Translations under genes and position numbers: made by a program
In this document: piece after piece, positions 1-64,000 of the stretch
Numbering within the stretch: position 1 is the stretch's first letter
Layout of the letters: every line of letters begins with the position of its first letter
Assembly: GCA_026713925.1 (NCBI GenBank)
Contig: JAPONM010000061.1
Location: 62,001 to 126,000 of the forward strand
Direction of reading: 5' to 3'
Origin: Gammaproteobacteria bacterium
GTDB taxonomy: Bacteria; Pseudomonadota; Gammaproteobacteria; UBA4575
Length of the DNA stretch: 64,000 nt
The notes under the pieces: generated by a model
The model's input: the letters and a program-made list of their open reading frames with translations, nothing else
Database searches by the model: none
What the model was told of the DNA's origin: nothing

Positions 1-951
1 CAAATCCGGGAAATTATTGAGGCTGCACGGAAAGAAAAAAAACAGGTCATTGTGGACCCCAAGGGAACCTGCTTTGACAAGTACAGGAATGCAAACATTA
101 TCACGCCCAACTACCAGGAGTTTATGCAGGCTGCAGGCCCATGTGAGGGTGAAGCCGAACTTGAGGATAAGGCGATCAGCATGTGCAAGGAACTGAATCT
201 TGATGCATTGCTGCTTACGCGCAGTGAGCGTGGCATGTCTTTGTATGTGCGGGACCAGCAGGTAAGACATTTTCCTACCCAGGCCAAGGAAGTCTACGAC
301 GTCACGGGTGCCGGGGATACGGTTGTCGGGCTGTTTGCATCTGCAATTTCTGCAAATTTTTCCCTGTCGGAATCCGTGAAAATTGCAAATCTGGGAGCAG
401 GGATCGCGGTGAGTAAACTCGGAACGGTTTCTGTGACAGTCGAGGAGCTGGATCTTGGCTTGCATGCCCCTGCCGTCAAAGGAAAAAGGGTTGCGGACAT
501 TGATGAGTTAAGGCGTTCACTGTCTGTGTTGAGAAGCAGTAATGAAAAAATTGTTTTCACCAATGGGTGCTTTGATCTGATTCACCGTGGCCATATCGCT
601 TGTTTGCGTGATGCCAGGTCCAGGGGAGACTGCCTGGTCGTCGCTATAAATGACGACGATTCGGTCAGAAACCTGAAAGGTGACGGCCGTCCTGTTTGCA
701 GTCTGCACAACCGCATTGCCGTACTGGAGGAATTAAGCTGCATTGACTGGGTCATACCGTTTTCTGAACAGACCCCGCTGGCCTTGATACGGGAGTTAAA
801 GCCCGACGTCTATATCAAGGGTGGGGATTACGAAGAAGATGAGCTTGTTGAATCCGAACTGGTCCGCAGTTACGGAGGTGAGGTCATTCTGTCACCCTAC
901 ATAGAAGGCTGCTCGACAACAACCATCATCGATTCCATATTGAATTCTTGA
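1..951 (+). CDS. hldE: Bifunctional heptose-7-phosphate kinase / heptose-1-phosphate adenylyltransferase, 5' end missing
   Basis: The reading frame is open from base 1, so the gene starts upstream of the window; 316 codons are visible. The first half is the C-terminal part of a ribokinase-fold (PfkB) domain, with the conserved DVTGAGDT catalytic/anion-hole motif at about bases 298-321. The second half is a nucleotidyltransferase domain starting with TNGCFDLIHRGH (about bases 565-600), which carries the HxGH signature. This kinase plus cytidylyltransferase-like fusion is HldE (RfaE), a cytosolic enzyme that makes ADP-heptose for the LPS inner core. The waaF, waaA and kdkA genes downstream fit that role. 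The GTG at 52 is internal to the kinase domain and is not the real start. Confidence 0.96.
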   Translation, partial: QIREIIEAARKEKKQVIVDPKGTCFDKYRNANIITPNYQEFMQAAGPCEGEAELEDKAISMCKELNLDALLLTRSERGMSLYVRDQQVRHFPTQAKEVYDVTGAGDTVVGLFASAISANFSLSESVKIANLGAGIAVSKLGTVSVTVEELDLGLHAPAVKGKRVADIDELRRSLSVLRSSNEKIVFTNGCFDLIHRGHIACLRDARSRGDCLVVAINDDDSVRNLKGDGRPVCSLHNRIAVLEELSCIDWVIPFSEQTPLALIRELKPDVYIKGGDYEEDELVESELVRSYGGEVILSPYIEGCSTTTIIDSILNS

Positions 952-1341
952 TTTGGGTGTCAGCGGTTCACCCCCTTGCTGCCCCCACGTCTCCTGGATG
1001 GGCATTCCAGTGGCGTTACACGGGTAATGCAATGGCAGACAAGGTCATGGCACATGCAACACATGGTTGTATACGTATTGCTGCCTCGCAGGTTTTCTTT
1101 GCAATACCAGAATATCAAGCAGCAACGGTTTCAACGCCATGCATAGTGCTTCGTACAGTATGACTTTGTTGCGGAGTTGGAGTAGGGTAAGTTGGCTTTT
1201 CCACTGCGCTTGTACTGCAACAGTGGGTGGCATTTGGTATAAAAGTGGAATTGAGTATGTAGCTGTGCAGGGATTGCACAATGTTGAAAACTGGAAGCGA
1301 AGTAGTTACCAGCAGCGTTAACTTGGCAAGGATCAAACGGT
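952..1341. other. Intergenic stretch between hldE and a membrane-protein gene
   Basis: This 390-base gap shows no convincing gene; the short open frames have no recognisable protein features. There is no clear intrinsic terminator after hldE. A possible promoter for the next gene is CTGCAA at 1215-1220 and TATAAA at 1238-1243 with a 17-base spacer, but the -35 match is poor. Confidence 0.4.
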
Positions 1342-2052
1342 ATGAAGAAAGACCTGCACTGGTCGCTTTGGGTTGTACTGCCTGTGGCTGGTTTTCTCCT
1401 GCCTTACCTGTCTCGCCTTGGCACTGCAGCCGCTGATGGCTATTTGTACGGGGAGAGTGGATGGGTAGAACTGCTGACTGTGATGTACCTGCTTGTCGCA
1501 ATCCTCTTTGGTGTAATGTTTTTGGTGTCAGGCAAGGCAGGCGGCCACGGCTGGATGCGATGGTGGATGACCTTGCTGGTTCTTGGCAGCGTGTATTTTG
1601 CCGGTGAGGAAGCAAGCTGGGGGCAGCACATCTTTGGCTGGGAGACACCCGAGCAATGGCTGGACGTCAATGATCAGGGCGAAACGAATATCCACAATAC
1701 AAGTGTATTCTTTGACCAGTTTCCAAGAGCCCTCCTGTCCGTGGCAGCATTGGTCGGGGGTGTGATGGCACCTCTTTATTGTGCCGTCACTGGCCGGCAT
1801 CCGGCCAGGGGGTCACTGCAGTACTGGTTGTGGCCTACGTACGTATGCCTGCCTGCTGCACTGTTTTCACTTCTGGTAAGCTGGCATGAGAAAATGTATC
1901 GGGTTCTGGGAGTTGAAATTCCCACTGTACTGGATGTCCGGGCAGGTGAGGTCAAAGAAAGCCTGCTGGCGCTGTTTATCATGCTTTACGTCATGTCAGT
2001 CTGGTACAGAAACCGGGTATCAGATCGGGGGTGTCTGGTATCTGGCATATGA
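1342..2052 (+). CDS. Conserved six-helix inner-membrane protein, function unknown
   Basis: A 236-residue protein with about six hydrophobic segments (roughly residues 9-26, 42-62, 72-88, 131-150, 162-180 and 205-222). Between helices 3 and 4 lies a hydrophilic stretch containing EEASWGQHIFGWETPEQW and, a little later, an N-x-Q-G-E-T-N-x-H-N segment. I recall this EExSWGQ...NxQGExNxHN pattern from many hypothetical bacterial membrane proteins, so it probably marks a functional loop, but I know no assigned activity. The ATG has AAGGA about 10 bases upstream. The 3' end overlaps the convergent DUF6165-type gene by 33 bases. Position among LPS genes suggests an envelope role; this is inference. 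Confidence 0.8.
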   Translation: MKKDLHWSLWVVLPVAGFLLPYLSRLGTAAADGYLYGESGWVELLTVMYLLVAILFGVMFLVSGKAGGHGWMRWWMTLLVLGSVYFAGEEASWGQHIFGWETPEQWLDVNDQGETNIHNTSVFFDQFPRALLSVAALVGGVMAPLYCAVTGRHPARGSLQYWLWPTYVCLPAALFSLLVSWHEKMYRVLGVEIPTVLDVRAGEVKESLLALFIMLYVMSVWYRNRVSDRGCLVSGI

Positions 2053-2424
2053 TTTTTCTTCCACGATAGTGGAGCCGAGCAACGCATTGATTTCTTTCTT
2101 GATCGCTGCACGCTTGTCGTTTTGCACGTATACGGAACGTGCCAGATCTATGAATTCCTGACCGAATTCTTTTTCCGCTTCCTTGATGCGAAGTTTATCT
2201 TCTATCATCCACAAGTCCTGATTGACTGTCTTGAGGGCTTGTTTGAATGACTGGACCTTAGTGTCGTCCAGAGAGGCTTGTTGCCATACCCGGGTCAACA
2301 GTTTCAGTTCTGTCTCCACGTTTCGAAGTTTCTCGGCATCGCTGATCTGCTGTGCCTTGATCTCCAGTATGGTAATTTTATCCAGCAGTTCTCCGGGCGA
2401 TACGGGTACGCATATATTCTCCAT
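2020..2424 (-). CDS. DUF6165-type small protein of an LPS locus
   Basis: A 134-residue, mostly helical and charged protein starting MENICVPVSPGELLDKITIL. The VSPGELLDKITILEIK opening is what I recognise as characteristic of DUF6165 proteins, which often sit among glycosyltransferase genes. No signal peptide or membrane helix is visible; long amphipathic helices suggest a coiled, cytosolic protein. It lies 24 bases downstream of the GT9 glycosyltransferase gene on the same strand, so the two are probably co-transcribed. Function unknown; a helper role in core-sugar addition would be inference from context only. Confidence 0.8.
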   Translation of the reverse strand: MENICVPVSPGELLDKITILEIKAQQISDAEKLRNVETELKLLTRVWQQASLDDTKVQSFKQALKTVNQDLWMIEDKLRIKEAEKEFGQEFIDLARSVYVQNDKRAAIKKEINALLGSTIVEEKSYARYQTPPI

Positions 2425-2448
2425 TGTGCAGATTCTGGCAGTGGTATG

Positions 2449-3489
2449 TTATCGGTTGCTGTCCAGGGCTTTCAGTCTGGAGATCACATCATCTACTGTA
2501 ATCAGGTCCATGACTCCCGGATATTCCAGTTTCGTTCCCCATTTTAATTCATTTTCAGATTTGTTTTTGAAAGTTTGCGCAGCCACCCCGTACCGGTTGA
2601 CACACCATTGCTGACTGAAATAGGGACCGCTGCGCCTTGGGTTGCTGGCAGCATAAAGCCCGATGACAGGTGTGCCCAGACCGGTGGCCATATGTGCTGG
2701 ACCGGAGTCTGGCGAGATAATGACATCGGCACCCTGCAGCAATGCAAGGAATTTTTTCAGGGTGTCCTTGCCAATCAGGTTCAGGGCTTTCATTTTCATG
2801 TGGCTTTCAATTTCCTGCCCCATGCGCAGTTCTGTTACGGAATTTCCCCCGCAGAGTATGACTTGGGCATCCAGTGACCGGATTGCGTCGTCAGCCACGG
2901 CTGCATAGCGTTTTGCACTCCAGTTCCTGAGGGGATGACTGGAACAGGGGCTGATGATCACTTTGAAACGGCCAGCCACCAGGTGCCTTTTGGCAAACTG
3001 GTAAGCGTCATCCGGGATACTGTAATCCCAGCGCATATCACGATGAGTCAAACCGATATGTTCGATGAAGCTGAAAAAACTGTCCAGCACATGCTGATGC
3101 GATGCAGGACTGATACACTGTCTGATAAAAAGGGAATGCAGATCCTTGGAGCGTGCCCGGTCGTAACCCAGTTTCAGGTCCGCATGAATCAGTGTGCTGA
3201 GGATGTTAGCCCGCAATGAAACCTGGGCACAAAGCAGTACATCAAATTTCCGGTGCCAGGTTTTCCGGACAATAGACTGGTAACTGCGTATCGCATTCGT
3301 TTTGTCAAACTTGATAAACTCGATGCCGGGAATGTCATGGACCAGCCTGGCTTCATTTTTTCCAATGATCCAGGTCAGTTCAGTATCAGGCCAGAATTTT
3401 TGGATCGTGCGCACCACCGGGATCATATGTGTTACATCGCCAATTGCAGAGAGCCGCACGAGGCAGATGGATTTAGGTGGATTGCCCAT
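2449..3489 (-). CDS. Glycosyltransferase family 9 protein (heptosyltransferase-like)
   Basis: A 346-residue protein with the GT9 layout. The N-terminus has VRLSAIGDVTHMIPVVRTIQ (about residues 11-30), the acceptor-side loop typical of WaaC/WaaF/WaaQ-type enzymes. The C-terminal half has the nucleotide-sugar motif SPDSGPAHMATGLGTPVIGL near residues 260-280. GT9 enzymes transfer ADP-activated heptose to the LPS inner core at the cytoplasmic face. The window also has a clear waaF at 8033, so this copy may be WaaC-like heptosyltransferase I or a later core enzyme; I cannot decide which. It is the first gene of a two-gene unit with the DUF6165-type gene. No strong Shine-Dalgarno precedes the ATG. 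Confidence 0.88.
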   Translation of the reverse strand: MGNPPKSICLVRLSAIGDVTHMIPVVRTIQKFWPDTELTWIIGKNEARLVHDIPGIEFIKFDKTNAIRSYQSIVRKTWHRKFDVLLCAQVSLRANILSTLIHADLKLGYDRARSKDLHSLFIRQCISPASHQHVLDSFFSFIEHIGLTHRDMRWDYSIPDDAYQFAKRHLVAGRFKVIISPCSSHPLRNWSAKRYAAVADDAIRSLDAQVILCGGNSVTELRMGQEIESHMKMKALNLIGKDTLKKFLALLQGADVIISPDSGPAHMATGLGTPVIGLYAASNPRRSGPYFSQQWCVNRYGVAAQTFKNKSENELKWGTKLEYPGVMDLITVDDVISRLKALDSNR

Positions 3490-3528
3490 ATGAAGTGAGT
3501 TGCGAACCGATGTATAACCGTAAAAGCA

Positions 3529-4278
3529 GTGTCAATGGATTCTGTTGAACTTGAACACTATGGTAACGACATTGTTGCCTATGACAAAACCCTGTTTCCG
3601 GAATTCCCGAATGATCTGTTTAATCCCGAATTCCTCTCTTCAGAGCCTTTGCTGCAATACAGACACCTGTTGCCGACCCGCGTAAAAGGCCGCGGAGGGC
3701 TACATCTGTTCACGTATCATGACCAGTCCCTGGTGCTGCGTCATTACTATCGTGGCGGTGCCGTGTCAAAGTTTGTCAAGGATGCCTATCTGTGGTGCGG
3801 CTTGTACAAGACCAGAGCCATGGGCGAACTTCAGACCCTGTTTGCCCTTCAGCGCCTGGACTTGCCAGCCCCGGCTCCTGCTGCTGCACGGATACGAAGG
3901 ACAGGCCTGATGTACAGGGCAGACCTCGTCACCCGCTTCATCCCGAAGGCACAGCCACTGAGCATGAAGTTGAGCGAGCATCCACTTTCGGCAGACACCT
4001 GGCGCAGGATCGGGGCGGTGATCAGGCAGTTTCATGACAAGGGCTGCAATCATGCTGATCTCAACGCACACAATATTTTGCTTGATGAAAAAAAGATGGT
4101 GTATCTGATCGATTTTGACAAGGCGGTGATTGGCCGGAGCGCGGGTGCATTTCAGAAAACCAATATTGCACGACTGCAGCGCTCACTGCTTAAACTGAGC
4201 AATTCGGATTCTGCGTTCCATTACTCTGACCGCGATTTCAATTCGTTAATGGAAGGCTATGGTCCAGGTCAGTGCTGA
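3529..4278 (+). CDS. kdkA: 3-deoxy-D-manno-octulosonic acid (Kdo) kinase
   Basis: A 249-residue protein kinase-fold enzyme. The catalytic loop HADLNAHNIL is at residues 175-184 and the metal-binding LIDFDK at about 193-198, as in KdkA/InaA-type kinases. KdkA phosphorylates Kdo on lipid A at position 4 using ATP, at the inner membrane. The neighbouring convergent gene is waaA, the Kdo transferase, and the two overlap by 10 bases at their 3' ends. KdkA beside WaaA suggests a mono-Kdo, phosphorylated inner core as in Haemophilus and Bordetella; that is inference. The start is uncertain: GTG at 3529 or ATG at 3535, neither with a strong Shine-Dalgarno. Confidence 0.93.
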   Translation: MSMDSVELEHYGNDIVAYDKTLFPEFPNDLFNPEFLSSEPLLQYRHLLPTRVKGRGGLHLFTYHDQSLVLRHYYRGGAVSKFVKDAYLWCGLYKTRAMGELQTLFALQRLDLPAPAPAAARIRRTGLMYRADLVTRFIPKAQPLSMKLSEHPLSADTWRRIGAVIRQFHDKGCNHADLNAHNILLDEKKMVYLIDFDKAVIGRSAGAFQKTNIARLQRSLLKLSNSDSAFHYSDRDFNSLMEGYGPGQC

Positions 4279-5525
4279 AGCATCGGTTGCAGGCACTTCA
4301 TGTAGCTGTTCAGTACTGAAGCCTTTTGTTTGATGAACTGCTGTGCGCTGATTCCGTACTGGACCCGCATGTGGCTGTCATCGATCATGCGTGCCAGCTG
4401 ATCCCCAAGATCCCGGTTGCCAGTGACCTGGATGATTCCACCCGCTTTCAGCAGTTCCCTGGTCTCGAGTGAGAAATTGTCCATATGCGGACCCACGATT
4501 GTGCATTTGCCTAGGCCGGCAGGCTCCAGAATATTATGGCCGCCCCGGGTTATCAGGGATCCTCCCACAAACACCAGCTCTGCCTCGTTCAAATACCTGT
4601 CCAGTTCTCCAAGAGTGTCTACAATGTAGATGTCCGTATGTTCTGTAACACTGTCTTGTCGGCTGCGTAGTGCTACTGTCAATTTCTTCTGTTGCAGTTG
4701 ATGGTGTAACGGGCTTCCCCGATCCGGGTATCGTGGTGCAATAACCAGGAGATAGTTCTTTTGTTTCAGCAGGGGCAGGTGCTGTACCAGTTGCAATTCC
4801 TCGTCCTCATGTGTGGATGCCGCCAGAAGATACGGGCGCTGGATGCCTGTGGCCGGGAGGTCCATTTTGATCTGAGCCGCTGCATATTTCAGGTTGCCCA
4901 CGGTGTGTGTGGCATGACTCTCGGCACCGAGATCCAGAAATTTCAAACGATCTTCATCTGAGCGTGCGAGGATCATTTCCAGGTTTCTGAGTGAAGATTG
5001 ATATTCACTTTTCATGAACCGGTTTACGTGCAGTGTTTTGCTGGATAATCTTCCATTGATAATGGCAGTGGCAATGTTATTTTTTGCAGCCCGGTAAAAT
5101 AATGTTGGCCAGATTTCTGTTTCCAGGATCAACATGCTGCCGGGATGAACACGTGATAACAGCCGGTTGACTGCAAAAGAGTAGTCAACCGGCATGTATA
5201 CATGCATGATCTTTTCATGCAGCTGTTCCGATGCCAGCACCGCTGCAGTAGGTGTATTGGTAGTGATGACCAGGTGGTGGCCAGGATACTGGTTACACAG
5301 TTCGAGAAGCAGTGGCTTGGCGGCACTGAATTCACCTACAGACGCGCAGTGAACGAGAATCGACGGTGTTGGCACATGCGGCAAGTTAAAACCGAGACGC
5401 TGCAGGAAATATCGCCAGCCCCCGTCTTTGATAGATCGATACGTGATGTATCCAAGCACTGCAGGAGCCAGCAGGAATAACAATGCCCTGTATCGCAAGG
5501 AAGTGCGATGATGTGGTGTTGACAT
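4269..5525 (-). CDS. waaA: Kdo transferase (lipid IVA 3-deoxy-D-manno-octulosonic acid transferase)
   Basis: A 418-residue GT30 enzyme. A hydrophobic N-terminal anchor covers about residues 13-28. The ASVGEF motif at 61-66 holds the family's catalytic Glu. The C-terminal domain has the CMP-Kdo-binding segment GGSLITRGGHNILEPA near residue 320. WaaA adds Kdo from CMP-Kdo to lipid IVA on the cytoplasmic side of the inner membrane. It begins 5 bases after the tolC-type stop codon and is the last gene of the minus-strand operon pcm, rhodanese, tolC-type, waaA. Its 3' end overlaps kdkA. Confidence 0.96.
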   Translation of the reverse strand: MSTPHHRTSLRYRALLFLLAPAVLGYITYRSIKDGGWRYFLQRLGFNLPHVPTPSILVHCASVGEFSAAKPLLLELCNQYPGHHLVITTNTPTAAVLASEQLHEKIMHVYMPVDYSFAVNRLLSRVHPGSMLILETEIWPTLFYRAAKNNIATAIINGRLSSKTLHVNRFMKSEYQSSLRNLEMILARSDEDRLKFLDLGAESHATHTVGNLKYAAAQIKMDLPATGIQRPYLLAASTHEDEELQLVQHLPLLKQKNYLLVIAPRYPDRGSPLHHQLQQKKLTVALRSRQDSVTEHTDIYIVDTLGELDRYLNEAELVFVGGSLITRGGHNILEPAGLGKCTIVGPHMDNFSLETRELLKAGGIIQVTGNRDLGDQLARMIDDSHMRVQYGISAQQFIKQKASVLNSYMKCLQPMLQH

Positions 5526-5530
5526 GCAGG

Positions 5531-6868
5531 CTAATTCAGCCAGTCATCGATCTTTGCCAAATCATCCACTGACAGGGTTCCGGTGGCTTGTTTGAGCCGC
5601 AGCGTATTCAGAAGGTAGTCATAACGTGCGCGCAAATAATTCCGTTTGGCAAGGAAGGTCTCCTGCACGGCCAGCAGTACATCTACAGAAGTACGGGTTC
5701 CAGCCTGAAATTCAGCTTCAGTCGCACGGGTTGCCGCTTCGGTGGACTCCAGGGCTGTAGCCAGGGCCTTGACCCGGCTGATTGCTGAAATCACGTTCAG
5801 GTAGGTATCGCGTGCATCCCGAATGGTCGTGCGCCGGACTTTCTCATGCTCGTTTTGTACAACTGCGGCTTTATGGCGTGCCTGTCTGGTCGTATAGTAG
5901 GTTCTGCCTCCTTCAGCAATCGGGATGTTCAGTTGCAGTCCGATGAGGGTATCTTCAGTGCTTCTCGCGCCTGACAGCCCGCCAGTATCCTCGTCTGAAT
6001 ATGAGGCAACAAGATCGAGGGTGGGGAGATGACGCGATCGTTGCAATTTGATTTCCTGCTGGGCAATCTTGTTTGAATACTCACTGGACAGCAAGACCAG
6101 ATTCTGCTGCAAGGCCTTGGCCACCCAGTCTTCGGGGTCATTTGGAGCTGGGGTTACCAGCTCCATGCGGTCCGACAGCGGGTGCAGGCGATTCGGACGT
6201 TGCGCAACAATCACTTCCAGTGCATCTTTAGAGATTTCCAGTGCATTGACCGCTTCAATCTCCTCCACCACGGCCAGGTCGTAGGAGGCTTGGGCCTCAT
6301 GTACGTCCGTGATTGCAATCAGGCCAACTTCGAAATGTTCTTTCGCCTGCTGAAGCTGGCGTTTGATGGCTTTTTTCTCAAATTCCCGGAGTGTGACGAT
6401 GTCTTGTGCGGCCAGCACATCGAAGTAAGCACTCGCTGTACGCATGATCAGTGCCTGGTGAGCAGCATCCAGGTCGATCTTGGCCTTGGCTACAGAGTTT
6501 TTTGCCTGGCGCAGTTGCACATAAAAATCACGATGGTAGAGCGCTTGCCTGACATTCAGCTTGTAGCCATGTGAGTTGAAATCCACCGTTCTTCCAGGTA
6601 TTCCGAATGTTTGTCCATCGCTTTCAAGTCGATTATCCGAAGTCTGTGCAGTAATGCTGGCATGCGGCAGAAGGTTCGCCCGGGCAATTGGCCGTATCAG
6701 AATTTGGGTATTGTATTTTGACTCGGCAATTTGAACATCTATGTCGTGCTGTTTGGCCATCAGATAGATATCGAGCAGGCTTTTTGCCGCAGTGGGTCCC
6801 GATGCAGTTGCACAAAGTGAAGTGAGCAAGAAAACAGGAATGAAGAGTATCGCGGGGTTCAGATGCAT
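5531..6868 (-). CDS. tolC: TolC family outer-membrane efflux channel protein
   Basis: A 445-residue protein starting MHLNPAILFIPVFLLTSLC, a signal peptide probably cut after the CATASG region. The rest is the repeated helical layout of TolC/OEP proteins, with two similar halves; near the C-terminus are RTSVDVLLAVQETFLAKRNY and a NYLRARYDYLLNTLRLKQATG-like end, typical of TolC. It forms the trimeric outer-membrane channel used by type I secretion and multidrug efflux pumps. The frame stays open to 7069, but that extension runs through the rhodanese gene in another frame and lacks a signal peptide, so I start at 6868. The symbol is by family; no efflux pump genes are nearby. Confidence 0.92.
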   Translation of the reverse strand: MHLNPAILFIPVFLLTSLCATASGPTAAKSLLDIYLMAKQHDIDVQIAESKYNTQILIRPIARANLLPHASITAQTSDNRLESDGQTFGIPGRTVDFNSHGYKLNVRQALYHRDFYVQLRQAKNSVAKAKIDLDAAHQALIMRTASAYFDVLAAQDIVTLREFEKKAIKRQLQQAKEHFEVGLIAITDVHEAQASYDLAVVEEIEAVNALEISKDALEVIVAQRPNRLHPLSDRMELVTPAPNDPEDWVAKALQQNLVLLSSEYSNKIAQQEIKLQRSRHLPTLDLVASYSDEDTGGLSGARSTEDTLIGLQLNIPIAEGGRTYYTTRQARHKAAVVQNEHEKVRRTTIRDARDTYLNVISAISRVKALATALESTEAATRATEAEFQAGTRTSVDVLLAVQETFLAKRNYLRARYDYLLNTLRLKQATGTLSVDDLAKIDDWLN

Positions 6869-6908
6869 TAATTTTTTACCGGTCCTTGAAATGTGTAATT
6901 CTACAGTC

Positions 6909-7232
6909 TTAGTAAACCGGCATGGACGGGTCGACCTGCCTCGCCCATCCATCGATTCCGGTCGAAAGATTGATAACCCTGGTAAAACTGTTTTTTGCCA
7001 GGTAACTGGCAACTGCCCGGCTGCGGATGCCGTGGTGACAGATAACGACGATTTCCTGGTCGGGGTCAAAATCGTGCAGTGTACCCGGGATCTGTCTCAT
7101 CGGTACAAGAATGGTTTCAGGCAGATGGCAACGCTCATATTCCCACGGTTCTCTGACATCCAGCAGGACGGGTTTGGTCTCCGCCAGTTCCAGGTGTTTC
7201 TTGAGTTCTTGCGGGCTGTACTCCTTGAACAT
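6909..7232 (-). CDS. Single-domain rhodanese-like sulfurtransferase
   Basis: A 107-residue protein that is one rhodanese domain. It has LLDVREPWEYERCHLPE near residues 23-39 and the active-site loop VICHHGIRSR, with catalytic Cys65. The loop length fits sulfur rather than phosphatase chemistry. It is cytosolic and resembles GlpE/PspE-class proteins, but the physiological sulfur acceptor is unknown. Its ATG overlaps the pcm stop codon (TAATG), so translation is probably coupled. A rhodanese between pcm and a tolC-type gene is an arrangement I have seen in other gammaproteobacteria. Confidence 0.92.
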   Translation of the reverse strand: MFKEYSPQELKKHLELAETKPVLLDVREPWEYERCHLPETILVPMRQIPGTLHDFDPDQEIVVICHHGIRSRAVASYLAKNSFTRVINLSTGIDGWARQVDPSMPVY

Positions 7233-7882
7233 TATAGCTGGAAAGTCTGAGGTTCATCAAAGCCGATCAAAGGGGGCAGGCAGGTTTCAAGTAACGTTGA
7301 ACAACACAGTCCCTGTACATCAACTTTGGTGAACAGCTGGGCCTGCATCACTGGCGCTTTGCCAGTAACCACGAACATCCGTCCGCCCTTGGCCAGGGTT
7401 TTTTCAAACACATCATGGTATACAGGCATCGAAGCGGTGACGGCGATAATGTCATAGTGCCCGGTGACCCGTTGCTGCAGGGCATTTTCCCGAGAGAAGC
7501 TGACATTATCGATTCCCAGTTGCTCGACGTTCCTCTGAGCCTGGCTTGAAAGGTCCTTGAACCATTCGAGTGTGTCGACATGACTGCCCATTTTCGCCAG
7601 GCAGGCTGTGACGAATCCGCTTCCTGTTCCGATCTCCAGAATCCTGTCGTCCGGTTTGATCTGCAGGGCCTGAAGCATGCGCGCCTCAAGTTTCGGGGCC
7701 ATCATGGACTGCCCGTTTGGCAATGGAACCTCGAGATCGGAAAACGCAAGCTTCCTGTACTGTTCGGGCACAAATAGTTCACGAGGTGTTTGTTCAACCA
7801 CCTTCAATACGTCATTGTCCAGAACCTCCCAGGGGCGAATCTGCTGTCTGACCATATTGAATCTTGCTTGTTCGATATCCAT
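7232..7882 (-). CDS. pcm: Protein-L-isoaspartate O-methyltransferase family protein
   Basis: A 216-residue class I SAM methyltransferase from the ATG at 7882. The N-terminal ARFNMVRQQIRPWEVLD helix, the active-site region around PLPNGQSMMAPKLEARML, and the SAM motif ILEIGTGSGFVTACLAK are all present. PCMT enzymes methylate isoaspartyl residues in damaged proteins so they can be repaired. The frame is open to a codon at 7927; MDIEQARFNM matches how close homologues begin, so I prefer 7882, with ATG 7894 as the alternative. No clear Shine-Dalgarno supports either. It is the first gene of the operon leading to waaA. Confidence 0.88.
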   Translation of the reverse strand: MDIEQARFNMVRQQIRPWEVLDNDVLKVVEQTPRELFVPEQYRKLAFSDLEVPLPNGQSMMAPKLEARMLQALQIKPDDRILEIGTGSGFVTACLAKMGSHVDTLEWFKDLSSQAQRNVEQLGIDNVSFSRENALQQRVTGHYDIIAVTASMPVYHDVFEKTLAKGGRMFVVTGKAPVMQAQLFTKVDVQGLCCSTLLETCLPPLIGFDEPQTFQL

Positions 7883-8032
7883 CGGACCATTCATGCGTTG
7901 GTTTGTTATATTTTCGGGTGTTTGCAAACTATACCAGTATCATATATTCAGGAACTATAATCCTGCAGTTTAATTGCAGCACATCCAGGAACAATCATCA
8001 TCCACTCACCCAGTGTTGGACAGAATATACCT

Positions 8033-9058
8033 TTGAAAGCTAGGAAAATACTTGTAATAGGCCCGGCATGGGTCGGTGACATGGTGATGGTCCAGAGCCT
8101 GTTTATGGCTTTGAAACATCTGAATCATGAAAACATCATTGATGTAGCGGCACCGTCATGGTCGGCCCCCGTGCTGGCCCGCATGCCGGAAGTGAGAAAC
8201 ATCATTGAGGTAGACCTTGGCCATGGTGAATTGGGATTTTTGAAGCGACTGCGTACTGGCCGGGCACTGCGGGGCAGGTATGATCAATCCATTATCTTGC
8301 CCAGATCTTTCAAGTCTGCACTGATTCCCTATTTTGCAGGCATTCCACAGCGTACCGCTTACCGGGGTGAAATGCGTTACGGGGTCGTAAATGATATGCG
8401 CATACTGGACACGAATGTGACTTATAAGGCGGTCGAACGGTATGTAAACCTGGGGGTTGACCGATCACAGTCCGGGCAGGTTCCTGAAATTCGTTTCCCG
8501 AAATTGCAAGTGCATGAAGGCAAGCGCAGCAAGGCGGCAAACAGACTTGGCGTAGACGCTGCGGCTCCATCTGTTGCCTTAATGCCCGGGGCGGAATTCG
8601 GCCCATCCAAACGCTGGCCGGCAAGGTATTTCGGCGAATTGGCTGCCCTGTTTGGACAGCAAGGTTTCGAGGTATATGTATTCGGCTCTTCCAGGGATCA
8701 TGCCATTGGACAAGAGGTTGAGGGGGCCTCCGGGGGGAGTGCCAGGAATTTGTGCGGGCAGACCAGCCTGGAGGAAGTTGTCGACTTGCTGTCACTGGTG
8801 AGAATAGCCATTACCAATGATTCCGGGTTGATGCACATTGCCGCTGCCGTAGGCCGGCCTGTAGTCGCCCTTTACGGTTCGATTACCCCTGCATACACTC
8901 CACCGTTATCCAGCACTGCAACCATCCACTACCTGGATCTGGATTGCAGTCCCTGCTGGGAAAAGCAGTGCCCATACGGGCACTACAATTGCCTGCGCAA
9001 TCTTGCCGTACAAAGTGTATTTGACAGTGCCCAGGCATTGCTGGGCAGCAGTGTCTAG
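8033..9058 (+). CDS. waaF: ADP-heptose:LPS heptosyltransferase II, TTG start
   Basis: A 341-residue GT9 enzyme with the signature ILVIGPAWVGDMVMVQSLF at residues 6-24 and the C-terminal ITNDSGLMHIAAAVGRPVVA. The GPAWVGDMVM form is typical of WaaF, which adds the second heptose of the LPS inner core. The frame has no ATG or GTG before the first motif; TTG at 8033 gives the expected short N-terminus, with only a weak purine stretch upstream. A perfect TATAAT sits at 7956-7961 upstream, but I see no matching -35. The 3' end overlaps the convergent radical SAM gene by four bases. Confidence 0.95.
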   Translation: MKARKILVIGPAWVGDMVMVQSLFMALKHLNHENIIDVAAPSWSAPVLARMPEVRNIIEVDLGHGELGFLKRLRTGRALRGRYDQSIILPRSFKSALIPYFAGIPQRTAYRGEMRYGVVNDMRILDTNVTYKAVERYVNLGVDRSQSGQVPEIRFPKLQVHEGKRSKAANRLGVDAAAPSVALMPGAEFGPSKRWPARYFGELAALFGQQGFEVYVFGSSRDHAIGQEVEGASGGSARNLCGQTSLEEVVDLLSLVRIAITNDSGLMHIAAAVGRPVVALYGSITPAYTPPLSSTATIHYLDLDCSPCWEKQCPYGHYNCLRNLAVQSVFDSAQALLGSSV

Positions 9059-10446
9059 AGAAAATAATCACCACGATCAAAACCGGAATCAAGCAGATCC
9101 AGTTTTTCCGGGTGATTGATCAGGTCCTCGATAAACCAGTTCGCATGATTATATAAGCAGGTTACGTCCTTGCACTCTTCAGCCGCATCAAATGTCTCAA
9201 TCAGCCTCAATGTGTTCCTTTGTGTGGCCTGTAAACCGTGTTGGGTGGCATAGGCATGTTTTCCTCCCAGCAGGGCTTGGGGCACGTGGCGGTATACGGG
9301 GCAGTTAAACACGCCTAGGGGACTGAGCACCTGCCTGAAATACTGCATGTGGCAATTGTGAGGCTGTTTGCTGTAATCCATGTATGTGCCGTTTTCCAGA
9401 ACACGCAGATTAGTACTTTCGACCACTGCAAACCTTTCGTCTTCAAGTGCCATTGCCTGGTGAATGGCATTGCGGATTCGGGTCATGGTGGAGGCTACAT
9501 GTTCCTGTTTCTTGTCAATGCCAACGACTTCGGCGTTGTTCTGCTTCGAGCGGGTGAGAAAAGGCTTGTAGGAGATGTAGTCGAACTGGTGCTGTTTTGC
9601 CAGCTGCGCCGCGGTAACCATTTCGTCAATATTTTCAATGATTTCCATGTCATTGGTTTCGCAGTCTTTCCAGACAATGATAAAACTGAAGCCAATCATG
9701 AAACTCGGGTTTAGTTTCTTGATGGCTGGAATATGTGCACAAATCCATTCCAGTGTACATTTTTTGCTGCCAGGCTTGTGCATGGCGCGGAACGTTTCGT
9801 TGGTACCGGAATCCAGCGACAGGCGCACCCAGTCCCGATCCTGCAATACGTCGGCAACCGCTTCTATTTTTTTCATCATGCTGCCATTGGTTACCACGCC
9901 GATTTGAGTATTCATGGCTTTCAGATGACGCACTATATCTTCGAAGCCCTTGTAGGCAGTCGGTTCACCACCCCCGATGATGATCACCGAGCGCAATCCG
10001 TTTTCCACCATGTGTGTCAGGGAATCCTTAAGCAATGCATGGTCATAGTTGATGTTCTTGTTCAGGATATCCATGTCAACACAGTGGTCACAACGGTAGT
10101 TGCATGCCGTGGTCACATCCAGGTTAATCGAGACAGGTGCCTGTTCCGGGGCACCCTGCAACGCCTGTTCGAATGTGATGGTGTCTGCAGCATATCCCTG
10201 TCTCCAGCTGGCCTGCCAGCGAACATATTCCTTCAGGTTTTCACGTGTCTGCGGCTGAAGAAGTTTGCCCATGAAGTCATGCAAGGGTGAAAGTTCAGTT
10301 TGTTTCTCGACCTGACGTTGCATGGCTTTTACGTGCAGGGGCTGCTTTGCAGCGCTCGGGTTAGACCCTGAGTCAAATTTGCTGAAGTGGATCAGGGGTG
10401 AAACCTGAATCAGCACTTCGCCGCTTTCGGAATGTATTTTTTCCAT
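9055..10446 (-). CDS. Radical SAM protein with cysteine-containing C-terminal extension, unknown substrate
   Basis: A 463-residue protein. After about 105 residues of N-terminal region comes TTACNYRCDHCVDMD, giving the radical SAM cluster motif CxxxCxxC at Cys115, Cys119 and Cys122. GGGEPT (158-163) is the SAM-contacting strand. The C-terminal third has further cysteines (in NCHMQYFRQVLSP, FNCPVYRH, and CKDVTCLYNH), reminiscent of a SPASM/Twitch auxiliary cluster, though the spacing is not a textbook match. It is 8 bases downstream of an oxidoreductase gene, so the two form an operon. Adjacency to waaF raises a sugar or envelope substrate, but there is no direct evidence. Confidence 0.88.
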   Translation of the reverse strand: MEKIHSESGEVLIQVSPLIHFSKFDSGSNPSAAKQPLHVKAMQRQVEKQTELSPLHDFMGKLLQPQTRENLKEYVRWQASWRQGYAADTITFEQALQGAPEQAPVSINLDVTTACNYRCDHCVDMDILNKNINYDHALLKDSLTHMVENGLRSVIIIGGGEPTAYKGFEDIVRHLKAMNTQIGVVTNGSMMKKIEAVADVLQDRDWVRLSLDSGTNETFRAMHKPGSKKCTLEWICAHIPAIKKLNPSFMIGFSFIIVWKDCETNDMEIIENIDEMVTAAQLAKQHQFDYISYKPFLTRSKQNNAEVVGIDKKQEHVASTMTRIRNAIHQAMALEDERFAVVESTNLRVLENGTYMDYSKQPHNCHMQYFRQVLSPLGVFNCPVYRHVPQALLGGKHAYATQHGLQATQRNTLRLIETFDAAEECKDVTCLYNHANWFIEDLINHPEKLDLLDSGFDRGDYFL

Positions 10447-10454
10447 GGTCCTGG

Positions 10455-11420
10455 TTAAGAATCTACCGCCTGGTAGAGTTGCAACAAATGTTCCATCCCG
10501 TCGATCAATGCAGTCTCGTCCGGGGTAGATCTAGCGTGTATGGAGCCTATAAAGTTTTTGATTGAGCACACCAACGGGTCCACGATCGGCAATTGCTTGC
10601 CGGGTGCCTGCAATGATATCAGGTAATTTGGAAGATCGACATGCCTGTCTACGCGCTGGTGATTGATTGCGTAGGCAGCAGGCCTGGGTACGGAGTCTGT
10701 CGGACTCAGGGATAAATCGGCCTTGCAGTCCCCCGTGGCATGCAGGTAATCAAATTTTATATGCAGTCCCTGGGCAGGGTTGCCAGTCAGGCGGCTGTGC
10801 TGGATATCGTTTATGCGGCCCGCACCGAGCAGTGCGTATAGCATGCTGAGAAAATGAGGCGCCGCATCGACGATCATGTCCTTCCCTGTGCTTTGTGGAG
10901 AAAGCCACATGGAAATCGATTCGATTGCCCGGACAGGCTGGTTTCGCTGCGGGTACAACTCATGGTAACCCGGCAGTGTGAAGACCCATTGCGTATTCAG
11001 TTGCAGGACGGTGTGATTCCTGTTGCACAGCCGGACCAGGCGTGTGGTTTCAGTCATGATCTGCCGGAAATCTGATTCTGTTTTTACCTCTTCCCTTGGC
11101 CACCAGAGCGGCTTTTCGCACAGGACATGACAACCGGCCTCAACTGCTGGAATCAGGTGCTGGTAATGTGCCGTAGCAGGAGAGCAGATCGCCACGATGT
11201 CCACAGAAGTACTTCCAAGCATCTCTTCCATATCTGCAAAGGCCAGGCAATCAATCCCATAGTCTTTATTCAGATGATCAGCCGCTTTCACTGCTGATTG
11301 CCGGGAACTGCTGACAACAGCACTGAGATGTGCTCCCAGCTGGTGAAAGACCTTTGCGACGTACGGGCCGGTGCCCTGTCTGCTTCTCGCGGGTCCAACA
11401 ATGGCGACATTGTAAGGCAT
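10455..11420 (-). CDS. Gfo/Idh/MocA-family oxidoreductase
   Basis: A 321-residue protein beginning MPYNVAIVGPARSRQGTGPY, a modified Rossmann nucleotide-binding loop, followed by VDIVAICSPATAHYQHLIPAVEAG and CEKPLWW. The EKP triad is the family's catalytic/cofactor signature. The C-terminal domain shows MIVDAAPHFLSMLYALLG, in the usual place of the substrate-domain DxxxH motif. Members oxidise or reduce sugar hydroxyls or carbonyls with NAD(P). The first glycine motif is longer than the standard GxGxxG. The frame is open to 11486, but the added residues are not conserved-looking, so I start at ATG 11420. It is the first gene of the pair with the radical SAM gene. Confidence 0.86.
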   Translation of the reverse strand: MPYNVAIVGPARSRQGTGPYVAKVFHQLGAHLSAVVSSSRQSAVKAADHLNKDYGIDCLAFADMEEMLGSTSVDIVAICSPATAHYQHLIPAVEAGCHVLCEKPLWWPREEVKTESDFRQIMTETTRLVRLCNRNHTVLQLNTQWVFTLPGYHELYPQRNQPVRAIESISMWLSPQSTGKDMIVDAAPHFLSMLYALLGAGRINDIQHSRLTGNPAQGLHIKFDYLHATGDCKADLSLSPTDSVPRPAAYAINHQRVDRHVDLPNYLISLQAPGKQLPIVDPLVCSIKNFIGSIHARSTPDETALIDGMEHLLQLYQAVDS

Positions 11421-13612
<2,192 letters not shown>

Positions 13613-14163
13613 CCGGAAATACGGCATACGGTTGGGCACGGCAAATTTACCGTGTGCGCGGGCTGTCAATGCAGAATCAAGTTCGATGAGTGCCGGCGGA
13701 ACTGAAGCGTTTAGTGGTTTTCTGGGATTGCCAGTTTTTCTTAGGTGTGGCGTCTATGGGTAACGGCATGTTGCGTACTCGTTCTTTTCCTTCAGCACAT
13801 AACTGATAAACACAAAAGCCGCGATCAAAATGAAAATTTCCAAGTATCGTACTGGATGTCTTTGGTGTGATCATTTTGTTCTGGCATGCACCAGAAAATA
13901 TCCTGATCCTTAATCAACAGTCCCTTTTGCCAGTAAAGACGGATAGCAATACTCAGTATCGTTATTATCGTTTTGGGATTCGCGATGCAGTTGATTGCAG
14001 GGTTACTGGATTAACGTCCAATCAGGTAAATAGTTCCCAAAGTGAAGCTGCTGGATTCACTGTCGGCTAGAGCAGCAGCTGCAAAAGTCTCGCACCGGAG
14101 TTGAAAATCAAAGAGGAATTGCTGAACATAGCCTGGTGCTTAAGCTAGTCACTGGAGTGGATT
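13613..14163. other. Intergenic region between thiC and msrA
   Basis: A 551-base gap with no gene I can support. A weak stem (CTGG/CCAG) followed by TTTTTC at 13721-13739 might terminate thiC. On the minus strand, 13755-13840 could encode one hydrophobic helix (MEIFILIAAFVFISYVLKEK), but it lacks a good start and ribosome-binding site. The region is AT-richer than its neighbours. Confidence 0.35.
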
Positions 14164-14793
14164 GTGATTGCAGGTAGAGAAATACGGCTAATTACGAGAG
14201 ATCAGGCTCTGGCAGGGCGAGATGAGTCGATGCAGGTTACGAATAGACATCATGTGAACGGAAATCCGTTGTGTCCGCCATTTCCTGATGGGATGAATTT
14301 GGCGATGTTTGGTTTAGGTTGTTTCTGGGGAGCAGAAAAAGGGTACTGGCAACTTCCAGGTGTGTATTCGACTTCTGTCGGCTATTCCGGAGGCTTTACC
14401 CCGAATCCGACCTACCGGGAAGTCTGCACGGGCATGACAGGGCATAACGAGGTGGTGCGCGTGGTATATTCTCCCACCCTTGTCAGCTACACAAGTCTGG
14501 TGAAACTGTTTTGGGAGTCTCATGATCCCACACAAGGCATGCGGCAGGGGAATGACATCGGCACACAGTACCGCTCAGGAATTTATGTGTATGGTGATGA
14601 ACAGAAAGGAATTGCCGAGCAAACCAGAACGCAATACCAACTGGCATTACGCGACAAGGGCTACGCATCCATTACGACTGAGATCATCGAAGCTCCTGAA
14701 TATTTTTATGCAGAGGATTACCACCAGCAGTATCTGGCCAAGAACCCAGGTGGTTATTGCAGGCTGGGTGGTACAGGGGTTGTACTGAAGTGA
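14164..14793 (+). CDS. msrA: Peptide methionine sulfoxide reductase A
   Basis: A 209-residue MsrA. The active-site motif GCFWGAE is at residues 52-58 with catalytic Cys53; it continues with [33 protein letters not shown] and GTQYRSGIY, as in E. coli MsrA. It reduces methionine-S-sulfoxide in proteins using thioredoxin. The GTG start at 14164 has GGAG six bases upstream and yields the long N-terminal arm seen in enterobacterial MsrA. It is followed 18 bases later by pdxH on the same strand. Confidence 0.97.
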
Positions 14794-14811
14794 TCAAGCC
14801 TCGAAACTTCC

Positions 14812-15465
14812 ATGCGCAGAAAAACCGATATACACAAGCTACGAAAAAATTATCAAACTGTAGTGCTCGACAAACAAAAAGCTAAAAAGAATCCGTTTGA
14901 CCAGTTCGGTGTGTGGTTTGATGAGGTGCTTGCCTCGGAATTTGTTGAACCCAATGCGATGAACCTTGCCACAGTCAACAATACCGGTCATGTATCTTCC
15001 CGTATGGTGCTGCTGAAGGCATTTGATGAAACGGGCTTTGTCTTCTTCACCAATTACAACAGCGCCAAGGCGCAGGATTTGCGATCTACTCGAATTGCAG
15101 CACTTTGTTTCTGGTGGGATAGGCTGTATCGCCAGGTACGAATATCAGGTCGGGTAGAAAAGATACCTGCTGCTGACTCAGCCGAATATTTTCATACGCG
15201 CCCGCGAGGCAGTCAGTTGGGCGCCATAGCTTCCCAGCAGAGCGAGGTCATAGCAGACTATTCGGTGCTGGAGAGAGCCTACAGTCGCCTGGAGCAGCAC
15301 TATCACGGGAAGGAAAGCATACCTTGCCCGGAACATTGGGGTGGATACCGTGTAATACCCAGCGAATTCGAGTTTTGGCAGGGACGTCCCAACCGGCTGC
15401 ATGACCGGTTGCGTTATTCCCTGATCCCGACCGGCGAGTGGAAGCTGGAAAGACTGTCTCCCTAG
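14812..15465 (+). CDS. pdxH: Pyridoxamine 5'-phosphate oxidase
   Basis: A 217-residue FMN enzyme of normal length. Recognisable blocks are NAMNLATVNNTGHVSSRMVLLK (FMN and substrate side), RQVRISGRVEKI, RPRGSQLGAIASQQS and the C-terminal FWQGRPNRLHDRLRY. PdxH oxidises pyridoxamine or pyridoxine 5'-phosphate to pyridoxal 5'-phosphate, the cofactor used by several enzymes in this window (metY, argD and the decarboxylase at 41298). It follows msrA closely and is probably co-transcribed with it. Confidence 0.97.
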   Translation: MRRKTDIHKLRKNYQTVVLDKQKAKKNPFDQFGVWFDEVLASEFVEPNAMNLATVNNTGHVSSRMVLLKAFDETGFVFFTNYNSAKAQDLRSTRIAALCFWWDRLYRQVRISGRVEKIPAADSAEYFHTRPRGSQLGAIASQQSEVIADYSVLERAYSRLEQHYHGKESIPCPEHWGGYRVIPSEFEFWQGRPNRLHDRLRYSLIPTGEWKLERLSP

Positions 15466-15491
15466 GCTGGGCCGGGCCTGCTTGTCAGGCT

Positions 15492-15710
15492 TTATTCGTA
15501 AACCAGGTGCAATTCGGGATCTTGTTTCATTTTTTCCGGCCAGTACGTCTTGTCCGGATTTTCCGAATTCAGATCTTCACATCTTTTGCGTGCCTCTCCG
15601 TAAGTCATCATTTCATCCCTGAATTTGCCGGTTTCAAAATCGGATTTATGTCTCCACGCAATGATGTAGCCGGTATCCTCGTCACGACGGATCAAGTTTT
15701 CTGTACTCAT
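15492..15710 (-). CDS. Small acidic protein, unknown function
   Basis: A 72-residue hydrophilic protein starting MSTENLIRRDEDTGYIIAWR. The ATG at 15710 has TAGGA about 7 bases upstream, a convincing ribosome-binding site; the frame also contains a TTG at 15716. It has no signal peptide or helix long enough for a membrane. The DTGYIIAW segment resembles DSGYIIWD in the small protein at 16316, and both have a helix with regularly spaced alanines nearby, which may indicate a shared small fold. Convergent with pdxH, 26 bases apart. Confidence 0.65.
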   Translation of the reverse strand: MSTENLIRRDEDTGYIIAWRHKSDFETGKFRDEMMTYGEARKRCEDLNSENPDKTYWPEKMKQDPELHLVYE

Positions 15711-15906
15711 AGTCAATTCCTATTCTGTATATCGAGTCAATGACAAACTGTTTGTTGTCTGTGAATCAGGCAAAAACGGACCCTTGGTATTGGCGCAGCA
15801 ATATTTATCAAAAATGCCTGCATCAGCGCAACTATTAATATGTGAAACGGCTTGATGCGCGTTCGTGATCCTCCGATAGGTCACTGCTGTAGCTTCGACC
15901 GTTTCC

Positions 15907-16284
15907 CTAAAGCTGTGGGCCAGCAGGTTTATGGTCCGCATCCAAAGCAACTTCCCACTGCACACGAAACACATTCCTGTTCGGGATGGGTCCCTTGGGC
16001 CCACTGTGGCTGATGGTTGCAGACTGGGGGCCCATGACCTGCTGGTAATAGCTTACTACTGCCTGCGGAAATCGGGTACATTCAAAGGGCAGGTCATAAC
16101 GCACCTCAAAGACAGGTGCTCCGTCTTTTTCCTCAACGGGCCAAATATCGGCCAGCAGGTGGGAGTGGAAGCTTCCGTCGAATTCGGCATCGAACAATAC
16201 CTTGCATAACTGCTTGCCTGCCTTGCCAGCAGGCTCGATATGGTCAGGAAAGAGACCATGAAAAAAGAAAGCTGCTTTGCCCAT
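15907..16284 (-). CDS. Uncharacterised protein of about 125 residues
   Basis: From ATG 16284 the product starts MGKAAFFFHGLFPDHIEPAG and is 125 residues long, with a balanced composition and a plausible alpha/beta pattern (VLFDAEFDGSFHSHLLADIW, VFEVRYDLPFECTRF, NVFRVQWEVALDADH). I do not recognise the family. The frame extends upstream to 16536, but that part overlaps the opposite-strand gene at 16316 and looks non-coding. No good Shine-Dalgarno precedes 16284. It is divergent from the 16316 gene, 31 bases apart. Confidence 0.55.
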   Translation of the reverse strand: MGKAAFFFHGLFPDHIEPAGKAGKQLCKVLFDAEFDGSFHSHLLADIWPVEEKDGAPVFEVRYDLPFECTRFPQAVVSYYQQVMGPQSATISHSGPKGPIPNRNVFRVQWEVALDADHKPAGPQL

Positions 16285-16315
16285 GAAGGAATTATGATAC
16301 GGTACAATCTGTCTT

Positions 16316-16543
16316 GTGAAGTACAAATTAGAAACTGACGTATCTGAATTCATCATCCGGCAAGAGCCTCTCGGACTTTGGGACCTGTGGGTTGACAGCA
16401 TGCCCACGCGTACCTTCTTGACCCCTGAAGATGCCGCAAAAGCTGTGCATGAACAGGATTCCGGATACATCATCTGGGACCAACTGAAAGAACACGATGC
16501 TCCCCCGGACTTGAGCGGCTGGGAAAAGCTGGACAAGGATTAG
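16316..16543 (+). CDS. Small protein, unknown function, GTG start
   Basis: A 75-residue protein starting at GTG 16316 (MKYKLETDVSEFIIRQEPLG). It has two predicted beta strands, then TRTFLTPEDAAKAVHEQ (a helix) and DSGYIIWDQLKEHD. No signal peptide. The codon use and amino-acid pattern look coding, and the opposite frame does not. The GYIIW segment is also present in the gene at 15492. No function assigned. Confidence 0.55.
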   Translation: MKYKLETDVSEFIIRQEPLGLWDLWVDSMPTRTFLTPEDAAKAVHEQDSGYIIWDQLKEHDAPPDLSGWEKLDKD

Positions 16544-16545
16544 GG

Positions 16546-16711
16546 TTATCCGGGATCGGCCCAGCACGGCAAAGCACAGCGACTAACCGCTTCCACGGCT
16601 CGCTGGGAAGCGGGGACAAACCCATCCTCTGCATGCTGTCCAGGCAACGGCCTGACCCTGCTGCGGCCGGTGCCTTCCTGGGGTCGTGCTCTGGCACCTC
16701 CAGAAGTTTGA
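16546..16711. other. GC-rich intergenic stretch with strong inverted repeats
   Basis: Between two convergent genes lies about 166 bases richer in GC than the flanking genes. It contains a perfect 8-bp stem (CCGCTTCC with GGAAGCGG) around 16588-16614, a 6-bp stem (GGTGCC with GGCACC) around 16669-16701, and a GGCC/GGCC pair inside. It matches none of the small RNAs I can recall (6S, SRP RNA, RNase P). Open frames crossing it look random. Confidence 0.45.
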
Positions 16712-17986
16712 TCAGCCCGCTTTTGCAAGGGCCTGATCGATATCTTCCAGTATATCGTCGATATGCTCTATGCCGATGGACAGGCGCACCAAGTCTTCGG
16801 GTACTCCGGCAACGGCCTGTTCTTCTTTGGACAATTGCCGATGTGTGGTGGTGGCCGGATGACAGGCCAAAGATTTTGCATCACCGATGTTCACCAGCCT
16901 GACGACCAGGTTTAGTGCATCGATGAATTTCACTCCTGCCTCGAGTCCGCCCTTGATTCCGAAGCTCAATATCCCGGATGCGCGTCCGCTACAATACTTT
17001 TGCACCAGGTGGTGGTCTTCGTGGGCGGGTAACCCAGCATAGTTGACCCAGGTCACATTGGAATGTTCCTGCAGGTGTTCAGCCACTGCCAGTGCATTTT
17101 CACAGTGACGGTCCATCCGTACAGGCAGGCTTTCTATACCTTGCAGGATCAGGAAGCTGTTAAAGGGTGAAATCGCCGGGCCCATGTTGCGCAATGGGAC
17201 AACCCGCACGCGCCCGATGTAGGCTGCCTTGCCCAAGGCCTCGGTATAGACTACTCCATGATAGGAAGGGTCCGGCTCATTCAGCATCGGGAAGCGCTGC
17301 TTGTGCTCATTCCATGGAAAATTTCCCGAATCAACAACAATCCCTCCAATCGATGTACCGTGACCGGTCATATACTTTGTCAGCGAATGGATGACGATGT
17401 CTGCACCGAACTTGAAAGGCTGGCACAGATATGGGGTAGGGACCGTATTGTCCACCATAACCGGGACACCTTGCGCATGTGCAACTTCTACCGTTTTTTC
17501 CAGGTCGATAATATTGCCAGCAGGATTGCCCAGTGATTCACAAAAAACTGCCTTTGTGTTTTCGTCGATGGCTGCGGCAATGGCATTCATATCGCGGTAA
17601 TCTACAAACCGGACATCGATCCCGAGCTTAGGAAGAGTATGAGCAAACAGGTTGTATGTGCCTCCATACAGGGTCGTGACCGAAACGATATTGTCCCCTT
17701 GCTCTGCGATTGCAAAGATTGCCTGGGAAATTGCCGCCATTCCCGATGACAGGGCCAGTGCACCCACGCCCTCTTCCATTGCCGCAACTCGTTGTTCCAG
17801 CACGGCCGTAGTGGGGTTCATGATGCGTGTATAGATGTTGCCTTCAACTTTCAGGTCAAACAGGTCTGCACCATGTTGAGTGTCATCGAATGCGTACGAG
17901 GCGGTTTGAAAAATCGGGACAGCAACCGCTTTGGTTGTCGGGTCGGGTGAATACCCACTGTGTATTGCAAGCGTTTCAATTTTCAT
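16712..17986 (-). CDS. metY: O-acetylhomoserine sulfhydrylase (aminocarboxypropyltransferase)
   Basis: A 424-residue PLP enzyme of the Cys/Met metabolism family. The PLP-binding lysine is Lys204 in IHSLTKYMTGHG, and YTRIMNPTTAVLEQRVAAMEEG and MVDNTVPTPYLCQP are typical. The length and the insert NFPWNEHKQRFPMLNEPDPSYHGVVY identify the OAH sulfhydrylase branch rather than MetB/MetC. It makes homocysteine directly from O-acetylhomoserine and sulfide. TAAGGA precedes the ATG by about 10 bases. A small open frame upstream ends in an ATGA overlap with its start. Confidence 0.95.
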   Translation of the reverse strand: MKIETLAIHSGYSPDPTTKAVAVPIFQTASYAFDDTQHGADLFDLKVEGNIYTRIMNPTTAVLEQRVAAMEEGVGALALSSGMAAISQAIFAIAEQGDNIVSVTTLYGGTYNLFAHTLPKLGIDVRFVDYRDMNAIAAAIDENTKAVFCESLGNPAGNIIDLEKTVEVAHAQGVPVMVDNTVPTPYLCQPFKFGADIVIHSLTKYMTGHGTSIGGIVVDSGNFPWNEHKQRFPMLNEPDPSYHGVVYTEALGKAAYIGRVRVVPLRNMGPAISPFNSFLILQGIESLPVRMDRHCENALAVAEHLQEHSNVTWVNYAGLPAHEDHHLVQKYCSGRASGILSFGIKGGLEAGVKFIDALNLVVRLVNIGDAKSLACHPATTTHRQLSKEEQAVAGVPEDLVRLSIGIEHIDDILEDIDQALAKAG

Positions 17987-18165
17987 GAAGTTTTTTCCTT
18001 ACTAAAGCCAAAGTGCACCAGTTGCCTGATGTGGCGGTGAACCCAATCAGATCGGACAATGATCCTGAGAAGTTTGAGGACAGCCCTCATCATATCAGCA
18101 TTCAGTCCTGACAAATATGGCATGCGAAACACGGCAGGCTGTTTGGTCTGGACTGACGGCTGCAC
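17983..18165 (-). CDS. Possible 60-codon leader ORF overlapping the metY start
   Basis: A GTG-initiated frame of 60 codons whose TGA stop overlaps the metY ATG as ATGA, the usual layout of translational coupling. The product has a basic amphipathic middle (MMRAVLKLLRIIVRSDWVHR) and no recognised domain. No clear Shine-Dalgarno precedes it. It could be a chance frame, a decayed gene or a regulatory leader. Confidence 0.25.
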   Translation of the reverse strand: MQPSVQTKQPAVFRMPYLSGLNADMMRAVLKLLRIIVRSDWVHRHIRQLVHFGFSKEKTS

Positions 18166-18201
18166 ATCATATCTGTTTGCGCAGGCATGAATACAACCCC
18201 T

Positions 18202-18447
18202 TCAATTCGCAGCATGCCGCTCCCATTCCGAAGGAGTAAAGGTCTTGATACTCAGGGCATGAAGCGCACCGCTGGCAATTTGCGGCTTAACGGTTGAATA
18301 GACGAGCTGGTGTTCTTTTACCATGCTCATGCCTTCAAAGCTCTGGCTGACAACAGTCGCTTCAAACTTTCCTTCACTACCGGTGACGATAACCTCCGAG
18401 CCGGGGACACCTTTTTCAATAAGGGCCTTGATTTCATCTGCAAGCAT
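18202..18447 (-). CDS. ibaG: BolA/IbaG family protein
   Basis: An 81-residue single-domain protein with the BolA fold pattern: VIVTGSEGKFEATVVSQSFEG, then MVKEHQLVYSTVKPQIASGALHALSIKTFTP. The conserved helix HALSIKTFTPSEW and the invariant His fit BolA proteins that work with monothiol glutaredoxins in Fe-S and iron handling. The short N-terminus fits IbaG (YrbA) better than BolA. A Grx4-type glutaredoxin gene lies at 62189. It follows rnd on the same strand and may also have its own promoter (see 18515-18543). Confidence 0.88.
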   Translation of the reverse strand: MLADEIKALIEKGVPGSEVIVTGSEGKFEATVVSQSFEGMSMVKEHQLVYSTVKPQIASGALHALSIKTFTPSEWERHAAN

Positions 18448-18514
18448 AACGGTAATAGGAGTCTGGGCCAGTCGCTAAACCAGTTTTTTACGGGAGTTGA
18501 TATCGTGCGCGGGG

Positions 18515-18543
18515 ATTATACCCGGTTATGTATCCGGTTTTCA
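18515..18543 (-). promoter_or_regulatory. Candidate promoter for the bolA-family gene
   Basis: Minus strand: TGAAAA (18543-18538), 17-base spacer, then a perfect TATAAT (18520-18515). The -35 matches only three of six positions. It lies about 70 bases upstream of the gene, directly after the rnd stop codon. Confidence 0.4.
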
Positions 18544-19647
18544 TCATTCTTCTCCCAAAAGCTGTTCAAGGTCATTGCCAATAAGATTCTGTCGCCAGCC
18601 CTGCAGAGCTTGCGACCCTTCAGGGTCACAAACCAGGTTTTCCAGCATGCTGCGGCTGGCTAGGAAATTCGGTGTGACGTGAAGTTGTTCGGCCCGCTCC
18701 TGGATGAACTGTTTTGCCCGCTTGAGGGTCTTGCGCTGCTCACGGGTCAGAGCCGGTTTTTGTATCGATAGAGGCCAGTCCTGTTCGGGCGTTTGCCGGG
18801 CTTTGCTTATGCAATCGAGCAGCGCATCTGCAAGCCGGTTGCGCTGTTTCCGGGTAAGTGAGTCGATGTTTGTGAGGGAAGGAATGCTGGCAGGTTGCTT
18901 AACCGCAAGTTCATACAGTGTTTCATCACGCATGATCCATTGACGTGGCCGGTTTCGTTCCATAGCCAGCCGGTCACGCCAGCTTGCGAGCCTTTTGAGT
19001 ACAACCAGCTGTTTTGGCTTAAGCCTTCGGGCACTCTTGATCGACTTCCACGAGTTATCCAGATCGATTCTGTATTGATCCGCGTGACACAGGTGCTGAC
19101 ATTCACTTTCTACCCAATGAGTCCGCCCTCTGCCTGCTAGTTCTTCTTTGAGGCATATGTATATCTGTGACAGATACCGTACATCGTTGGCCGCATAGCG
19201 GATGGCCTGGTCTGGCAATGGCCTTTGTGTCCAGCTGGTACGGGACAGGGATTTGTCCAGGCACACTCCACACAAGGTGTTGACCAGATGGGCATAGCTG
19301 ACCTGATCGCCATATCCCAATGCGCTGGCAGCAACCTGGGTATCAAATACGGGGGCAGGGACCTCGCTGCTGAGCATGTACAGTACTTCCAGATCCTGGC
19401 GGGCGGCATGAAAGACTTTTGTACTGGTCTTTGAATTAAGGAGCTTGTTCAGGGCTGACAGGTCATCGATGGTGAGCGTGTCAATACAGGCAATTCGGCG
19501 ACCCGTGGCAATTTGTACCAGGCACAGTTTCGGGTAGTACGTGTCTTCACGCATGAATTCGGTATCGACAGCCAGCCAGTCCCGGGTCCCCGCATGCTCA
19601 CAAAAGGCCTCTAGCTGTCCCGTGTCACGTATAATTTCGATTTCCAT
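18544..19647 (-). CDS. rnd: Ribonuclease D
   Basis: A 367-residue DEDD exonuclease. Exo motif I is VDTEFMREDTYYPKLCLVQIA (about residues 27-47), motif II HAARQDLEVLY, motif III YAANDVRYLSQIY with the family Tyr. An HRDC domain follows (about residues 205-290; VLKRLASWRDRLAMERNRPRQW). RNase D trims the 3' ends of tRNA and other small RNAs. It is divergent from the ChaN-like gene with only 13 bases between the start codons, so the two promoters must overlap the coding regions or each other. Confidence 0.96.
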   Translation of the reverse strand: MEIEIIRDTGQLEAFCEHAGTRDWLAVDTEFMREDTYYPKLCLVQIATGRRIACIDTLTIDDLSALNKLLNSKTSTKVFHAARQDLEVLYMLSSEVPAPVFDTQVAASALGYGDQVSYAHLVNTLCGVCLDKSLSRTSWTQRPLPDQAIRYAANDVRYLSQIYICLKEELAGRGRTHWVESECQHLCHADQYRIDLDNSWKSIKSARRLKPKQLVVLKRLASWRDRLAMERNRPRQWIMRDETLYELAVKQPASIPSLTNIDSLTRKQRNRLADALLDCISKARQTPEQDWPLSIQKPALTREQRKTLKRAKQFIQERAEQLHVTPNFLASRSMLENLVCDPEGSQALQGWRQNLIGNDLEQLLGEE

Positions 19648-19660
19648 TGCGCCTGATTTG

Positions 19661-20623
19661 ATGATGATTCGAGTTCCAAAGCATTTTTCAGCATTATGGG
19701 TGCTGCTGATATTCAGTCTGGCATTGCCGATACATTCTGTTTTTGCCCGGGACTGGCAATCACCTTTCTACCAGGGACATGGACTGACGGGGAAGATCTG
19801 GGATACGGGGAAAAACGCTTGGATTACTGAGGAGCGATTATATACCGAATTGCTGGAGTACGAGTTCATATTGCTGGGAGAAACCCATGATAACCCGGAT
19901 CATCACCTGCTGCAGGCACAAATACTGGATCGGCTTGTGGCAGCCGGGAAGAAACCTGCCGTAGTGATGGAGATGTTGGCACAGGAAGGCTGGCTGGACC
20001 AGCCGGCTTACTGGACGGATGCCGGGTTGCTGCAGCAGCAGGCTGCAGCACGCAATGCCGGCTGGCCATGGGAGCTGTATGCACCCGTTTTACAGAGTAT
20101 CGTGAGAAATGGTCTTGAACTGGTTGCAGGAAATATCAGGAGTGAGGCCCTGTACACGGGAATCCGAAACATCGGGTCTGGCCGGACTCAGGAAATAATG
20201 GCTCGATTCCCGGTTTCTGCCGAAGGCCTTCGTCAGCTGGAACATGATATTGTTCAATCGCACTGTGGCTATGCCAATCCCGCTTTTGTTCAGCTTATGG
20301 TAGGTGCCCAGATGCAAAGAGACCTTGTTATCACGCAGGCCGTGGTGAACAGTAAACCGCCTGTCGTGCTGGTTGCCGGCAGTGGCCATGTGCGCAACGA
20401 TTATGCTGTGCCAAAACAGTTGCTGGGTACCTTCCGGCGTTATTCCTTTCTGTCGGTTGCCTTGATACCGGTACATCCGGGAGCACTGGCTCCACAGGAC
20501 TATCTCAAAGGTATCCCGGATGCATTTGATATTTTATATTTCACACCCAGCCACACCCGCGAGGACCCATGTATACAGTTCAGCAAACAACTGGAAGGCC
20601 TGCGGCATAAAGGCATCAAATAA
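19661..20623 (+). CDS. ChaN-like (haem-binding uptake, Tiki superfamily) exported protein
   Basis: From ATG 19661 the product is 320 residues with an N-terminal hydrophobic signal (ALWVLLIFSLALPIHSVFA). The family motif LGETHDNPDHHLLQ follows, then PAVVMEMLAQEGWLDQ, NGLELVAGNIRSE, HCGYANPAFVQLMVGAQMQRD and VVLVAGSGHVRNDYAVP. These are the conserved blocks of ChaN/DUF399 proteins, which bind haem in some species and share a fold with Tiki/TraB metalloproteases. There is no lipobox cysteine after the signal, so it may be soluble periplasmic rather than a lipoprotein. The open frame starts upstream at 19541 inside rnd; that part is not real. Confidence 0.87.
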   Translation: MMIRVPKHFSALWVLLIFSLALPIHSVFARDWQSPFYQGHGLTGKIWDTGKNAWITEERLYTELLEYEFILLGETHDNPDHHLLQAQILDRLVAAGKKPAVVMEMLAQEGWLDQPAYWTDAGLLQQQAAARNAGWPWELYAPVLQSIVRNGLELVAGNIRSEALYTGIRNIGSGRTQEIMARFPVSAEGLRQLEHDIVQSHCGYANPAFVQLMVGAQMQRDLVITQAVVNSKPPVVLVAGSGHVRNDYAVPKQLLGTFRRYSFLSVALIPVHPGALAPQDYLKGIPDAFDILYFTPSHTREDPCIQFSKQLEGLRHKGIK

Positions 20624-20674
20624 TTCACTGTCAAACTGCCTGAACCGGATGAGGTCAGCTGGGAAGCCGATGGA

Positions 20675-21154
20675 TCAGCATGCCCTTCTGATGGCGCGCA
20701 ATGCCAGGTAGACAAACGGCCATACCAGTATGCTGGTGAGGATTGGGGCCCAGTACAGCCATGATTTTGGATCTTCTCCCAGAATACCCAGAACCCATAG
20801 TGAAACGCCCATGTAGGGCAACAGGATGATGCCTACAAAAATGGCCTGTTGATACAAAGGATAGTTACGGGCCTGAATATGAAAGTGAATCGCAAGATAG
20901 GCTGTGATTGCAAACCCGAGCGCATATTGTCCCAGCAGGGTGCCGTGGATGACGTCTACGCAAAGACCAAGGGTCCACGCTATGCCAATGCTGACATTTT
21001 TAGGCAGGGCCATGCTCCAGTAGATAAGCGTAACAGCCAGCCATTCGGGTCGCCAGGGCTGTGCCCAGTCCGGCAACGGTATCAGCATGAGTAGCATCGC
21101 CACCAGGAATGTGGCACCAATGATAAGAAACTTGGGCAAACGCTGGTTGTTCAC
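20675..21154 (-). CDS. mreD: Rod shape-determining protein MreD, GTG start
   Basis: A 159-residue integral membrane protein with about five to six helices, beginning LPKFLIIGATFLVAMLLMLIPLP. The PEWLAVTLIYWSMALPKNVSIG and GLCVDVIHGTLLGQYALGF segments are typical of MreD. It works with MreC, RodA and PBP2 in the elongasome. The GTG start overlaps the mreC TGA (GTGA), so translation is coupled. It is the last gene of mreBCD and is convergent with the ChaN-like gene. Confidence 0.93.
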   Translation of the reverse strand: MNNQRLPKFLIIGATFLVAMLLMLIPLPDWAQPWRPEWLAVTLIYWSMALPKNVSIGIAWTLGLCVDVIHGTLLGQYALGFAITAYLAIHFHIQARNYPLYQQAIFVGIILLPYMGVSLWVLGILGEDPKSWLYWAPILTSILVWPFVYLALRAIRRAC

Positions 21155-22017
21155 GGGTGCTTGGTGATGTTTTCTGCGGCTCTCGACAGGGATTCATCAT
21201 CTGCTCGTATCAGCAGAATCTCCTGGATAGCATTGAGGTCGATCAGGGGCTTGGCTTCTACTTTCACAAAGGCTTCACCCGTGGTATCCCGGATGCTGGT
21301 AACCTTTGCTACCGGGTAATTGGGTGGGTAGCGGCCATCCAGACCAGAGGTTGTAATCAGGTCGCCAATCCGTATGTCTGTAGTGCTCACAATGTGCTGA
21401 AGTTCCAGTATCTCGGCATTGCCTGTGCCGACTACGAGGCTGCGGTGGCCGTTGCGGGCTATTACACCCAGCAGGGCATGATTGGGGTCTGAGATTAAAA
21501 TGGCAATTGAACGGAAAGGACTTGCCTTGTCTACCTGGCCAATGATGCCTTTCGCACCTAGTAGGGGCTGCCCCTCATATACACCGTCCATTGTGCCCTT
21601 GTTGAGGACGATGCGTTGACGATACGGGTCCAGGTCTATGGAAATCAGCTCGGCTATGAGAACCTGTTCTTTTTTCAAGGGTTTGGTGGATGTAAGAAGC
21701 TTGCGCAGGCGAGTATTCTCATGTTCCAGAATGGCAAGTTTTTGCAGTTGCAGCTCGATGAGAGCCTGATTAGCATGCAGTCTGGCGTTTTCAGTCAGCA
21801 GTTTTTTTTGGGTGGCCAGCACTTTTGTGCCGGAGATGTACATTTTTGAAGGCAACCAGGCCAGATATTCGATAGGGGACAGCACAACGCTGATACTCGA
21901 GCGCAGGATACCCAGGCGATTGTAGTGGTAATCGGTAATCATCATGCCGACAGACAGCATGGCCAAGAGGATCAGCTTTACAGATGAAGAGGGATTAAGG
22001 AAAAACAGTGGTTTGAT
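21151..22017 (-). CDS. mreC: Rod shape-determining protein MreC, probable ATC (AUC) start
   Basis: A bitopic periplasmic scaffold: short N-terminal tail KPLFFLNPSSSVKL, one membrane helix (LILLAMLSVGMMITDY), a coiled coil (about residues 60-90), then the two beta domains (NKGTMDGVYEGQPLLGAKGIIGQV; IRIGDLITTSGLDGRYPPNYPVA). It organises PBP2/RodA at the inner membrane with MreB. The start is unusual. The frame has a TGA just upstream, no ATG, GTG or TTG before a TTG at 21966, and that TTG would cut into the tail and helix. At 22017-22015 there is an in-frame ATC, followed by KPLFFLNPSSSVKL, matching homologues that begin MKPIF... A GAGGAG lies 8 bases upstream (22031-22026). I place the start there. 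Confidence 0.85.
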   Translation of the reverse strand: MKPLFFLNPSSSVKLILLAMLSVGMMITDYHYNRLGILRSSISVVLSPIEYLAWLPSKMYISGTKVLATQKKLLTENARLHANQALIELQLQKLAILEHENTRLRKLLTSTKPLKKEQVLIAELISIDLDPYRQRIVLNKGTMDGVYEGQPLLGAKGIIGQVDKASPFRSIAILISDPNHALLGVIARNGHRSLVVGTGNAEILELQHIVSTTDIRIGDLITTSGLDGRYPPNYPVAKVTSIRDTTGEAFVKVEAKPLIDLNAIQEILLIRADDESLSRAAENITKHP

Positions 22018-22088
22018 GGCAAGCTCTCCTCAATGGTGGATCCGTATGACCTGGAAGCTGATTCAGCAAACCGTGCTGACCGGCAGAA

Positions 22089-23171
<1,083 letters not shown>

Positions 23172-23203
23172 CTACTCTATCAGCGGCTAAAATTTTGAGC
23201 AAG

Positions 23204-23219
23204 ACCATATTAATATGGT
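23204..23219. promoter_or_regulatory. Perfect 16-bp palindrome between mreB and gatC
   Basis: ACCATATTAATATGGT is perfectly self-complementary. Its left half-site ACCATAT recurs at 23234-23240. A TATACT that could act as a -10 for gatC lies at 23238-23243, so the palindrome would cover the -35 region. This is the geometry of an operator for a dimeric regulator; the regulator is unknown. Confidence 0.5.
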
Positions 23220-23262
23220 AGGTTGTTTTGCCCACCATATACTGTCCGTGTGATTAGGGTGA

Positions 23263-23350
23263 GCCTGGGTCAAATACCCAGGCAGTTTACACTGGATATG
23301 CTGAGACTCTCAGCATGAAACCGCAGGAATCATTGCGATAGATGATTCCT
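23263..23350 (+). promoter_or_regulatory. Three consecutive perfect stem-loops in the gatC leader
   Basis: Stem 1: GCCTGGGT (23263-23270), 5-base loop, ACCCAGGC (23276-23283). Stem 2: ATGCTGAGA (23298-23306), one base, TCTCAGCAT (23308-23316). Stem 3: AGGAATCAT (23325-23333), 8-base loop, ATGATTCCT (23342-23350). All are perfect. Stem 3 ends 22 bases before the gatC ATG, and GGAG (23356-23359) follows it as ribosome-binding site. None is followed by a T-run, so they are not plain terminators. Confidence 0.6.
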
Positions 23351-23372
23351 TTTATGGAGTAAGAGTATTGCG

Positions 23373-23660
23373 ATGCCCGTTTCACTTGAGGAAATTCTGA
23401 AAATCAGCCATCTGGCGAGGCTGCATGTCGATCCGGAAGAAGCGGGTCAATATGCGGCTGACCTGTCCAGCATCCTTGCCTGGGTACAGCAGATGAACAA
23501 AGTGGATACCCGGGGAGTTGACCCCATGGCCCACCCTCTGGATGCCTGTCAGCGACTGCGGGAAGACAAGGTTACAGAATCGGATCAGCGTGAGAAATTT
23601 CAGGCTATCGCGCCACGCACCGAAAACGGCCTTTACCTTGTGCCCAAGGTGATAGAGTAG
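23373..23660 (+). CDS. gatC: Asp/Glu-tRNA amidotransferase subunit C
   Basis: A 95-residue protein with the GatC pattern: [19 protein letters not shown], then a helical middle ([37 protein letters not shown]) and the C-terminal [18 protein letters not shown]. GatC is the small linker that holds GatA and GatB together. It is the first gene of gatCAB, with 47 bases before gatA. Its leader contains the stem-loops described separately. Confidence 0.96.
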
Positions 23661-23707
23661 CTTTTCAGGCAGGTGGTTCAGGATTCCAGGCATTTTCAGG
23701 TTGCGTT

Positions 23708-25183
23708 ATGGTTATGGAAGAACTTTCGGTTCAACAGCTTGCGGACGGGTTAGACAGCGGCCAATTCTCCAGTGTCGAACTTGTCCGGCATTTCTTGCAT
23801 CGAATGCAGGCACACAGACACCTCAATGCCTTTATCTCAGAACTGCATGACCGCGCAGTCATGCAGGCAGGTCATGCAGACCGGCAAATCAGGGAAAGAA
23901 AGCATGGTCCGTTGACCGGAGTGCCTCTCGCGCACAAGGATATATTCTGCATGTCCGGCGAAAGGACATCATGCGGGTCAAAAATGCTGGACAACTTCAT
24001 CGCACCGTACCATGCAACCGTTGTGCAAAAGCTGGAGCAGGCAGGATGCGTGGTTCTGGGCAAAACCAATATGGATGAATTTGCGATGGGGTCATCCAGT
24101 GAAAACAGTTACTACGGTCCGGTCAGGAATCCATGGAATGCCGAATGTGTCCCGGGGGGTTCATCCGGCGGGTCTGCCGCCGCCGTGGCAGCACGCCTGG
24201 TGCCGTTGGCGACCGGCACCGATACCGGCGGGTCGATCCGGCAGCCGGCCGCATTTTGTGGAGTTACAGGGCTCAAGCCGACCTATGGGCGCATATCGCG
24301 TTACGGCATGGTTGCCTATGCCTCGAGCCTGGATCAGGCAGGTCCCTTTGGCAAGTCTGCACAGGACTGTGCGTATCTTCTCCAGGCAATGGCAGGTTTT
24401 GATGAAAAGGATTCCACCAGCGTGGATGCACCGGTGCCTGCATACCTCGCGGAGTTGAACCGCCCGCTGCAAGGCAAGGTAGTTGGCATACCTGACGAAT
24501 ATTTCAGTACCGGTCTGGGATCCGAGGTGCGGACAATCATTGCACGTGCAATTGACTGGGCTGAAGAGCAGGGTTGCATCATAAAAGATATAAGTCTGCC
24601 AAACACGGAACTGGCGATTCCTGCCTATTACGTCATTGCAACGGCGGAATGCTCTTCGAACCTGTCACGTTATGACGGAGTCCGGTTTGGTCACCGGTGT
24701 GAAGATCCGAAAGATCTGCATGACCTGTACCATCGCAGTCGCAGCGAAGGGTTTGGAACTGAAGTCAAACGCCGTATCATGATTGGCACCTATGCGTTGT
24801 CGACCGGCTATTACGATGCCTACTACCTGAAGGCACAACAGGTTCGCCGACTGATCAGTGCGGACTTCAACGCGGCGTTTCAGGATGTGGATTTCATTCT
24901 GGGGCCGACCGCACCGGAGACTGCTTTCAGGATTGGTGAAAAAACAGATGACCCGGTCACAATGTATCTGTCTGATATCTATACCATCTCGATCAATCTC
25001 GCCGGATTGCCTGCCATTTCGATCCCTTGCGGGATCCACGAAGGGCTGCCTGTAGGCATGCAGTTGATAGGCAATTATTTTGCAGAAGACAAGCTGCTGA
25101 ATTTTGCGCATCAATACCAGCTTGCAACCGACTGGCATCAACAGTGTCCGCCGGGTTTCCAGCAGAAGAGGCAGGGTTGCTGA
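23708..25183 (+). CDS. gatA: Asp/Glu-tRNA amidotransferase subunit A (glutaminase)
   Basis: A 491-residue amidase-signature enzyme. The Ser-cisSer-Lys triad is visible: Lys77 in LAHKDIF, Ser152 in [10 protein letters not shown] and Ser176 in [11 protein letters not shown]. It releases ammonia from glutamine and passes it to GatB, which amidates Glu-tRNA(Gln) or Asp-tRNA(Asn). The start is ATG 23708; ATG 23714 is a close alternative. The TGA stop overlaps the gatB start (TGATG). Confidence 0.97.
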
Positions 25184-26619
25184 TGGCACAGTGGGAGGCG
25201 GTAATAGGGTTGGAGATTCATGTGCAGCTTGCGACACAAAGCAAGATTTTTTCTGCAGCTTCCACGGCTTTCGGAGCTGAGCCCAATACCCAGGCCTGTG
25301 CGGTGGACCTGGGCCTGCCAGGTGTCTTGCCGGTACTGAACTACGAAGCTGTGCGAATGGCTGTCATGTTTGGGCTGGCTGTCAATGCGGCGGTTTCACA
25401 ACGCTGTGTTTTCGCACGGAAAAACTATTTCTATCCTGATTTGCCCAAAGGCTATCAAATCAGCCAGTATGAGTTGCCCATCGTAGCGCGTGGCCAGCTG
25501 GAAATCGCGCTGGGCGACGGCAGCTATAAGGTCATCGGGATAACCCGCGCCCATCTGGAGGAAGATGCCGGAAAATCATTGCACGAGGAGTTTGCTGATT
25601 CTACCGGGATTGATTTGAATCGTGCCGGCACGCCGCTGATTGAAATTGTATCAGAGCCTGACATGCGTTCTGCCAAGGAAGCCGTGTCATACATGAAGAA
25701 AATTCACTCGTTCGTACGCTATCTGGGAATTTCAGATGGCAATATGCAGGAAGGTTCGTTCCGATGTGATGCGAATGTCTCGATACGCCCTGCAGGTCAG
25801 AAAGAACTTGGCACACGCACGGAAACCAAGAACCTGAATTCTTTTCGTTTTGTGGAACGTGCAATCGATTTTGAAATCGCACGCCAGATCGATGTGCTCG
25901 AAGATGGCAATGAAGTGGTTCAGGAAACACGACTGTACGATGCCGTTCAGGATGAAACACGCCCCATGCGAAGCAAAGAGGAAGCCGATGATTACCGCTA
26001 TTTCCCGGATCCTGATTTGTTGCCAGTCGTTATCCGGCCGGAAATGCTCGAAGAAATCAAACAGCAACTCCCTGAACTGCCTGGCGAAAAAGCCCTGCGT
26101 TTCACGCAGGAATATGGCCTGAATGCTCAGGATGCAGAGAATCTTGTCCTGAGCAAGGAAGCTGCAGAATATTTCGAGCAGACGGCAAGGAACACGAATG
26201 CTGAGGCAAAACGGGTTGCAAACTGGGTGACCGGGGAACTCAATGCAGCCTTGAACCAGGACGATCTGGAGATTGCTTCAAGTCCCGTTTCAAGCTCGAT
26301 GCTTGCTAAATTGCTGAACCGGATAGAAGACGGCACGATATCAGGCAAGATTGCCAAGGACATTTTCCGGTCAATGTGGGCAGGTGAAGGGGATGTGGAC
26401 TCGATCATTGAGTCCAAGGGTCTCAGGCAGATCACAGACACCCTGGAGATTGAAACACTGGTCAATCAGGTGGTGCGCGAAAATCCGGCTCAGGTGGAAC
26501 AGTTCAAATCAGGCAAGGACAAGGTGTTTGGCTTTTTTGTTGGCCAGGTGATGAAGATTACCGGAGGTAAGGCCAATCCACAGCAGGTCAACCGCCTGCT
26601 GCGCGAAAAACTCAAGTAG
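25183..26619 (+). CDS. gatB: Asp/Glu-tRNA amidotransferase subunit B
   Basis: A 478-residue protein beginning [20 protein letters not shown], the canonical GatB N-terminus with the GLEIHVQL motif. [15 protein letters not shown] and [11 protein letters not shown] follow, and the C-terminus is a helical tail and YqeY-like domain ([21 protein letters not shown]). GatB phosphorylates the tRNA-bound Glu or Asp and transfers ammonia. The open frame begins at 25027 inside gatA, but ATG 25183, overlapping the gatA stop, is the real start. Convergent with prmC. Confidence 0.97.
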
Positions 26620-26630
26620 TTTCCACGGAG

Positions 26631-27470
26631 TCAGTCCGGGACCAGGCGCGCACTGCTGACACGCTCGAGACCGGACAAGTCCCGGTAGGTCTGTATCTGA
26701 CTGAACCCGTTTAGCCGGAACAGGTCCCGGGCAGCCATTCCCTGCTCAAAGCCGTGTTCAATGATTACATGCCCCTGCCTGTGCAGGTGCTGCCTGGCCT
26801 GGCGAACAATCAGTTCGATATCCTGCAGTCCGCCCTTCCCGCTTATCAGTGCCTGACCTGGCTCATGGCGGGCAACGTGTTCATCAAGATTAGGGTCATC
26901 TTCCGCTACGTAGGGAGGGTTGGATACAATCACGTCGAAGCGGTCATGGCCCAGGTTTGTGTACCAGTCGCTGTGAATGAAAGTAATGTCTGTGCCATGT
27001 CGGGCAGCATTCAGCCTTGCCACTTCCAGAGCGGCTTCGGATATATCGGTGGCCACCACCCTGCAATCGTTTCTTTCCCTGGCAATGGCCACAGCCACCG
27101 CACCGGAGCCGGTTCCCAAATCCAGTACATGCAGCCTTGTCTGATGAGAAATCAAATGCAATGTGACTTCAACCAGCAGTTCTGTTTCAGGGCGGGGTAT
27201 CAATACATGTTCATTGACGACAAGGTCCAGTGACCAGAATTCCTTGTTGCCCGTGATGTATGCAAAGGGCCTGCCCTCAAGCCTGCTGGAAAAACAGGAC
27301 TCGAAAGCTGTCCTTTCCTCGGTCGACAGTTCGGCATCGGGATGTGCGAACAGTCCGGTTTGCTCAATACAGCATGCATGGCACACAAGAAGCTGTGCCT
27401 CAAGTCTTGGGTTGTCACTGACCCGGGCGAGCTTTATCGCTGCATGGTCAACCGCCTGCTGACGTGTCAT
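26631..27470 (-). CDS. prmC: Release factor glutamine N5-methyltransferase
   Basis: About 279 residues. An N-terminal helical domain contacts the release factor, followed by a class I methyltransferase domain with VLDLGTGSGAVAVAIARE and the catalytic NPPY in VIVSNPPYVAEDDPN. PrmC (HemK) methylates the Gln of the GGQ motif in RF1 and RF2. It directly follows prfA, its substrate's gene. The start is uncertain: ATG 27470 (MTRQQAVDHA) or GTG 27482 right after the prfA stop; neither has a good Shine-Dalgarno. Confidence 0.95.
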   Translation of the reverse strand: MTRQQAVDHAAIKLARVSDNPRLEAQLLVCHACCIEQTGLFAHPDAELSTEERTAFESCFSSRLEGRPFAYITGNKEFWSLDLVVNEHVLIPRPETELLVEVTLHLISHQTRLHVLDLGTGSGAVAVAIARERNDCRVVATDISEAALEVARLNAARHGTDITFIHSDWYTNLGHDRFDVIVSNPPYVAEDDPNLDEHVARHEPGQALISGKGGLQDIELIVRQARQHLHRQGHVIIEHGFEQGMAARDLFRLNGFSQIQTYRDLSGLERVSSARLVPD

Positions 27471-27484
27471 GGGTGAAGACACCG

Positions 27485-28570
27485 TTACTGTTCATCTATG
27501 GAAGCAAGCAAATCGGCCTGGTATTCATTGCGCAGGGGCTGGATGACCTGGTCGATGTTGCCCTGCATCATTTCATCCAGCTTGTACAGGGTCAAGTTGA
27601 TGCGGTGATCAGTGATACGCCCCTGCGGAAAATTATAGGTGCGAATGCGCTCCGAACGATCACCGCTCCCAACCAGGCTGCGACGCGTTTCAGCCTGTTC
27701 TTCGGATTGTTTTTTCCGTTCATTGTCCAGCAGCCGCGCACTGAGTAATGACATGGCGCGTGCACGGTTCTTGTGCTGTGACCGTTCGTCCTGGCATTCC
27801 ACGGCAATACCGGTGGGCAAGTGCGTGATGCGGATGGCGGAATCTGTCTTGTTGACATGTTGTCCGCCTGCTCCGGAAGCCCGAAAAATATCAACTCGCA
27901 AGTCTGCAGTATCAATAGCCACGTTATCGATTTCGTTCACCTCGGGCATGATCGCAATGGTTGCCGCAGAGGTGTGCACACGCCCTTGTGACTCGGTGAC
28001 GGGTACACGTTGTACCCTGTGTGCGCCGGATTCAAATTTTAGGCTTGAGTACACATCCGTGCCGGAAATCTTGGCGATAATTTCCTTGAATCCCCCGTGG
28101 TCCCCCTCGCTTTTGTGGATCACTTCCATCTTCCATTTTTTGCCTTCTGCGTACCGGGAGTACATGCGGAACAAGTCACCGGCAAAAATTGCCGCCTCAT
28201 CCCCTCCTGTACCGGCACGAATTTCCAGAAACACGTTGCTTTGGTCATGCGGGTCCTTGGGTAACAACAGCATATTCAACTCGCATTCAAGACGCTCGAT
28301 GCGCTGTTCTGTAGTTTCAATTTCCTCGAGGGCCATCGCTTTCAGACTTTCGTCCTGATCGTTCAAAAGTTCCCGAACCGCAGCAAGATCTGTCATGACC
28401 CGCTGGTATTCGTTGAAGCGTTTCACGATCGGCTCCAGTTGCGCATACTCTCGTGACAGCGTTGTAAACCTCTCCTGATTGCCTGCAACGTCCATATCCG
28501 AAAGTTCCATGGAAATTTCTTCGTGTCGCTCCCTTATGGTCTCAAGCTTATGGATAATCGAGTCTTTCAT
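27485..28570 (-). CDS. prfA: Peptide chain release factor 1
   Basis: A 361-residue class I release factor. The GGQ motif lies in [20 protein letters not shown], and [22 protein letters not shown] is the conserved stretch before it. RF1 reads UAA and UAG at the ribosomal A site and releases the peptide. The frame opens at 28591, but [18 protein letters not shown] (ATG 28570) fits the family N-terminus. It sits between hemA and prmC, the standard gammaproteobacterial order. Confidence 0.97.
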
Positions 28571-28696
28571 GATATGGGGTGGGTTATACAAGCTGCAGGG
28601 TACACCTAGCCAAAAAAGGGCACTGAACTGGAATTTATTGAAGCCCGTTGCACTGGGCCGCCCATTTGAACACCCAGCAAGTCATGCCAGTGTGAC

Positions 28697-29974
28697 CTAG
28701 AAGGCATCCGTATCCTCGGGCGCAATATTTAACAGTATCCGTGCTGCATCGATCAACTCATTTTTTCCCTGTTTGGCTGCTAGGTTCAGGGCTTCGGTAG
28801 GGTCATGCATGAATTTGTTGGTCAAGGTATATGCCAGATACTGCAGCACCTCATCTGTTGACTTCCCCTGCTCGAGCATTTTGTTTGCTTTTTCCAGCAT
28901 GCTGTCACGTTGCAGTTCAGCCTTGTTTCGAAACGCACGTACTGTATCTACAGCGTCTTGCCCACGTTGCCAAAGGGAAAATACCTCCACTTCTCCTGCA
29001 ATCATTTCCTCGGCTGCCTTGACCGCATTTTTCCGTGATTGCAGGTTATGCTCGATCACATCGTGCAGGTCATCGATGGTATACAGGTACACGTCTGAAA
29101 GCTGGGCCACTTCCGGTTCGATGTCCCGGGGCACGGCCAGGTCGACCATGAAAATGGGCTTGTGCCTGCGTTCTTTCAAGGCACGTTCCACGAGTCCCTT
29201 GCCGAGTATGGGCAGTGTGCTGGCCGTAGCAGTAATCACGATTTCAGATTCAGGCAGGATATCATTCACAAAGCCCAGGCCGACCCCGCGACCGCCTACC
29301 CGGTCGGCAATTTTTTGTGCACGTTCGATGCTGCGGTTTGCAACGGTAATTTTGTGTATCCCGGCTGTCTTCAAATGCTCGGCAGCAAGCTCAATCGTTT
29401 CACCTGCGCCAATCAGCAGTGCAGACTGATGGGTGAGTTTCCCGAATATCTTTTTTGATAGCGAGACCGCAGCCGATGCTACCGACACCGGGTTTGCCCC
29501 AATTTCTGTATGTGTACGAACTTTTTTGGCGACACTGAAGGCATGCTGAAAAAGCTGGTTAAGATTTCTGCCAAGTGTGCCTGCCCTGGAAGCACCCTGA
29601 TAGGCAGATTTCAGTTGCCCCAGGATCTGTGGCTCGCCAAGCACCATCGAGTCCAGCCCGCACGCCACTCGAAATATATGGCGCACTGCAGACCGGTCCC
29701 TATAGTCATACAGATACGGTGTCGTGTGCTCGGAGCTCAAGCCATGAAAGGCATTCAGCCAGCCCAGGATTCCCTGCCTGCCTTCCTGGGCATGCGTCAC
29801 GTTACAGTACAACTCGGTTCTGTTGCAGGTCGAGATAATCAGGGCTTCATCCACCTGCGGGACCCCAATCAGGTTTTGCAGCGCTGTGTGCAGGTTCTGG
29901 TCACTTATGGCCACAAGCTCCCGCACCTGTACAGGCGCGGTGGTGTGGTTAATGCCGAGTGTGAGTAAATGCAT
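28697..29974 (-). CDS. hemA: Glutamyl-tRNA reductase
   Basis: A 425-residue enzyme starting MHLLTLGINHTTAPVQVREL. The catalytic Cys50 lies in IISTCNRTELYC. The NADPH-binding domain has LLIGAGETIELAAEHLK and ITVANRSIERAQKIADRVGG, and a C-terminal dimerisation helix follows. It reduces Glu-tRNA(Glu) to glutamate-1-semialdehyde, the first committed step of haem synthesis by the C5 route. The frame extends upstream to 30067, but homology fixes the start at 29974. Divergent from the TPR lipoprotein gene with a 166-base gap; prfA follows 126 bases downstream. Confidence 0.97.
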   Translation of the reverse strand: MHLLTLGINHTTAPVQVRELVAISDQNLHTALQNLIGVPQVDEALIISTCNRTELYCNVTHAQEGRQGILGWLNAFHGLSSEHTTPYLYDYRDRSAVRHIFRVACGLDSMVLGEPQILGQLKSAYQGASRAGTLGRNLNQLFQHAFSVAKKVRTHTEIGANPVSVASAAVSLSKKIFGKLTHQSALLIGAGETIELAAEHLKTAGIHKITVANRSIERAQKIADRVGGRGVGLGFVNDILPESEIVITATASTLPILGKGLVERALKERRHKPIFMVDLAVPRDIEPEVAQLSDVYLYTIDDLHDVIEHNLQSRKNAVKAAEEMIAGEVEVFSLWQRGQDAVDTVRAFRNKAELQRDSMLEKANKMLEQGKSTDEVLQYLAYTLTNKFMHDPTEALNLAAKQGKNELIDAARILLNIAPEDTDAF

Positions 29975-30140
29975 GAAAACAGGCAGTATACATGGCGGAA
30001 ATGGGCCGGGCAGATCGTCGGGTAACAGGCATGGCGCAGGGGTCTTGGTAACCGTAAATTCTGTCAAAATGCATGTGTATTGCCCAGGTAACTGGAGTAA
30101 TATTAGGTATAGTCTAATTGAGCTATTAACTCAACACAGC

Positions 30141-31901
30141 ATGTTGAAGGTCAATTTCACAATTCTACAGGCCCTTTGGTTGCCGGTGGTGCTTGTGACG
30201 GGTTTCACGCTGACTGGCTGTACCTCCGTGTATACCGGCGACACAGAGGCCGAAAGGCTGGCGGACCCCAATCAGTCACTGGTAGTCCGAGAGACCCCGG
30301 CATCGGTGTACAGTGTTCATTCTGACCTGATGTATGAAATCCTGCTGGGCGAGCTGTCCGGGCAGTTTGATGATATCGAACAGGCTCTGGAGCACTACGT
30401 TCGTGCAGCCCGCCTGAGCGATGATCCGGAAATAGCCGAACGGGCCACTCGTATCGCTATGGTAGCCAAAAACTGGACGGCAGGGCTGGAGGCGGCCAGC
30501 CGCTGGTCGGAACTGGTCGGTGACAGCCTGAAAATCAGTCAGATTCTCGGTGTGCTTGAGTTGCGCAGCGGCAACGTCGACAGGGCAGCGGTGCATTTTG
30601 AGAAAATCATGCTGGCTGCAGAGGATTCTCCGGCAAAAGGTTACAGCATCATTGGTGCAGTGCTTACCCGGGAACCTGATACCGAACAGGCTATATTGCT
30701 GCTTGAGAAGCTGGTAAATAAATATTTTGAAAATCCCTACGGCCATCTTACCTTGGCAAGCCTAGCGTTCCAGGCCGGCGACTATCCGCGTGCAGCCCAT
30801 GAGAGTGAACTCGCCCTGAAGTTTAAACCGGACCTGGTCGAAGCACATGTCATGCGTGCTCAAGCCTTGATGGAACTTGAGGAAACCGACCAGGCGCTGC
30901 AGGAGATGAAGCGAATCGTCGAGGAGGTTCCGGAAAATCGTGAAATCCGCATGTCCTATGCGCGTATGCTGCTTGCTGCACAAAGGTATGAGGAGGCTGA
31001 AAGCGAGTTCGAGGTGCTGCATGCAGAGAACCCGAATGACAGTGACCTGATCCATACTCTCGGGCTTTTGCAGTTCCAGCTGCAGCGGTATGAGGCGGCC
31101 AAAGCCAGCTTCAGCCGTCTGGTTGACCGTAATCAGCGCAAGGATGAGGCCCATTATTACCTGGGGCGGGTGGCCGAGGACCAGGCAGACTTCCAGACTG
31201 CAATCTCCGAATATGAGAAAGTTGAGAAAAGGCAATACTACCTGGATGCCAAGGCACGGATTGCATCCATATATGTTGAACTTGACGGTCTTGAAAAGGC
31301 ACAGCAGTACCTGGAGGAACTTCGTGGAGATCTGAGTTCTCCCGAGGATATCGTCGAGGTCTATTTGATTGAAGGGCAGCTGCTGTACAGCCAGAAGCTT
31401 TATGTCGTGGCAATGGATCTTTACAGCAAAGGCCTGCAGGAGTTCCCTGGGCACAGCGATTTGTTGTATGCGCGCGCATTGATGGCTGAAGAGATAGACC
31501 GCATTGATTTGCTGGAGTCTGACCTGATGGCAATCTTGTCTGAAGACCCGGACAATGCCTTGGCGTTGAATGCCCTGGGCTACACCCTGGCTGACCATAA
31601 CTTCAGAATTGATGAAGCCCTGGAGTACATTAAGCGTGCCCTTGAGATCCGCCCGGATGATCCTGCGGTCATAGACAGTATGGGCTGGGTGCAGTTTCGG
31701 CTGGGTAATTACGAGCAGGCGGAGCAATATCTGCGCAAGGCGTATCGACTGCTTGAGGATGCAGAAATCGGTGGACACTTGGTGGAGCTGTTCTGGGCTC
31801 AGGGAGATTACCAGGGGGCGCAAAAGATGATGCAGGAGGTGCTGGAACGTTTTCCAGATGAGGAGTATCTGCTGGAACTGCAAAGAAAATTCCAGCAGTG
31901 A
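30141..31901 (+). CDS. TPR-repeat lipoprotein
   Basis: A 586-residue protein with a lipoprotein signal (ALWLPVVLVTGFTLTGC, lipobox LTGC). Many tandem tetratricopeptide repeats follow, e.g. YGHLTLASLAFQAGDYPRAA, VEAHVMRAQALMELEETDQA, IHTLGLLQFQLQRYEAAKAS and ALNALGYTLADHNFRIDEAL. Proteins of this layout are often encoded just before lolB in gammaproteobacteria, but their function is not well defined; a periplasmic scaffolding role is plausible. It starts at ATG 30141; the longer frame from 29823 crosses hemA and is spurious. ATTAGGTATAGT lies at 30102-30113, about 28 bases upstream. Confidence 0.9.
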   Translation: MLKVNFTILQALWLPVVLVTGFTLTGCTSVYTGDTEAERLADPNQSLVVRETPASVYSVHSDLMYEILLGELSGQFDDIEQALEHYVRAARLSDDPEIAERATRIAMVAKNWTAGLEAASRWSELVGDSLKISQILGVLELRSGNVDRAAVHFEKIMLAAEDSPAKGYSIIGAVLTREPDTEQAILLLEKLVNKYFENPYGHLTLASLAFQAGDYPRAAHESELALKFKPDLVEAHVMRAQALMELEETDQALQEMKRIVEEVPENREIRMSYARMLLAAQRYEEAESEFEVLHAENPNDSDLIHTLGLLQFQLQRYEAAKASFSRLVDRNQRKDEAHYYLGRVAEDQADFQTAISEYEKVEKRQYYLDAKARIASIYVELDGLEKAQQYLEELRGDLSSPEDIVEVYLIEGQLLYSQKLYVVAMDLYSKGLQEFPGHSDLLYARALMAEEIDRIDLLESDLMAILSEDPDNALALNALGYTLADHNFRIDEALEYIKRALEIRPDDPAVIDSMGWVQFRLGNYEQAEQYLRKAYRLLEDAEIGGHLVELFWAQGDYQGAQKMMQEVLERFPDEEYLLELQRKFQQ

Positions 31902-31914
31902 GAGCCATGGCCTG

Positions 31915-32535
31915 ATGTGGCGGTCCGGTATTCTGTGTGCAGTTCTGTGGGTCCTGACTGCATGCGTGGCGGTTCATGAGCGCCCACTTTCAGTCCCTTC
32001 AAAAGCGGACAGCCTGGCTGCATGGGAGGCTCATCGTGTCCTACTGGGCAAGATTCAGAAATGGGGTCTGAAAGGGCGAGTTGCAGGAAAATCAAATAAT
32101 GAGGGATTCCGTGCAGGTGTACGCTGGCAGCAGCACCAGCAGGTATACAATATTGATTTGTACGGTCCCTTGGGCAGAAAAGCAGCCGTCATTTCCGGTC
32201 AAAGGGGGCATGTACAACTCAACACTTCCAAGGGCAGGCAGTATTTTGCACGAGACCCTGAAGTCCTGATGCAGGACCTGTTCGGGTATGCATTGCCTGT
32301 CAATGGCCTGCACTACTGGATACGGGGTGTTCCAGACCCGGGGCAGGCCTATACATTGCTGGAACTTGATGGAATAGGTCGCCTGAAGCACCTCAGGCAG
32401 GCGGGATGGGACATTGCCTATAAGCGCTACCATGAAGGTGAACCTGCCTTGCCGGCATTTATCCGCATCTCAAGCCCTGCACTGAATGCAAAAATCATCA
32501 TTGACAGATGGGATATGAATGCTGCTTCGCTCTGA
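31915..32535 (+). CDS. lolB: Outer-membrane lipoprotein receptor LolB
   Basis: A 206-residue lipoprotein. The signal is MWRSGILCAVLWVLTAC with lipobox LTAC. The mature part has KIQKWGLKGRVAGKS, WQQHQQVYNIDLYGPLGRKA, ALPVNGLHYWIRGVP and KHLRQAGWDIAYKRY, matching the LolB fold and its DLxGPLG strand. LolB takes lipoproteins from LolA and inserts them into the outer membrane. The start at 31915 is 13 bases after the TPR gene stop; the longer frame from 31858 overlaps that gene. ispE follows. Confidence 0.94.
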   Translation: MWRSGILCAVLWVLTACVAVHERPLSVPSKADSLAAWEAHRVLLGKIQKWGLKGRVAGKSNNEGFRAGVRWQQHQQVYNIDLYGPLGRKAAVISGQRGHVQLNTSKGRQYFARDPEVLMQDLFGYALPVNGLHYWIRGVPDPGQAYTLLELDGIGRLKHLRQAGWDIAYKRYHEGEPALPAFIRISSPALNAKIIIDRWDMNAASL

Positions 32536-32565
32536 TCATCTGAATCAGGCTGGATCGGGAGGCTG

Positions 32566-33432
32566 ATGTTGAATACCGGTCAGTCTGTCGACGGGGTTGT
32601 GGAAAAGTGGCCTGCGCCCGCAAAGCTGAATCTTTTTTTGCATGTTACCGGTTGTCGACAAGACGGCTACCATCTGCTGCAAAGTGCGATTCAGTTTGTC
32701 AATATCTGTGATGAACTGAGCTTCAGTGTTCGCAGCGATGGAGTGATCCGGTGCGTCAATACAAACCACAGTATTGCAGGTGAGACGGATCTGACCGTAC
32801 GTGCTGCCAGGCTTTTGCAGCATGAGTGTTCAATACAGGATGGAGTTGATATCCATCTGAAAAAGGTTATTCCGGCAGGCGCGGGTCTGGGTGGGGGCAG
32901 TTCGGATGCTGCAACGGCATTGCTGGCGCTCAATCGTATCTGGGGGTGCAACCTGGATAGAAATGATCTCGAGGTACTGGGCGCAGGTCTTGGCGCCGAT
33001 GTGCCGGTATTTGTACGGGGTGAGGCAAGCTGGGTCGAAGGAATCGGTGAGTGGCTTCAGGCAATGGATTTTCCGGAGGTATGGTATGTGATCGTGTATC
33101 CGGGTGTGCACCTGGATACCCGGCAAATGTTTGCGGATCCGGGTCTGGACCGGAATTGTCCCCCCATTCATCTCAGTGACTTTGCACTGCAGCAAACGCA
33201 AAATGTGTTTGAGCCGATTGCCCGTCAGCACGCGGCAGTGGAACGTGCCTGGCAATGGTTAAGCCAGCATTCACAGGTCAGACTCACGGGCTCGGGAAGC
33301 TGCCTGTTTGCGCCCTGCGAATCAAAGCATCAGGCAGGGGAGATTGCGGCAGTTTGTCCGGCAGATTTCACCGTATTTGCCGCAAAAGGCATGAATCGTT
33401 CTCCCGTATGTTCGCTATCTCAGTATAATTAG
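32566..33432 (+). CDS. ispE: 4-diphosphocytidyl-2-C-methyl-D-erythritol kinase
   Basis: A 288-residue GHMP kinase. The N-terminus WPAPAKLNLFLHVTGCRQDGYHLLQS is typical, and the ATP-binding motif is VIPAGAGLGGGSSDAATAL. The C-terminal RLTGSGSCLFA is the third GHMP motif. IspE phosphorylates CDP-methylerythritol in the non-mevalonate isoprenoid pathway. GGGAGG sits 5 bases before the ATG. It follows lolB closely and precedes tRNA-Gln. Confidence 0.96.
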   Translation: MLNTGQSVDGVVEKWPAPAKLNLFLHVTGCRQDGYHLLQSAIQFVNICDELSFSVRSDGVIRCVNTNHSIAGETDLTVRAARLLQHECSIQDGVDIHLKKVIPAGAGLGGGSSDAATALLALNRIWGCNLDRNDLEVLGAGLGADVPVFVRGEASWVEGIGEWLQAMDFPEVWYVIVYPGVHLDTRQMFADPGLDRNCPPIHLSDFALQQTQNVFEPIARQHAAVERAWQWLSQHSQVRLTGSGSCLFAPCESKHQAGEIAAVCPADFTVFAAKGMNRSPVCSLSQYN

Positions 33433-33439
33433 GTATAGT
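33428..33439 (+). promoter_or_regulatory. Candidate -10 region for tRNA-Gln
   Basis: ATTAGGTATAGT ends in TATAGT, 13 bases before the tRNA, and another TATAAT is at 33424-33429. The same 12 bases occur at 30102-30113 upstream of the TPR lipoprotein gene. I see no good -35, so this is a tentative promoter. Confidence 0.35.
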
Positions 33440-33452
33440 TCGGCACGGGAAT

Positions 33453-33527
33453 TGGGCCGTCGCCAAGTGGTAAGGCACCGGGTTTTGATCCCGGCATTCG
33501 CAGGTTCGAATCCTGCCGGCCCAGCCA
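33453..33527 (+). tRNA. tRNA-Gln (anticodon TTG)
   Basis: A complete cloverleaf of 75 bases with encoded CCA. The acceptor stem is TGGGCCG / CGGCCCA, the anticodon stem CCGGG / CCCGG with the 7-base loop TTTTGAT, and the T-loop is GGTTCGAATCC. The anticodon TTG reads CAA and CAG. It lies between ispE and prs, a common gammaproteobacterial position. Given gatCAB in this window, it may be charged with Glu and then amidated. Confidence 0.97.
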
Positions 33528-33562
33528 ACCTGTATTTTTTTGTAGCATAGGAATCGCATGAC

Positions 33563-34537
33563 ATGATTCGCGAAAGAGTTTCGCCGGCTGACAGCAACCT
33601 GATGGTATTTACCGGTAATGCGCATCCGAAGCTCGCGCAGAACATGGTCGACTACCTGAACGTCCCCCTGGGAAAGGCGTTGATCAGCCGTTTCAGTGAC
33701 GGTGAGGTGCAGGTGGAGATACAGGAGAACGTGCGCGGCAAGGATGTTTTTGTTGTACAGCCAACGAGCATGCCAACCAATGACCATATAATGGAACTTC
33801 TGATCATTGTGGATGCCCTGAGGCGTTCTTCTGCAGAGCGTATCACCACAGTGATCCCTTATTTCGGGTACTCGCGCCAGGACCGGCGTGTGCGTTCAAT
33901 CAGGGTTCCAATATCTGCCAAGGTGATTGCCAATCTGCTCTCCAGTGTAGGAACAAACCGTGTGCTTACGGTCGACTTGCATGCTGATCAGATTCAGGGG
34001 TTTTTTGATATTCCGGTGGACAATATTTATGCGTCACCTGTGATGCTGGGTGATATCTACAAGCGGAAACATCATAATCTGATTGTGGTGTCTCCTGATG
34101 TCGGCGGTGTGGTGCGTGCCCGGGCCCTGGCGAAACGACTGGATGATGCTGACCTGGCAATAATCGACAAACGTCGGCCTCAGGCCAACCAGGCAAAAGT
34201 GATGCACATCATCGGTGATGTGAAAGGTAAGGATTGCTTTATCGTTGATGATCTGGTAGACACCGCAGGCACATTATGTCAGGCAGCCAGTGCTCTCAAG
34301 GAACATGGGGCCAAGACGGTACGGGCCTATGCCACTCACCCGGTTCTTTCCGGTAATGCAATAGAAAATATTGAACGTTCCGAACTGGATGAACTGGTGG
34401 TCACCGATACAATTGCGTTGCGCGAGGCCGCCAAGGCATGTACCCGGATACGCCAGCTTGAAGTCTCGGCACTGATTGCCGAGTCGATGCGACGGATCAA
34501 TCAGGAAGAATCAGTCAGCACCCTTTACATGGACTGA
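33563..34537 (+). CDS. prs: Ribose-phosphate pyrophosphokinase
   Basis: A 324-residue PRPP synthetase. It has [20 protein letters not shown] at the N-terminus, [10 protein letters not shown] (flexible loop and ATP site), the metal-binding [15 protein letters not shown], and the PRPP loop [11 protein letters not shown]. It converts ribose-5-phosphate and ATP into PRPP for nucleotides, histidine, tryptophan and NAD (nadC at 52448 uses PRPP). Downstream of tRNA-Gln and upstream of rplY, as usual. Confidence 0.98.
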
Positions 34538-34589
34538 GTTGCTGCAGCCTGGCAGTGAAAATACACCTAAAGACAGTTGGAGAAAATGA

Positions 34590-35264
34590 ATGAGTGTCGA
34601 TTTTAAATTATCAGCCAGCCTTCGCAGTGAGCGAGGAAAAAATGCGAGCAGGAGGCTGCGTGCGGCAGGCGCGGTGCCTGGAGTCATCTATGGGGGTGGA
34701 GAACCTCCGGCTGCGGTAACGTTTGATCATGATGCCCTGATGCATAACCTGGAAAATGAGGCATTCTATTCGCATGTCCTGACGGTCGATGTAGACGGCA
34801 AGCCTCAAAAAGCGATATTGCGCGAGCTGCAGCGTCATCCATACAAGCCGACTATCCTGCATGTAGACTTGCTGCGTGTGCGCGAAGACACCCAGATAAA
34901 TGTGCATGTACCGCTGCACTTCATCAATGAAGACACCTGTCATGGGGTCAAGCTTGAAGGAGGCACAGTCAGCCATAATTTCGTTGAACTGGAGATCGCC
35001 TGTTTGCCAAAAGATCTGCCTGAATTCATTGAAGTGGATGTTCAGGACCTTAATTTGAATGAGTCGATGCATTTAAGCGATATCAAGGTGCCCGAGGGCA
35101 TTACCATCGTGGAGCTGGCACATGGAGAAGGGCATGACCATGCCGTAGTGTCAGTGCATGCCAAGCGGGTTGCAGCTGTAACTGAGGAGGAGGAAGAGGA
35201 AGAGAAAGAGAGTACTTCAATCCAGTCCGATGAGGATGCCTCTGCGGAAAATGACTCTTCATGA
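34590..35264 (+). CDS. rplY: 50S ribosomal protein L25, long CTC/TL5 form
   Basis: A 224-residue protein. The N-terminal 5S rRNA-binding domain contains [26 protein letters not shown] and [20 protein letters not shown], followed by the C-terminal CTC beta domain. It ends in an acidic tail rich in Glu and Ser (about residues 200-224). The long form is used by most bacteria; E. coli has only the first domain. GGAG lies 7 bases before ATG 34590. Followed by pth after 13 bases. Confidence 0.95.
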
Positions 35265-35277
35265 TTCCTAGTCCAGT

Positions 35278-35874
35278 GTGGCCAAGCATAGCGGCATCCG
35301 GCTGATTGCGGGGTTAGGCAACCCGGATGAAAAATATCTACCGACCCGGCATAACGCCGGGTTTTGGTTTGTGGATGCTGTAGCAAAAAAACAGGGTGTG
35401 GGGTTCAGGCATCAGGCAACATACAGGGGTGACGTTTCATGTTTCCCTTTTGCAGGCGAGAAAATCTGGCTGCTGAAACCACGAACCTTCATGAATCAAA
35501 GTGGTGTGTCACTACGCAGCTTTGCTGAGTTCTACAGGATACCCCCCCAGCAAATACTGGTTGTCCACGATGAAATTGATTTGCCAAATGGTGCTGTCAA
35601 GCTCAAATGGGCCGGAGGCCATGGTGGGCATAACGGGCTGCGAAGCGTCTTCACCCATGTGGGTGCAGATTTTTTGAGATTGCGCCTTGGAGTCGGGCAC
35701 CCGGGGCACAAAGAAGATGTAACCGGCTATGTGCTGGGAAAGCCGGGCAAACAGGAATATCTGGCAATCCATTGCGCGATAGATGAAGCCATGGAGATGT
35801 TGGAAGACCTGTTTAAAGGCAACACGGATGCTGCAATGAAAAAGCTTCATACTGGACATCAGCATGGGGTTTAA
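35278..35874 (+). CDS. pth: Peptidyl-tRNA hydrolase, GTG start
   Basis: A 198-residue enzyme. It begins at GTG 35278 with IRLIAGLGNPDEKYLPTRHNAGFWF, where His25 is the catalytic base. It also has LKPRTFMNQSG and VVHDEIDLPNGAVKLKWAGGHGGHNGLRS. Pth frees tRNA from prematurely released peptides. No ATG is available before the conserved LIAGLGNP. The 3' end overlaps ychF by 11 bases, so the two are probably coupled. Confidence 0.97.
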   Translation: MAKHSGIRLIAGLGNPDEKYLPTRHNAGFWFVDAVAKKQGVGFRHQATYRGDVSCFPFAGEKIWLLKPRTFMNQSGVSLRSFAEFYRIPPQQILVVHDEIDLPNGAVKLKWAGGHGGHNGLRSVFTHVGADFLRLRLGVGHPGHKEDVTGYVLGKPGKQEYLAIHCAIDEAMEMLEDLFKGNTDAAMKKLHTGHQHGV

Positions 35875-36955
35875 ATGTGGAATCGTCGGCTTGCCGAATG
35901 TCGGCAAGTCAACCTTGTTCAATGCGCTCACAGCCACCCGGGTTGCTGCAGAAAATTATCCGTTTTGTACGATCGACCCGAATGTAGGGGTCGTACCCGT
36001 ACCTGACTCAAGACTGAACACGCTTGCACAGATTGCAAGGTCAGATCAAATCATTCCCACCACGATTGAATTTATAGATATCGCGGGTCTGGTTGAGGGT
36101 GCATCGAAAGGTGAGGGCCTTGGCAACCAGTTCCTTGGGCACGTTCGTGAAACTGATGCCATCGCACATGTGGTGAGATGCTTTGACGATGAAAATGTTG
36201 TTCATGTAGATGAGAAAATTGACCCGATTTCGGATCTTGAGACGATTACAACCGAGTTGATTCTTGCAGACCTGCAGACAGTTGAGAAAGCCATCAGCAA
36301 AACGGGACGCATTGCAAAGTCTGGCGACAAGGATGCGGTTGGCCAGTTGAGGGTATGTGAAAATCTGAAGAAGCATCTGGAGAGCGAACATCTGGCGCAA
36401 GAGTTCGAGGTAGATGATGAGCAGGCATTTTTTTTGGATGCGCTGCATTTGCTTACGAGTAAACCAATGTTTTACGTTGCCAATGTTGCAGAAGACGGGT
36501 TTGAAAATAACCTGCATCTGGCGCGTTTGCAGGAATTTGCCAGACAGCAGTCCATGCGGGTGACTCCGGTGTGTGCCAAAATCGAGGCGGAACTGGCACA
36601 GCTGGATGATAGCGACCGGCAACAGTATTTAAGCGAACTTGGTCTGGATGAGCCGGGATTGAACCGGGTAATCCGTACAGGGTATACGTTGCTGGGGTTG
36701 CAGACTTTTTTCACTGTCGGACCCAAGGAAACCCGGGCCTGGACAGTGAACTCGGATTCAACGGCGCCACAGGCTGCCGGGAAAATTCACACTGATTTTG
36801 AAAAAGGCTTTATCCGTGCTGAAGTGATCAGCTACCAGGACTACGTGGATGCCAAGGGTGAGCAAGGGGCCAAGGAACAGGGAAAGTGGCGCCTGGAAGG
36901 GAAAAACTATGTAGTACAGGAAGGCGATGTCGTGCATTTTCGATTCAATGTTTAG
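35864..36955 (+). CDS. ychF: Redox-regulated ATPase YchF (Obg-like)
   Basis: A 363-residue P-loop protein. The G1 loop is [18 protein letters not shown] (residues 6-23), switch region [21 protein letters not shown], and a C-terminal TGS domain with [18 protein letters not shown] and [21 protein letters not shown]. YchF/OLA1 proteins hydrolyse ATP rather than GTP and interact with ribosomes. It is the last gene of the lolB-ispE-prs-rplY-pth block before tRNA-Met. Confidence 0.97.
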
Positions 36956-36961
36956 TTATTG

Positions 36962-36991
36962 TTGACATCTTCCAGATCGTTTCTGTACTGT
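36962..36991 (+). promoter_or_regulatory. Promoter of tRNA-Met
   Basis: A perfect TTGACA at 36962-36967 is followed after 18 bases by TACTGT (36986-36991), about 20 bases before the tRNA. The -10 match is moderate, but position and -35 are good. Confidence 0.55.
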
Positions 36992-37011
36992 TCGCAAGCT
37001 TACTTGAATGT

Positions 37012-37088
37012 GGCTATGTAGCTCAGTTGGTTAGAGCACAGCATTCATAATGCTGGGGTCGTTGGTTCAAGTCCAACCATAGCCACCA
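37012..37088 (+). tRNA. tRNA-Met (elongator type, anticodon CAT)
   Basis: A full 77-base cloverleaf with encoded ACCA. The acceptor stem is GGCTATG / CATAGCC, the D-arm AGCTCAGTTGGTTAGAGC, the anticodon stem CAGCA / TGCTG with loop TTCATAA, and the T-arm GTTGGTTCAAGTCCAAC. It closely matches E. coli elongator tRNA-Met; initiator and Ile2 identities look less likely. It marks the border between the core block and the accessory region. Confidence 0.95.
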
Positions 37089-37421
37089 AAATTAGCAGAC
37101 ATTTGATCGGCCAGCGCGGGGGCAATTAGCATCATGTGTCATGATGAGCTACAAGAGCAGGGGGATCGTACGCCTAATGTTCGAATTCACGAAGGGGTAC
37201 CCCACCATAAAAGGTACCCAGTCATGTCCATTACCATGCTGGTAGACATACATCTCGGAAATAAATCTGCCGTATTCCGGTCAACTTGGCTTTAAAATTT
37301 TCCGAAATATTTCGTTTTGGAACTGGCCTCATATTGACACGCAAGGCCTATTACCAAGCTTTTTCGTGCTATGCCTGGATCAGGTTACGGGGAGAAGACC
37401 CCTTGACAGAGCACTACCTTT
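37089..37421. other. Intergenic region after tRNA-Met
   Basis: No gene is supported. It holds repeat copy A (see 37141-37215) and a perfect hairpin ATCATG-TGT-CATGAT just before it (about 37132-37146). I found no second copy of the tRNA 3' end that would mark an attachment site. Confidence 0.4.
37141..37215. repeat. Dispersed repeat, copy A
   Basis: This segment shares GTACGCCTAATG (37168-37179), then GGGGTACCC (37195 onward) and ACCAT with a second copy at 41115-41196, in the same orientation and order. It is rich in short palindromes (CGTACG, TTCGAA, GGGGTACCCC). On the minus strand both copies encode a short MVGYP-like peptide, probably by chance or as part of a decayed element. Confidence 0.5.
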
Positions 37422-39206
37422 TTATAGTGGCCAAACTATGAGAATCAGGGGGATCGAGAGTGCGATGATCAGAAGCTCAAGCGGTAATCCCATACGCCAA
37501 TAATCGCCAAAACGATATCCACCAGGTCCCATCACCAGCATGTTGTTCTGGTGGCCTATTGGCGTAAGGAAGGCACACGAAGCACCTATCGCCACAGCCA
37601 TCAGAAAGGGGTCCGCGTTTATCTCCAATCGCTCTGCGAGGTCAAGAGCAATGGGTGCCATGATGACCGCAGTGGCGGCGTTATTGACAATATCTGAGAG
37701 GGTCATCGTTATTACCATGACGAGCACCAGAATCAGAACTGGTGAGAGAGCCGTACCCAATCCCAGCATGGTGCCGGTGATAAGCCCGGTAGTTCCGGTT
37801 GTTTCCAGAGCTCCGCCGATTGGTATCATGGATCCGAGCAGGACGATAACTGGCCAGTTGATGCTGTCATAAGCCTCGCGCAGGGAAATGACCTTCAAGA
37901 AAAGCATGGCCACTGCTGCAATACTTAATGCTATAGGTGGCGTGACTACACCGATTGAGGCTGCTGCAATTGCACTGGCAAAGAGGACAACCGGCACCCA
38001 GGCGTTACCCGTGCTGCTGATAATGAGACCTCGGTCTAGGAGTGGCAAACAGCCGAGGAGAGCAAGAATTTCTGTTATTTCGCTCTCCGGTCCCTGGATT
38101 AGCAATACATCACCGGCCCGAAAACGTACGGTATGGAGACGTCCGCGAATCCTACGGCCCTGGCGTGAGACGGCTAAGAGGTCGAGGCCATAGCGACTGC
38201 GCAAACACACTCCTTCAGCAGTACGTCCAGCAAGCAAACCTTCAGGCGAAACTACTGCTTCAATAAAAGCTAACCCTCTAGCGCTATCAGCTTTTGCGTC
38301 ACTCGGGCCTGCACCCACTAATTCCAGGCCAAGTGCCTGAATCGTCTCACTGATTTCCTCGGGAGCAGCACCTATAACCAAGATATCTCCCAACTTTACG
38401 CGGCCACGCCAAGTCGCAAGCTGCACTTTCTGGTTATCGCGTATCAACCCCAGTAATTTGGCATGCTGCGCATCGAAGATCGTACGAATCTGTCGAGGCC
38501 CCTTTCCGATCAAAGTCGAGTTCTCAGGTATCCGAAGCTCAGTCACGTAGTCATCAATTTCAATGATCCTCGGCGTAGTGCCCCCCTCACGACGTGCACG
38601 TGGGATCAAACGCCAACCGAAAAATGTTACGAATACAACTCCCGCCAATGCCACCGGAAGCCCCACCGGCGCATAATCAAACATGGCAAAATATTCACCG
38701 GTCACCTCGGCGCGGTAGGCGGAAACAATAATGTTTGGAGGCGTTCCAATCAGTGTGATCAAACCACCCAGGATCGTGGCAAACGCCAATGGCATGAGGA
38801 CAAGGCCAGGTGCATGTTCGGCACGGCGCGCTACGCGCAGCGCCACGGGCATGAATAGTGCGAGTGCTCCAACGTTGTTGATAAAGGCCGACAGAACAGA
38901 GCTGATACCACTTAGTGCACCAATTTGAACCGGCATGCGCTGTCCGCTGTACCGCTCGAGATGACGCGACAAGAGTGCGATTAGCGCAGATTTCGACAAG
39001 GCTCGGCTCAGGACCAGCACAGTTGCCACAGTGATGACCGCAGGATGTCCAAATCCTTGAAATGCTGCCATTGGATCTACCAATCCAAATACAACTGCAA
39101 GGAGAAGTACGCTAAATGCTATGAGATCGTAGCGCCAGTGTCCCCACACGAAGAGGCATAGGGCACCACTGAGCAGTGCTAGCATTATCATTTGATCAAT
39201 GGACAT
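37422..39206 (-). CDS. SLC13/DASS-family permease with two RCK_C (TrkA-C) domains
   Basis: A 594-residue transporter. The N-terminal half has about five helices, the hairpin NNVGALALFMPVA and the sodium/substrate motif LIGTPPNIIVSAY. A soluble middle (about residues 205-375) holds two TrkA-C-like domains, e.g. IPENSTLIGKGPRQIRTIFDA and RLHTVRFRAGDVLLIQGPES. The second half has NNAATAVIMAPIALDLAE and TPIGHQNNMLVMGPGGY. Relatives with this insert carry sulfate, other anions or dicarboxylates with sodium; the substrate here is unknown. First gene of the accessory region, convergent with tRNA-Met. Confidence 0.93.
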   Translation of the reverse strand: MSIDQMIMLALLSGALCLFVWGHWRYDLIAFSVLLLAVVFGLVDPMAAFQGFGHPAVITVATVLVLSRALSKSALIALLSRHLERYSGQRMPVQIGALSGISSVLSAFINNVGALALFMPVALRVARRAEHAPGLVLMPLAFATILGGLITLIGTPPNIIVSAYRAEVTGEYFAMFDYAPVGLPVALAGVVFVTFFGWRLIPRARREGGTTPRIIEIDDYVTELRIPENSTLIGKGPRQIRTIFDAQHAKLLGLIRDNQKVQLATWRGRVKLGDILVIGAAPEEISETIQALGLELVGAGPSDAKADSARGLAFIEAVVSPEGLLAGRTAEGVCLRSRYGLDLLAVSRQGRRIRGRLHTVRFRAGDVLLIQGPESEITEILALLGCLPLLDRGLIISSTGNAWVPVVLFASAIAAASIGVVTPPIALSIAAVAMLFLKVISLREAYDSINWPVIVLLGSMIPIGGALETTGTTGLITGTMLGLGTALSPVLILVLVMVITMTLSDIVNNAATAVIMAPIALDLAERLEINADPFLMAVAIGASCAFLTPIGHQNNMLVMGPGGYRFGDYWRMGLPLELLIIALSIPLILIVWPL

Positions 39207-39729
39207 GGATTAGTATACGTCCCAACAGGGTTCCTGTTCGCTTTGGAGTTACGTGATATCGGTCAACGTGCTAAAAAGCAGTTGCAATCTTCTACTCCAT
39301 GGAACTAGAAGTGTATTGACATGAGTAGATTTGAACTCTACTTCTCCCCACGCACGGTATTCAATTTAACTGACAATTCTCTATTAACCAGTTTTAACAT
39401 TCAATCCAGTTTTTGACTCACTCGCGAGTATGGCTATGCACATGTCATGCCTCCACTGACCTTGACCTCGATCGCCCGCAGAAAATTGATGATCTCCGAC
39501 TCACTGAATCGCTTGCATGCTTTATGGCGTCTTGACACTTGCAGCCCTTCTTCGCTGAATCAGGATTCAAATACAGCACCATCATTGCGGATCATGCAAA
39601 AACATGATATTGGTCAGATTAATCACACTAAAAGCATGAATATCTTGCTAGTGTATGCACTGACTTCTGCATGTGAATTTCAGTGCTAGGAATAAATGAA
39701 CCAGAGAAGAATTTAAGGCGGGTGTGAAC
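39207..39729. other. Intergenic region with an IS3 remnant
   Basis: A 523-base AT-rich gap between the permease and an outer-membrane protein gene. It contains the IS3 orfA fragment at 39434-39535. The plus-strand frame at 39447-39689 is the shadow of that fragment plus random sequence. AAGG at 39715-39718 serves the next gene. Confidence 0.4.
39434..39535 (-). pseudogene. Remnant of IS3-family orfA (transposase helix-turn-helix N-terminus)
   Basis: Minus-strand translation reads KRFSESEIINFLRAIEVKV, close in pattern to IS3 OrfA N-termini such as K-x-R/K-F-T/S-E-E-Q-I-I-x-x-L-R-E-A-E. The frame stops soon after, with no orfB nearby and no start codon in place. It is therefore a short decayed piece. 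Confidence 0.5.
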
Positions 39730-40695
39730 ATGAACAGACTTTTCTCACTTGGGATTTCACTGGCCACCCTGACTGCATTCTGCATTGCGGGCCCGGTGCA
39801 CGCCGAAGGATTCTATGTCAGCGGTGAACTGGGCATGAATTTCGGTGGGTCGGTGGATGTGACCGGAAAAAGTAACGATCGGGCCAGTGTGTGCGATGGG
39901 TACATCAATTCCATGTACGAAACGGTCACGCAGACTCCAGGTTATGAGAGCTACAACTGCACCGGCCCGAACCGGGGAGCGGCCGGTGGTTGGAGCAACA
40001 GCATTAGTTCTGACGAGGGCGTTCTGTTTGGCACGGCAATCGGCTATCACATTCGTGACTCCCGCTTCCGTGTGGAACTGGAGTATTTTTACCGCGACAC
40101 CGGCTATGACGAAACTTCTGATGTGCACCGTGCCTCGGGTGTACAGGGCGACAAGCTTGATCAGGAGCTTGTGAGGACGATCGATCGTCTCGGCAGCCTG
40201 ACCTCACACAACCTATTTGCCAACCTGTACATGGATTTTTCGAGTGACAGCAGGTTCACGCCGTATGTAGGCGTGGGAGTCGGTTTTGGGTTTACCGAAG
40301 CGGAGTATGGCAGCGTGTGGGCGAGAAATAGCAATGCAAGCGCGATCACGACCGGGGAGGGTCTGCCCAACGCAACTGAAATCAGGGATAACCTTGCCAG
40401 TACGGCCAGTCACGCAGATACAGAACTAGACGATACGCTGTTAGGCTATCAGGTATTGGTAGGAGTGGACTACGAGTTGACCGAGTCGTTGATGCTGGGG
40501 GTCAAGGGTCGCTGGGTCGACTACGACCACTTCAAAGACGGTGGGGTCGTGTGGGATCCGCTGCGCGGTCACCCGCCCTACTTGAGAACACCGGACCAGG
40601 CAGCTGGTGGCGACCGGGAACATGTGAGTGGCCGCATAAAACTCGATGATATCGAGATGTTTGCCGTTAGCGTGAATCTTAAGTACCAGTTCTAA
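39730..40695 (+). CDS. Predicted outer-membrane beta-barrel protein
   Basis: A 321-residue protein with a signal peptide (MNRLFSLGISLATLTAFC... cut near HAEGF). FYVSGELGMNFGGSV and many alternating amphipathic strands follow (FGTAIGYHIRDSRFRVELEYFYR, FTPYVGVGVGFGFTEAEYG, LMLGVKGRWVDYDHF). It ends in aromatic Phe (VNLKYQF), the usual barrel insertion signal. The pattern resembles the OmpA-like / surface-antigen (P44/Msp2) small barrels. Two cysteines in an extracellular loop region (CDGY, YNCTG) may pair. ATG 39730 or GTG 39724 could start it. Substrate or role unknown. Confidence 0.82.
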   Translation: MNRLFSLGISLATLTAFCIAGPVHAEGFYVSGELGMNFGGSVDVTGKSNDRASVCDGYINSMYETVTQTPGYESYNCTGPNRGAAGGWSNSISSDEGVLFGTAIGYHIRDSRFRVELEYFYRDTGYDETSDVHRASGVQGDKLDQELVRTIDRLGSLTSHNLFANLYMDFSSDSRFTPYVGVGVGFGFTEAEYGSVWARNSNASAITTGEGLPNATEIRDNLASTASHADTELDDTLLGYQVLVGVDYELTESLMLGVKGRWVDYDHFKDGGVVWDPLRGHPPYLRTPDQAAGGDREHVSGRIKLDDIEMFAVSVNLKYQF

Positions 40696-41297
40696 AGCAT
40701 GACTTTACGAAACCCGCCATGTTTAAAATTCTAAAGTGTTTTCTGGTATTTAATTTTCAAGTCCTTTCTATGCGCATGTGGAAACGTACTTGCTTTAGAG
40801 GGGCTGTACGATCCTGGCAACGTGTTCTGCCCCATGAACTTGCTCAAGTGTATAGTGCCAAACTCCCATAAGGGGTTCATCTGGGGGTCATCAATCTATC
40901 GTAAGCCACTAAGTCAAAATCACTGAAAGCATAGGCGGATTATCTCGATAAACCAACAGTTGGAGCATGATGAGCTTTGATATAAGCAGGCTATGAGTAC
41001 ATTTATTAGCAGCTGAATTGCAGGTCTAAATGTCCAGTATTTAAAATTGTCAGATGTTTAACCTGGTATTTCGGGCCAGTGGTGAAACATGGGTTGTACA
41101 GACGGGCAGTAAAGACTAAGGGGAATCATGGTTGTCTGTAAATGAGGGGAACGGTACGCCTAATGCCTGTCTGCCCGCAAGGGGGTACCCTACCATGCTT
41201 GGAACCCCTGCTTTCTCAACAACTAGCTAGCAAACATACGTCCCCAAAAATGGTGATCCAAGAACTGTTAGATTTATAAGACAGAAGGTTATTGAAT
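40696..41297. other. Intergenic region holding repeat copy B
   Basis: A 602-base gap without a supported gene. It contains repeat copy B at 41115-41196. It also has a pair of loosely similar AT-rich stretches (TTTAAAATT ... CTGGTATTT) at about 40724-40754 and 41040-41072. GAAGG at 41284-41288 is the ribosome-binding site of the next gene. Confidence 0.35.
41115..41196. repeat. Dispersed repeat, copy B
   Basis: The same orientation and motif order as copy A at 37141-37215: GGGGA, GTACGCCTAATG (41154-41165), then GGGGTACCC and ACCAT. The copies are diverged by substitutions and short indels between the motifs. Together they bracket the permease and outer-membrane protein genes. Confidence 0.5.
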
Positions 41298-42782
41298 ATG
41301 ACGGAAGAGTCAGGAAGGAAGTCAAAATTACAACCCGCTTCGGCCGAAAGGAGTGAATCAGGCAGCGATCTCCAAATGGAGCCAAAACTGATGCTTGACC
41401 TTGCGCACAAGGCCGCGGAGCTTATTGTAGGCCGGATAGAAGGTTTGTCTGAAGAAGATGCCTGGGAAGGAGAGTTCAAACAGGAGTTGGAAAACCTGTT
41501 GTTGAGGGACCCTCCCGAAAATGCTCGGTCGGCCATAGAGGTCCTTGAGCAGGCTGCACGTGAGATCCTCCCGAATGCATCTCGATTGGACCACCCCCGT
41601 TGCTTTGCATTCATTCCAACATCACCAACCTGGCCTGGGATACTGGCCGACTTCATGGCCGCCGGGTACAACATCAATGCATGCACTTGGCTGGTCGCGA
41701 GTGGGCCGAGTCAACTGGAGTTGACAGTCATCGACTGGTTGCGGCAGTGGCTGGGCTATCCGAATGGTGCGGGCGGGCTGCTCACGAGCGGAGGCTCCGC
41801 GGCCAGTGTCAATGCCCTGGTTGTTGCGCGTGAAGAGGCAGGTCACCCTGAACGGGCAACCGTGTACATGGCTGATCAGAGCCATAGTGCACACGTTCGT
41901 GCAGCAAGGATCATTGGAATTCGATCTGAGGGTATACGCGTGATTCCGAGCGATGAGTACTTTCGAATCGATATGGAGGCACTGGTGCGTACCGTGGCTG
42001 ATGATCGTGGGAAAGGATTTAGTCCTATTGCAATATGTGCCAACGCTGGAACCTCAAGCACCGGCGCCATTGATCCACTGGATTCGATGGCAGATTTCTG
42101 TGAATCGGAAGGGATCTGGCTGCACGTTGATGCTGCGTACGGCGGTTTTGCGGTCGTGACCGAAGCAGGCAAGAAGCTCTTGCGTGGTATCGAGCGCGCG
42201 GATTCGGTGGGATTGGATGCCCATAAATGGTTTTTCCAGCCGTATGAGGCAGGCGGACTTCTGGTCAAGGATGTACGTACGCTAGAGCGTGCCTTCGCAG
42301 TACGGCACGATATTCTTCAAGACACGATTTGGGGTGCAAATCACCCGAATATTTCAGATTATGGGCTGCAGTTGAGCCGCTCGTTTCGCGCCCTGAAGAT
42401 CTGGATGTCCGTGCAGACCTTTGGCATGGTCGCGTTTCGTCACGCCATCTCAAGAGGAATGGAACTGGCCACCCGGGCCGGGGAGTACGTCAGCAAAAGC
42501 CCGATCCTGGAACTGTTGACTCCTGTGTCCCTGGGGATCGTGTGCTTTCGGGTCAACCCCACAGACACTGAGCTTGGCGAGGAAGCCTTGGAAAAGATTA
42601 ACAGGGCGGTGCTTGCTCATTTATTTTGGGACAATCGTGCACTGATGTCCTCGACATCGCTGGGCAAGAGATTCTCGCTCAGACTGTGCATCCTGAACCA
42701 TACAACGACTTGGGATGACGTGAGGGAGACCCTGGAGGCCATCGTCCAGTTTGGGAAAGAGGCTGTAACGAAGGAAGAGTAA
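41298..42782 (+). CDS. PLP-dependent group II amino-acid decarboxylase family protein
   Basis: A 494-residue fold-type I PLP enzyme. Family landmarks are HPRCFAFIPTSPTWPGILADF, LLTSGGSAASVNALVVAREE, CANAGTSSTGAIDP, HVDAAYGGFAVVT and the PLP lysine (Lys310) in VGLDAHKWFFQPYEAG. The layout matches aromatic-L-amino-acid / tyrosine / diaminobutyrate decarboxylases. DAHKW and the AAYGG block fit the tyrosine/tryptophan decarboxylase side, but the substrate cannot be fixed from sequence, and some relatives are aldehyde synthases. ATG 41298 has GAAGG 9 bases upstream; the frame also opens at TTG 41292. It stands alone, with repeat B upstream. Confidence 0.9.
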   Translation: MTEESGRKSKLQPASAERSESGSDLQMEPKLMLDLAHKAAELIVGRIEGLSEEDAWEGEFKQELENLLLRDPPENARSAIEVLEQAAREILPNASRLDHPRCFAFIPTSPTWPGILADFMAAGYNINACTWLVASGPSQLELTVIDWLRQWLGYPNGAGGLLTSGGSAASVNALVVAREEAGHPERATVYMADQSHSAHVRAARIIGIRSEGIRVIPSDEYFRIDMEALVRTVADDRGKGFSPIAICANAGTSSTGAIDPLDSMADFCESEGIWLHVDAAYGGFAVVTEAGKKLLRGIERADSVGLDAHKWFFQPYEAGGLLVKDVRTLERAFAVRHDILQDTIWGANHPNISDYGLQLSRSFRALKIWMSVQTFGMVAFRHAISRGMELATRAGEYVSKSPILELLTPVSLGIVCFRVNPTDTELGEEALEKINRAVLAHLFWDNRALMSSTSLGKRFSLRLCILNHTTTWDDVRETLEAIVQFGKEAVTKEE

Positions 42783-43138
42783 TAGGGATGTCTTATCCAT
42801 AATTTGTGTACGAAGATCTGGTCTGGATAGGAATTAGCACATGAATTGAGTGCTGCAAATTCCGTTATATCCAATTACTGAGCAAGGTAAACTGATTCGT
42901 TGTGGGGTTAGGGGTCTGGTTATTACGAACGTTGGGTAAATGCTACTTGCATTTGAGTTTGATGCGCGATGTGAAGTGTTGCTTTTGTCTCACGTTATAC
43001 ATTCGGCTGTACTGACTAGCCACAGATCTAGTTCCCTGTCACCAGGTCTTCATGTTAAAGATTTAAAGGTATTGGCCAATTACCTATGTTGCATTGTGTC
43101 TATGGGATTGAACGAGCACAGTAACCGATAGCAGCAAA
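42783..43138. other. Intergenic region, nothing recognised
   Basis: A 356-base AT-rich gap between convergent genes (decarboxylase and GGCT-like). No terminator, repeat or gene was recognised. Confidence 0.4.
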
Positions 43139-43681
43139 TCATTTCAGATTCAAAACCTGCTCTATGCTTTCAAACCCTGCTTTCCTGAGAAGCTTAAGGG
43201 TATCGGATTTATTCTTCCCCTCTTTGTCAGTCCAAAACCTGGTGTTCTGGTATGCAGAAATTACAGTCTGAGGAAGTTTATGTTCCATGGCACCGGCAAC
43301 TATAAGTGCAAGATACCAATCGAACGGTTTTAGATCAGGGTTTCTGCTCTTTTCAGGCGCAATATAGGTTTTTACAGTCTTAGATGTGCCCGTAGCCACC
43401 AGGCATACTTTGAAACTATCCTCTCGGTAATAGCCTGATTCAACCCTGTCCAGTTGTTCAAGTTCGCTTGTCTCCATCTCAAATACGGCACCGTACAAAC
43501 GCTGCCCATGAGACGGGATGAAAGTGGCTTTCCCAGAACCGTCTTTTTTACTATTTTTTGAAAACTCAAGCGCAAAATCGTCTACACATGCGGATGCGTA
43601 ATACTGTGCTGAGGGGCACCTGTCTACAAGTCTATTTGTTAACAAATTTGACCCGTAGGCGAAGTATAAAGAGTGGCTCAT
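43139..43681 (-). CDS. Gamma-glutamylcyclotransferase-like (GGCT/AIG2 fold) protein
   Basis: A 180-residue protein beginning MSHSLYFAYGSNLLTNRLVDRCPSA. YFAYGSNL at residues 6-13 is the substrate-binding loop of the GGCT fold. YGAVFEMETSELEQLDRVESGYYRED carries the usual strand and the Glu used as catalytic acid/base. Such enzymes release 5-oxoproline from gamma-glutamyl compounds; the exact substrate is unknown. The frame runs upstream to 43768, but ATG 43681 with AAGG upstream gives the conserved N-terminus. Divergent genes and IS debris surround it. Confidence 0.85.
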   Translation of the reverse strand: MSHSLYFAYGSNLLTNRLVDRCPSAQYYASACVDDFALEFSKNSKKDGSGKATFIPSHGQRLYGAVFEMETSELEQLDRVESGYYREDSFKVCLVATGTSKTVKTYIAPEKSRNPDLKPFDWYLALIVAGAMEHKLPQTVISAYQNTRFWTDKEGKNKSDTLKLLRKAGFESIEQVLNLK

Positions 43682-43904
43682 AGATTTTGCCTTGGAGTGT
43701 ATCTGGATTGAGCCTGACTTCAAGCTAGGAGGGGACACTCCGCGTACGCTGCGCACTTCGTTTGGCACCTTTGGTGTTTGTATGACAAGGCCTCATAGGC
43801 GGAACCCAGCGCTTTTCGATGCCTGCCCATCTATGCAGCCAATTGCAAGGCCAGTCTGCAGTTTCAGAGTGTCACACTGGACCCTTATTCGGAGCACTTT
43901 ACGG

Positions 43905-45101
43905 TCATCTGAATTCTAGAGAAATTGTGCTGAAAAAACCGAATGCATCCGAATATTCAATGCGCGCAGGTGAATGTGCATCTCCACTGGCAAAGCTCTC
44001 TCCCCGCTTTGCATAACGCATTTTTGGGACGTCAGAAAGATATTCGGCCCCTGCACCGATACTTATAGTTACTCTCTGATGGAATGCGATATTTAGTGAG
44101 GTTTGGAGGCTGAGGCTAGCTGCCCATTGCGAATCACTGGTTTTGTGGTCAGTTTCTTCATCCAGTACAGGCATCGCCGACGACAAGAAGGTCCTCTGGA
44201 ACCCGTCATATTCGGAATCAAGATAGTAGACGCCCAGCCTGCCATCAAGCATAAGGTTCCAGCTTGGCCTGAGCGAGAAGTCAATTCGAGTACCCACGGC
44301 TGCGCCATAATAGGATGCGTCCAGGTCTTCCTTGAGCGTCAGGTGATTGACCGTTGGAGGACGGTTGGATTCGTATGCAAAAGTCTCGGTTTCCTGGCTC
44401 AGTTTCTTGTAGCTTGGGCCAATGTAAATGGACGTTCCTGATCGCTCCGTCTGCTCAAGATGCTTTCCTGTTACAAGATCAAGGCCATGGAAATCCACCT
44501 CCCTTTTCGTACGTATGCGAATTGGGTCTCCCCATGCAAAATTGGGAGAGCCGTACGGGATGGCACCACCATCGATTTTTCCGACCCAGCCAACCGACCT
44601 GATGTGCGGGTCACCTTTTATCAAAGCCACGAGGTGCTGCTCTGTTTCTGAAGAAATGCATGCTCCGATTTCCGTTCCCTGTGGGCAATACTGGTCCTGG
44701 AACCTGGTCCGGATATCCGTCCATGGCAAGGGGTCCTCACTGTATTCACTCGTGTGCCTGGAAGTGTACGAGGTAAGAAAGCCGCTCAGTTCGGTAAACC
44801 GGCGGTCATTCTCCTTTCCTATTGTCAGGTTGGCCAACCCCCCGTCTTCATACTCGGCATCATAGTGCTCAAGGGTGTCGACAACCTCCTCCTTGCCGTT
44901 TGTTCGGATGAACGGGCTTGAGTCCGACATGTCCAGAAAGAAAATGCCCGCACCGGTTCTGACATACGTGTTTTCGGACAACGCATCAGATGAGGCTTCA
45001 CTTGCCTGGAGGCAAAGCAGAAGAAAAACGGGAAGTGTCACCGCAATTCTTGTCGGGAGCCCTGCACAGGCCCGTGTAAGGTAGTGTCTCAGCCGGAACA
45101 T
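43905..45101 (-). CDS. Predicted outer-membrane beta-barrel protein, unknown family
   Basis: A 398-residue protein from ATG 45101, which has GAGGGAAG just upstream, an excellent ribosome-binding site (the frame also opens at 45143). The signal peptide is LPTRIAVTLPVFLLLCLQASEA. The mature part alternates amphipathic strands, e.g. SYYGAAVGTRIDFSLRPSWN, LMLDGRLGVYYLDSEYDG and RVTISIGAGAEYLSDVPKM, and ends FFSTISLEFR. Two cysteines in a loop (YCPQGTEIGAC) may form a disulfide. Not clearly related to the barrel at 39730. Role unknown. Confidence 0.75.
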   Translation of the reverse strand: MFRLRHYLTRACAGLPTRIAVTLPVFLLLCLQASEASSDALSENTYVRTGAGIFFLDMSDSSPFIRTNGKEEVVDTLEHYDAEYEDGGLANLTIGKENDRRFTELSGFLTSYTSRHTSEYSEDPLPWTDIRTRFQDQYCPQGTEIGACISSETEQHLVALIKGDPHIRSVGWVGKIDGGAIPYGSPNFAWGDPIRIRTKREVDFHGLDLVTGKHLEQTERSGTSIYIGPSYKKLSQETETFAYESNRPPTVNHLTLKEDLDASYYGAAVGTRIDFSLRPSWNLMLDGRLGVYYLDSEYDGFQRTFLSSAMPVLDEETDHKTSDSQWAASLSLQTSLNIAFHQRVTISIGAGAEYLSDVPKMRYAKRGESFASGDAHSPARIEYSDAFGFFSTISLEFR

Positions 45102-45149
45102 ATCTTCCCTCAATTGTACTTGCATGTGACCTTTAAGTCTCAATCTTTA

Positions 45150-45372
45150 GCAGGTCATGTACGTCGCATGGTTTGGCAGTGTGCACCGGTTTGCTGAAGT
45201 TGAGCGCATTTACACGGTCAGCACACGGATGATGCGGTTTTGCATGAAAAAGTCGCAGTTTACCGAGAAGCCGGTAGCCTACGCGCTGTACCCGCATGAG
45301 GGCGGTATGCGTGTAGTGGAGGTGACCCGCAGGCTGGGCTTCTGTCACCCTCAATGGGGGATCCTGATTTGA
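45150..45372 (+). mobile_element. Truncated IS3-family element: left end and start of orfA
   Basis: From 45244 the frame reads MKKSQFTEKPVAYALYPHEG and then GMRVVEVTRRLGFCHPQW, matching the IS3-type OrfA N-terminus (MKKS-x-F-T-E-x-Q-I-A-Y-A-L ... V-x-E-V-C-R-x-L-G-I-S). The upstream sequence (about 45150-45243) looks like the usual leader of such elements. The helix-turn-helix is degraded (FCHPQW instead of ISEQTFY) and the frame ends at 45372. No orfB, DDE motif or right end is present. Confidence 0.6.
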
Positions 45373-45410
45373 ATGCGTGGCATTGCAAGAAATCATATTC
45401 GCAATTCAAG

Positions 45411-45521
45411 TGCACAGCTTTACTAGCCGGTGGAACTGGAAAGTTCGGCTTTAGGATTGCCCGGGCAATGACGTATAGGCCAGGGCTGAAAGTCCGTGTT
45501 CTGGTGCAACCCGATGCAGTT
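45411..45521 (+). pseudogene. Fragment of an NmrA/SDR-type Rossmann protein
   Basis: The frame reads TALLAGGTGKFGFRIARAMT then YRPGLKVRVLVQPDAV, a textbook first beta-alpha-beta unit with the GGTGxFG NAD(P) loop of NmrA/saccharopine-dehydrogenase-like proteins. Nothing recognisable continues before the stop at 45600. It is an N-terminal scrap next to the IS3 remnant. Confidence 0.5.
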
Positions 45522-45830
45522 TCTGATACCGGTATTGCAAATCTTCGCTGGGGGTCGATTTTGACCCCTGCAGCGATGGTGACGCCAGTTGCTACTTCTT
45601 GATCAATCGGCTGGCCGACGCTCTGAAAGCCTCTGCACTTGATCCAAGCGCGTCTCACGCCTCTTCGCGAGAGAAGTAGGCCTGCCTATGGGAAAGCAAT
45701 TCATCAAGACAATGGCCAGGGGAAGCCACTCCCTGTGTATATGCGTAAATCGATAGAGACTCAAGATTTTTGCATGTGGCTACTTTTCGGTAGCAACCAT
45801 CTCACCCACCTGGGAATCCGATGATCCCCC

Positions 45831-46529
45831 TTACTTGTTTGTGGCGCTGTTACTTACTGCAAGCCGTGCCACTGCAGTGCGCAGTTTGTCAGCATGCGGG
45901 TTGGTGAAAGAATGCTCAATGAGTATGGTACGGGGACTGCTTGTCTTATCGCCATAGTAGGCTTGATTCAGGTCATCACGAACTTTAATCACCGCACCTT
46001 CAACATTGATGCCTCCATAAATTCCCTTCGCCCTTGAAAAGGCCAGGATATCTACAACCTGGGCTTTGGCACCAGCACCGATGGGACCAGCCGCAATGCC
46101 AATATCTCCTCCCAGTTTAAAAGAAGAGGTGAGCAATTTATCAACACCCCTGTCCGTCATGATCATCAAAATGATTTCAGCGACTTCAATCCCGGCCTGC
46201 AGTCCCACTGTTCCCGAACCCACTGTATAAAACGCAGGGTGGCTCCAGACATTGCCTTCTCCTTTGGAAAGCAGTACTCCGCTGCCTCCGGAACCGCCAA
46301 AGATAAAACCACCTTTGACCAGTTGAGGTACGATAAAAACACCCTTGGCCTTACTCATGTTTTCCCGAAGCCACACCATATCCGGGTCAACGGAAAACGT
46401 ATCGACAGAGCTGACTGCAGCATCCACCAGCGCCTGGGGCGTGAGTTCTTCTGCATGGGCGGTTTGAATGCAAGCTGCCAATAGCAGGGCTGCAAGGAGC
46501 AAACGAATCAGGGCAATGTGTCTTAACAT
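45831..46529 (-). CDS. SYLF-domain (YSC84-like) exported protein
   Basis: A 232-residue protein. The signal is RHIALIRLLLAALLLAACIQTAHA; a Cys after LLAA could make it a lipoprotein, but AHA is also a good signal peptidase I site. The mature part is a SYLF domain: KAKGVFIVPQLVKGGFIFGGSGGSGVLL, WSHPAFYTVGSGTVGLQAGIE, GGDIGIAAGPIGAGAKA and FSRAKGIYGGINVEGAVI. SYLF domains bind lipids; the bacterial periplasmic forms have no settled role. It lies 96 bases downstream of the bufferin-type operon on the same strand. Confidence 0.9.
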   Translation of the reverse strand: MLRHIALIRLLLAALLLAACIQTAHAEELTPQALVDAAVSSVDTFSVDPDMVWLRENMSKAKGVFIVPQLVKGGFIFGGSGGSGVLLSKGEGNVWSHPAFYTVGSGTVGLQAGIEVAEIILMIMTDRGVDKLLTSSFKLGGDIGIAAGPIGAGAKAQVVDILAFSRAKGIYGGINVEGAVIKVRDDLNQAYYGDKTSSPRTILIEHSFTNPHADKLRTAVARLAVSNSATNK

Positions 46530-46625
46530 CTCATCCTCTGGTGTAAGGGTTTGTGTATCAAGTGTAGCAGAATCTTCAGTCAGGTCTAACGGGAATAGAG
46601 GGTTCTGCTGTCCATAAAATACATT

Positions 46626-47426
46626 TCATCTGGTCCGTCCTGCGACCTGGTATCCGCAAATCCATTTTCTGGAAATTAATTCGGGAATGATTGTCTGCAA
46701 CGGGATATTCAAATTTTCCTGCTGGACGAAAGTTTCAAGGTTACCAAAAGAATTGCCATTTTCAATATATGCCATCACCTGCCAATAGGCCTGATCGATT
46801 TTATGGATGACCGGTTTGAAATTTTCTCTGGCGATGCACAAATACTGCGGCTCATCTATCGCGCTGATTTCTTTGACTTCCCCGTGCTCCTGATGAGCCA
46901 TCCAAATTTCATGCACGGGATAAGTGGATTTAAGCGTCGACAGCGATGCAGCCAATTCAAAGCAGATACTCCGGCAATCATCCTCATCGAGTGCTGCAAG
47001 CATTTGGAAATCAAACGGAGGGTCTTCCTTGGCGTAATATGACCGTTCGTAAGCCAGTTCCAGTATTGCCAGGTCTGGCAGATATTGGTAATCAGCCAGT
47101 TCTGCATGATTCCGGGTCCAGTTCCGCAGAAATTCCGGGAAAGTTGCCCCATACAGGTTTAAATCCTGGTGTGTCGCCGGGTGCTCATAGTAAAACTCGG
47201 TTGCCATTTGCCTGAAATACTGCTTTCCAAGGATTTTCTCGCAGCACGAATAGGTGTTTGTCAAGCCGTGGACATGGGCTGTTCGCATCGTGGTGCGGTA
47301 AATATCAAGCCTTTTCTCCCGATTCGTTTCGCCGTCTTCGGAGAACAGCTGAATGCATTCAGAATGCGCCTTTCGGCTTTTCAGACTGCTCCAGAACTGA
47401 CATTGAATGGCGTGTAGCTGATGCAT
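46626..47426 (-). CDS. bufC: DUF2063-type partner protein (BufC/HvfC)
   Basis: A 266-residue protein. The N-terminal helical half has LDIYRTTMRTAHVHGLTNTYSCCEKILG, FRQMATEFYYEHPATHQDLNLYGATFPEFL and DLAILELAYERSYYAKED, the conserved blocks of DUF2063 proteins (often labelled putative DNA-binding). A variable C-terminal domain follows. In bufferin and related MNIO operons this protein partners the DUF692 enzyme and presents the precursor peptide. It starts 6 bases after the bufB stop. No signal peptide, so it is cytosolic. Confidence 0.9.
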   Translation of the reverse strand: MHQLHAIQCQFWSSLKSRKAHSECIQLFSEDGETNREKRLDIYRTTMRTAHVHGLTNTYSCCEKILGKQYFRQMATEFYYEHPATHQDLNLYGATFPEFLRNWTRNHAELADYQYLPDLAILELAYERSYYAKEDPPFDFQMLAALDEDDCRSICFELAASLSTLKSTYPVHEIWMAHQEHGEVKEISAIDEPQYLCIARENFKPVIHKIDQAYWQVMAYIENGNSFGNLETFVQQENLNIPLQTIIPELISRKWICGYQVAGRTR

Positions 47427-47432
47427 GATGTA

Positions 47433-48290
47433 TCAGCACACAGTGTTCGTTGCAGACTGCTGGAATCGGCGCGCTTTCCCAGCTTCCTGCAAAAGCGTGG
47501 AGAACGGAGGCAGGTCATTGTCCCATTCGATCAGGGTCGGGATGGAAGCGTTGTTTCTCAAGATTTCCTGGTACAGCTCCCATACGGGCTCGGAGACTTC
47601 ATGGTTGTGTGCGTCAAGCAAGTAGGAGCCCTTGTGCTCAAATCCTGCGAGATGAATTTCGGCAACCAGGTCAAGTGGAATATTCCTGATATATTCCTGC
47701 GCATCCACTGCATTGTTATACTGGCTGACGTAAATGTTGTTCAGGTCAAGCAGGATCTTGCAGCCCGATTCCCTGGCCACGGCAGTCAGGAATTCCCATT
47801 CGTTCAGGGTGGAGCATGCAAACCCCAGATAACTGGAAACATTTTCAACGATAAGAGAGGTCTCCAGAAAATCCTGTATGTGTCGGATGCGCTGGCTCAC
47901 ATGATAAACGGCTTCCTCGGTGTAGGGCAGCGGCAGCAGGTCATGTGCGTGATGGCTTTTGAATGAGGTCCAGCACAGGTGATCCGAGATATATACAGGC
48001 TCCAGTTCTGTTGCGAGGGTTTTGATTTTTCGCAGATAGGAAAAATCAATCGGGTCAGTTCCTCCCAATGACATGCCAACACTATGCAAGGTCACCGGAT
48101 AGTCCTGTCTGATCAGAAAGGCCTGTTGTCTGGCATACCCGCCGTCACAGATATGGTTGTCAGTAAGCAGCTCAAAGAAATCCAGCCTGGGCCGGGTAGC
48201 CAGAATTTCATTTACATGGGGGGAGCGAAGCCCCACTCCTATCCTTGGAGTGGATGGCTTTGCAGGATCCCGTGAAGGATCGTTTCCCAT
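47433..48290 (-). CDS. bufB: DUF692 / MNIO-family iron enzyme (BufB-type)
   Basis: A 285-residue TIM-barrel enzyme. It begins RIGVGLRSPHVNEILATRP, then DFFELLTDNHICDGG, VTLHSVGMSLGG, YISDHLCWTSF, IVENVSSYLGF, ILLDLNNIYVSQYN and AEIHLAGFEHKGSY. These carry the His, Asp, Glu and Asn ligands of the multinuclear iron site. MNIO enzymes modify cysteines of small precursor peptides; in bufferin systems they make thiooxazole groups that bind copper. The precursor gene lies 18 bases upstream and the DUF2063 partner 6 bases downstream. Confidence 0.93.
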   Translation of the reverse strand: MGNDPSRDPAKPSTPRIGVGLRSPHVNEILATRPRLDFFELLTDNHICDGGYARQQAFLIRQDYPVTLHSVGMSLGGTDPIDFSYLRKIKTLATELEPVYISDHLCWTSFKSHHAHDLLPLPYTEEAVYHVSQRIRHIQDFLETSLIVENVSSYLGFACSTLNEWEFLTAVARESGCKILLDLNNIYVSQYNNAVDAQEYIRNIPLDLVAEIHLAGFEHKGSYLLDAHNHEVSEPVWELYQEILRNNASIPTLIEWDNDLPPFSTLLQEAGKARRFQQSATNTVC

Positions 48291-48308
48291 GCTCGAATGC
48301 AGTCCGGA

Positions 48309-48593
48309 TTATTTTGCTGGCTTGACGGCTTTGACCATTCCGCCAATCTTGGCGCATGTACCTTCAGGCACATAGACCCATTCATGCTCGGAGTTATCTT
48401 CGGTAGCTTGCCCTGAACACTGGTGCGTTCCATCGAAAGAGCCGCAATCATTCATTCCTGCCTTGGATACACCTGCACATTTTTCCCAGTTTTTGGGGGC
48501 ATCAGGTACGGCCATCGCATTCTGCGCCGCAAGGCCTGCACCGATTGCAAAGATTCCTGCAATGGTAGATCGAAGTATTGTTTGTTTGTTCAT
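48309..48593 (-). CDS. bufA1: DUF2282 bufferin-type precursor peptide with signal sequence
   Basis: A 94-residue secreted peptide: signal peptide cut after AQNAMA (about residue 28), then a mature part with four cysteines (Cys39, 50, 59 and 80) in KCAGVSKAGMNDCGS, HQCSGQAT and PEGTCAKIGG. This is the DUF2282 pattern of class 1 bufferins, periplasmic copper-binding RiPPs. ATG 48593 lies 9 bases after AAGGAG; the upstream ATG at 48602 abuts that Shine-Dalgarno and is less likely. First gene of bufA1-bufB-bufC. The leader has a perfect 6-bp hairpin at 48638-48656. No DoxX-type bufD follows. Confidence 0.92.
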   Translation of the reverse strand: MNKQTILRSTIAGIFAIGAGLAAQNAMAVPDAPKNWEKCAGVSKAGMNDCGSFDGTHQCSGQATEDNSEHEWVYVPEGTCAKIGGMVKAVKPAK

Positions 48594-48813
48594 GGGTTTC
48601 ATCTCCTTGGGCTGATGTAAAGTGAATGCTTTGCGTTCTTGTCGTTCAATGACAAGCCACTTTTTGGACAGTGTCTCCGGGGTTTAGTTGCAGAAAGTCA
48701 TCAGGTTATGGGGGTCGGCAGTTGGGCAAAACAGTCCGGAGTCCACACTATATTATTCACATATCTTTCGCAAAGAATTCTGGAATTCGTACCGTCACAC
48801 AATGAGTGTGTGG

Positions 48814-49305
48814 CTACAGACAGGCCTTGATGATGCCATCGATATACCGGTATGTGTACTGGTATCCATGAGCCCACTGGCTCTTGCGGGGACCCGCAAC
48901 ATTCAGCGAGCAGACCTTGAATTTCTGAAAGAAGTCCAGGGCGCCTGCTGTCACAGGTTCGATCCTATCCAGGTGTGCGTTTACCAGCATCAAAGGCCTG
49001 TCGTATTGTTCACAAAAGCCTGCGGTAAGGGCAGTGCCCCCTTTCAGTTTATGCGCATAGATGATCAGGGTGCCATCACTTTGCAGAACGTTTTCACGTG
49101 TACGGTCTGCATAGTTATCGCTGGCATGTTCTCGCAGCGGGTATCGGGCATGTATCACTCCATCTTCTGCTCTGCGGCCCCGGGGGCAATAACCGCCGCA
49201 AGGGAAGTGATTGTCGAGCGCGGCATCCAATGCAGCCCGGTCAACGCCCGTTTGCCCGCCGGATATGATTTTCCTCAGGAAATATGTCCGGTCAGAAGCC
49301 GCCAA
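48814..49305 (-). CDS. Putative molybdenum-carrier-like protein (YpsA-related Rossmann fold)
   Basis: A 163-residue protein starting MAASDRTYFLRKIISGGQTG. IISGGQTGVDRAALDAAL is the phosphate-binding loop of the putative Mo-carrier / LOG-related family. CPRGRRAEDGVIHARYPLRE, RTRENVLQSDGTLIIY and GGTALTAGFCEQYDRPLM also match. The crystal structure that gave the family its name suggested molybdopterin carriage, but function is unproven. No molybdenum genes are nearby. It lies upstream of the bufferin-type operon on the same strand, separated by 220 bases. Confidence 0.85.
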   Translation of the reverse strand: MAASDRTYFLRKIISGGQTGVDRAALDAALDNHFPCGGYCPRGRRAEDGVIHARYPLREHASDNYADRTRENVLQSDGTLIIYAHKLKGGTALTAGFCEQYDRPLMLVNAHLDRIEPVTAGALDFFQKFKVCSLNVAGPRKSQWAHGYQYTYRYIDGIIKACL

Positions 49306-49433
49306 GGCATTGTTCAGGAGACAGCCCGTGGAGCACCCTTTGCGTTCCTCATTGAGATCCTGTGTCCGGGTGCTTCACGCGGGAGCGCGAACCGGGATGC
49401 AATCCGGAGGGGTACTTGTCAGGGGCAGTGTGT

Positions 49434-49465
49434 GAAGCCCCATAAGTGAGTGCTCATGGGGCTTC
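49434..49465 (-). terminator. Strong hairpin downstream of pckG
   Basis: A perfect 10-bp stem: GAAGCCCCAT (49434-49443), 12-base loop, ATGGGGCTTC (49456-49465). It begins 16 bases after the pckG stop codon. There is no T-run on the minus strand, so it may stabilise the mRNA 3' end or act with another factor. Confidence 0.5.
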
Positions 49466-49480
49466 ATGTGAAGATCTGCG

Positions 49481-51238
49481 TCAGGCAGCCTTGCTTTGAA
49501 GGGCAGAGGATATCTTGCTCAGTTCACTGCGTATGGTTTCTGGAATACGATCACCAAACTCGTCAAAATATTTGCCGATTTCCGATGCTTCCTGCTCCCA
49601 CTGCGCCACGTCAACGGATAGCAGGGCCTGCATGGTTTCACTCGAGACATCAATGCCGTCAGTATTGATGTCTTCAGGGTTTGGCAGGAAGCCAATGGGC
49701 GTTTCTCTTGCCTCAACGCTGCCATCACAGCGGTCGACAACCCAGGCCAGCACACGCATGTTTTCACCAAAACCCGGCCACAAGAACTTGCCATCCTCGT
49801 CGCGGCGGAACCAGTTCACATGAAAGATTTTCGGCAGCTTGTCTGACTTGCCTTCGAAGCTGAGCCAGTGTGCAAAATAATCTCCGAAGTTGTATCCGCA
49901 GAATGGTTTCATTGCCATTGGGTCACGGCGAATCTGCCCGGCGCCACCAATTGCAGCAGCCGTCATTTCCGAGGCGCAGGATGCGCCCACCAGCACGCCA
50001 TGTGCCCAGTCCTTTGCTTCATATACGAGTGGCGCGAGTTCCTTGCGTCGACCCCCGAAGACCAGAGCGGATATGGGTACACCATTCGGATTTTCCGCCA
50101 TGGGCGAATATACGGGATTGTTTTTGGCAGGCACCGTGAAGCGTGAATTGGGATGTGCTGCCGGCCCTACTTCTGCATCATAGGGTTTGCCTCTCCAGTC
50201 GATTGCCGGTTCTTTACCGTCATCCTTGTCTTCCCACCACGGCTCGTTCTCTGCAGTCACGCCGACGTTGGTGAAGATCGCATTCCCCTTCAGCGTTTCG
50301 TACGCATTTTTGTTCGACCATTGGTTGGTACCGGGTACGACTCCGAAATAACCGGACTCGGGATTGATTGCCCATAGGCGTCCATCCTCACGCAAGTGCA
50401 GCCAGCAGATGTCATCTCCTACCGTAGTGACTTTCCAGTCCTTGTATTGTTCCGGAGGTATCAACATGGCCAGGTTGGTCTTGCCGCATGCAGAAGGAAA
50501 CGCACAAGCGATGTAATGGGTTTCTCCCTGCGGGCTTTCCAGCCCCACGATCAGCATGTGTTCGGCCAGCCAGCCTTCCGTGCGGGCCTGCCAGCTGGCA
50601 ATACGCAGTGCATGGCATTTTTTGCCAAGCAATGCATTGCCGCCGTAGCCAGAGCCAACACTCTTGATGTAAAGCTCTTCGGGGAAATGCATGATAAAAC
50701 GCTTTTCGGGGTCGAGGTCTCCGGTGGAGTGCAGTCCCTTTACGAAGGTTCCTTCCCTTTCAATGCGCTCGAGGGCAGGAGTTCCGATACGGGCCATGAT
50801 TTTCATATTGGCTACCACATAAGGACTATCCGTGATTTCCACTCCGTTGCGAGACAGGGGGGAGTCAATCGGACCCATGCAGTATGGAATCACGTACATG
50901 GTTCGGCCCTGCATGCAGCCTTCAAACAATGCATCGACTTTTGCATGGGCTTCGACCGGGTCCATCCAGTTATTGTTGGGGCCTGCATCTTCTTTGTCTT
51001 TGGAGCACACAAATGTCAGGTGTTCCACGCGCGCCACGTCGGATGGGTCGGAACGATGCAGATAGCAGTTTGGGTTGGTTTCTTCATTCAGCCTCATCAG
51101 CGTGCCACTTTCAAGCATTTGGTCGATCATGTCATCGAACTCGGTCTCACTGCCGTCACACCAGACAATCTTGTCCGGTTTTGTGCGTGCCGCTACTTCC
51201 TCTACCCATTTTGCAAGGGCATCATTTTTCGTCGTCAT
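49481..51238 (-). CDS. pckG: Phosphoenolpyruvate carboxykinase (GTP)
   Basis: A 585-residue GTP-type PEPCK. The kinase-1a motif FPSACGKTN is at residues 247-255, with the reactive Cys characteristic of GTP enzymes. It also has SGYGGNALLGKKCHALRIAS, NPESGYFGVVPGTN and the guanine-binding region FCGYNFGDYFAHWL. It interconverts oxaloacetate and PEP for gluconeogenesis. ATG 51238. Its leader contains an 8-bp inverted repeat (51273-51306), and a TATAAT (minus strand, about 51329-51324) may be its -10. Confidence 0.98.
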   Translation of the reverse strand: MTTKNDALAKWVEEVAARTKPDKIVWCDGSETEFDDMIDQMLESGTLMRLNEETNPNCYLHRSDPSDVARVEHLTFVCSKDKEDAGPNNNWMDPVEAHAKVDALFEGCMQGRTMYVIPYCMGPIDSPLSRNGVEITDSPYVVANMKIMARIGTPALERIEREGTFVKGLHSTGDLDPEKRFIMHFPEELYIKSVGSGYGGNALLGKKCHALRIASWQARTEGWLAEHMLIVGLESPQGETHYIACAFPSACGKTNLAMLIPPEQYKDWKVTTVGDDICWLHLREDGRLWAINPESGYFGVVPGTNQWSNKNAYETLKGNAIFTNVGVTAENEPWWEDKDDGKEPAIDWRGKPYDAEVGPAAHPNSRFTVPAKNNPVYSPMAENPNGVPISALVFGGRRKELAPLVYEAKDWAHGVLVGASCASEMTAAAIGGAGQIRRDPMAMKPFCGYNFGDYFAHWLSFEGKSDKLPKIFHVNWFRRDEDGKFLWPGFGENMRVLAWVVDRCDGSVEARETPIGFLPNPEDINTDGIDVSSETMQALLSVDVAQWEQEASEIGKYFDEFGDRIPETIRSELSKISSALQSKAA

Positions 51239-51641
51239 CTCTAAATTCCCTGTTAATTAAAAGAACGTTGGGTGACCCGGTTAATATCTTTTCTGTGGCC
51301 GGGTCAACAGCCGGAACTCCTAATTATACATAGTGCATGTACGGATATAAGCCTGTAACGAAAATTTTATGATCGGCTTTTTATGATTTCTATCCCTAAA
51401 GAGACATAAGTTTGTCGGGAACGGCATATCAATTGGATATGGCTCAGGGTTTTGTCAGCCAGAGCTGTTGATCAGCGGCCTGATCACGCAGCCTGTACTG
51501 AATATGGCTGGAAACACCTGCCTGGTGCATGATGGGCAGCCTGGGTTTATTTATTCCCAGATCATGCCATCCGGTTTTCATTGAATGCCATGCGAGTGGT
51601 ATAACACACTCCACATCAGTTATGAGGATTGTGGTGAGCTT
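51239..51641. other. Divergent promoter region of pckG and mazG
   Basis: A 403-base gap with no supported gene. The minus strand holds TATAAT at about 51329-51324 for pckG, without a good -35. The plus-strand side before mazG shows no clear promoter. The inverted repeat is listed separately. Confidence 0.4.
51273..51306. promoter_or_regulatory. 8-bp inverted repeat in the pckG leader
   Basis: TGACCCGG (51273-51280) and CCGGGTCA (51299-51306) are perfect inverted repeats separated by 18 bases. They lie 35-68 bases before the pckG start, downstream of the candidate -10. They could be an operator or an RNA stem. Confidence 0.4.
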
Positions 51642-52427
51642 ATGGAAAACCTGTATCGTCTGATCAGCATCATGGAGATTTTGCGGGATCCGGAACGCGG
51701 CTGCCCCTGGGACCTGCGCCAGACCTTTGCTTCCATCGTCCCCTGTACCATTGAAGAGGTGTATGAGGTGGCTGCAGCCATTGACAGGCAGGATTTTCCG
51801 CAACTCAGGGATGAACTGGGGGACTTGCTGCTGCAGGTCATTTATTACACGCAGATGGCCAGGGAGCAGGATCTGTTTGATTTTGACGATGTGGCTAAAG
51901 GCATCAGCGACAAGCTCGTGCGCCGTCACCCGTTGATATTCAACAAGGGAGCAGAACCTGCAGGGACGACCTGGGATGAAATCAAGGATGCAGAACGCAA
52001 GGCAAAGGGGGAGCACCGCCCGGGTAGCAGCATCCTGGACGATGTTCCGGATGCCCTTCCACAACTGCTGCGTGCTGAAAAACTGCAAAGACGCGCGGCA
52101 TCGGTAGGATTTGACTGGCCAGAGGCCAGACAGGTATTGCTCAAGATAAAAGAAGAGCTCGGTGAGCTTGAAGACGTGCTTGCAGGAAATGAACGGCAAG
52201 ACAGGCTGGAAGAAGAACTGGGGGACTTGCTGTTTTCAGTCGTCAATCTGGGCCGGCACCTGGGTGTCAACACGGAAGAGGCACTGCGGAAAAGTAACGG
52301 GAAATTCATCCGGCGTTTCCAGTATGTTGAAGAAAGGGTGGCCCGGCAGGGAAAGATTCCAGGGGATTGTTCCCTGGAAGAGATGCAGCAGGCCTGGGAA
52401 GAGGCTAAAAGCAGGTTGAGTGGCTGA
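51642..52427 (+). CDS. mazG: Nucleoside triphosphate pyrophosphohydrolase
   Basis: A 261-residue protein with two MazG domains. The first has PWDLRQTFASIVPCTIEEVYEVAAAI and LRDELGDLLLQVIYYTQMARE (EExxE...ExxD metal motif). The second has VLLKIKEELGELEDVL and LEEELGDLLFSVVNLGRHLG. The C-terminus KFIRRFQYVEERVA is typical. MazG hydrolyses NTPs, including aberrant ones, and influences ppGpp-linked survival. The frame opens at 51585, but MENLYRLISIMEILRDPERG (ATG 51642) is the family N-terminus. Convergent with nadC. Confidence 0.95.
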   Translation: MENLYRLISIMEILRDPERGCPWDLRQTFASIVPCTIEEVYEVAAAIDRQDFPQLRDELGDLLLQVIYYTQMAREQDLFDFDDVAKGISDKLVRRHPLIFNKGAEPAGTTWDEIKDAERKAKGEHRPGSSILDDVPDALPQLLRAEKLQRRAASVGFDWPEARQVLLKIKEELGELEDVLAGNERQDRLEEELGDLLFSVVNLGRHLGVNTEEALRKSNGKFIRRFQYVEERVARQGKIPGDCSLEEMQQAWEEAKSRLSG

Positions 52428-52447
52428 CCCGGCGTGTCGTGGCCAGT

Positions 52448-53293
52448 TCAGAAGCGTACGGAAAAGTCTACCGCCTGTATGTTTTTTGTGATGGCGCCGA
52501 TCGAAATGTAATGCACGCCGGTTTTGGCGACTTCCCGGATGTTGTCCAGGTTGATGTTGCCGGAGGCTTCCAGTTTCTTTGTGTTTCCATTTAAGTGCAC
52601 GGCTGCTTGCAGTTCCGGCAGGGAAAAGTTGTCCAGCAAAATTGTATCGGCCTCGGATGTCAGTGCCTGCTTGAGCTGTTGATGGTTTTCCACTTCGATT
52701 TCGAGTGGCAGGGCAGGAAATTTTTGTCTGGCCATGGACACTGCTTTGTGAATGGAGCCCGCCGTTGCAATGTGGTTTTCCTTGATCAGGATCGCATCGT
52801 ACAGCCCCATCCGATGGTTTACCCCGCCACCGCATTTCACGGCATATTTTTGTGCATAGCGCATGCCCGGAAGGGTCTTGCGCGTGTCCAGGATCTGTGC
52901 AGGCGTGCCCGATATGCGCTCGACGTACTGGCGGGTACACGTTGCGGTGGCTGACAGGGTCTGCAGGAAATTCAATGCGGTACGCTCGGCACTGAGGATG
53001 GCCCTTGCCGCACCGCGTACGGTGCAAACCGTCGAGCCTTCTTCCATGAGATCGCCATCCCCGAAATCCCAGTCAATCTTTACGTCCCCATTGAGTTGAT
53101 GCAGGGCCTCGCTGAACCAGTGCTGACCGCACAATACGGCATCATCCCGGCAGACCACTGTGGCTTCGGCCATTTTGTCGTTGCTGAACAATGAGGCCGT
53201 CACATCACCCTTTCCGATATCCTCTTCCAGGGCGATGTGAACTGCGCGACGGATCATCTCCAGTGCCTCCGCGCTGTGGACTGCCGGACTCAT
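52448..53293 (-). CDS. nadC: Quinolinate phosphoribosyltransferase (carboxylating)
   Basis: A 281-residue enzyme. EDIGKGDVTASLF (N-terminal), ERTALNFLQTLSATATCT, DTRKTLPGMRYAQKYAVKCGGGVNHRMGLYDAILIKENHI and LLDNFSLPELQAAV are all conserved. NadC converts quinolinate and PRPP to nicotinate mononucleotide in NAD synthesis. nadA and nadB are not in the window. It lies 30 bases downstream of the AGCS symporter gene on the same strand and may be co-transcribed. Confidence 0.97.
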   Translation of the reverse strand: MSPAVHSAEALEMIRRAVHIALEEDIGKGDVTASLFSNDKMAEATVVCRDDAVLCGQHWFSEALHQLNGDVKIDWDFGDGDLMEEGSTVCTVRGAARAILSAERTALNFLQTLSATATCTRQYVERISGTPAQILDTRKTLPGMRYAQKYAVKCGGGVNHRMGLYDAILIKENHIATAGSIHKAVSMARQKFPALPLEIEVENHQQLKQALTSEADTILLDNFSLPELQAAVHLNGNTKKLEASGNINLDNIREVAKTGVHYISIGAITKNIQAVDFSVRF

Positions 53294-53323
53294 TTTCTGG
53301 GCTTCATGCCATCTGTCAGCGCA

Positions 53324-54658
53324 TTACTTGTACAGGTAATCGCTCGTGACCTTGAAGATGACAGGACTCAGCAGTGCCAGGGCGATCAGGTTGGGGATTG
53401 CCATGAACCCGTTCATGACATCTGCCAGCAGCCAGACCAGTTCAAGCTTGATGACCGCCCCGGTCAGGATGGCGATGACCCACAGGATCCTGTAAGGCAT
53501 GATGATACGCACCCCGAAGATGAACTCGGCACAGCGTTCGCCGTAATAGCTCCAGCCCAGAAGGGTGGTGAAGGCAAATATGATCAGGCCGAATGTGATG
53601 ATGTAGTTCCCGCCGCTGATTCCCTGGCCATAGGCAAGAGTGGACAGGGCCGCACCCGTCTCTCCGCTGGTCCAGGCGCCCGTCAACAGAATGACCAGTG
53701 CCGTCATGGTGCACACGATGAGCGTGTCGATGAAGGTGCCGAGCATGCCGATCAGGCCCTGGCGCACCGGGTCGTTTGTCTGGGCCGCCGCATGCGCAAT
53801 CGGGGCGCTGCCGAGGCCTGCCTCGTTGGAAAACACTCCCCGCGCGACGCCGAAACGAATCGCCGCCCAGACCGCTGCCCCTGCAAAACCGCCCGTCGCG
53901 GCTGTACCGCTGAAGGCGCTGGAAAAAATCAGTTTAAACGCTTCCCCGATATTCATGAAGTTCGCAAAAATGACAATGAGTGAACCCAGTATGTAGGCGA
54001 TGGCCATGATGGGAACGAGTTTTCCGGCCACCACGCCGATACGTTGGATACCACCCAGAATCACCAGCCCGACCAGCACAGCCAGCACGATGCCTGTTAT
54101 AAGCGGGCTGACCCCGAAGTTGGAATGCACCGCATCGGAAACCGAGTTGGACTGCACCATATTGCCGATTCCAAACGCGGCAATCATGCCGAACAGTGCG
54201 AACAGGAAGCCCAGCCATTTCCAGTTCTTTCCCAGACCGTTTTTGATGTAGTACATCGGTCCGCCGACCCGCCTGCCTTCATCATCCATTTCCCTGTATT
54301 TGACAGCCAGCACGGCTTCGCCGTACTTGGTTGCCATGCCGAACAGTGCCGTGATCCACATCCAGAAGATCGCCCCGGGTCCGCCGAGGAAAATGGCTGT
54401 GGCCACACCCGCTATATTTCCTGTGCCGATGGTTGCGGACAGGGCCGTCATCAGCGCCTGAAAGGGGCTGATTTCTCCCTGGTCCTTGTCGGCCTTGCCT
54501 GAGACAAGCAGTGAAAACCCGAGGCCGACTTTTCGCCACGGAATCAGTTTGAGTCCAAGTGTGAGGTAGACGCCGACTCCCAAAAGCATCACCAGCATGA
54601 CAGGACCCCAGATAAAACTGCTCAGTTGGCCCAACATTGAATATATGACTTCCATCAT
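53324..54658 (-). CDS. Alanine/glycine:cation symporter (AGCS) family protein
   Basis: A 444-residue membrane protein with about 10-11 helices. Landmarks are FQALMTALSATIGTGNIAGVATAI, GGPGAIFWMWITALFGMATKYGEAVLAVKYR, GGPMYYIKNGLG, GVARGVFSNEAGLGSAPIAHAAA and LLGWSYYGERCAEFIFG. Members take up alanine or glycine with sodium or protons. ATG 54658 (or the next codon, also Met). nadC follows 30 bases downstream; functional linkage is unclear. Confidence 0.95.
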   Translation of the reverse strand: MMEVIYSMLGQLSSFIWGPVMLVMLLGVGVYLTLGLKLIPWRKVGLGFSLLVSGKADKDQGEISPFQALMTALSATIGTGNIAGVATAIFLGGPGAIFWMWITALFGMATKYGEAVLAVKYREMDDEGRRVGGPMYYIKNGLGKNWKWLGFLFALFGMIAAFGIGNMVQSNSVSDAVHSNFGVSPLITGIVLAVLVGLVILGGIQRIGVVAGKLVPIMAIAYILGSLIVIFANFMNIGEAFKLIFSSAFSGTAATGGFAGAAVWAAIRFGVARGVFSNEAGLGSAPIAHAAAQTNDPVRQGLIGMLGTFIDTLIVCTMTALVILLTGAWTSGETGAALSTLAYGQGISGGNYIITFGLIIFAFTTLLGWSYYGERCAEFIFGVRIIMPYRILWVIAILTGAVIKLELVWLLADVMNGFMAIPNLIALALLSPVIFKVTSDYLYK

Positions 54659-54827
54659 TCCCCCTGTTGATCGTTAAAGTTGGTCTGCAGGGTCTCGGGC
54701 AGGGCACCTGTTTGCTCAATCCGTGCCGCGCTCAGATCGGTTTTTGTCAGCATTTCAGGTGTTCCCAGCCCCGTCATCAGGCAGTTCCAGCGCTTGCAAT
54801 GCTACTCTGAAACCGGGAATATATCTA

Positions 54828-55820
54828 ATGGCTTTAGACTTGTCCGGCGACCGGTTCCGGCTCAAAACGCTGTCCAGCCGAGATGTGCTGAAGGCATTGA
54901 AACGTGATGCGAGGGCGGGCTTGGTGCATGCCCCCCGCAGCCTGCCGCCCAAGTATTTTTACGATGAGGCCGGTTCCAGGCTCTTCAGTGAAATCTGCCA
55001 GACCCGGGACTACTACCTGACCCGTACCGAGCTTGCATTGTTGCAGCGGCATGCGGATGAAATTATCGTCACTGCCCGGCCGCAGACCTGTGTCGAACTG
55101 GGTGCCGGAGCCTCGGTTAAAACAGAGGTTCTGCTTTCCAGGCTGGATTCCCGTTCTGATTCCGTCGCGTATGTCACGATAGATGTATGCGAAGAAGTAC
55201 TTGTTGAATCTGCCGGCCGGTTGTTATGTACCTTTCCCGGATTGAGGATTGAATCCCTGGCAGCCGAATACCTCGCCGGCATAGAAGCCCTGCACGGGCT
55301 TGAAAAGCCGGTATTGTATGTTTTCCTTGGCAGTTCAATTGGAAACTTCACCGAGCAGGAAGCGATCGAGTTGCTGGGCAGGGTGGCGGAGAAGATGGCC
55401 CCCGGTGACCATTTTTTGCTGGGTCTGGACCGGGTCAAGGACAGGGGTGTGCTGGAACGGGCCTATGACGACGCACTAGGGGTCACCGCACGCTTCAACC
55501 TGAACGTACTGAAGGTGCTGAATGCCCGCCTGGGAGCAAATTTCCGGTTGGACGGGTTTTCCCATCTTGCCGTGTATGACGATGCCAGGGAACAGATCGA
55601 GATGTACCTGGTTGCCGGGTGTGACCAGGAGGTTGCATTGCCCGCGATCAATGAAACGATTTGCCTGCGTGAGGGCGAGCGGATCCTCACGGAAATCAGT
55701 CGTAAATATAGCCGCTCCTCTGTTCAGCACCTGCTGTCTAAAAGTGGTCTGTGCGAGCAGGCGCATTATGTGCCGGACAACGAATACTTTTCACTGGTGC
55801 TGGCGAAACCCGCAGACTGA
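54828..55820 (+). CDS. egtD: L-histidine N(alpha)-methyltransferase-like protein (EgtD family)
   Basis: A 330-residue class I SAM methyltransferase. Family blocks are LPPKYFYDEAGSRLFSEICQTRDYYLTRTE, CVELGAGASVKTEVLL (SAM site, residues 89-104), FLGSSIGNFTEQEA and the C-terminal NEYFSLVLA. EgtD trimethylates histidine to hercynine for ergothioneine. No egtB, egtC or egtE gene is adjacent, so the product may be hercynine, a different amine, or the partner may lie elsewhere. The frame opens at 54723; ATG 54828 matches the family start. Convergent with argF. Confidence 0.88.
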   Translation: MALDLSGDRFRLKTLSSRDVLKALKRDARAGLVHAPRSLPPKYFYDEAGSRLFSEICQTRDYYLTRTELALLQRHADEIIVTARPQTCVELGAGASVKTEVLLSRLDSRSDSVAYVTIDVCEEVLVESAGRLLCTFPGLRIESLAAEYLAGIEALHGLEKPVLYVFLGSSIGNFTEQEAIELLGRVAEKMAPGDHFLLGLDRVKDRGVLERAYDDALGVTARFNLNVLKVLNARLGANFRLDGFSHLAVYDDAREQIEMYLVAGCDQEVALPAINETICLREGERILTEISRKYSRSSVQHLLSKSGLCEQAHYVPDNEYFSLVLAKPAD

Positions 55821-55848
55821 GGGTGCCAAAGGGCGAGTCACGCCCGGA

Positions 55849-56751
55849 TCAGGCCATCAGGAATTCCAGCAAGGCCTTTTGTGCGTGGAGCCTGTTTTCG
55901 GCTTCATCCCACACGACACTCTGTGGGCTGTTCAGGACCTCGTCCGTAACCTCCTCGTTACGGTGTGCAGGCAGGCAATGCATGAACAATGCATCTTTGC
56001 TGGCAAGCGCCAGCAGTGACTCATTCACCTGGAAGGCCCTGAAGGCATCCTGTCTTTCATCGAGCTCTTTTTCCTGCCCCATACTCGCCCACACATCCGT
56101 GACGACCAGGTCGGCGTGCTCAACGGCCGCGGCGGCCTCGGTCATCAGGTTGACCTTGTCACCGGCCGGCTTGATGACCGAGGTCTTGGGCAGGTAATTC
56201 TCGGGGCAGGCGATGTTCAGATTGAAGTCAAACTGGCGGGCTGCATTGATATAGGAATGACACATGTTGTTGCCGTCCCCCACCCAGGCCACCGTGGCCC
56301 CCTTGATTTCACCACGGTGCTCAAGCCAGGTTTGCATATCGGCCAGCAGCTGACACGGATGATACAAATCGGTGAGCCCATTGATCACGGGCACCGAGGA
56401 ATGTGCGGCAAACGTTTCCACCTTGTCATGCTCATAGGTCCGGATCATGACTGCGTCTACCATTCTGGACAATACCCGTGCACTGTCTTCGATTGGCTCA
56501 CCTCGGCCAAACTGGGTATCGCGGGGCGACAGGAACAGTGCCTGCCCCCCCAGTTGAATCATGCCGGCCTCGAAGGACACCCGCGTGCGGGTCGATGATT
56601 TGTCAAATACCATGGCCAGGGTCTTGCGGGTCAATGGCGTATAGGATTGGCCCGCTTTCAGCAGTTTTTTGAGGTCAACGGCACGCAAGAGCAACTTCCT
56701 GAGTTCACCAGGAGAGCAATCAAGCAGGCTGAGGAAATGACGGCTACTCAT
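55849..56751 (-). CDS. argF: Ornithine carbamoyltransferase
   Basis: A 300-residue enzyme. The carbamoyl-phosphate motif STRTR is at residues 53-57, with [24 protein letters not shown], the [15 protein letters not shown]-like block and the ornithine-site [12 protein letters not shown]. It makes citrulline from ornithine and carbamoyl phosphate. ATG 56751 overlaps the end of argD by 8 bases, indicating coupling; a TTG at 56787 would extend it but lacks support. argG, the next step of the pathway, begins at 63251. Confidence 0.97.
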
Positions 56752-57958
56752 GCCGGGTATCCGGTTTTCCGGAAATTGATTCTGCAAAGGTGTGAATACA
56801 GCGGACCACGGTGTCTACGATGATGTCTGCGTGCGGTTTTTCCAGGATCAATGGCGGCAGCAGCCGGATGACTCTATCCGCTGTTACGTTCACCAGCAGT
56901 CTGTTCTCCAGGCACAGGTCCACGATCTGGCCGCAGGGCCGTGTCAGTTCAATTCCGATAATCAGGCCCTTGCCACGAACTTCCCGGATGCAGTCCAGGC
57001 CTGAAAGCTTTTCCTGAAGGCCGGCAACCATGTATTCGCCCAGCCTGGCAGCGTTTGCACGCAACCCCTGGGTCTCGATGGTCTCAAGTGTAGCGAGTGC
57101 GGCCCGGCATGCCAGGGGGTTGCCGCCAAAAGTGGAGCCATGTGAGCCGGGAGTGAATAATTCGGCGAGCGTTCTTTTTGCCAGGCACACCCCGATCGGC
57201 ACACCGTTCCCCAGACCCTTTGCAGTGACCATGATATCGGGCTGAACCTCTTCATGCTGGAAGCAAAACCACTTTCCTGTCCTGCCATTTCCTGTCTGGA
57301 CTTCATCCAGGATGAGCAGGGCTGCGTGGCGCTCGCAAAGCCTGCTCAGCTCAGCCAGGTATCCCGGGCGGGGAATATTGATCCCGCCTTCACATTGAAT
57401 CGGTTCCACCAGGATCGCAACCACTTGCGGGTTCTCGCCCAGCGCGGCCTGCACTGCCCCCACGTCATCGTAAGGCACGCGTATGAACCCGGGTACAAGG
57501 GGTTCATACCCGGCTTGAACGGCCTGATTTCCAGTTGCCGTCAGGGTTGCCAGGGTGCGCCCGTGGAAGCTGTTCTCGGTGACAATGACTGCAGGGGCTG
57601 ATTCCTTCTTATGGTGTGCGTACAGCCTTGCCAGCTTGATGGCCGCCTCGTTGGCTTCCGCACCGGAGTTGCAGAAGAAAGCAGCATCCATTGCAGACAG
57701 CTGACACAGTCTGGCGGCGAGTTTTTCCTGCAGCGCTATTCCGTACAGATTGGACGTATGCACAAGCCGGGCACACTGTTCGGATACTGCGGACACTACC
57801 GCGGGATGAGAATGGCCCAGTCCGCACACTGCAAGCCCCGACAGGGCATCCAGATACCGGTCATTTTTCCCTTTGCCGGAAAAAAGCCACACGCCTTCAC
57901 CCTGTTCAAAAGAGACCGGTTTGCGTGCATAGGTGGGCATTACATGCCTGTTGTCCAT
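56744..57958 (-). CDS. argD: Acetylornithine aminotransferase
   Basis: A 404-residue class III aminotransferase starting [20 protein letters not shown]. It has [72 protein letters not shown] and the PLP lysine in [14 protein letters not shown]. It converts N-acetylglutamate semialdehyde to N-acetylornithine and often serves lysine synthesis as well. The frame extends to 58135 but ATG 57958 fits homologues. A strong intrinsic terminator ends 14 bases upstream of its ATG, an unusual position discussed in the findings. argF follows with overlap. Confidence 0.96.
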
Positions 57959-57972
57959 ATTCTTGCTTCGCT

Positions 57973-58005
57973 CAAAAAATAAAAAAGGCAGCCACCTGGG
58001 CTGCC
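57973..58005 (-). terminator. Intrinsic terminator immediately upstream of argD
   Basis: On the minus strand GGCAGCC (58005-57999), 5-base loop, GGCTGCC (57993-57987), then TTTTTTATTTTTTG. This is a textbook Rho-independent terminator. It could end the PuuD-like transcript, whose gene stops at 58099, or serve as an attenuator for argD. Confidence 0.8.
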
Positions 58006-58018
58006 GGAAACGCACCTG

Positions 58019-58047
58019 ACTGTATTGAATTTCTGCCTGAACCGCAA
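58019..58047 (-). promoter_or_regulatory. Candidate argD promoter upstream of the terminator
   Basis: Minus strand: TTGCGG (58047-58042), 17-base spacer, TACAGT (58024-58019). Each hexamer matches four of six consensus positions. Transcripts would begin around 58012 and run straight into the terminator hairpin. Confidence 0.35.
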
Positions 58048-58098
58048 CTGAAAACAGTACCCGGCTGAGGCCAGGCACTGCCTTCGGCCCTTTATTGG

Positions 58099-58683
58099 TC
58101 AGATGAAAAACCCATGTCCCGCGGCAACCATGCATGCCAGCATGGGGATAGAGAGCAGCGTGTTGGTACGTGAGGCCATGAAGGCCACTTTTTTGGCCCT
58201 TGCCTTTTCATCATCGCTGGCCTGTACCATCCCCAGCACCTTTTTCTGGTTGGGCCAGATCAATACCCAGACATTGAACAGCATGATGGTTCCCAGCCAT
58301 GCACCGACTCCAATCGCGGTCACCCCGTTCGTGGCAAAAAAGTTCTGGGCAAATCCCCCTACATACTCGAGCGCCCAGGCTCCGGTCAGCCAGGTGGCTA
58401 CCGCACCCCAGCGAAACCAGACAAGTGCGCGGGGAGCCACGTATTTTCCGATCGCCGCAGGGCCTGGACCGTCTGCATCGGCTGCCGCATCAGCCATGGC
58501 AGGAACCTGCACGAAATTAAAGTAGTACAATAAGCCGATCCAGATGATGCCTGTAAAGACATGCAGCCATACTGCCAAGGACCACCCAACCAAGTCGAAT
58601 GCAGGAGTAAAGCCAAGCCCAATCAAAATGGCAACAATTGTACCTGCAATGATAGTACCGAGAATTGAGTTCAATGGATTCAT
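58099..58683 (-). CDS. PuuD-like (urate hydroxylase membrane domain) protein
   Basis: A 194-residue inner-membrane protein with about five helices. LVGWSLAVWLHVFTGIIWIGLLYYFNFVQVPAMADA and GVGAWLGTIMLFNVWVLIWPNQKKVLGM are what I recognise from the urate oxidase N-terminal domain family (PuuD). Characterised PuuD proteins are longer and carry a C-terminal cytochrome c domain, absent here; the His in WLHVFTGI may bind haem. No purine-breakdown genes are nearby, so urate as substrate is doubtful. GAGGGG lies 8 bases before the ATG. The terminator at 57973-58005 may end its transcript. Confidence 0.75.
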   Translation of the reverse strand: MNPLNSILGTIIAGTIVAILIGLGFTPAFDLVGWSLAVWLHVFTGIIWIGLLYYFNFVQVPAMADAAADADGPGPAAIGKYVAPRALVWFRWGAVATWLTGAWALEYVGGFAQNFFATNGVTAIGVGAWLGTIMLFNVWVLIWPNQKKVLGMVQASDDEKARAKKVAFMASRTNTLLSIPMLACMVAAGHGFFI

Positions 58684-58731
58684 GAAGTACCCCTCTTTAT
58701 GTGCTTACAGCCGATTATTTGAATCTGTCTT

Positions 58732-58760
58732 TTGACTTATTGTGCACGTCTGATTATAAC
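58732..58760 (+). promoter_or_regulatory. Strong promoter for hyuB-like gene, overlapping a minus-strand -10
   Basis: TTGACT (58732-58737), 17-base spacer, TATAAC (58755-58760); five of six in each hexamer. The minus strand reads TATAAT at 58758-58753, with TTAAGT as a weak -35, so divergent promoters for this gene and the PuuD-like gene share bases. Confidence 0.65.
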
Positions 58761-58802
58761 GAATCTGCCCGGTAAACTTAACCTTATTGTTATACGCCTG
58801 AC

Positions 58803-60338
58803 ATGGACCCGATTGAGCTCAGTATTTTTGCCCGCAGAATCGATGCCGTTTGCGAAGAAATGGGCGCGCAGTTGCGGTTTGCTGCCTTCTCACCCAATAT
58901 TCGGGACCGACTGGATTATTCGTGCGCCGTGTTCGATCCACAGGGTGGCCTGTGTGCGCAGGCGGCACATATCCCGGTGCACCTGGGCAGCATGGCGTAC
59001 GCCATGCAGCAGATTGTCGCCGAACGGACATGGTTGCCAGGAGACTTCATTGCCCTGAATGACCCCTATCTGGGCGGGACCCATTTGCCGGATGTAACGG
59101 TGGTCTGCCCGGTGTTCATTCAAGGCCAGTTGACCGGTTTTGTGGCCAATCGTGCACATCATGCAGACATCGGCGCGGAAACACCGGGCTCCATGCCGGT
59201 CTCCACGAGCCTGTCGCAGGAAGGGGTGGTGATTCCCCCCACCCAAATTGGCTGCAACGGCGAGATCGACCAGCAGGTCATCAGGGAGCTGTTCAGGAAT
59301 GCCAGAAACCTGCGCGACACCCTGGGCGATATTGCGGCACAGTGCAGTGCCAACCGCCTGGGCATTCAACGCCTGGCGGAACTGGTGGGAAGCTCGGACA
59401 GGGAGCAGTTTCTGGGCTTGCTGTCCGACCTGAATGATTACGGCAGACATATCGCACGCTCCGTGGTGGCAAAGATCCCGAACGGCACCTATTCGTTCAC
59501 GGATTATATGGAGGATGACGGGCAGGGCAGTACGGATCTGGCGATCTCGGTTTCACTGCAGGTGCACGACCGGCATGTGGAGGTCGATTTTTCCGGTACT
59601 GCCATGCAGGCAGACGGAAACATCAACTGTCCCATATCGGTGACGGCTGCCGCCGTATCCTATGTGTTCAGGTGCCTGATGCCAAAAGAGACCCCCGCCT
59701 GTGCGGGCAGTTTCTCCCCATTCAGGCTCCAGGTCCCGTCCGGGTCCTTGCTGAATGCACACCGGCCTGCCGCGGTGGCGGCCGGCAATGTCGAGACCAG
59801 TTCGAGGATAGTGGATGCGGTACTCGGCGCCCTGAGCCAGGCGCTCCCCGATGCAATTCCCGCCTGCAGCCAGGGCACCATGAACAATCTTGCGCTCGGC
59901 AGTTCGACAGGGCAGGCATGGGGCTACTATGAAACCATTGCGGGGGGCATGGGAGGCTCGATGGCCCAGCCCGGGTTGTCTGCGGTGCATACCCATATGA
60001 CCAATACGCAAAATACTCCGGTTGAAGTCCTGGAGATCAATTATCCGTTACGGGTGACGCGTTATGCGATACGCAACGGCTCGGGTGGGCCCGGGCAGCA
60101 CGACGGTGGTGACGGACTGATCCGGGAGCTTGAATTTCTTGACAGCGCGACGTTTACCGTCCTGTCTGAACGCCGCACCCGGCCCCCCTGGGGGCTGAAC
60201 GGCGGTCACCCGGGTCAGGCGGGCGGCAATTACCTGAATGGCGAACGCATGCCCGGCAAGGTCCAGCGGGATGTGCGTGCAGGAGATTGTCTTCGCATCG
60301 AATCGCCAGGCGGGGGGGGCTGGGGCAGTCCGGTATAA
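58803..60338 (+). CDS. Hydantoinase B/oxoprolinase (HyuB) family protein
   Basis: A 511-residue protein. It begins MDPIELSIFARRIDAVCEEM and has LRFAAFSPNIRDRLDYSCAVFD, GDFIALNDPYLGGTHLPDVTVVCPVF, FVANRAHHADIGAETPGSMP and the C-terminal GGPGQHDGGDGLIRELEF and GLNGGHPGQAGGNY. These are HyuB signatures. HyuB normally acts with a HyuA partner in ATP-dependent hydrolysis of hydantoins, 5-oxoproline or acetone carboxylation; no hyuA is adjacent here. It is followed after 6 bases by the amidotransferase gene, likely as an operon. Substrate unknown. Confidence 0.92.
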   Translation: MDPIELSIFARRIDAVCEEMGAQLRFAAFSPNIRDRLDYSCAVFDPQGGLCAQAAHIPVHLGSMAYAMQQIVAERTWLPGDFIALNDPYLGGTHLPDVTVVCPVFIQGQLTGFVANRAHHADIGAETPGSMPVSTSLSQEGVVIPPTQIGCNGEIDQQVIRELFRNARNLRDTLGDIAAQCSANRLGIQRLAELVGSSDREQFLGLLSDLNDYGRHIARSVVAKIPNGTYSFTDYMEDDGQGSTDLAISVSLQVHDRHVEVDFSGTAMQADGNINCPISVTAAAVSYVFRCLMPKETPACAGSFSPFRLQVPSGSLLNAHRPAAVAAGNVETSSRIVDAVLGALSQALPDAIPACSQGTMNNLALGSSTGQAWGYYETIAGGMGGSMAQPGLSAVHTHMTNTQNTPVEVLEINYPLRVTRYAIRNGSGGPGQHDGGDGLIRELEFLDSATFTVLSERRTRPPWGLNGGHPGQAGGNYLNGERMPGKVQRDVRAGDCLRIESPGGGGWGSPV

Positions 60339-60344
60339 TATCTG

Positions 60345-62132
60345 ATGTGTGGAATCTGTGGTGAGTTGCGTCTGGACGGGAATGCGTCAGGCCCGGATAC
60401 GATCGAAAGCATGCTGCGTGCATTGCGCCGCCGCGGACCGGATCATGAAGGAAGCTACTTTTCCGCTGCCCTTGGGCTTGGTCACCGTCGCCTGGCGGTC
60501 ATTGACCTCTCGGAACAGGCCAATCAGCCAATGGTCGATGCCGCTGCCGGGACTGTCATCGTGTTCAACGGCACGATCTACAATTACCCGCAGTTGCGCC
60601 GGCAACTGATTGGACTGGGCCATACGTTTCGTTCCACGGGGGATACGGAAGTCATCCTCAAGGCCTATGCGCAATGGGGGCGGTCCAGTGTCTCGAAGCT
60701 TTCGGGGATGTTTGCCTTTGCCATATGGGATGCAGGCCGCCAGGAGCTTTTCCTTGCGCGTGACCGGCTGGGGATCAAGCCCCTCTACTATACCCAAGGA
60801 AAAGAGTTTTTCCGTTTTGCCTCGACTTCACAGGCCTTGCTCGGTGCAGGAGGGGTGGACACCGAACTGGACCGGGCCGGCCTGCACCATTTTCTGAGCC
60901 TGCATGGTGTGGTGCCCGCACCCGGCACGATTTTGCAGGGACTGAAAAAGCTTCCCCCCGGCCATACCATGCGGGTTCAGGCAGCGGGGAACAGCATGGT
61001 TGAGCGCTACTGGCAGTTGAATGCAGACCGGGTCGATGCCGATAAAGGCGAACAGGAATGGCAGCATGACATCCAGGCGGCGCTGCAGCTGGCAGTCGAG
61101 AGAAGGCTGCGGATTGCTGATGTGCCGGTGGGGGTGCTGCTGTCAGGGGGCCTGGACTCGAGTCTGCTGGTGGGTCTGCTGAACCAGGCCGGAGTGCGGG
61201 AAATACAAACCTATTCGGCAGGGTTTGAGGATCAGCCCGAGGAGCGCGGAAACGAATTTGAATATTCGGATGCCGTGGCCGGACACTTTGCCACCCGGCA
61301 CCACAAATTCTATATTGACAACCGCAAGGTGCTTGCACGCCTGCCTGAGGCGGTGGAACACATGACTGAGCCCATGGTCGGACAGGATGCGATTGCGTTT
61401 TATCTGCTGGCCGAGCAGGTCAGCCAGCATGTGTCGGTTGTACAATCCGGCCAGGGTGCGGACGAGGTATTTGGTGGGTACTTCTGGTATCCCCGGATGC
61501 AGGCCGAATCATCGTTTGGTGTGGAGAGTTTCGCCAGGCACTATTTCGATCGAAGCCATGCCGAAATGCAAGACACCCTGCATCAGGACCTGGTAAGTGA
61601 TGATTTTACTTCGGACAGTGTCAGGCAGCTGCTGCACGAGGCCAATACGGACGACTTCATTCGCGCGGTGCTGCACATGGATGTGACGACATTGATGGTG
61701 GATGACCCCGTGAAGCGTGTCGATAACATGACCATGGCCCATGGCCTGGAAGCGCGGGTGCCGTTTCTGGACCACGAACTGGTGGAACTGGCCATGCAGT
61801 TACCCGTCCGGTACAAGCTGGCCCACGGTGGAAAGCATATATTGAAAAATATAGCCCGGGGCTTACTGCCATCCAAAGTGATTGACCGTGAAAAAGGCTA
61901 TTTTCCCGTACCGGCCTTGAAATACGTCCGATCCGAGTTCATGGAGTTCATGCGCGGCATACTGCATTCGGATGCCTGCATGCAGCGGGGCCTGTTTCAG
62001 CGCAGGTATGTCGACACATTGCTTGCAAACCCGGAACGGTATCTGACACCGCTGAAAGGGAGCAAGCTGTGGCATCTGGCCCTGCTGGAGTTCTGGCTGC
62101 AGCGCAATGTGGATAGATGCCTTGCCAGCTAG
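60345..62132 (+). CDS. AsnB-family amidotransferase, N-acetylglutaminylglutamine type
   Basis: A 595-residue protein. The N-terminal class II glutaminase has the catalytic Cys2 in MCGICGELRLDG and RGPDHEG, and FNGTIYNYPQLRRQL. The synthetase domain has PVGVLLSGGLDSSLLVGLL (ATP loop), VVQSGQGADEVFGGYFWYP and DDPVKRVDNMTMAHGLEARVPFLDHELVELA. The whole pattern, notably VVPAPGTIL and KGYFPVPALKY, is closer to N-acetylglutaminylglutamine amidotransferases (osmolyte NAGGN) than to AsnB proper. The usual neighbour, a GNAT/ATP-grasp NAGGN synthetase gene, is absent; HyuB lies upstream instead. Ordinary asparagine synthesis cannot be excluded. Confidence 0.85.
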   Translation: MCGICGELRLDGNASGPDTIESMLRALRRRGPDHEGSYFSAALGLGHRRLAVIDLSEQANQPMVDAAAGTVIVFNGTIYNYPQLRRQLIGLGHTFRSTGDTEVILKAYAQWGRSSVSKLSGMFAFAIWDAGRQELFLARDRLGIKPLYYTQGKEFFRFASTSQALLGAGGVDTELDRAGLHHFLSLHGVVPAPGTILQGLKKLPPGHTMRVQAAGNSMVERYWQLNADRVDADKGEQEWQHDIQAALQLAVERRLRIADVPVGVLLSGGLDSSLLVGLLNQAGVREIQTYSAGFEDQPEERGNEFEYSDAVAGHFATRHHKFYIDNRKVLARLPEAVEHMTEPMVGQDAIAFYLLAEQVSQHVSVVQSGQGADEVFGGYFWYPRMQAESSFGVESFARHYFDRSHAEMQDTLHQDLVSDDFTSDSVRQLLHEANTDDFIRAVLHMDVTTLMVDDPVKRVDNMTMAHGLEARVPFLDHELVELAMQLPVRYKLAHGGKHILKNIARGLLPSKVIDREKGYFPVPALKYVRSEFMEFMRGILHSDACMQRGLFQRRYVDTLLANPERYLTPLKGSKLWHLALLEFWLQRNVDRCLAS

Positions 62133-62149
62133 TCGCCCCACAGTACAAT
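62122..62149 (+). promoter_or_regulatory. Promoter for grxD
   Basis: TTGCCA (62122-62127), 16-base spacer, TACAAT (62144-62149); five of six in each hexamer. It lies at the end of the amidotransferase gene, about 40 bases upstream of grxD. Confidence 0.55.
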
Positions 62150-62188
62150 AGCAACCCGTTTGTTTAAGTTTTTCAGGAGAGCGTGGCA

Positions 62189-62509
62189 ATGGACGTATTG
62201 GAGCGAATCAAAGAACAGGTGGAATCGAATCCGGTAATCTTGTACATGAAAGGTACGCCGCAGATGCCTCAATGCGGGTTTTCAAGCCGCACGGCAGAAG
62301 CGCTCAAGTCTTGTGGCCATGAGTTTGCCTATGTGAATGTTCTCATGGATTCGGAGATATTTGAAAACCTGCCTCAATTTGCAGACTGGCCCACTTTTCC
62401 CCAGTTGTATATCAATGGTGAGCTGATCGGGGGCTGTGATATCACGCTGGACCTGCACGAGAAAGGTGAACTGCAAAAGATGGTGGAGACGGCTTCAGGA
62501 AGCAGCTAG
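62189..62509 (+). CDS. grxD: Monothiol glutaredoxin (Grx4 type)
   Basis: A 106-residue protein with the CGFS active site (Cys29-Ser32) in KGTPQMPQCGFSSRT, plus WPTFPQLYINGELIGGCDI. Grx4-type proteins carry a shared Fe-S cluster and pass it on, often with a BolA protein (see 18202). AGGAG lies 9 bases before ATG 62189; GTG 62183 is too close to it. Convergent with rnt; GAAACC/GGTTTC at 62509-62538 may form a weak hairpin between the two. Confidence 0.96.
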   Translation: MDVLERIKEQVESNPVILYMKGTPQMPQCGFSSRTAEALKSCGHEFAYVNVLMDSEIFENLPQFADWPTFPQLYINGELIGGCDITLDLHEKGELQKMVETASGSS

Positions 62510-62536
62510 AAACCGGTTGCTCCCGCATTCCTGGTT

Positions 62537-63163
62537 TCAGGTGTGCATGCCGCTCCACTTGTTCATCACGTCACAGAATATGGCAGCGGTTTTTTCGGCA
62601 TCATAGACCGCGGAATGGGCGCTGCTGCTTTCCCATTCGAGATTCGCGGCCACTGCAATCCTCGACAACACAGTCTGGCCATAGGCCATTGCACCGAGTG
62701 TGACGGTGTCGAAATTGCTGAAGGGATGGAAGGGGTTGTCCTTGATGCCGGTACGTTCGACCGCGGCCTTGATGAACCCCAGATCAAAAAAGGCGTTGTG
62801 CCCGACCAGGATCGCCCGGGTGCACTGGTTTTGCCTGATATGCTTGCGTACCGGCTTGAAGATTTTTTCCAGGGCCTCCTGTTCAGTCAATGCAATTCTC
62901 AGGGGGTGGAAGGGGTCGATCTTGTTTACTTCAAGTGAAGCGGGGTCAATGTTCGCCCCGTCAAACGGGCGAACATGTGCAGCAACGGTCTGCTGGCAGA
63001 AAAACTCCTGTTCCTTGTTCAGGCCTACCAGCACGGCTGCCACTTCCAGCAGGGCGTCGGTGCTGGCATTGAAACCGCCGGTTTCCACGTCAACGACTAT
63101 CGGGCAAAAGCCACGAAATCGGTTGCCGAGCGGGACCGGGTCTTGCTGTGTTGCAGGGTTCAT
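62537..63163 (-). CDS. rnt: Ribonuclease T
   Basis: A 208-residue DEDD exonuclease. Asp25 and Glu27 lie in [28 protein letters not shown] and [19 protein letters not shown] carry the remaining metal and catalytic residues (HxxxxD). RNase T trims the CCA end of tRNA and matures 5S and 23S rRNA. Divergent from argG with an 87-base gap; convergent with grxD. Confidence 0.96.
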
Positions 63164-63198
63164 AAACTAATATGTCCAATCAGGGTTTGGCTTTCGGC

Positions 63199-63204
63199 TA
63201 TAAT
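63199..63204 (+). promoter_or_regulatory. Candidate argG -10
   Basis: A perfect TATAAT lies 46 bases before argG, preceded by GGTTTGGCTTTCGGC. No good -35 is at the normal distance, so it is tentative. No clear pair of ARG boxes was recognised. Confidence 0.4.
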
Positions 63205-63250
63205 CCGCAACGAAACCACCCGTCATTCATCAAGCGTCTACGTGCATAGT

Positions 63251-64000
63251 ATGTCATCAGTTCGAAAAGTTGTACTTGCCTATTCAGGTGGCCTGGACAC
63301 TTCGGTAATCCTCAAGTGGCTGGCAGAGACCTATCTGTGTGAAGTTGTGACCTTCACCGCAGATATTGGCCAGGGTGACGAGGTTGAGCCTGCGCGGGCC
63401 AAGGCCGAGGCCCTGGGCGTGGGTGAGATCTATATCGAGGATCTCAGAGAGGAGTTTGCAGGCGATTTTGTTTTTCCGATGCTGCGTTCCAATGCGGTCT
63501 ACGAAGGAGAATACCTGCTGGGCACATCGATTGCCCGCCCGTTGATTGCCAAACGCCTGGTGGAGGTTGCCGGAGAGACCGGTGCCGATGCAATTTCCCA
63601 CGGCGCGACAGGGAAGGGCAATGATCAGGTGCGGTTTGAACTTGGAGCCTATGCGCTGAACCCGGAAATCCGGGTCATCGCACCATGGCGGGAATGGGAT
63701 CTCAATTCGCGCGAGAAGCTGCTGGAGTATGCCAGCCGGCACAATATTGCCATCGAGCACAAGCGGGGTCAGCAGTCACCGTACTCGATGGATGCCAATT
63801 TGCTGCACATTTCGTATGAGGGAGGTGCCCTGGAGGACCCCTGGACAGAGCCGGATGAGGGAATGTGGCAGCTGACCTGTGCGCCGGAGCAGGCCCCGGA
63901 TCAGCCGCAGTACCTTGAAATCGGGTTTGAACAAGGCGATCCGGTCAGCCTGGACGGTACGCCCCACACGCCTGCACGCCTGCTGGAGAGACTCAATGCA
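63251..64000 (+). CDS. argG: Argininosuccinate synthase, 3' end missing
   Basis: The first 250 residues of ArgG. The N-terminal ATP-binding motif [19 protein letters not shown] is followed by [59 protein letters not shown] and [23 protein letters not shown]. It joins citrulline and aspartate, the step after argF. The frame runs off the window end. No strong Shine-Dalgarno precedes ATG 63251. Confidence 0.97.

Follow-up and report, generated by a model that had tools for sequence, protein, structure and literature searches.

The window, the whole 64,000-nucleotide stretch of DNA that was analysed, carries the genes mreB, mreC and mreD in this order (Table 1). The mreC product matched PF04085 (122.8 bits, E = 1.3e-35) and, from residue 7 onward, TIGR00219 (171.3 bits against a cut-off of 92.75, E = 2.4e-50). 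The minus strand around the mreC start reads ...CCACCATTGAGGAGAGCTTGCCATCAAACCACTGTTTTTC..., in which the codons of the mreC frame run, 5′ to 3′, as TGA (22032-22030), GGA GAG CTT GCC, ATC (22017-22015) and AAA CCA CTG TTT, the codons after the ATC corresponding to KPLFFLNPSSSVKL. Direct reading of this strand revealed no ATG, GTG or TTG in the frame from the TGA down to the TTG at 21966, and agreed with the coordinates and the description of the start region given in the first-pass annotation. The Shine-Dalgarno (SD) sequence is strong, and its spacing falls inside the 5–9 nt range expected for IF3-discriminated starts. Elsewhere in the window, a 360-aa frame on the plus strand (19541-20623), without an NCBIfam match, overlaps the opposite-strand start of rnd (RNase D).

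Table 1 Features of the mreBCD locus in the window.
Feature	Position	Strand	Remarks
mreC start codon, ATC (assigned)	22015..22017	-	direct reading; AUH at the same site in 106/146 loci
SD, GAGGAG	22026..22031	-	8-nt spacer to ATC; -9.3 kcal/mol duplex with 16S 3′ end
In-frame TGA, closes mreC frame	22030..22032	-	15 nt upstream of start; overlaps SD
mreC CDS	21151..22017	-	288 codons + stop; PF04085, TIGR00219
TTG, codon 18, first canonical in-frame codon of mreC	21964..21966	-	rejected as start
ATG, codon 20 of mreC, within membrane helix	21958..21960	-	rejected as start; SD -0.6 kcal/mol
mreB	22089..23132	-	ATG start without SD; PF06723; end 71 nt ahead of mreC start
mreD	20675..21154	-	GTG start overlaps mreC stop (GTGA)

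We compared the mreC start across the gamma-proteobacteria, writing AUH for AUA, AUC or AUU (H = A, C or U). Searching 55 whole genomes at the protein level yielded a first set of 30 loci, to which we added a class-wide search (100 start regions), E. coli, and 80 named loci picked by MreB similarity, blind to mreC; in total, 199 mreC loci could be anchored, and in 146 of them the site itself held a start-type codon. The codon at the site was ATC in 49 of these, ATT in 32, ATA in 25, ATG in 35, TTG in 3 and GTG in 2, so that AUH occupied 106 of the 146 loci and outnumbered GTG and TTG together by 106 to 5. The ratio of AUH to ATG, 106:35, is no census, as loci outside the MreB-picked set lean towards window-like MreC; the MreB-picked sample had 18 AUH, 19 ATG, 1 GTG and 1 TTG at the site. 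Within the window's family, the congeners carried ATC, other members mostly ATA, ATT or TTG, and one genus ATG, and the homologous codon was mostly ATH in the other families of the 30-locus set. For loci outside the named set, AUH spanned 52 family codes against 10 for ATG, with two common to both. AUH carriers included three Pseudomonas, Marinobacter, Vreelandella, Marinomonas, Reinekea, Methylomicrobium, Sediminihaliea and others (with ATT as the mreC start in Pseudomonas, Marinobacter, Vreelandella and Marinomonas), and ATG carriers were E. coli, Proteus, Pectobacterium, Vibrio, Aeromonas, Alteromonas, Colwellia and kin. The clades with ATG comprised Enterobacterales together with Vibrio and Alteromonas, a single genus in the window's family, and a small number of further groups. 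Outside Enterobacterales and a few other clades, the gamma-proteobacteria sampled usually start mreC with AUH; the statement of the first-pass annotation that such starts are very rare holds for genes generally, but not for mreC.

The other 53 of the 199 anchored loci had shifted or different N-termini, some with an ATC or ATT one to three codons ahead of the usual site, as if by an N-terminal insertion (L123, L136, L220, L051, L086, L094 and L138, the codon standing mostly behind an SD). The mreC N-termini of Burkholderiales, Xanthomonadales and Legionellales were of other kinds. GTT stood at the site in L132 and L093, the latter with ATC one codon earlier; L132, in which the stretch from the stop to the GTT holds no ATH or NTG codon, possibly represents a GTT start or a sequence error.

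Conservation around the site followed the pattern of a translation start. At the 106 AUH loci, the codon itself ended variously in A, C or T (the choice of loci fixed its other two bases); codon 5 encoded Phe in all 106 and codon 2 Lys in 98, with synonymous third bases; codons 2–10 were conserved as protein, third bases varying, alike in AUH and ATG lineages. Upstream of AUH, conservation was limited to positions -12 to -7, the SD, and to a weaker preference for C at -2, with no codon pattern. The median SD energy was -8.25 kcal/mol at AUH, whereas the nearest canonical codon further downstream had -1.1 kcal/mol (p = 4e-19). An upstream canonical start was rejected, as the stretch from the upstream stop to the site contained no ATG, GTG or TTG in the window or in 82 of the first 88 AUH loci. 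ATA starts numbered 25 against 7.2 expected from internal Ile usage in the same genes, and because of this excess the AUH site is no ordinary Ile codon; together with the near upstream stops and the lack of upstream coding conservation, it rules out an internal Ile codon of a longer protein. As controls, the same method assigned mreB an ATG start with a weak SD at 48 of 49 loci, counting an ATG on the anchor or one codon ahead of it; for infC in the relatives that were checked, it recovered ATT, ATC or ATA together with a strong SD. We also observed C at -2 in 73 of the 106 AUH loci compared with 11 of 35 ATG starts, and a preference for G or A at -3 of the AUH loci.

SD strength differed with the start codon. 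The median SD energy was -8.25 kcal/mol at AUH-start and -3.0 kcal/mol at ATG-start mreC (p = 1.5e-13, ancestry ignored), and independent phylogenetic pairs of codon and SD all pointed in the same direction, being too few for significance. The ATN loci required 37 changes on the tree, 6 of them to or from G, a share that is low but, at rank 16 of 106 among fourfold sites, not extreme enough to establish selection against a third-base G. The initiation regions of mreB and mreC are opposite in design, mreB starting with ATG (23132-23130 in the window, and nearly without exception in 49 relatives) with hardly any SD.

Two E. coli genes are cited with an AUU start, infC and pcnB (PMC9410913, which for pcnB cites Binns and Masters 2002). 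At infC, the IF3 gene, the AUU start senses IF3 (PMC9410913). The IF3-autoregulated infC shares with mreC an AUH start and a strong SD, both genes showing this in one and the same set of genomes; in contrast to infC, the mreC product is a cell-wall elongation scaffold without feedback on IF3, and IF3 control of mreC is putative. With pcnB, mreC shares a position outside translation initiation and an IF3-discriminated first codon, but its AUH start spans tens of families. pcnB provided no second AUH case here, the better PolyA_pol match in the window's genome having an ATG-start frame. E. coli mreC (L153) is homologous to the window's mreC in gene, operon and N-terminus (MKPIFSRGPS in E. coli), but has an ATG start and a weak SD (-3.0 kcal/mol). 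In the window's own genome, infC reads GAGGAGG...ATT, a design as in mreC (L154, near 1477).

Two readings would move or remove the AUC start. Translation might begin downstream at TTG 21966 or ATG 21960, the first canonical codons, producing a shorter MreC and leaving the upstream conserved stretch untranslated, and the published P. aeruginosa numbering appears to begin at the equivalent GTG, codon 17. However, both codons lack an SD (-0.6 kcal/mol each, against -9.3 kcal/mol at the ATC), only one of the four congeners keeps the TTG (the others have CTG or CTT), a start there would truncate the membrane helix, and codons 2–10 are protein-conserved in AUH and ATG lineages; we consider a downstream start very improbable. 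A sequencing or assembly error, ATC for ATG, is conceivable in a window taken from a draft genome of 64 contigs, but alignment with relatives, proposed in the first-pass annotation as a check, returned ATC at the homologous codon in 4 of 4 congeners, and more than 100 independent genomes, complete single-contig ones included, have AUH at the site. Error is thereby refuted by the relatives, and its probability is close to nil. The start at ATC proposed in the first-pass annotation is instead strongly supported by the conservation of AUH at this position, the SD, and the onset of coding conservation at the ATC itself, and mreC of this bacterium almost certainly starts at AUC.

A true AUC start could still be irrelevant to regulation, the combinations AUH/strong SD and AUG/weak SD being drifting equivalents for a fixed, modest level of MreC. 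The weak SD of ATG mreC and the strong SD of AUH mreC do form a compensation pattern like that reported for weak starts in GUG and UUG genes (PMC5622118), and because such compensation is known, SD strength alone is no proof of regulation; the changes between ATG and AUH, at least six of them independent, are also in keeping with drift. On the other hand, drift should yield GUG or UUG far oftener than AUH, the opposite of the 106 to 5 observed, AUG-to-AUU switches are very rare generally (1 of 61,358; PMC5622118), and infC, where AUU is known to be regulatory, shares the design. We hold a start without regulatory role to be a possible but distinctly less probable account. IF3 discriminates against triplets with a 3′ A, C or U, and not against AUG, GUG or UUG (PMC4611024); because AUH prevails over GUG and UUG and is joined to a strong SD, the site looks built for a response to IF3 rather than for mere weakness. 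IF3-dependent control of mreC, and of the overlapping mreD, is the best explanation and a reasonably probable one, in which we infer the IF3 step from the sequences. The first-pass annotation had suggested that MreC synthesis relative to MreB may be throttled at initiation; the strong SD at AUH argues against a plain reduction of expression, and IF3-dependent control fits better. Such control would not be indispensable, because several clades went to ATG without evident harm.

In this explanation, AUH with a strong SD is an old feature of mreC that selection has kept in the gamma-proteobacteria. MreC output would most likely depend on the ratio of free IF3 to ribosomes, much as infC regulates itself, mreD output would follow that of mreC by coupling via the GTGA/ATGA overlap, and MreB (AUG, no SD) would stand outside IF3 control. 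In 53 of the 54 AUH loci with an mreD frame found, mreD began close to the mreC stop or overlapped it, and in the window mreD is probably translationally coupled to mreC, because its GTG overlaps the mreC stop. With about even chances, mreC and the coupled mreD may stand beside infC as an ancient, conserved target of IF3 discrimination in most gamma-proteobacterial families, such that assembly of the elongation machine tracks the translation state. This link would have escaped notice because AUG is the start in E. coli and Vibrio, and because AUH starts are normally passed over by gene finders.

We found no mention of an AUH start of mreC in the open-access literature on mreC with AUU or unusual starts. 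If AUH is kept over tens of families, mreC would be, to our knowledge, the first case outside RNA and translation functions. It would add a further case, far more widespread than infC and pcnB, and is unusual in both breadth and function among IF3-discriminated starts. If the proposed control is true, translation initiation would be tied to cell elongation; in addition, many species probably have a wrongly annotated MreC N-terminus.

The published numbering of P. aeruginosa MreC illustrates the last point. Based on Pro114/Phe115, Glu188/Arg190 and the crystal construct 97-258 (6ZM0), this numbering lags by 16 when Pseudomonas L195 and its ATT start serve as the reference. Codon 17 of mreC is GTG in three Pseudomonas species (L195-L197) and lies inside the membrane helix, and the published residue 1 thus appears to be codon 17, 16 codons too late. 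The annotated P. aeruginosa N-terminus and the published constructs may consequently be missing the cytoplasmic tail together with some of the membrane helix.
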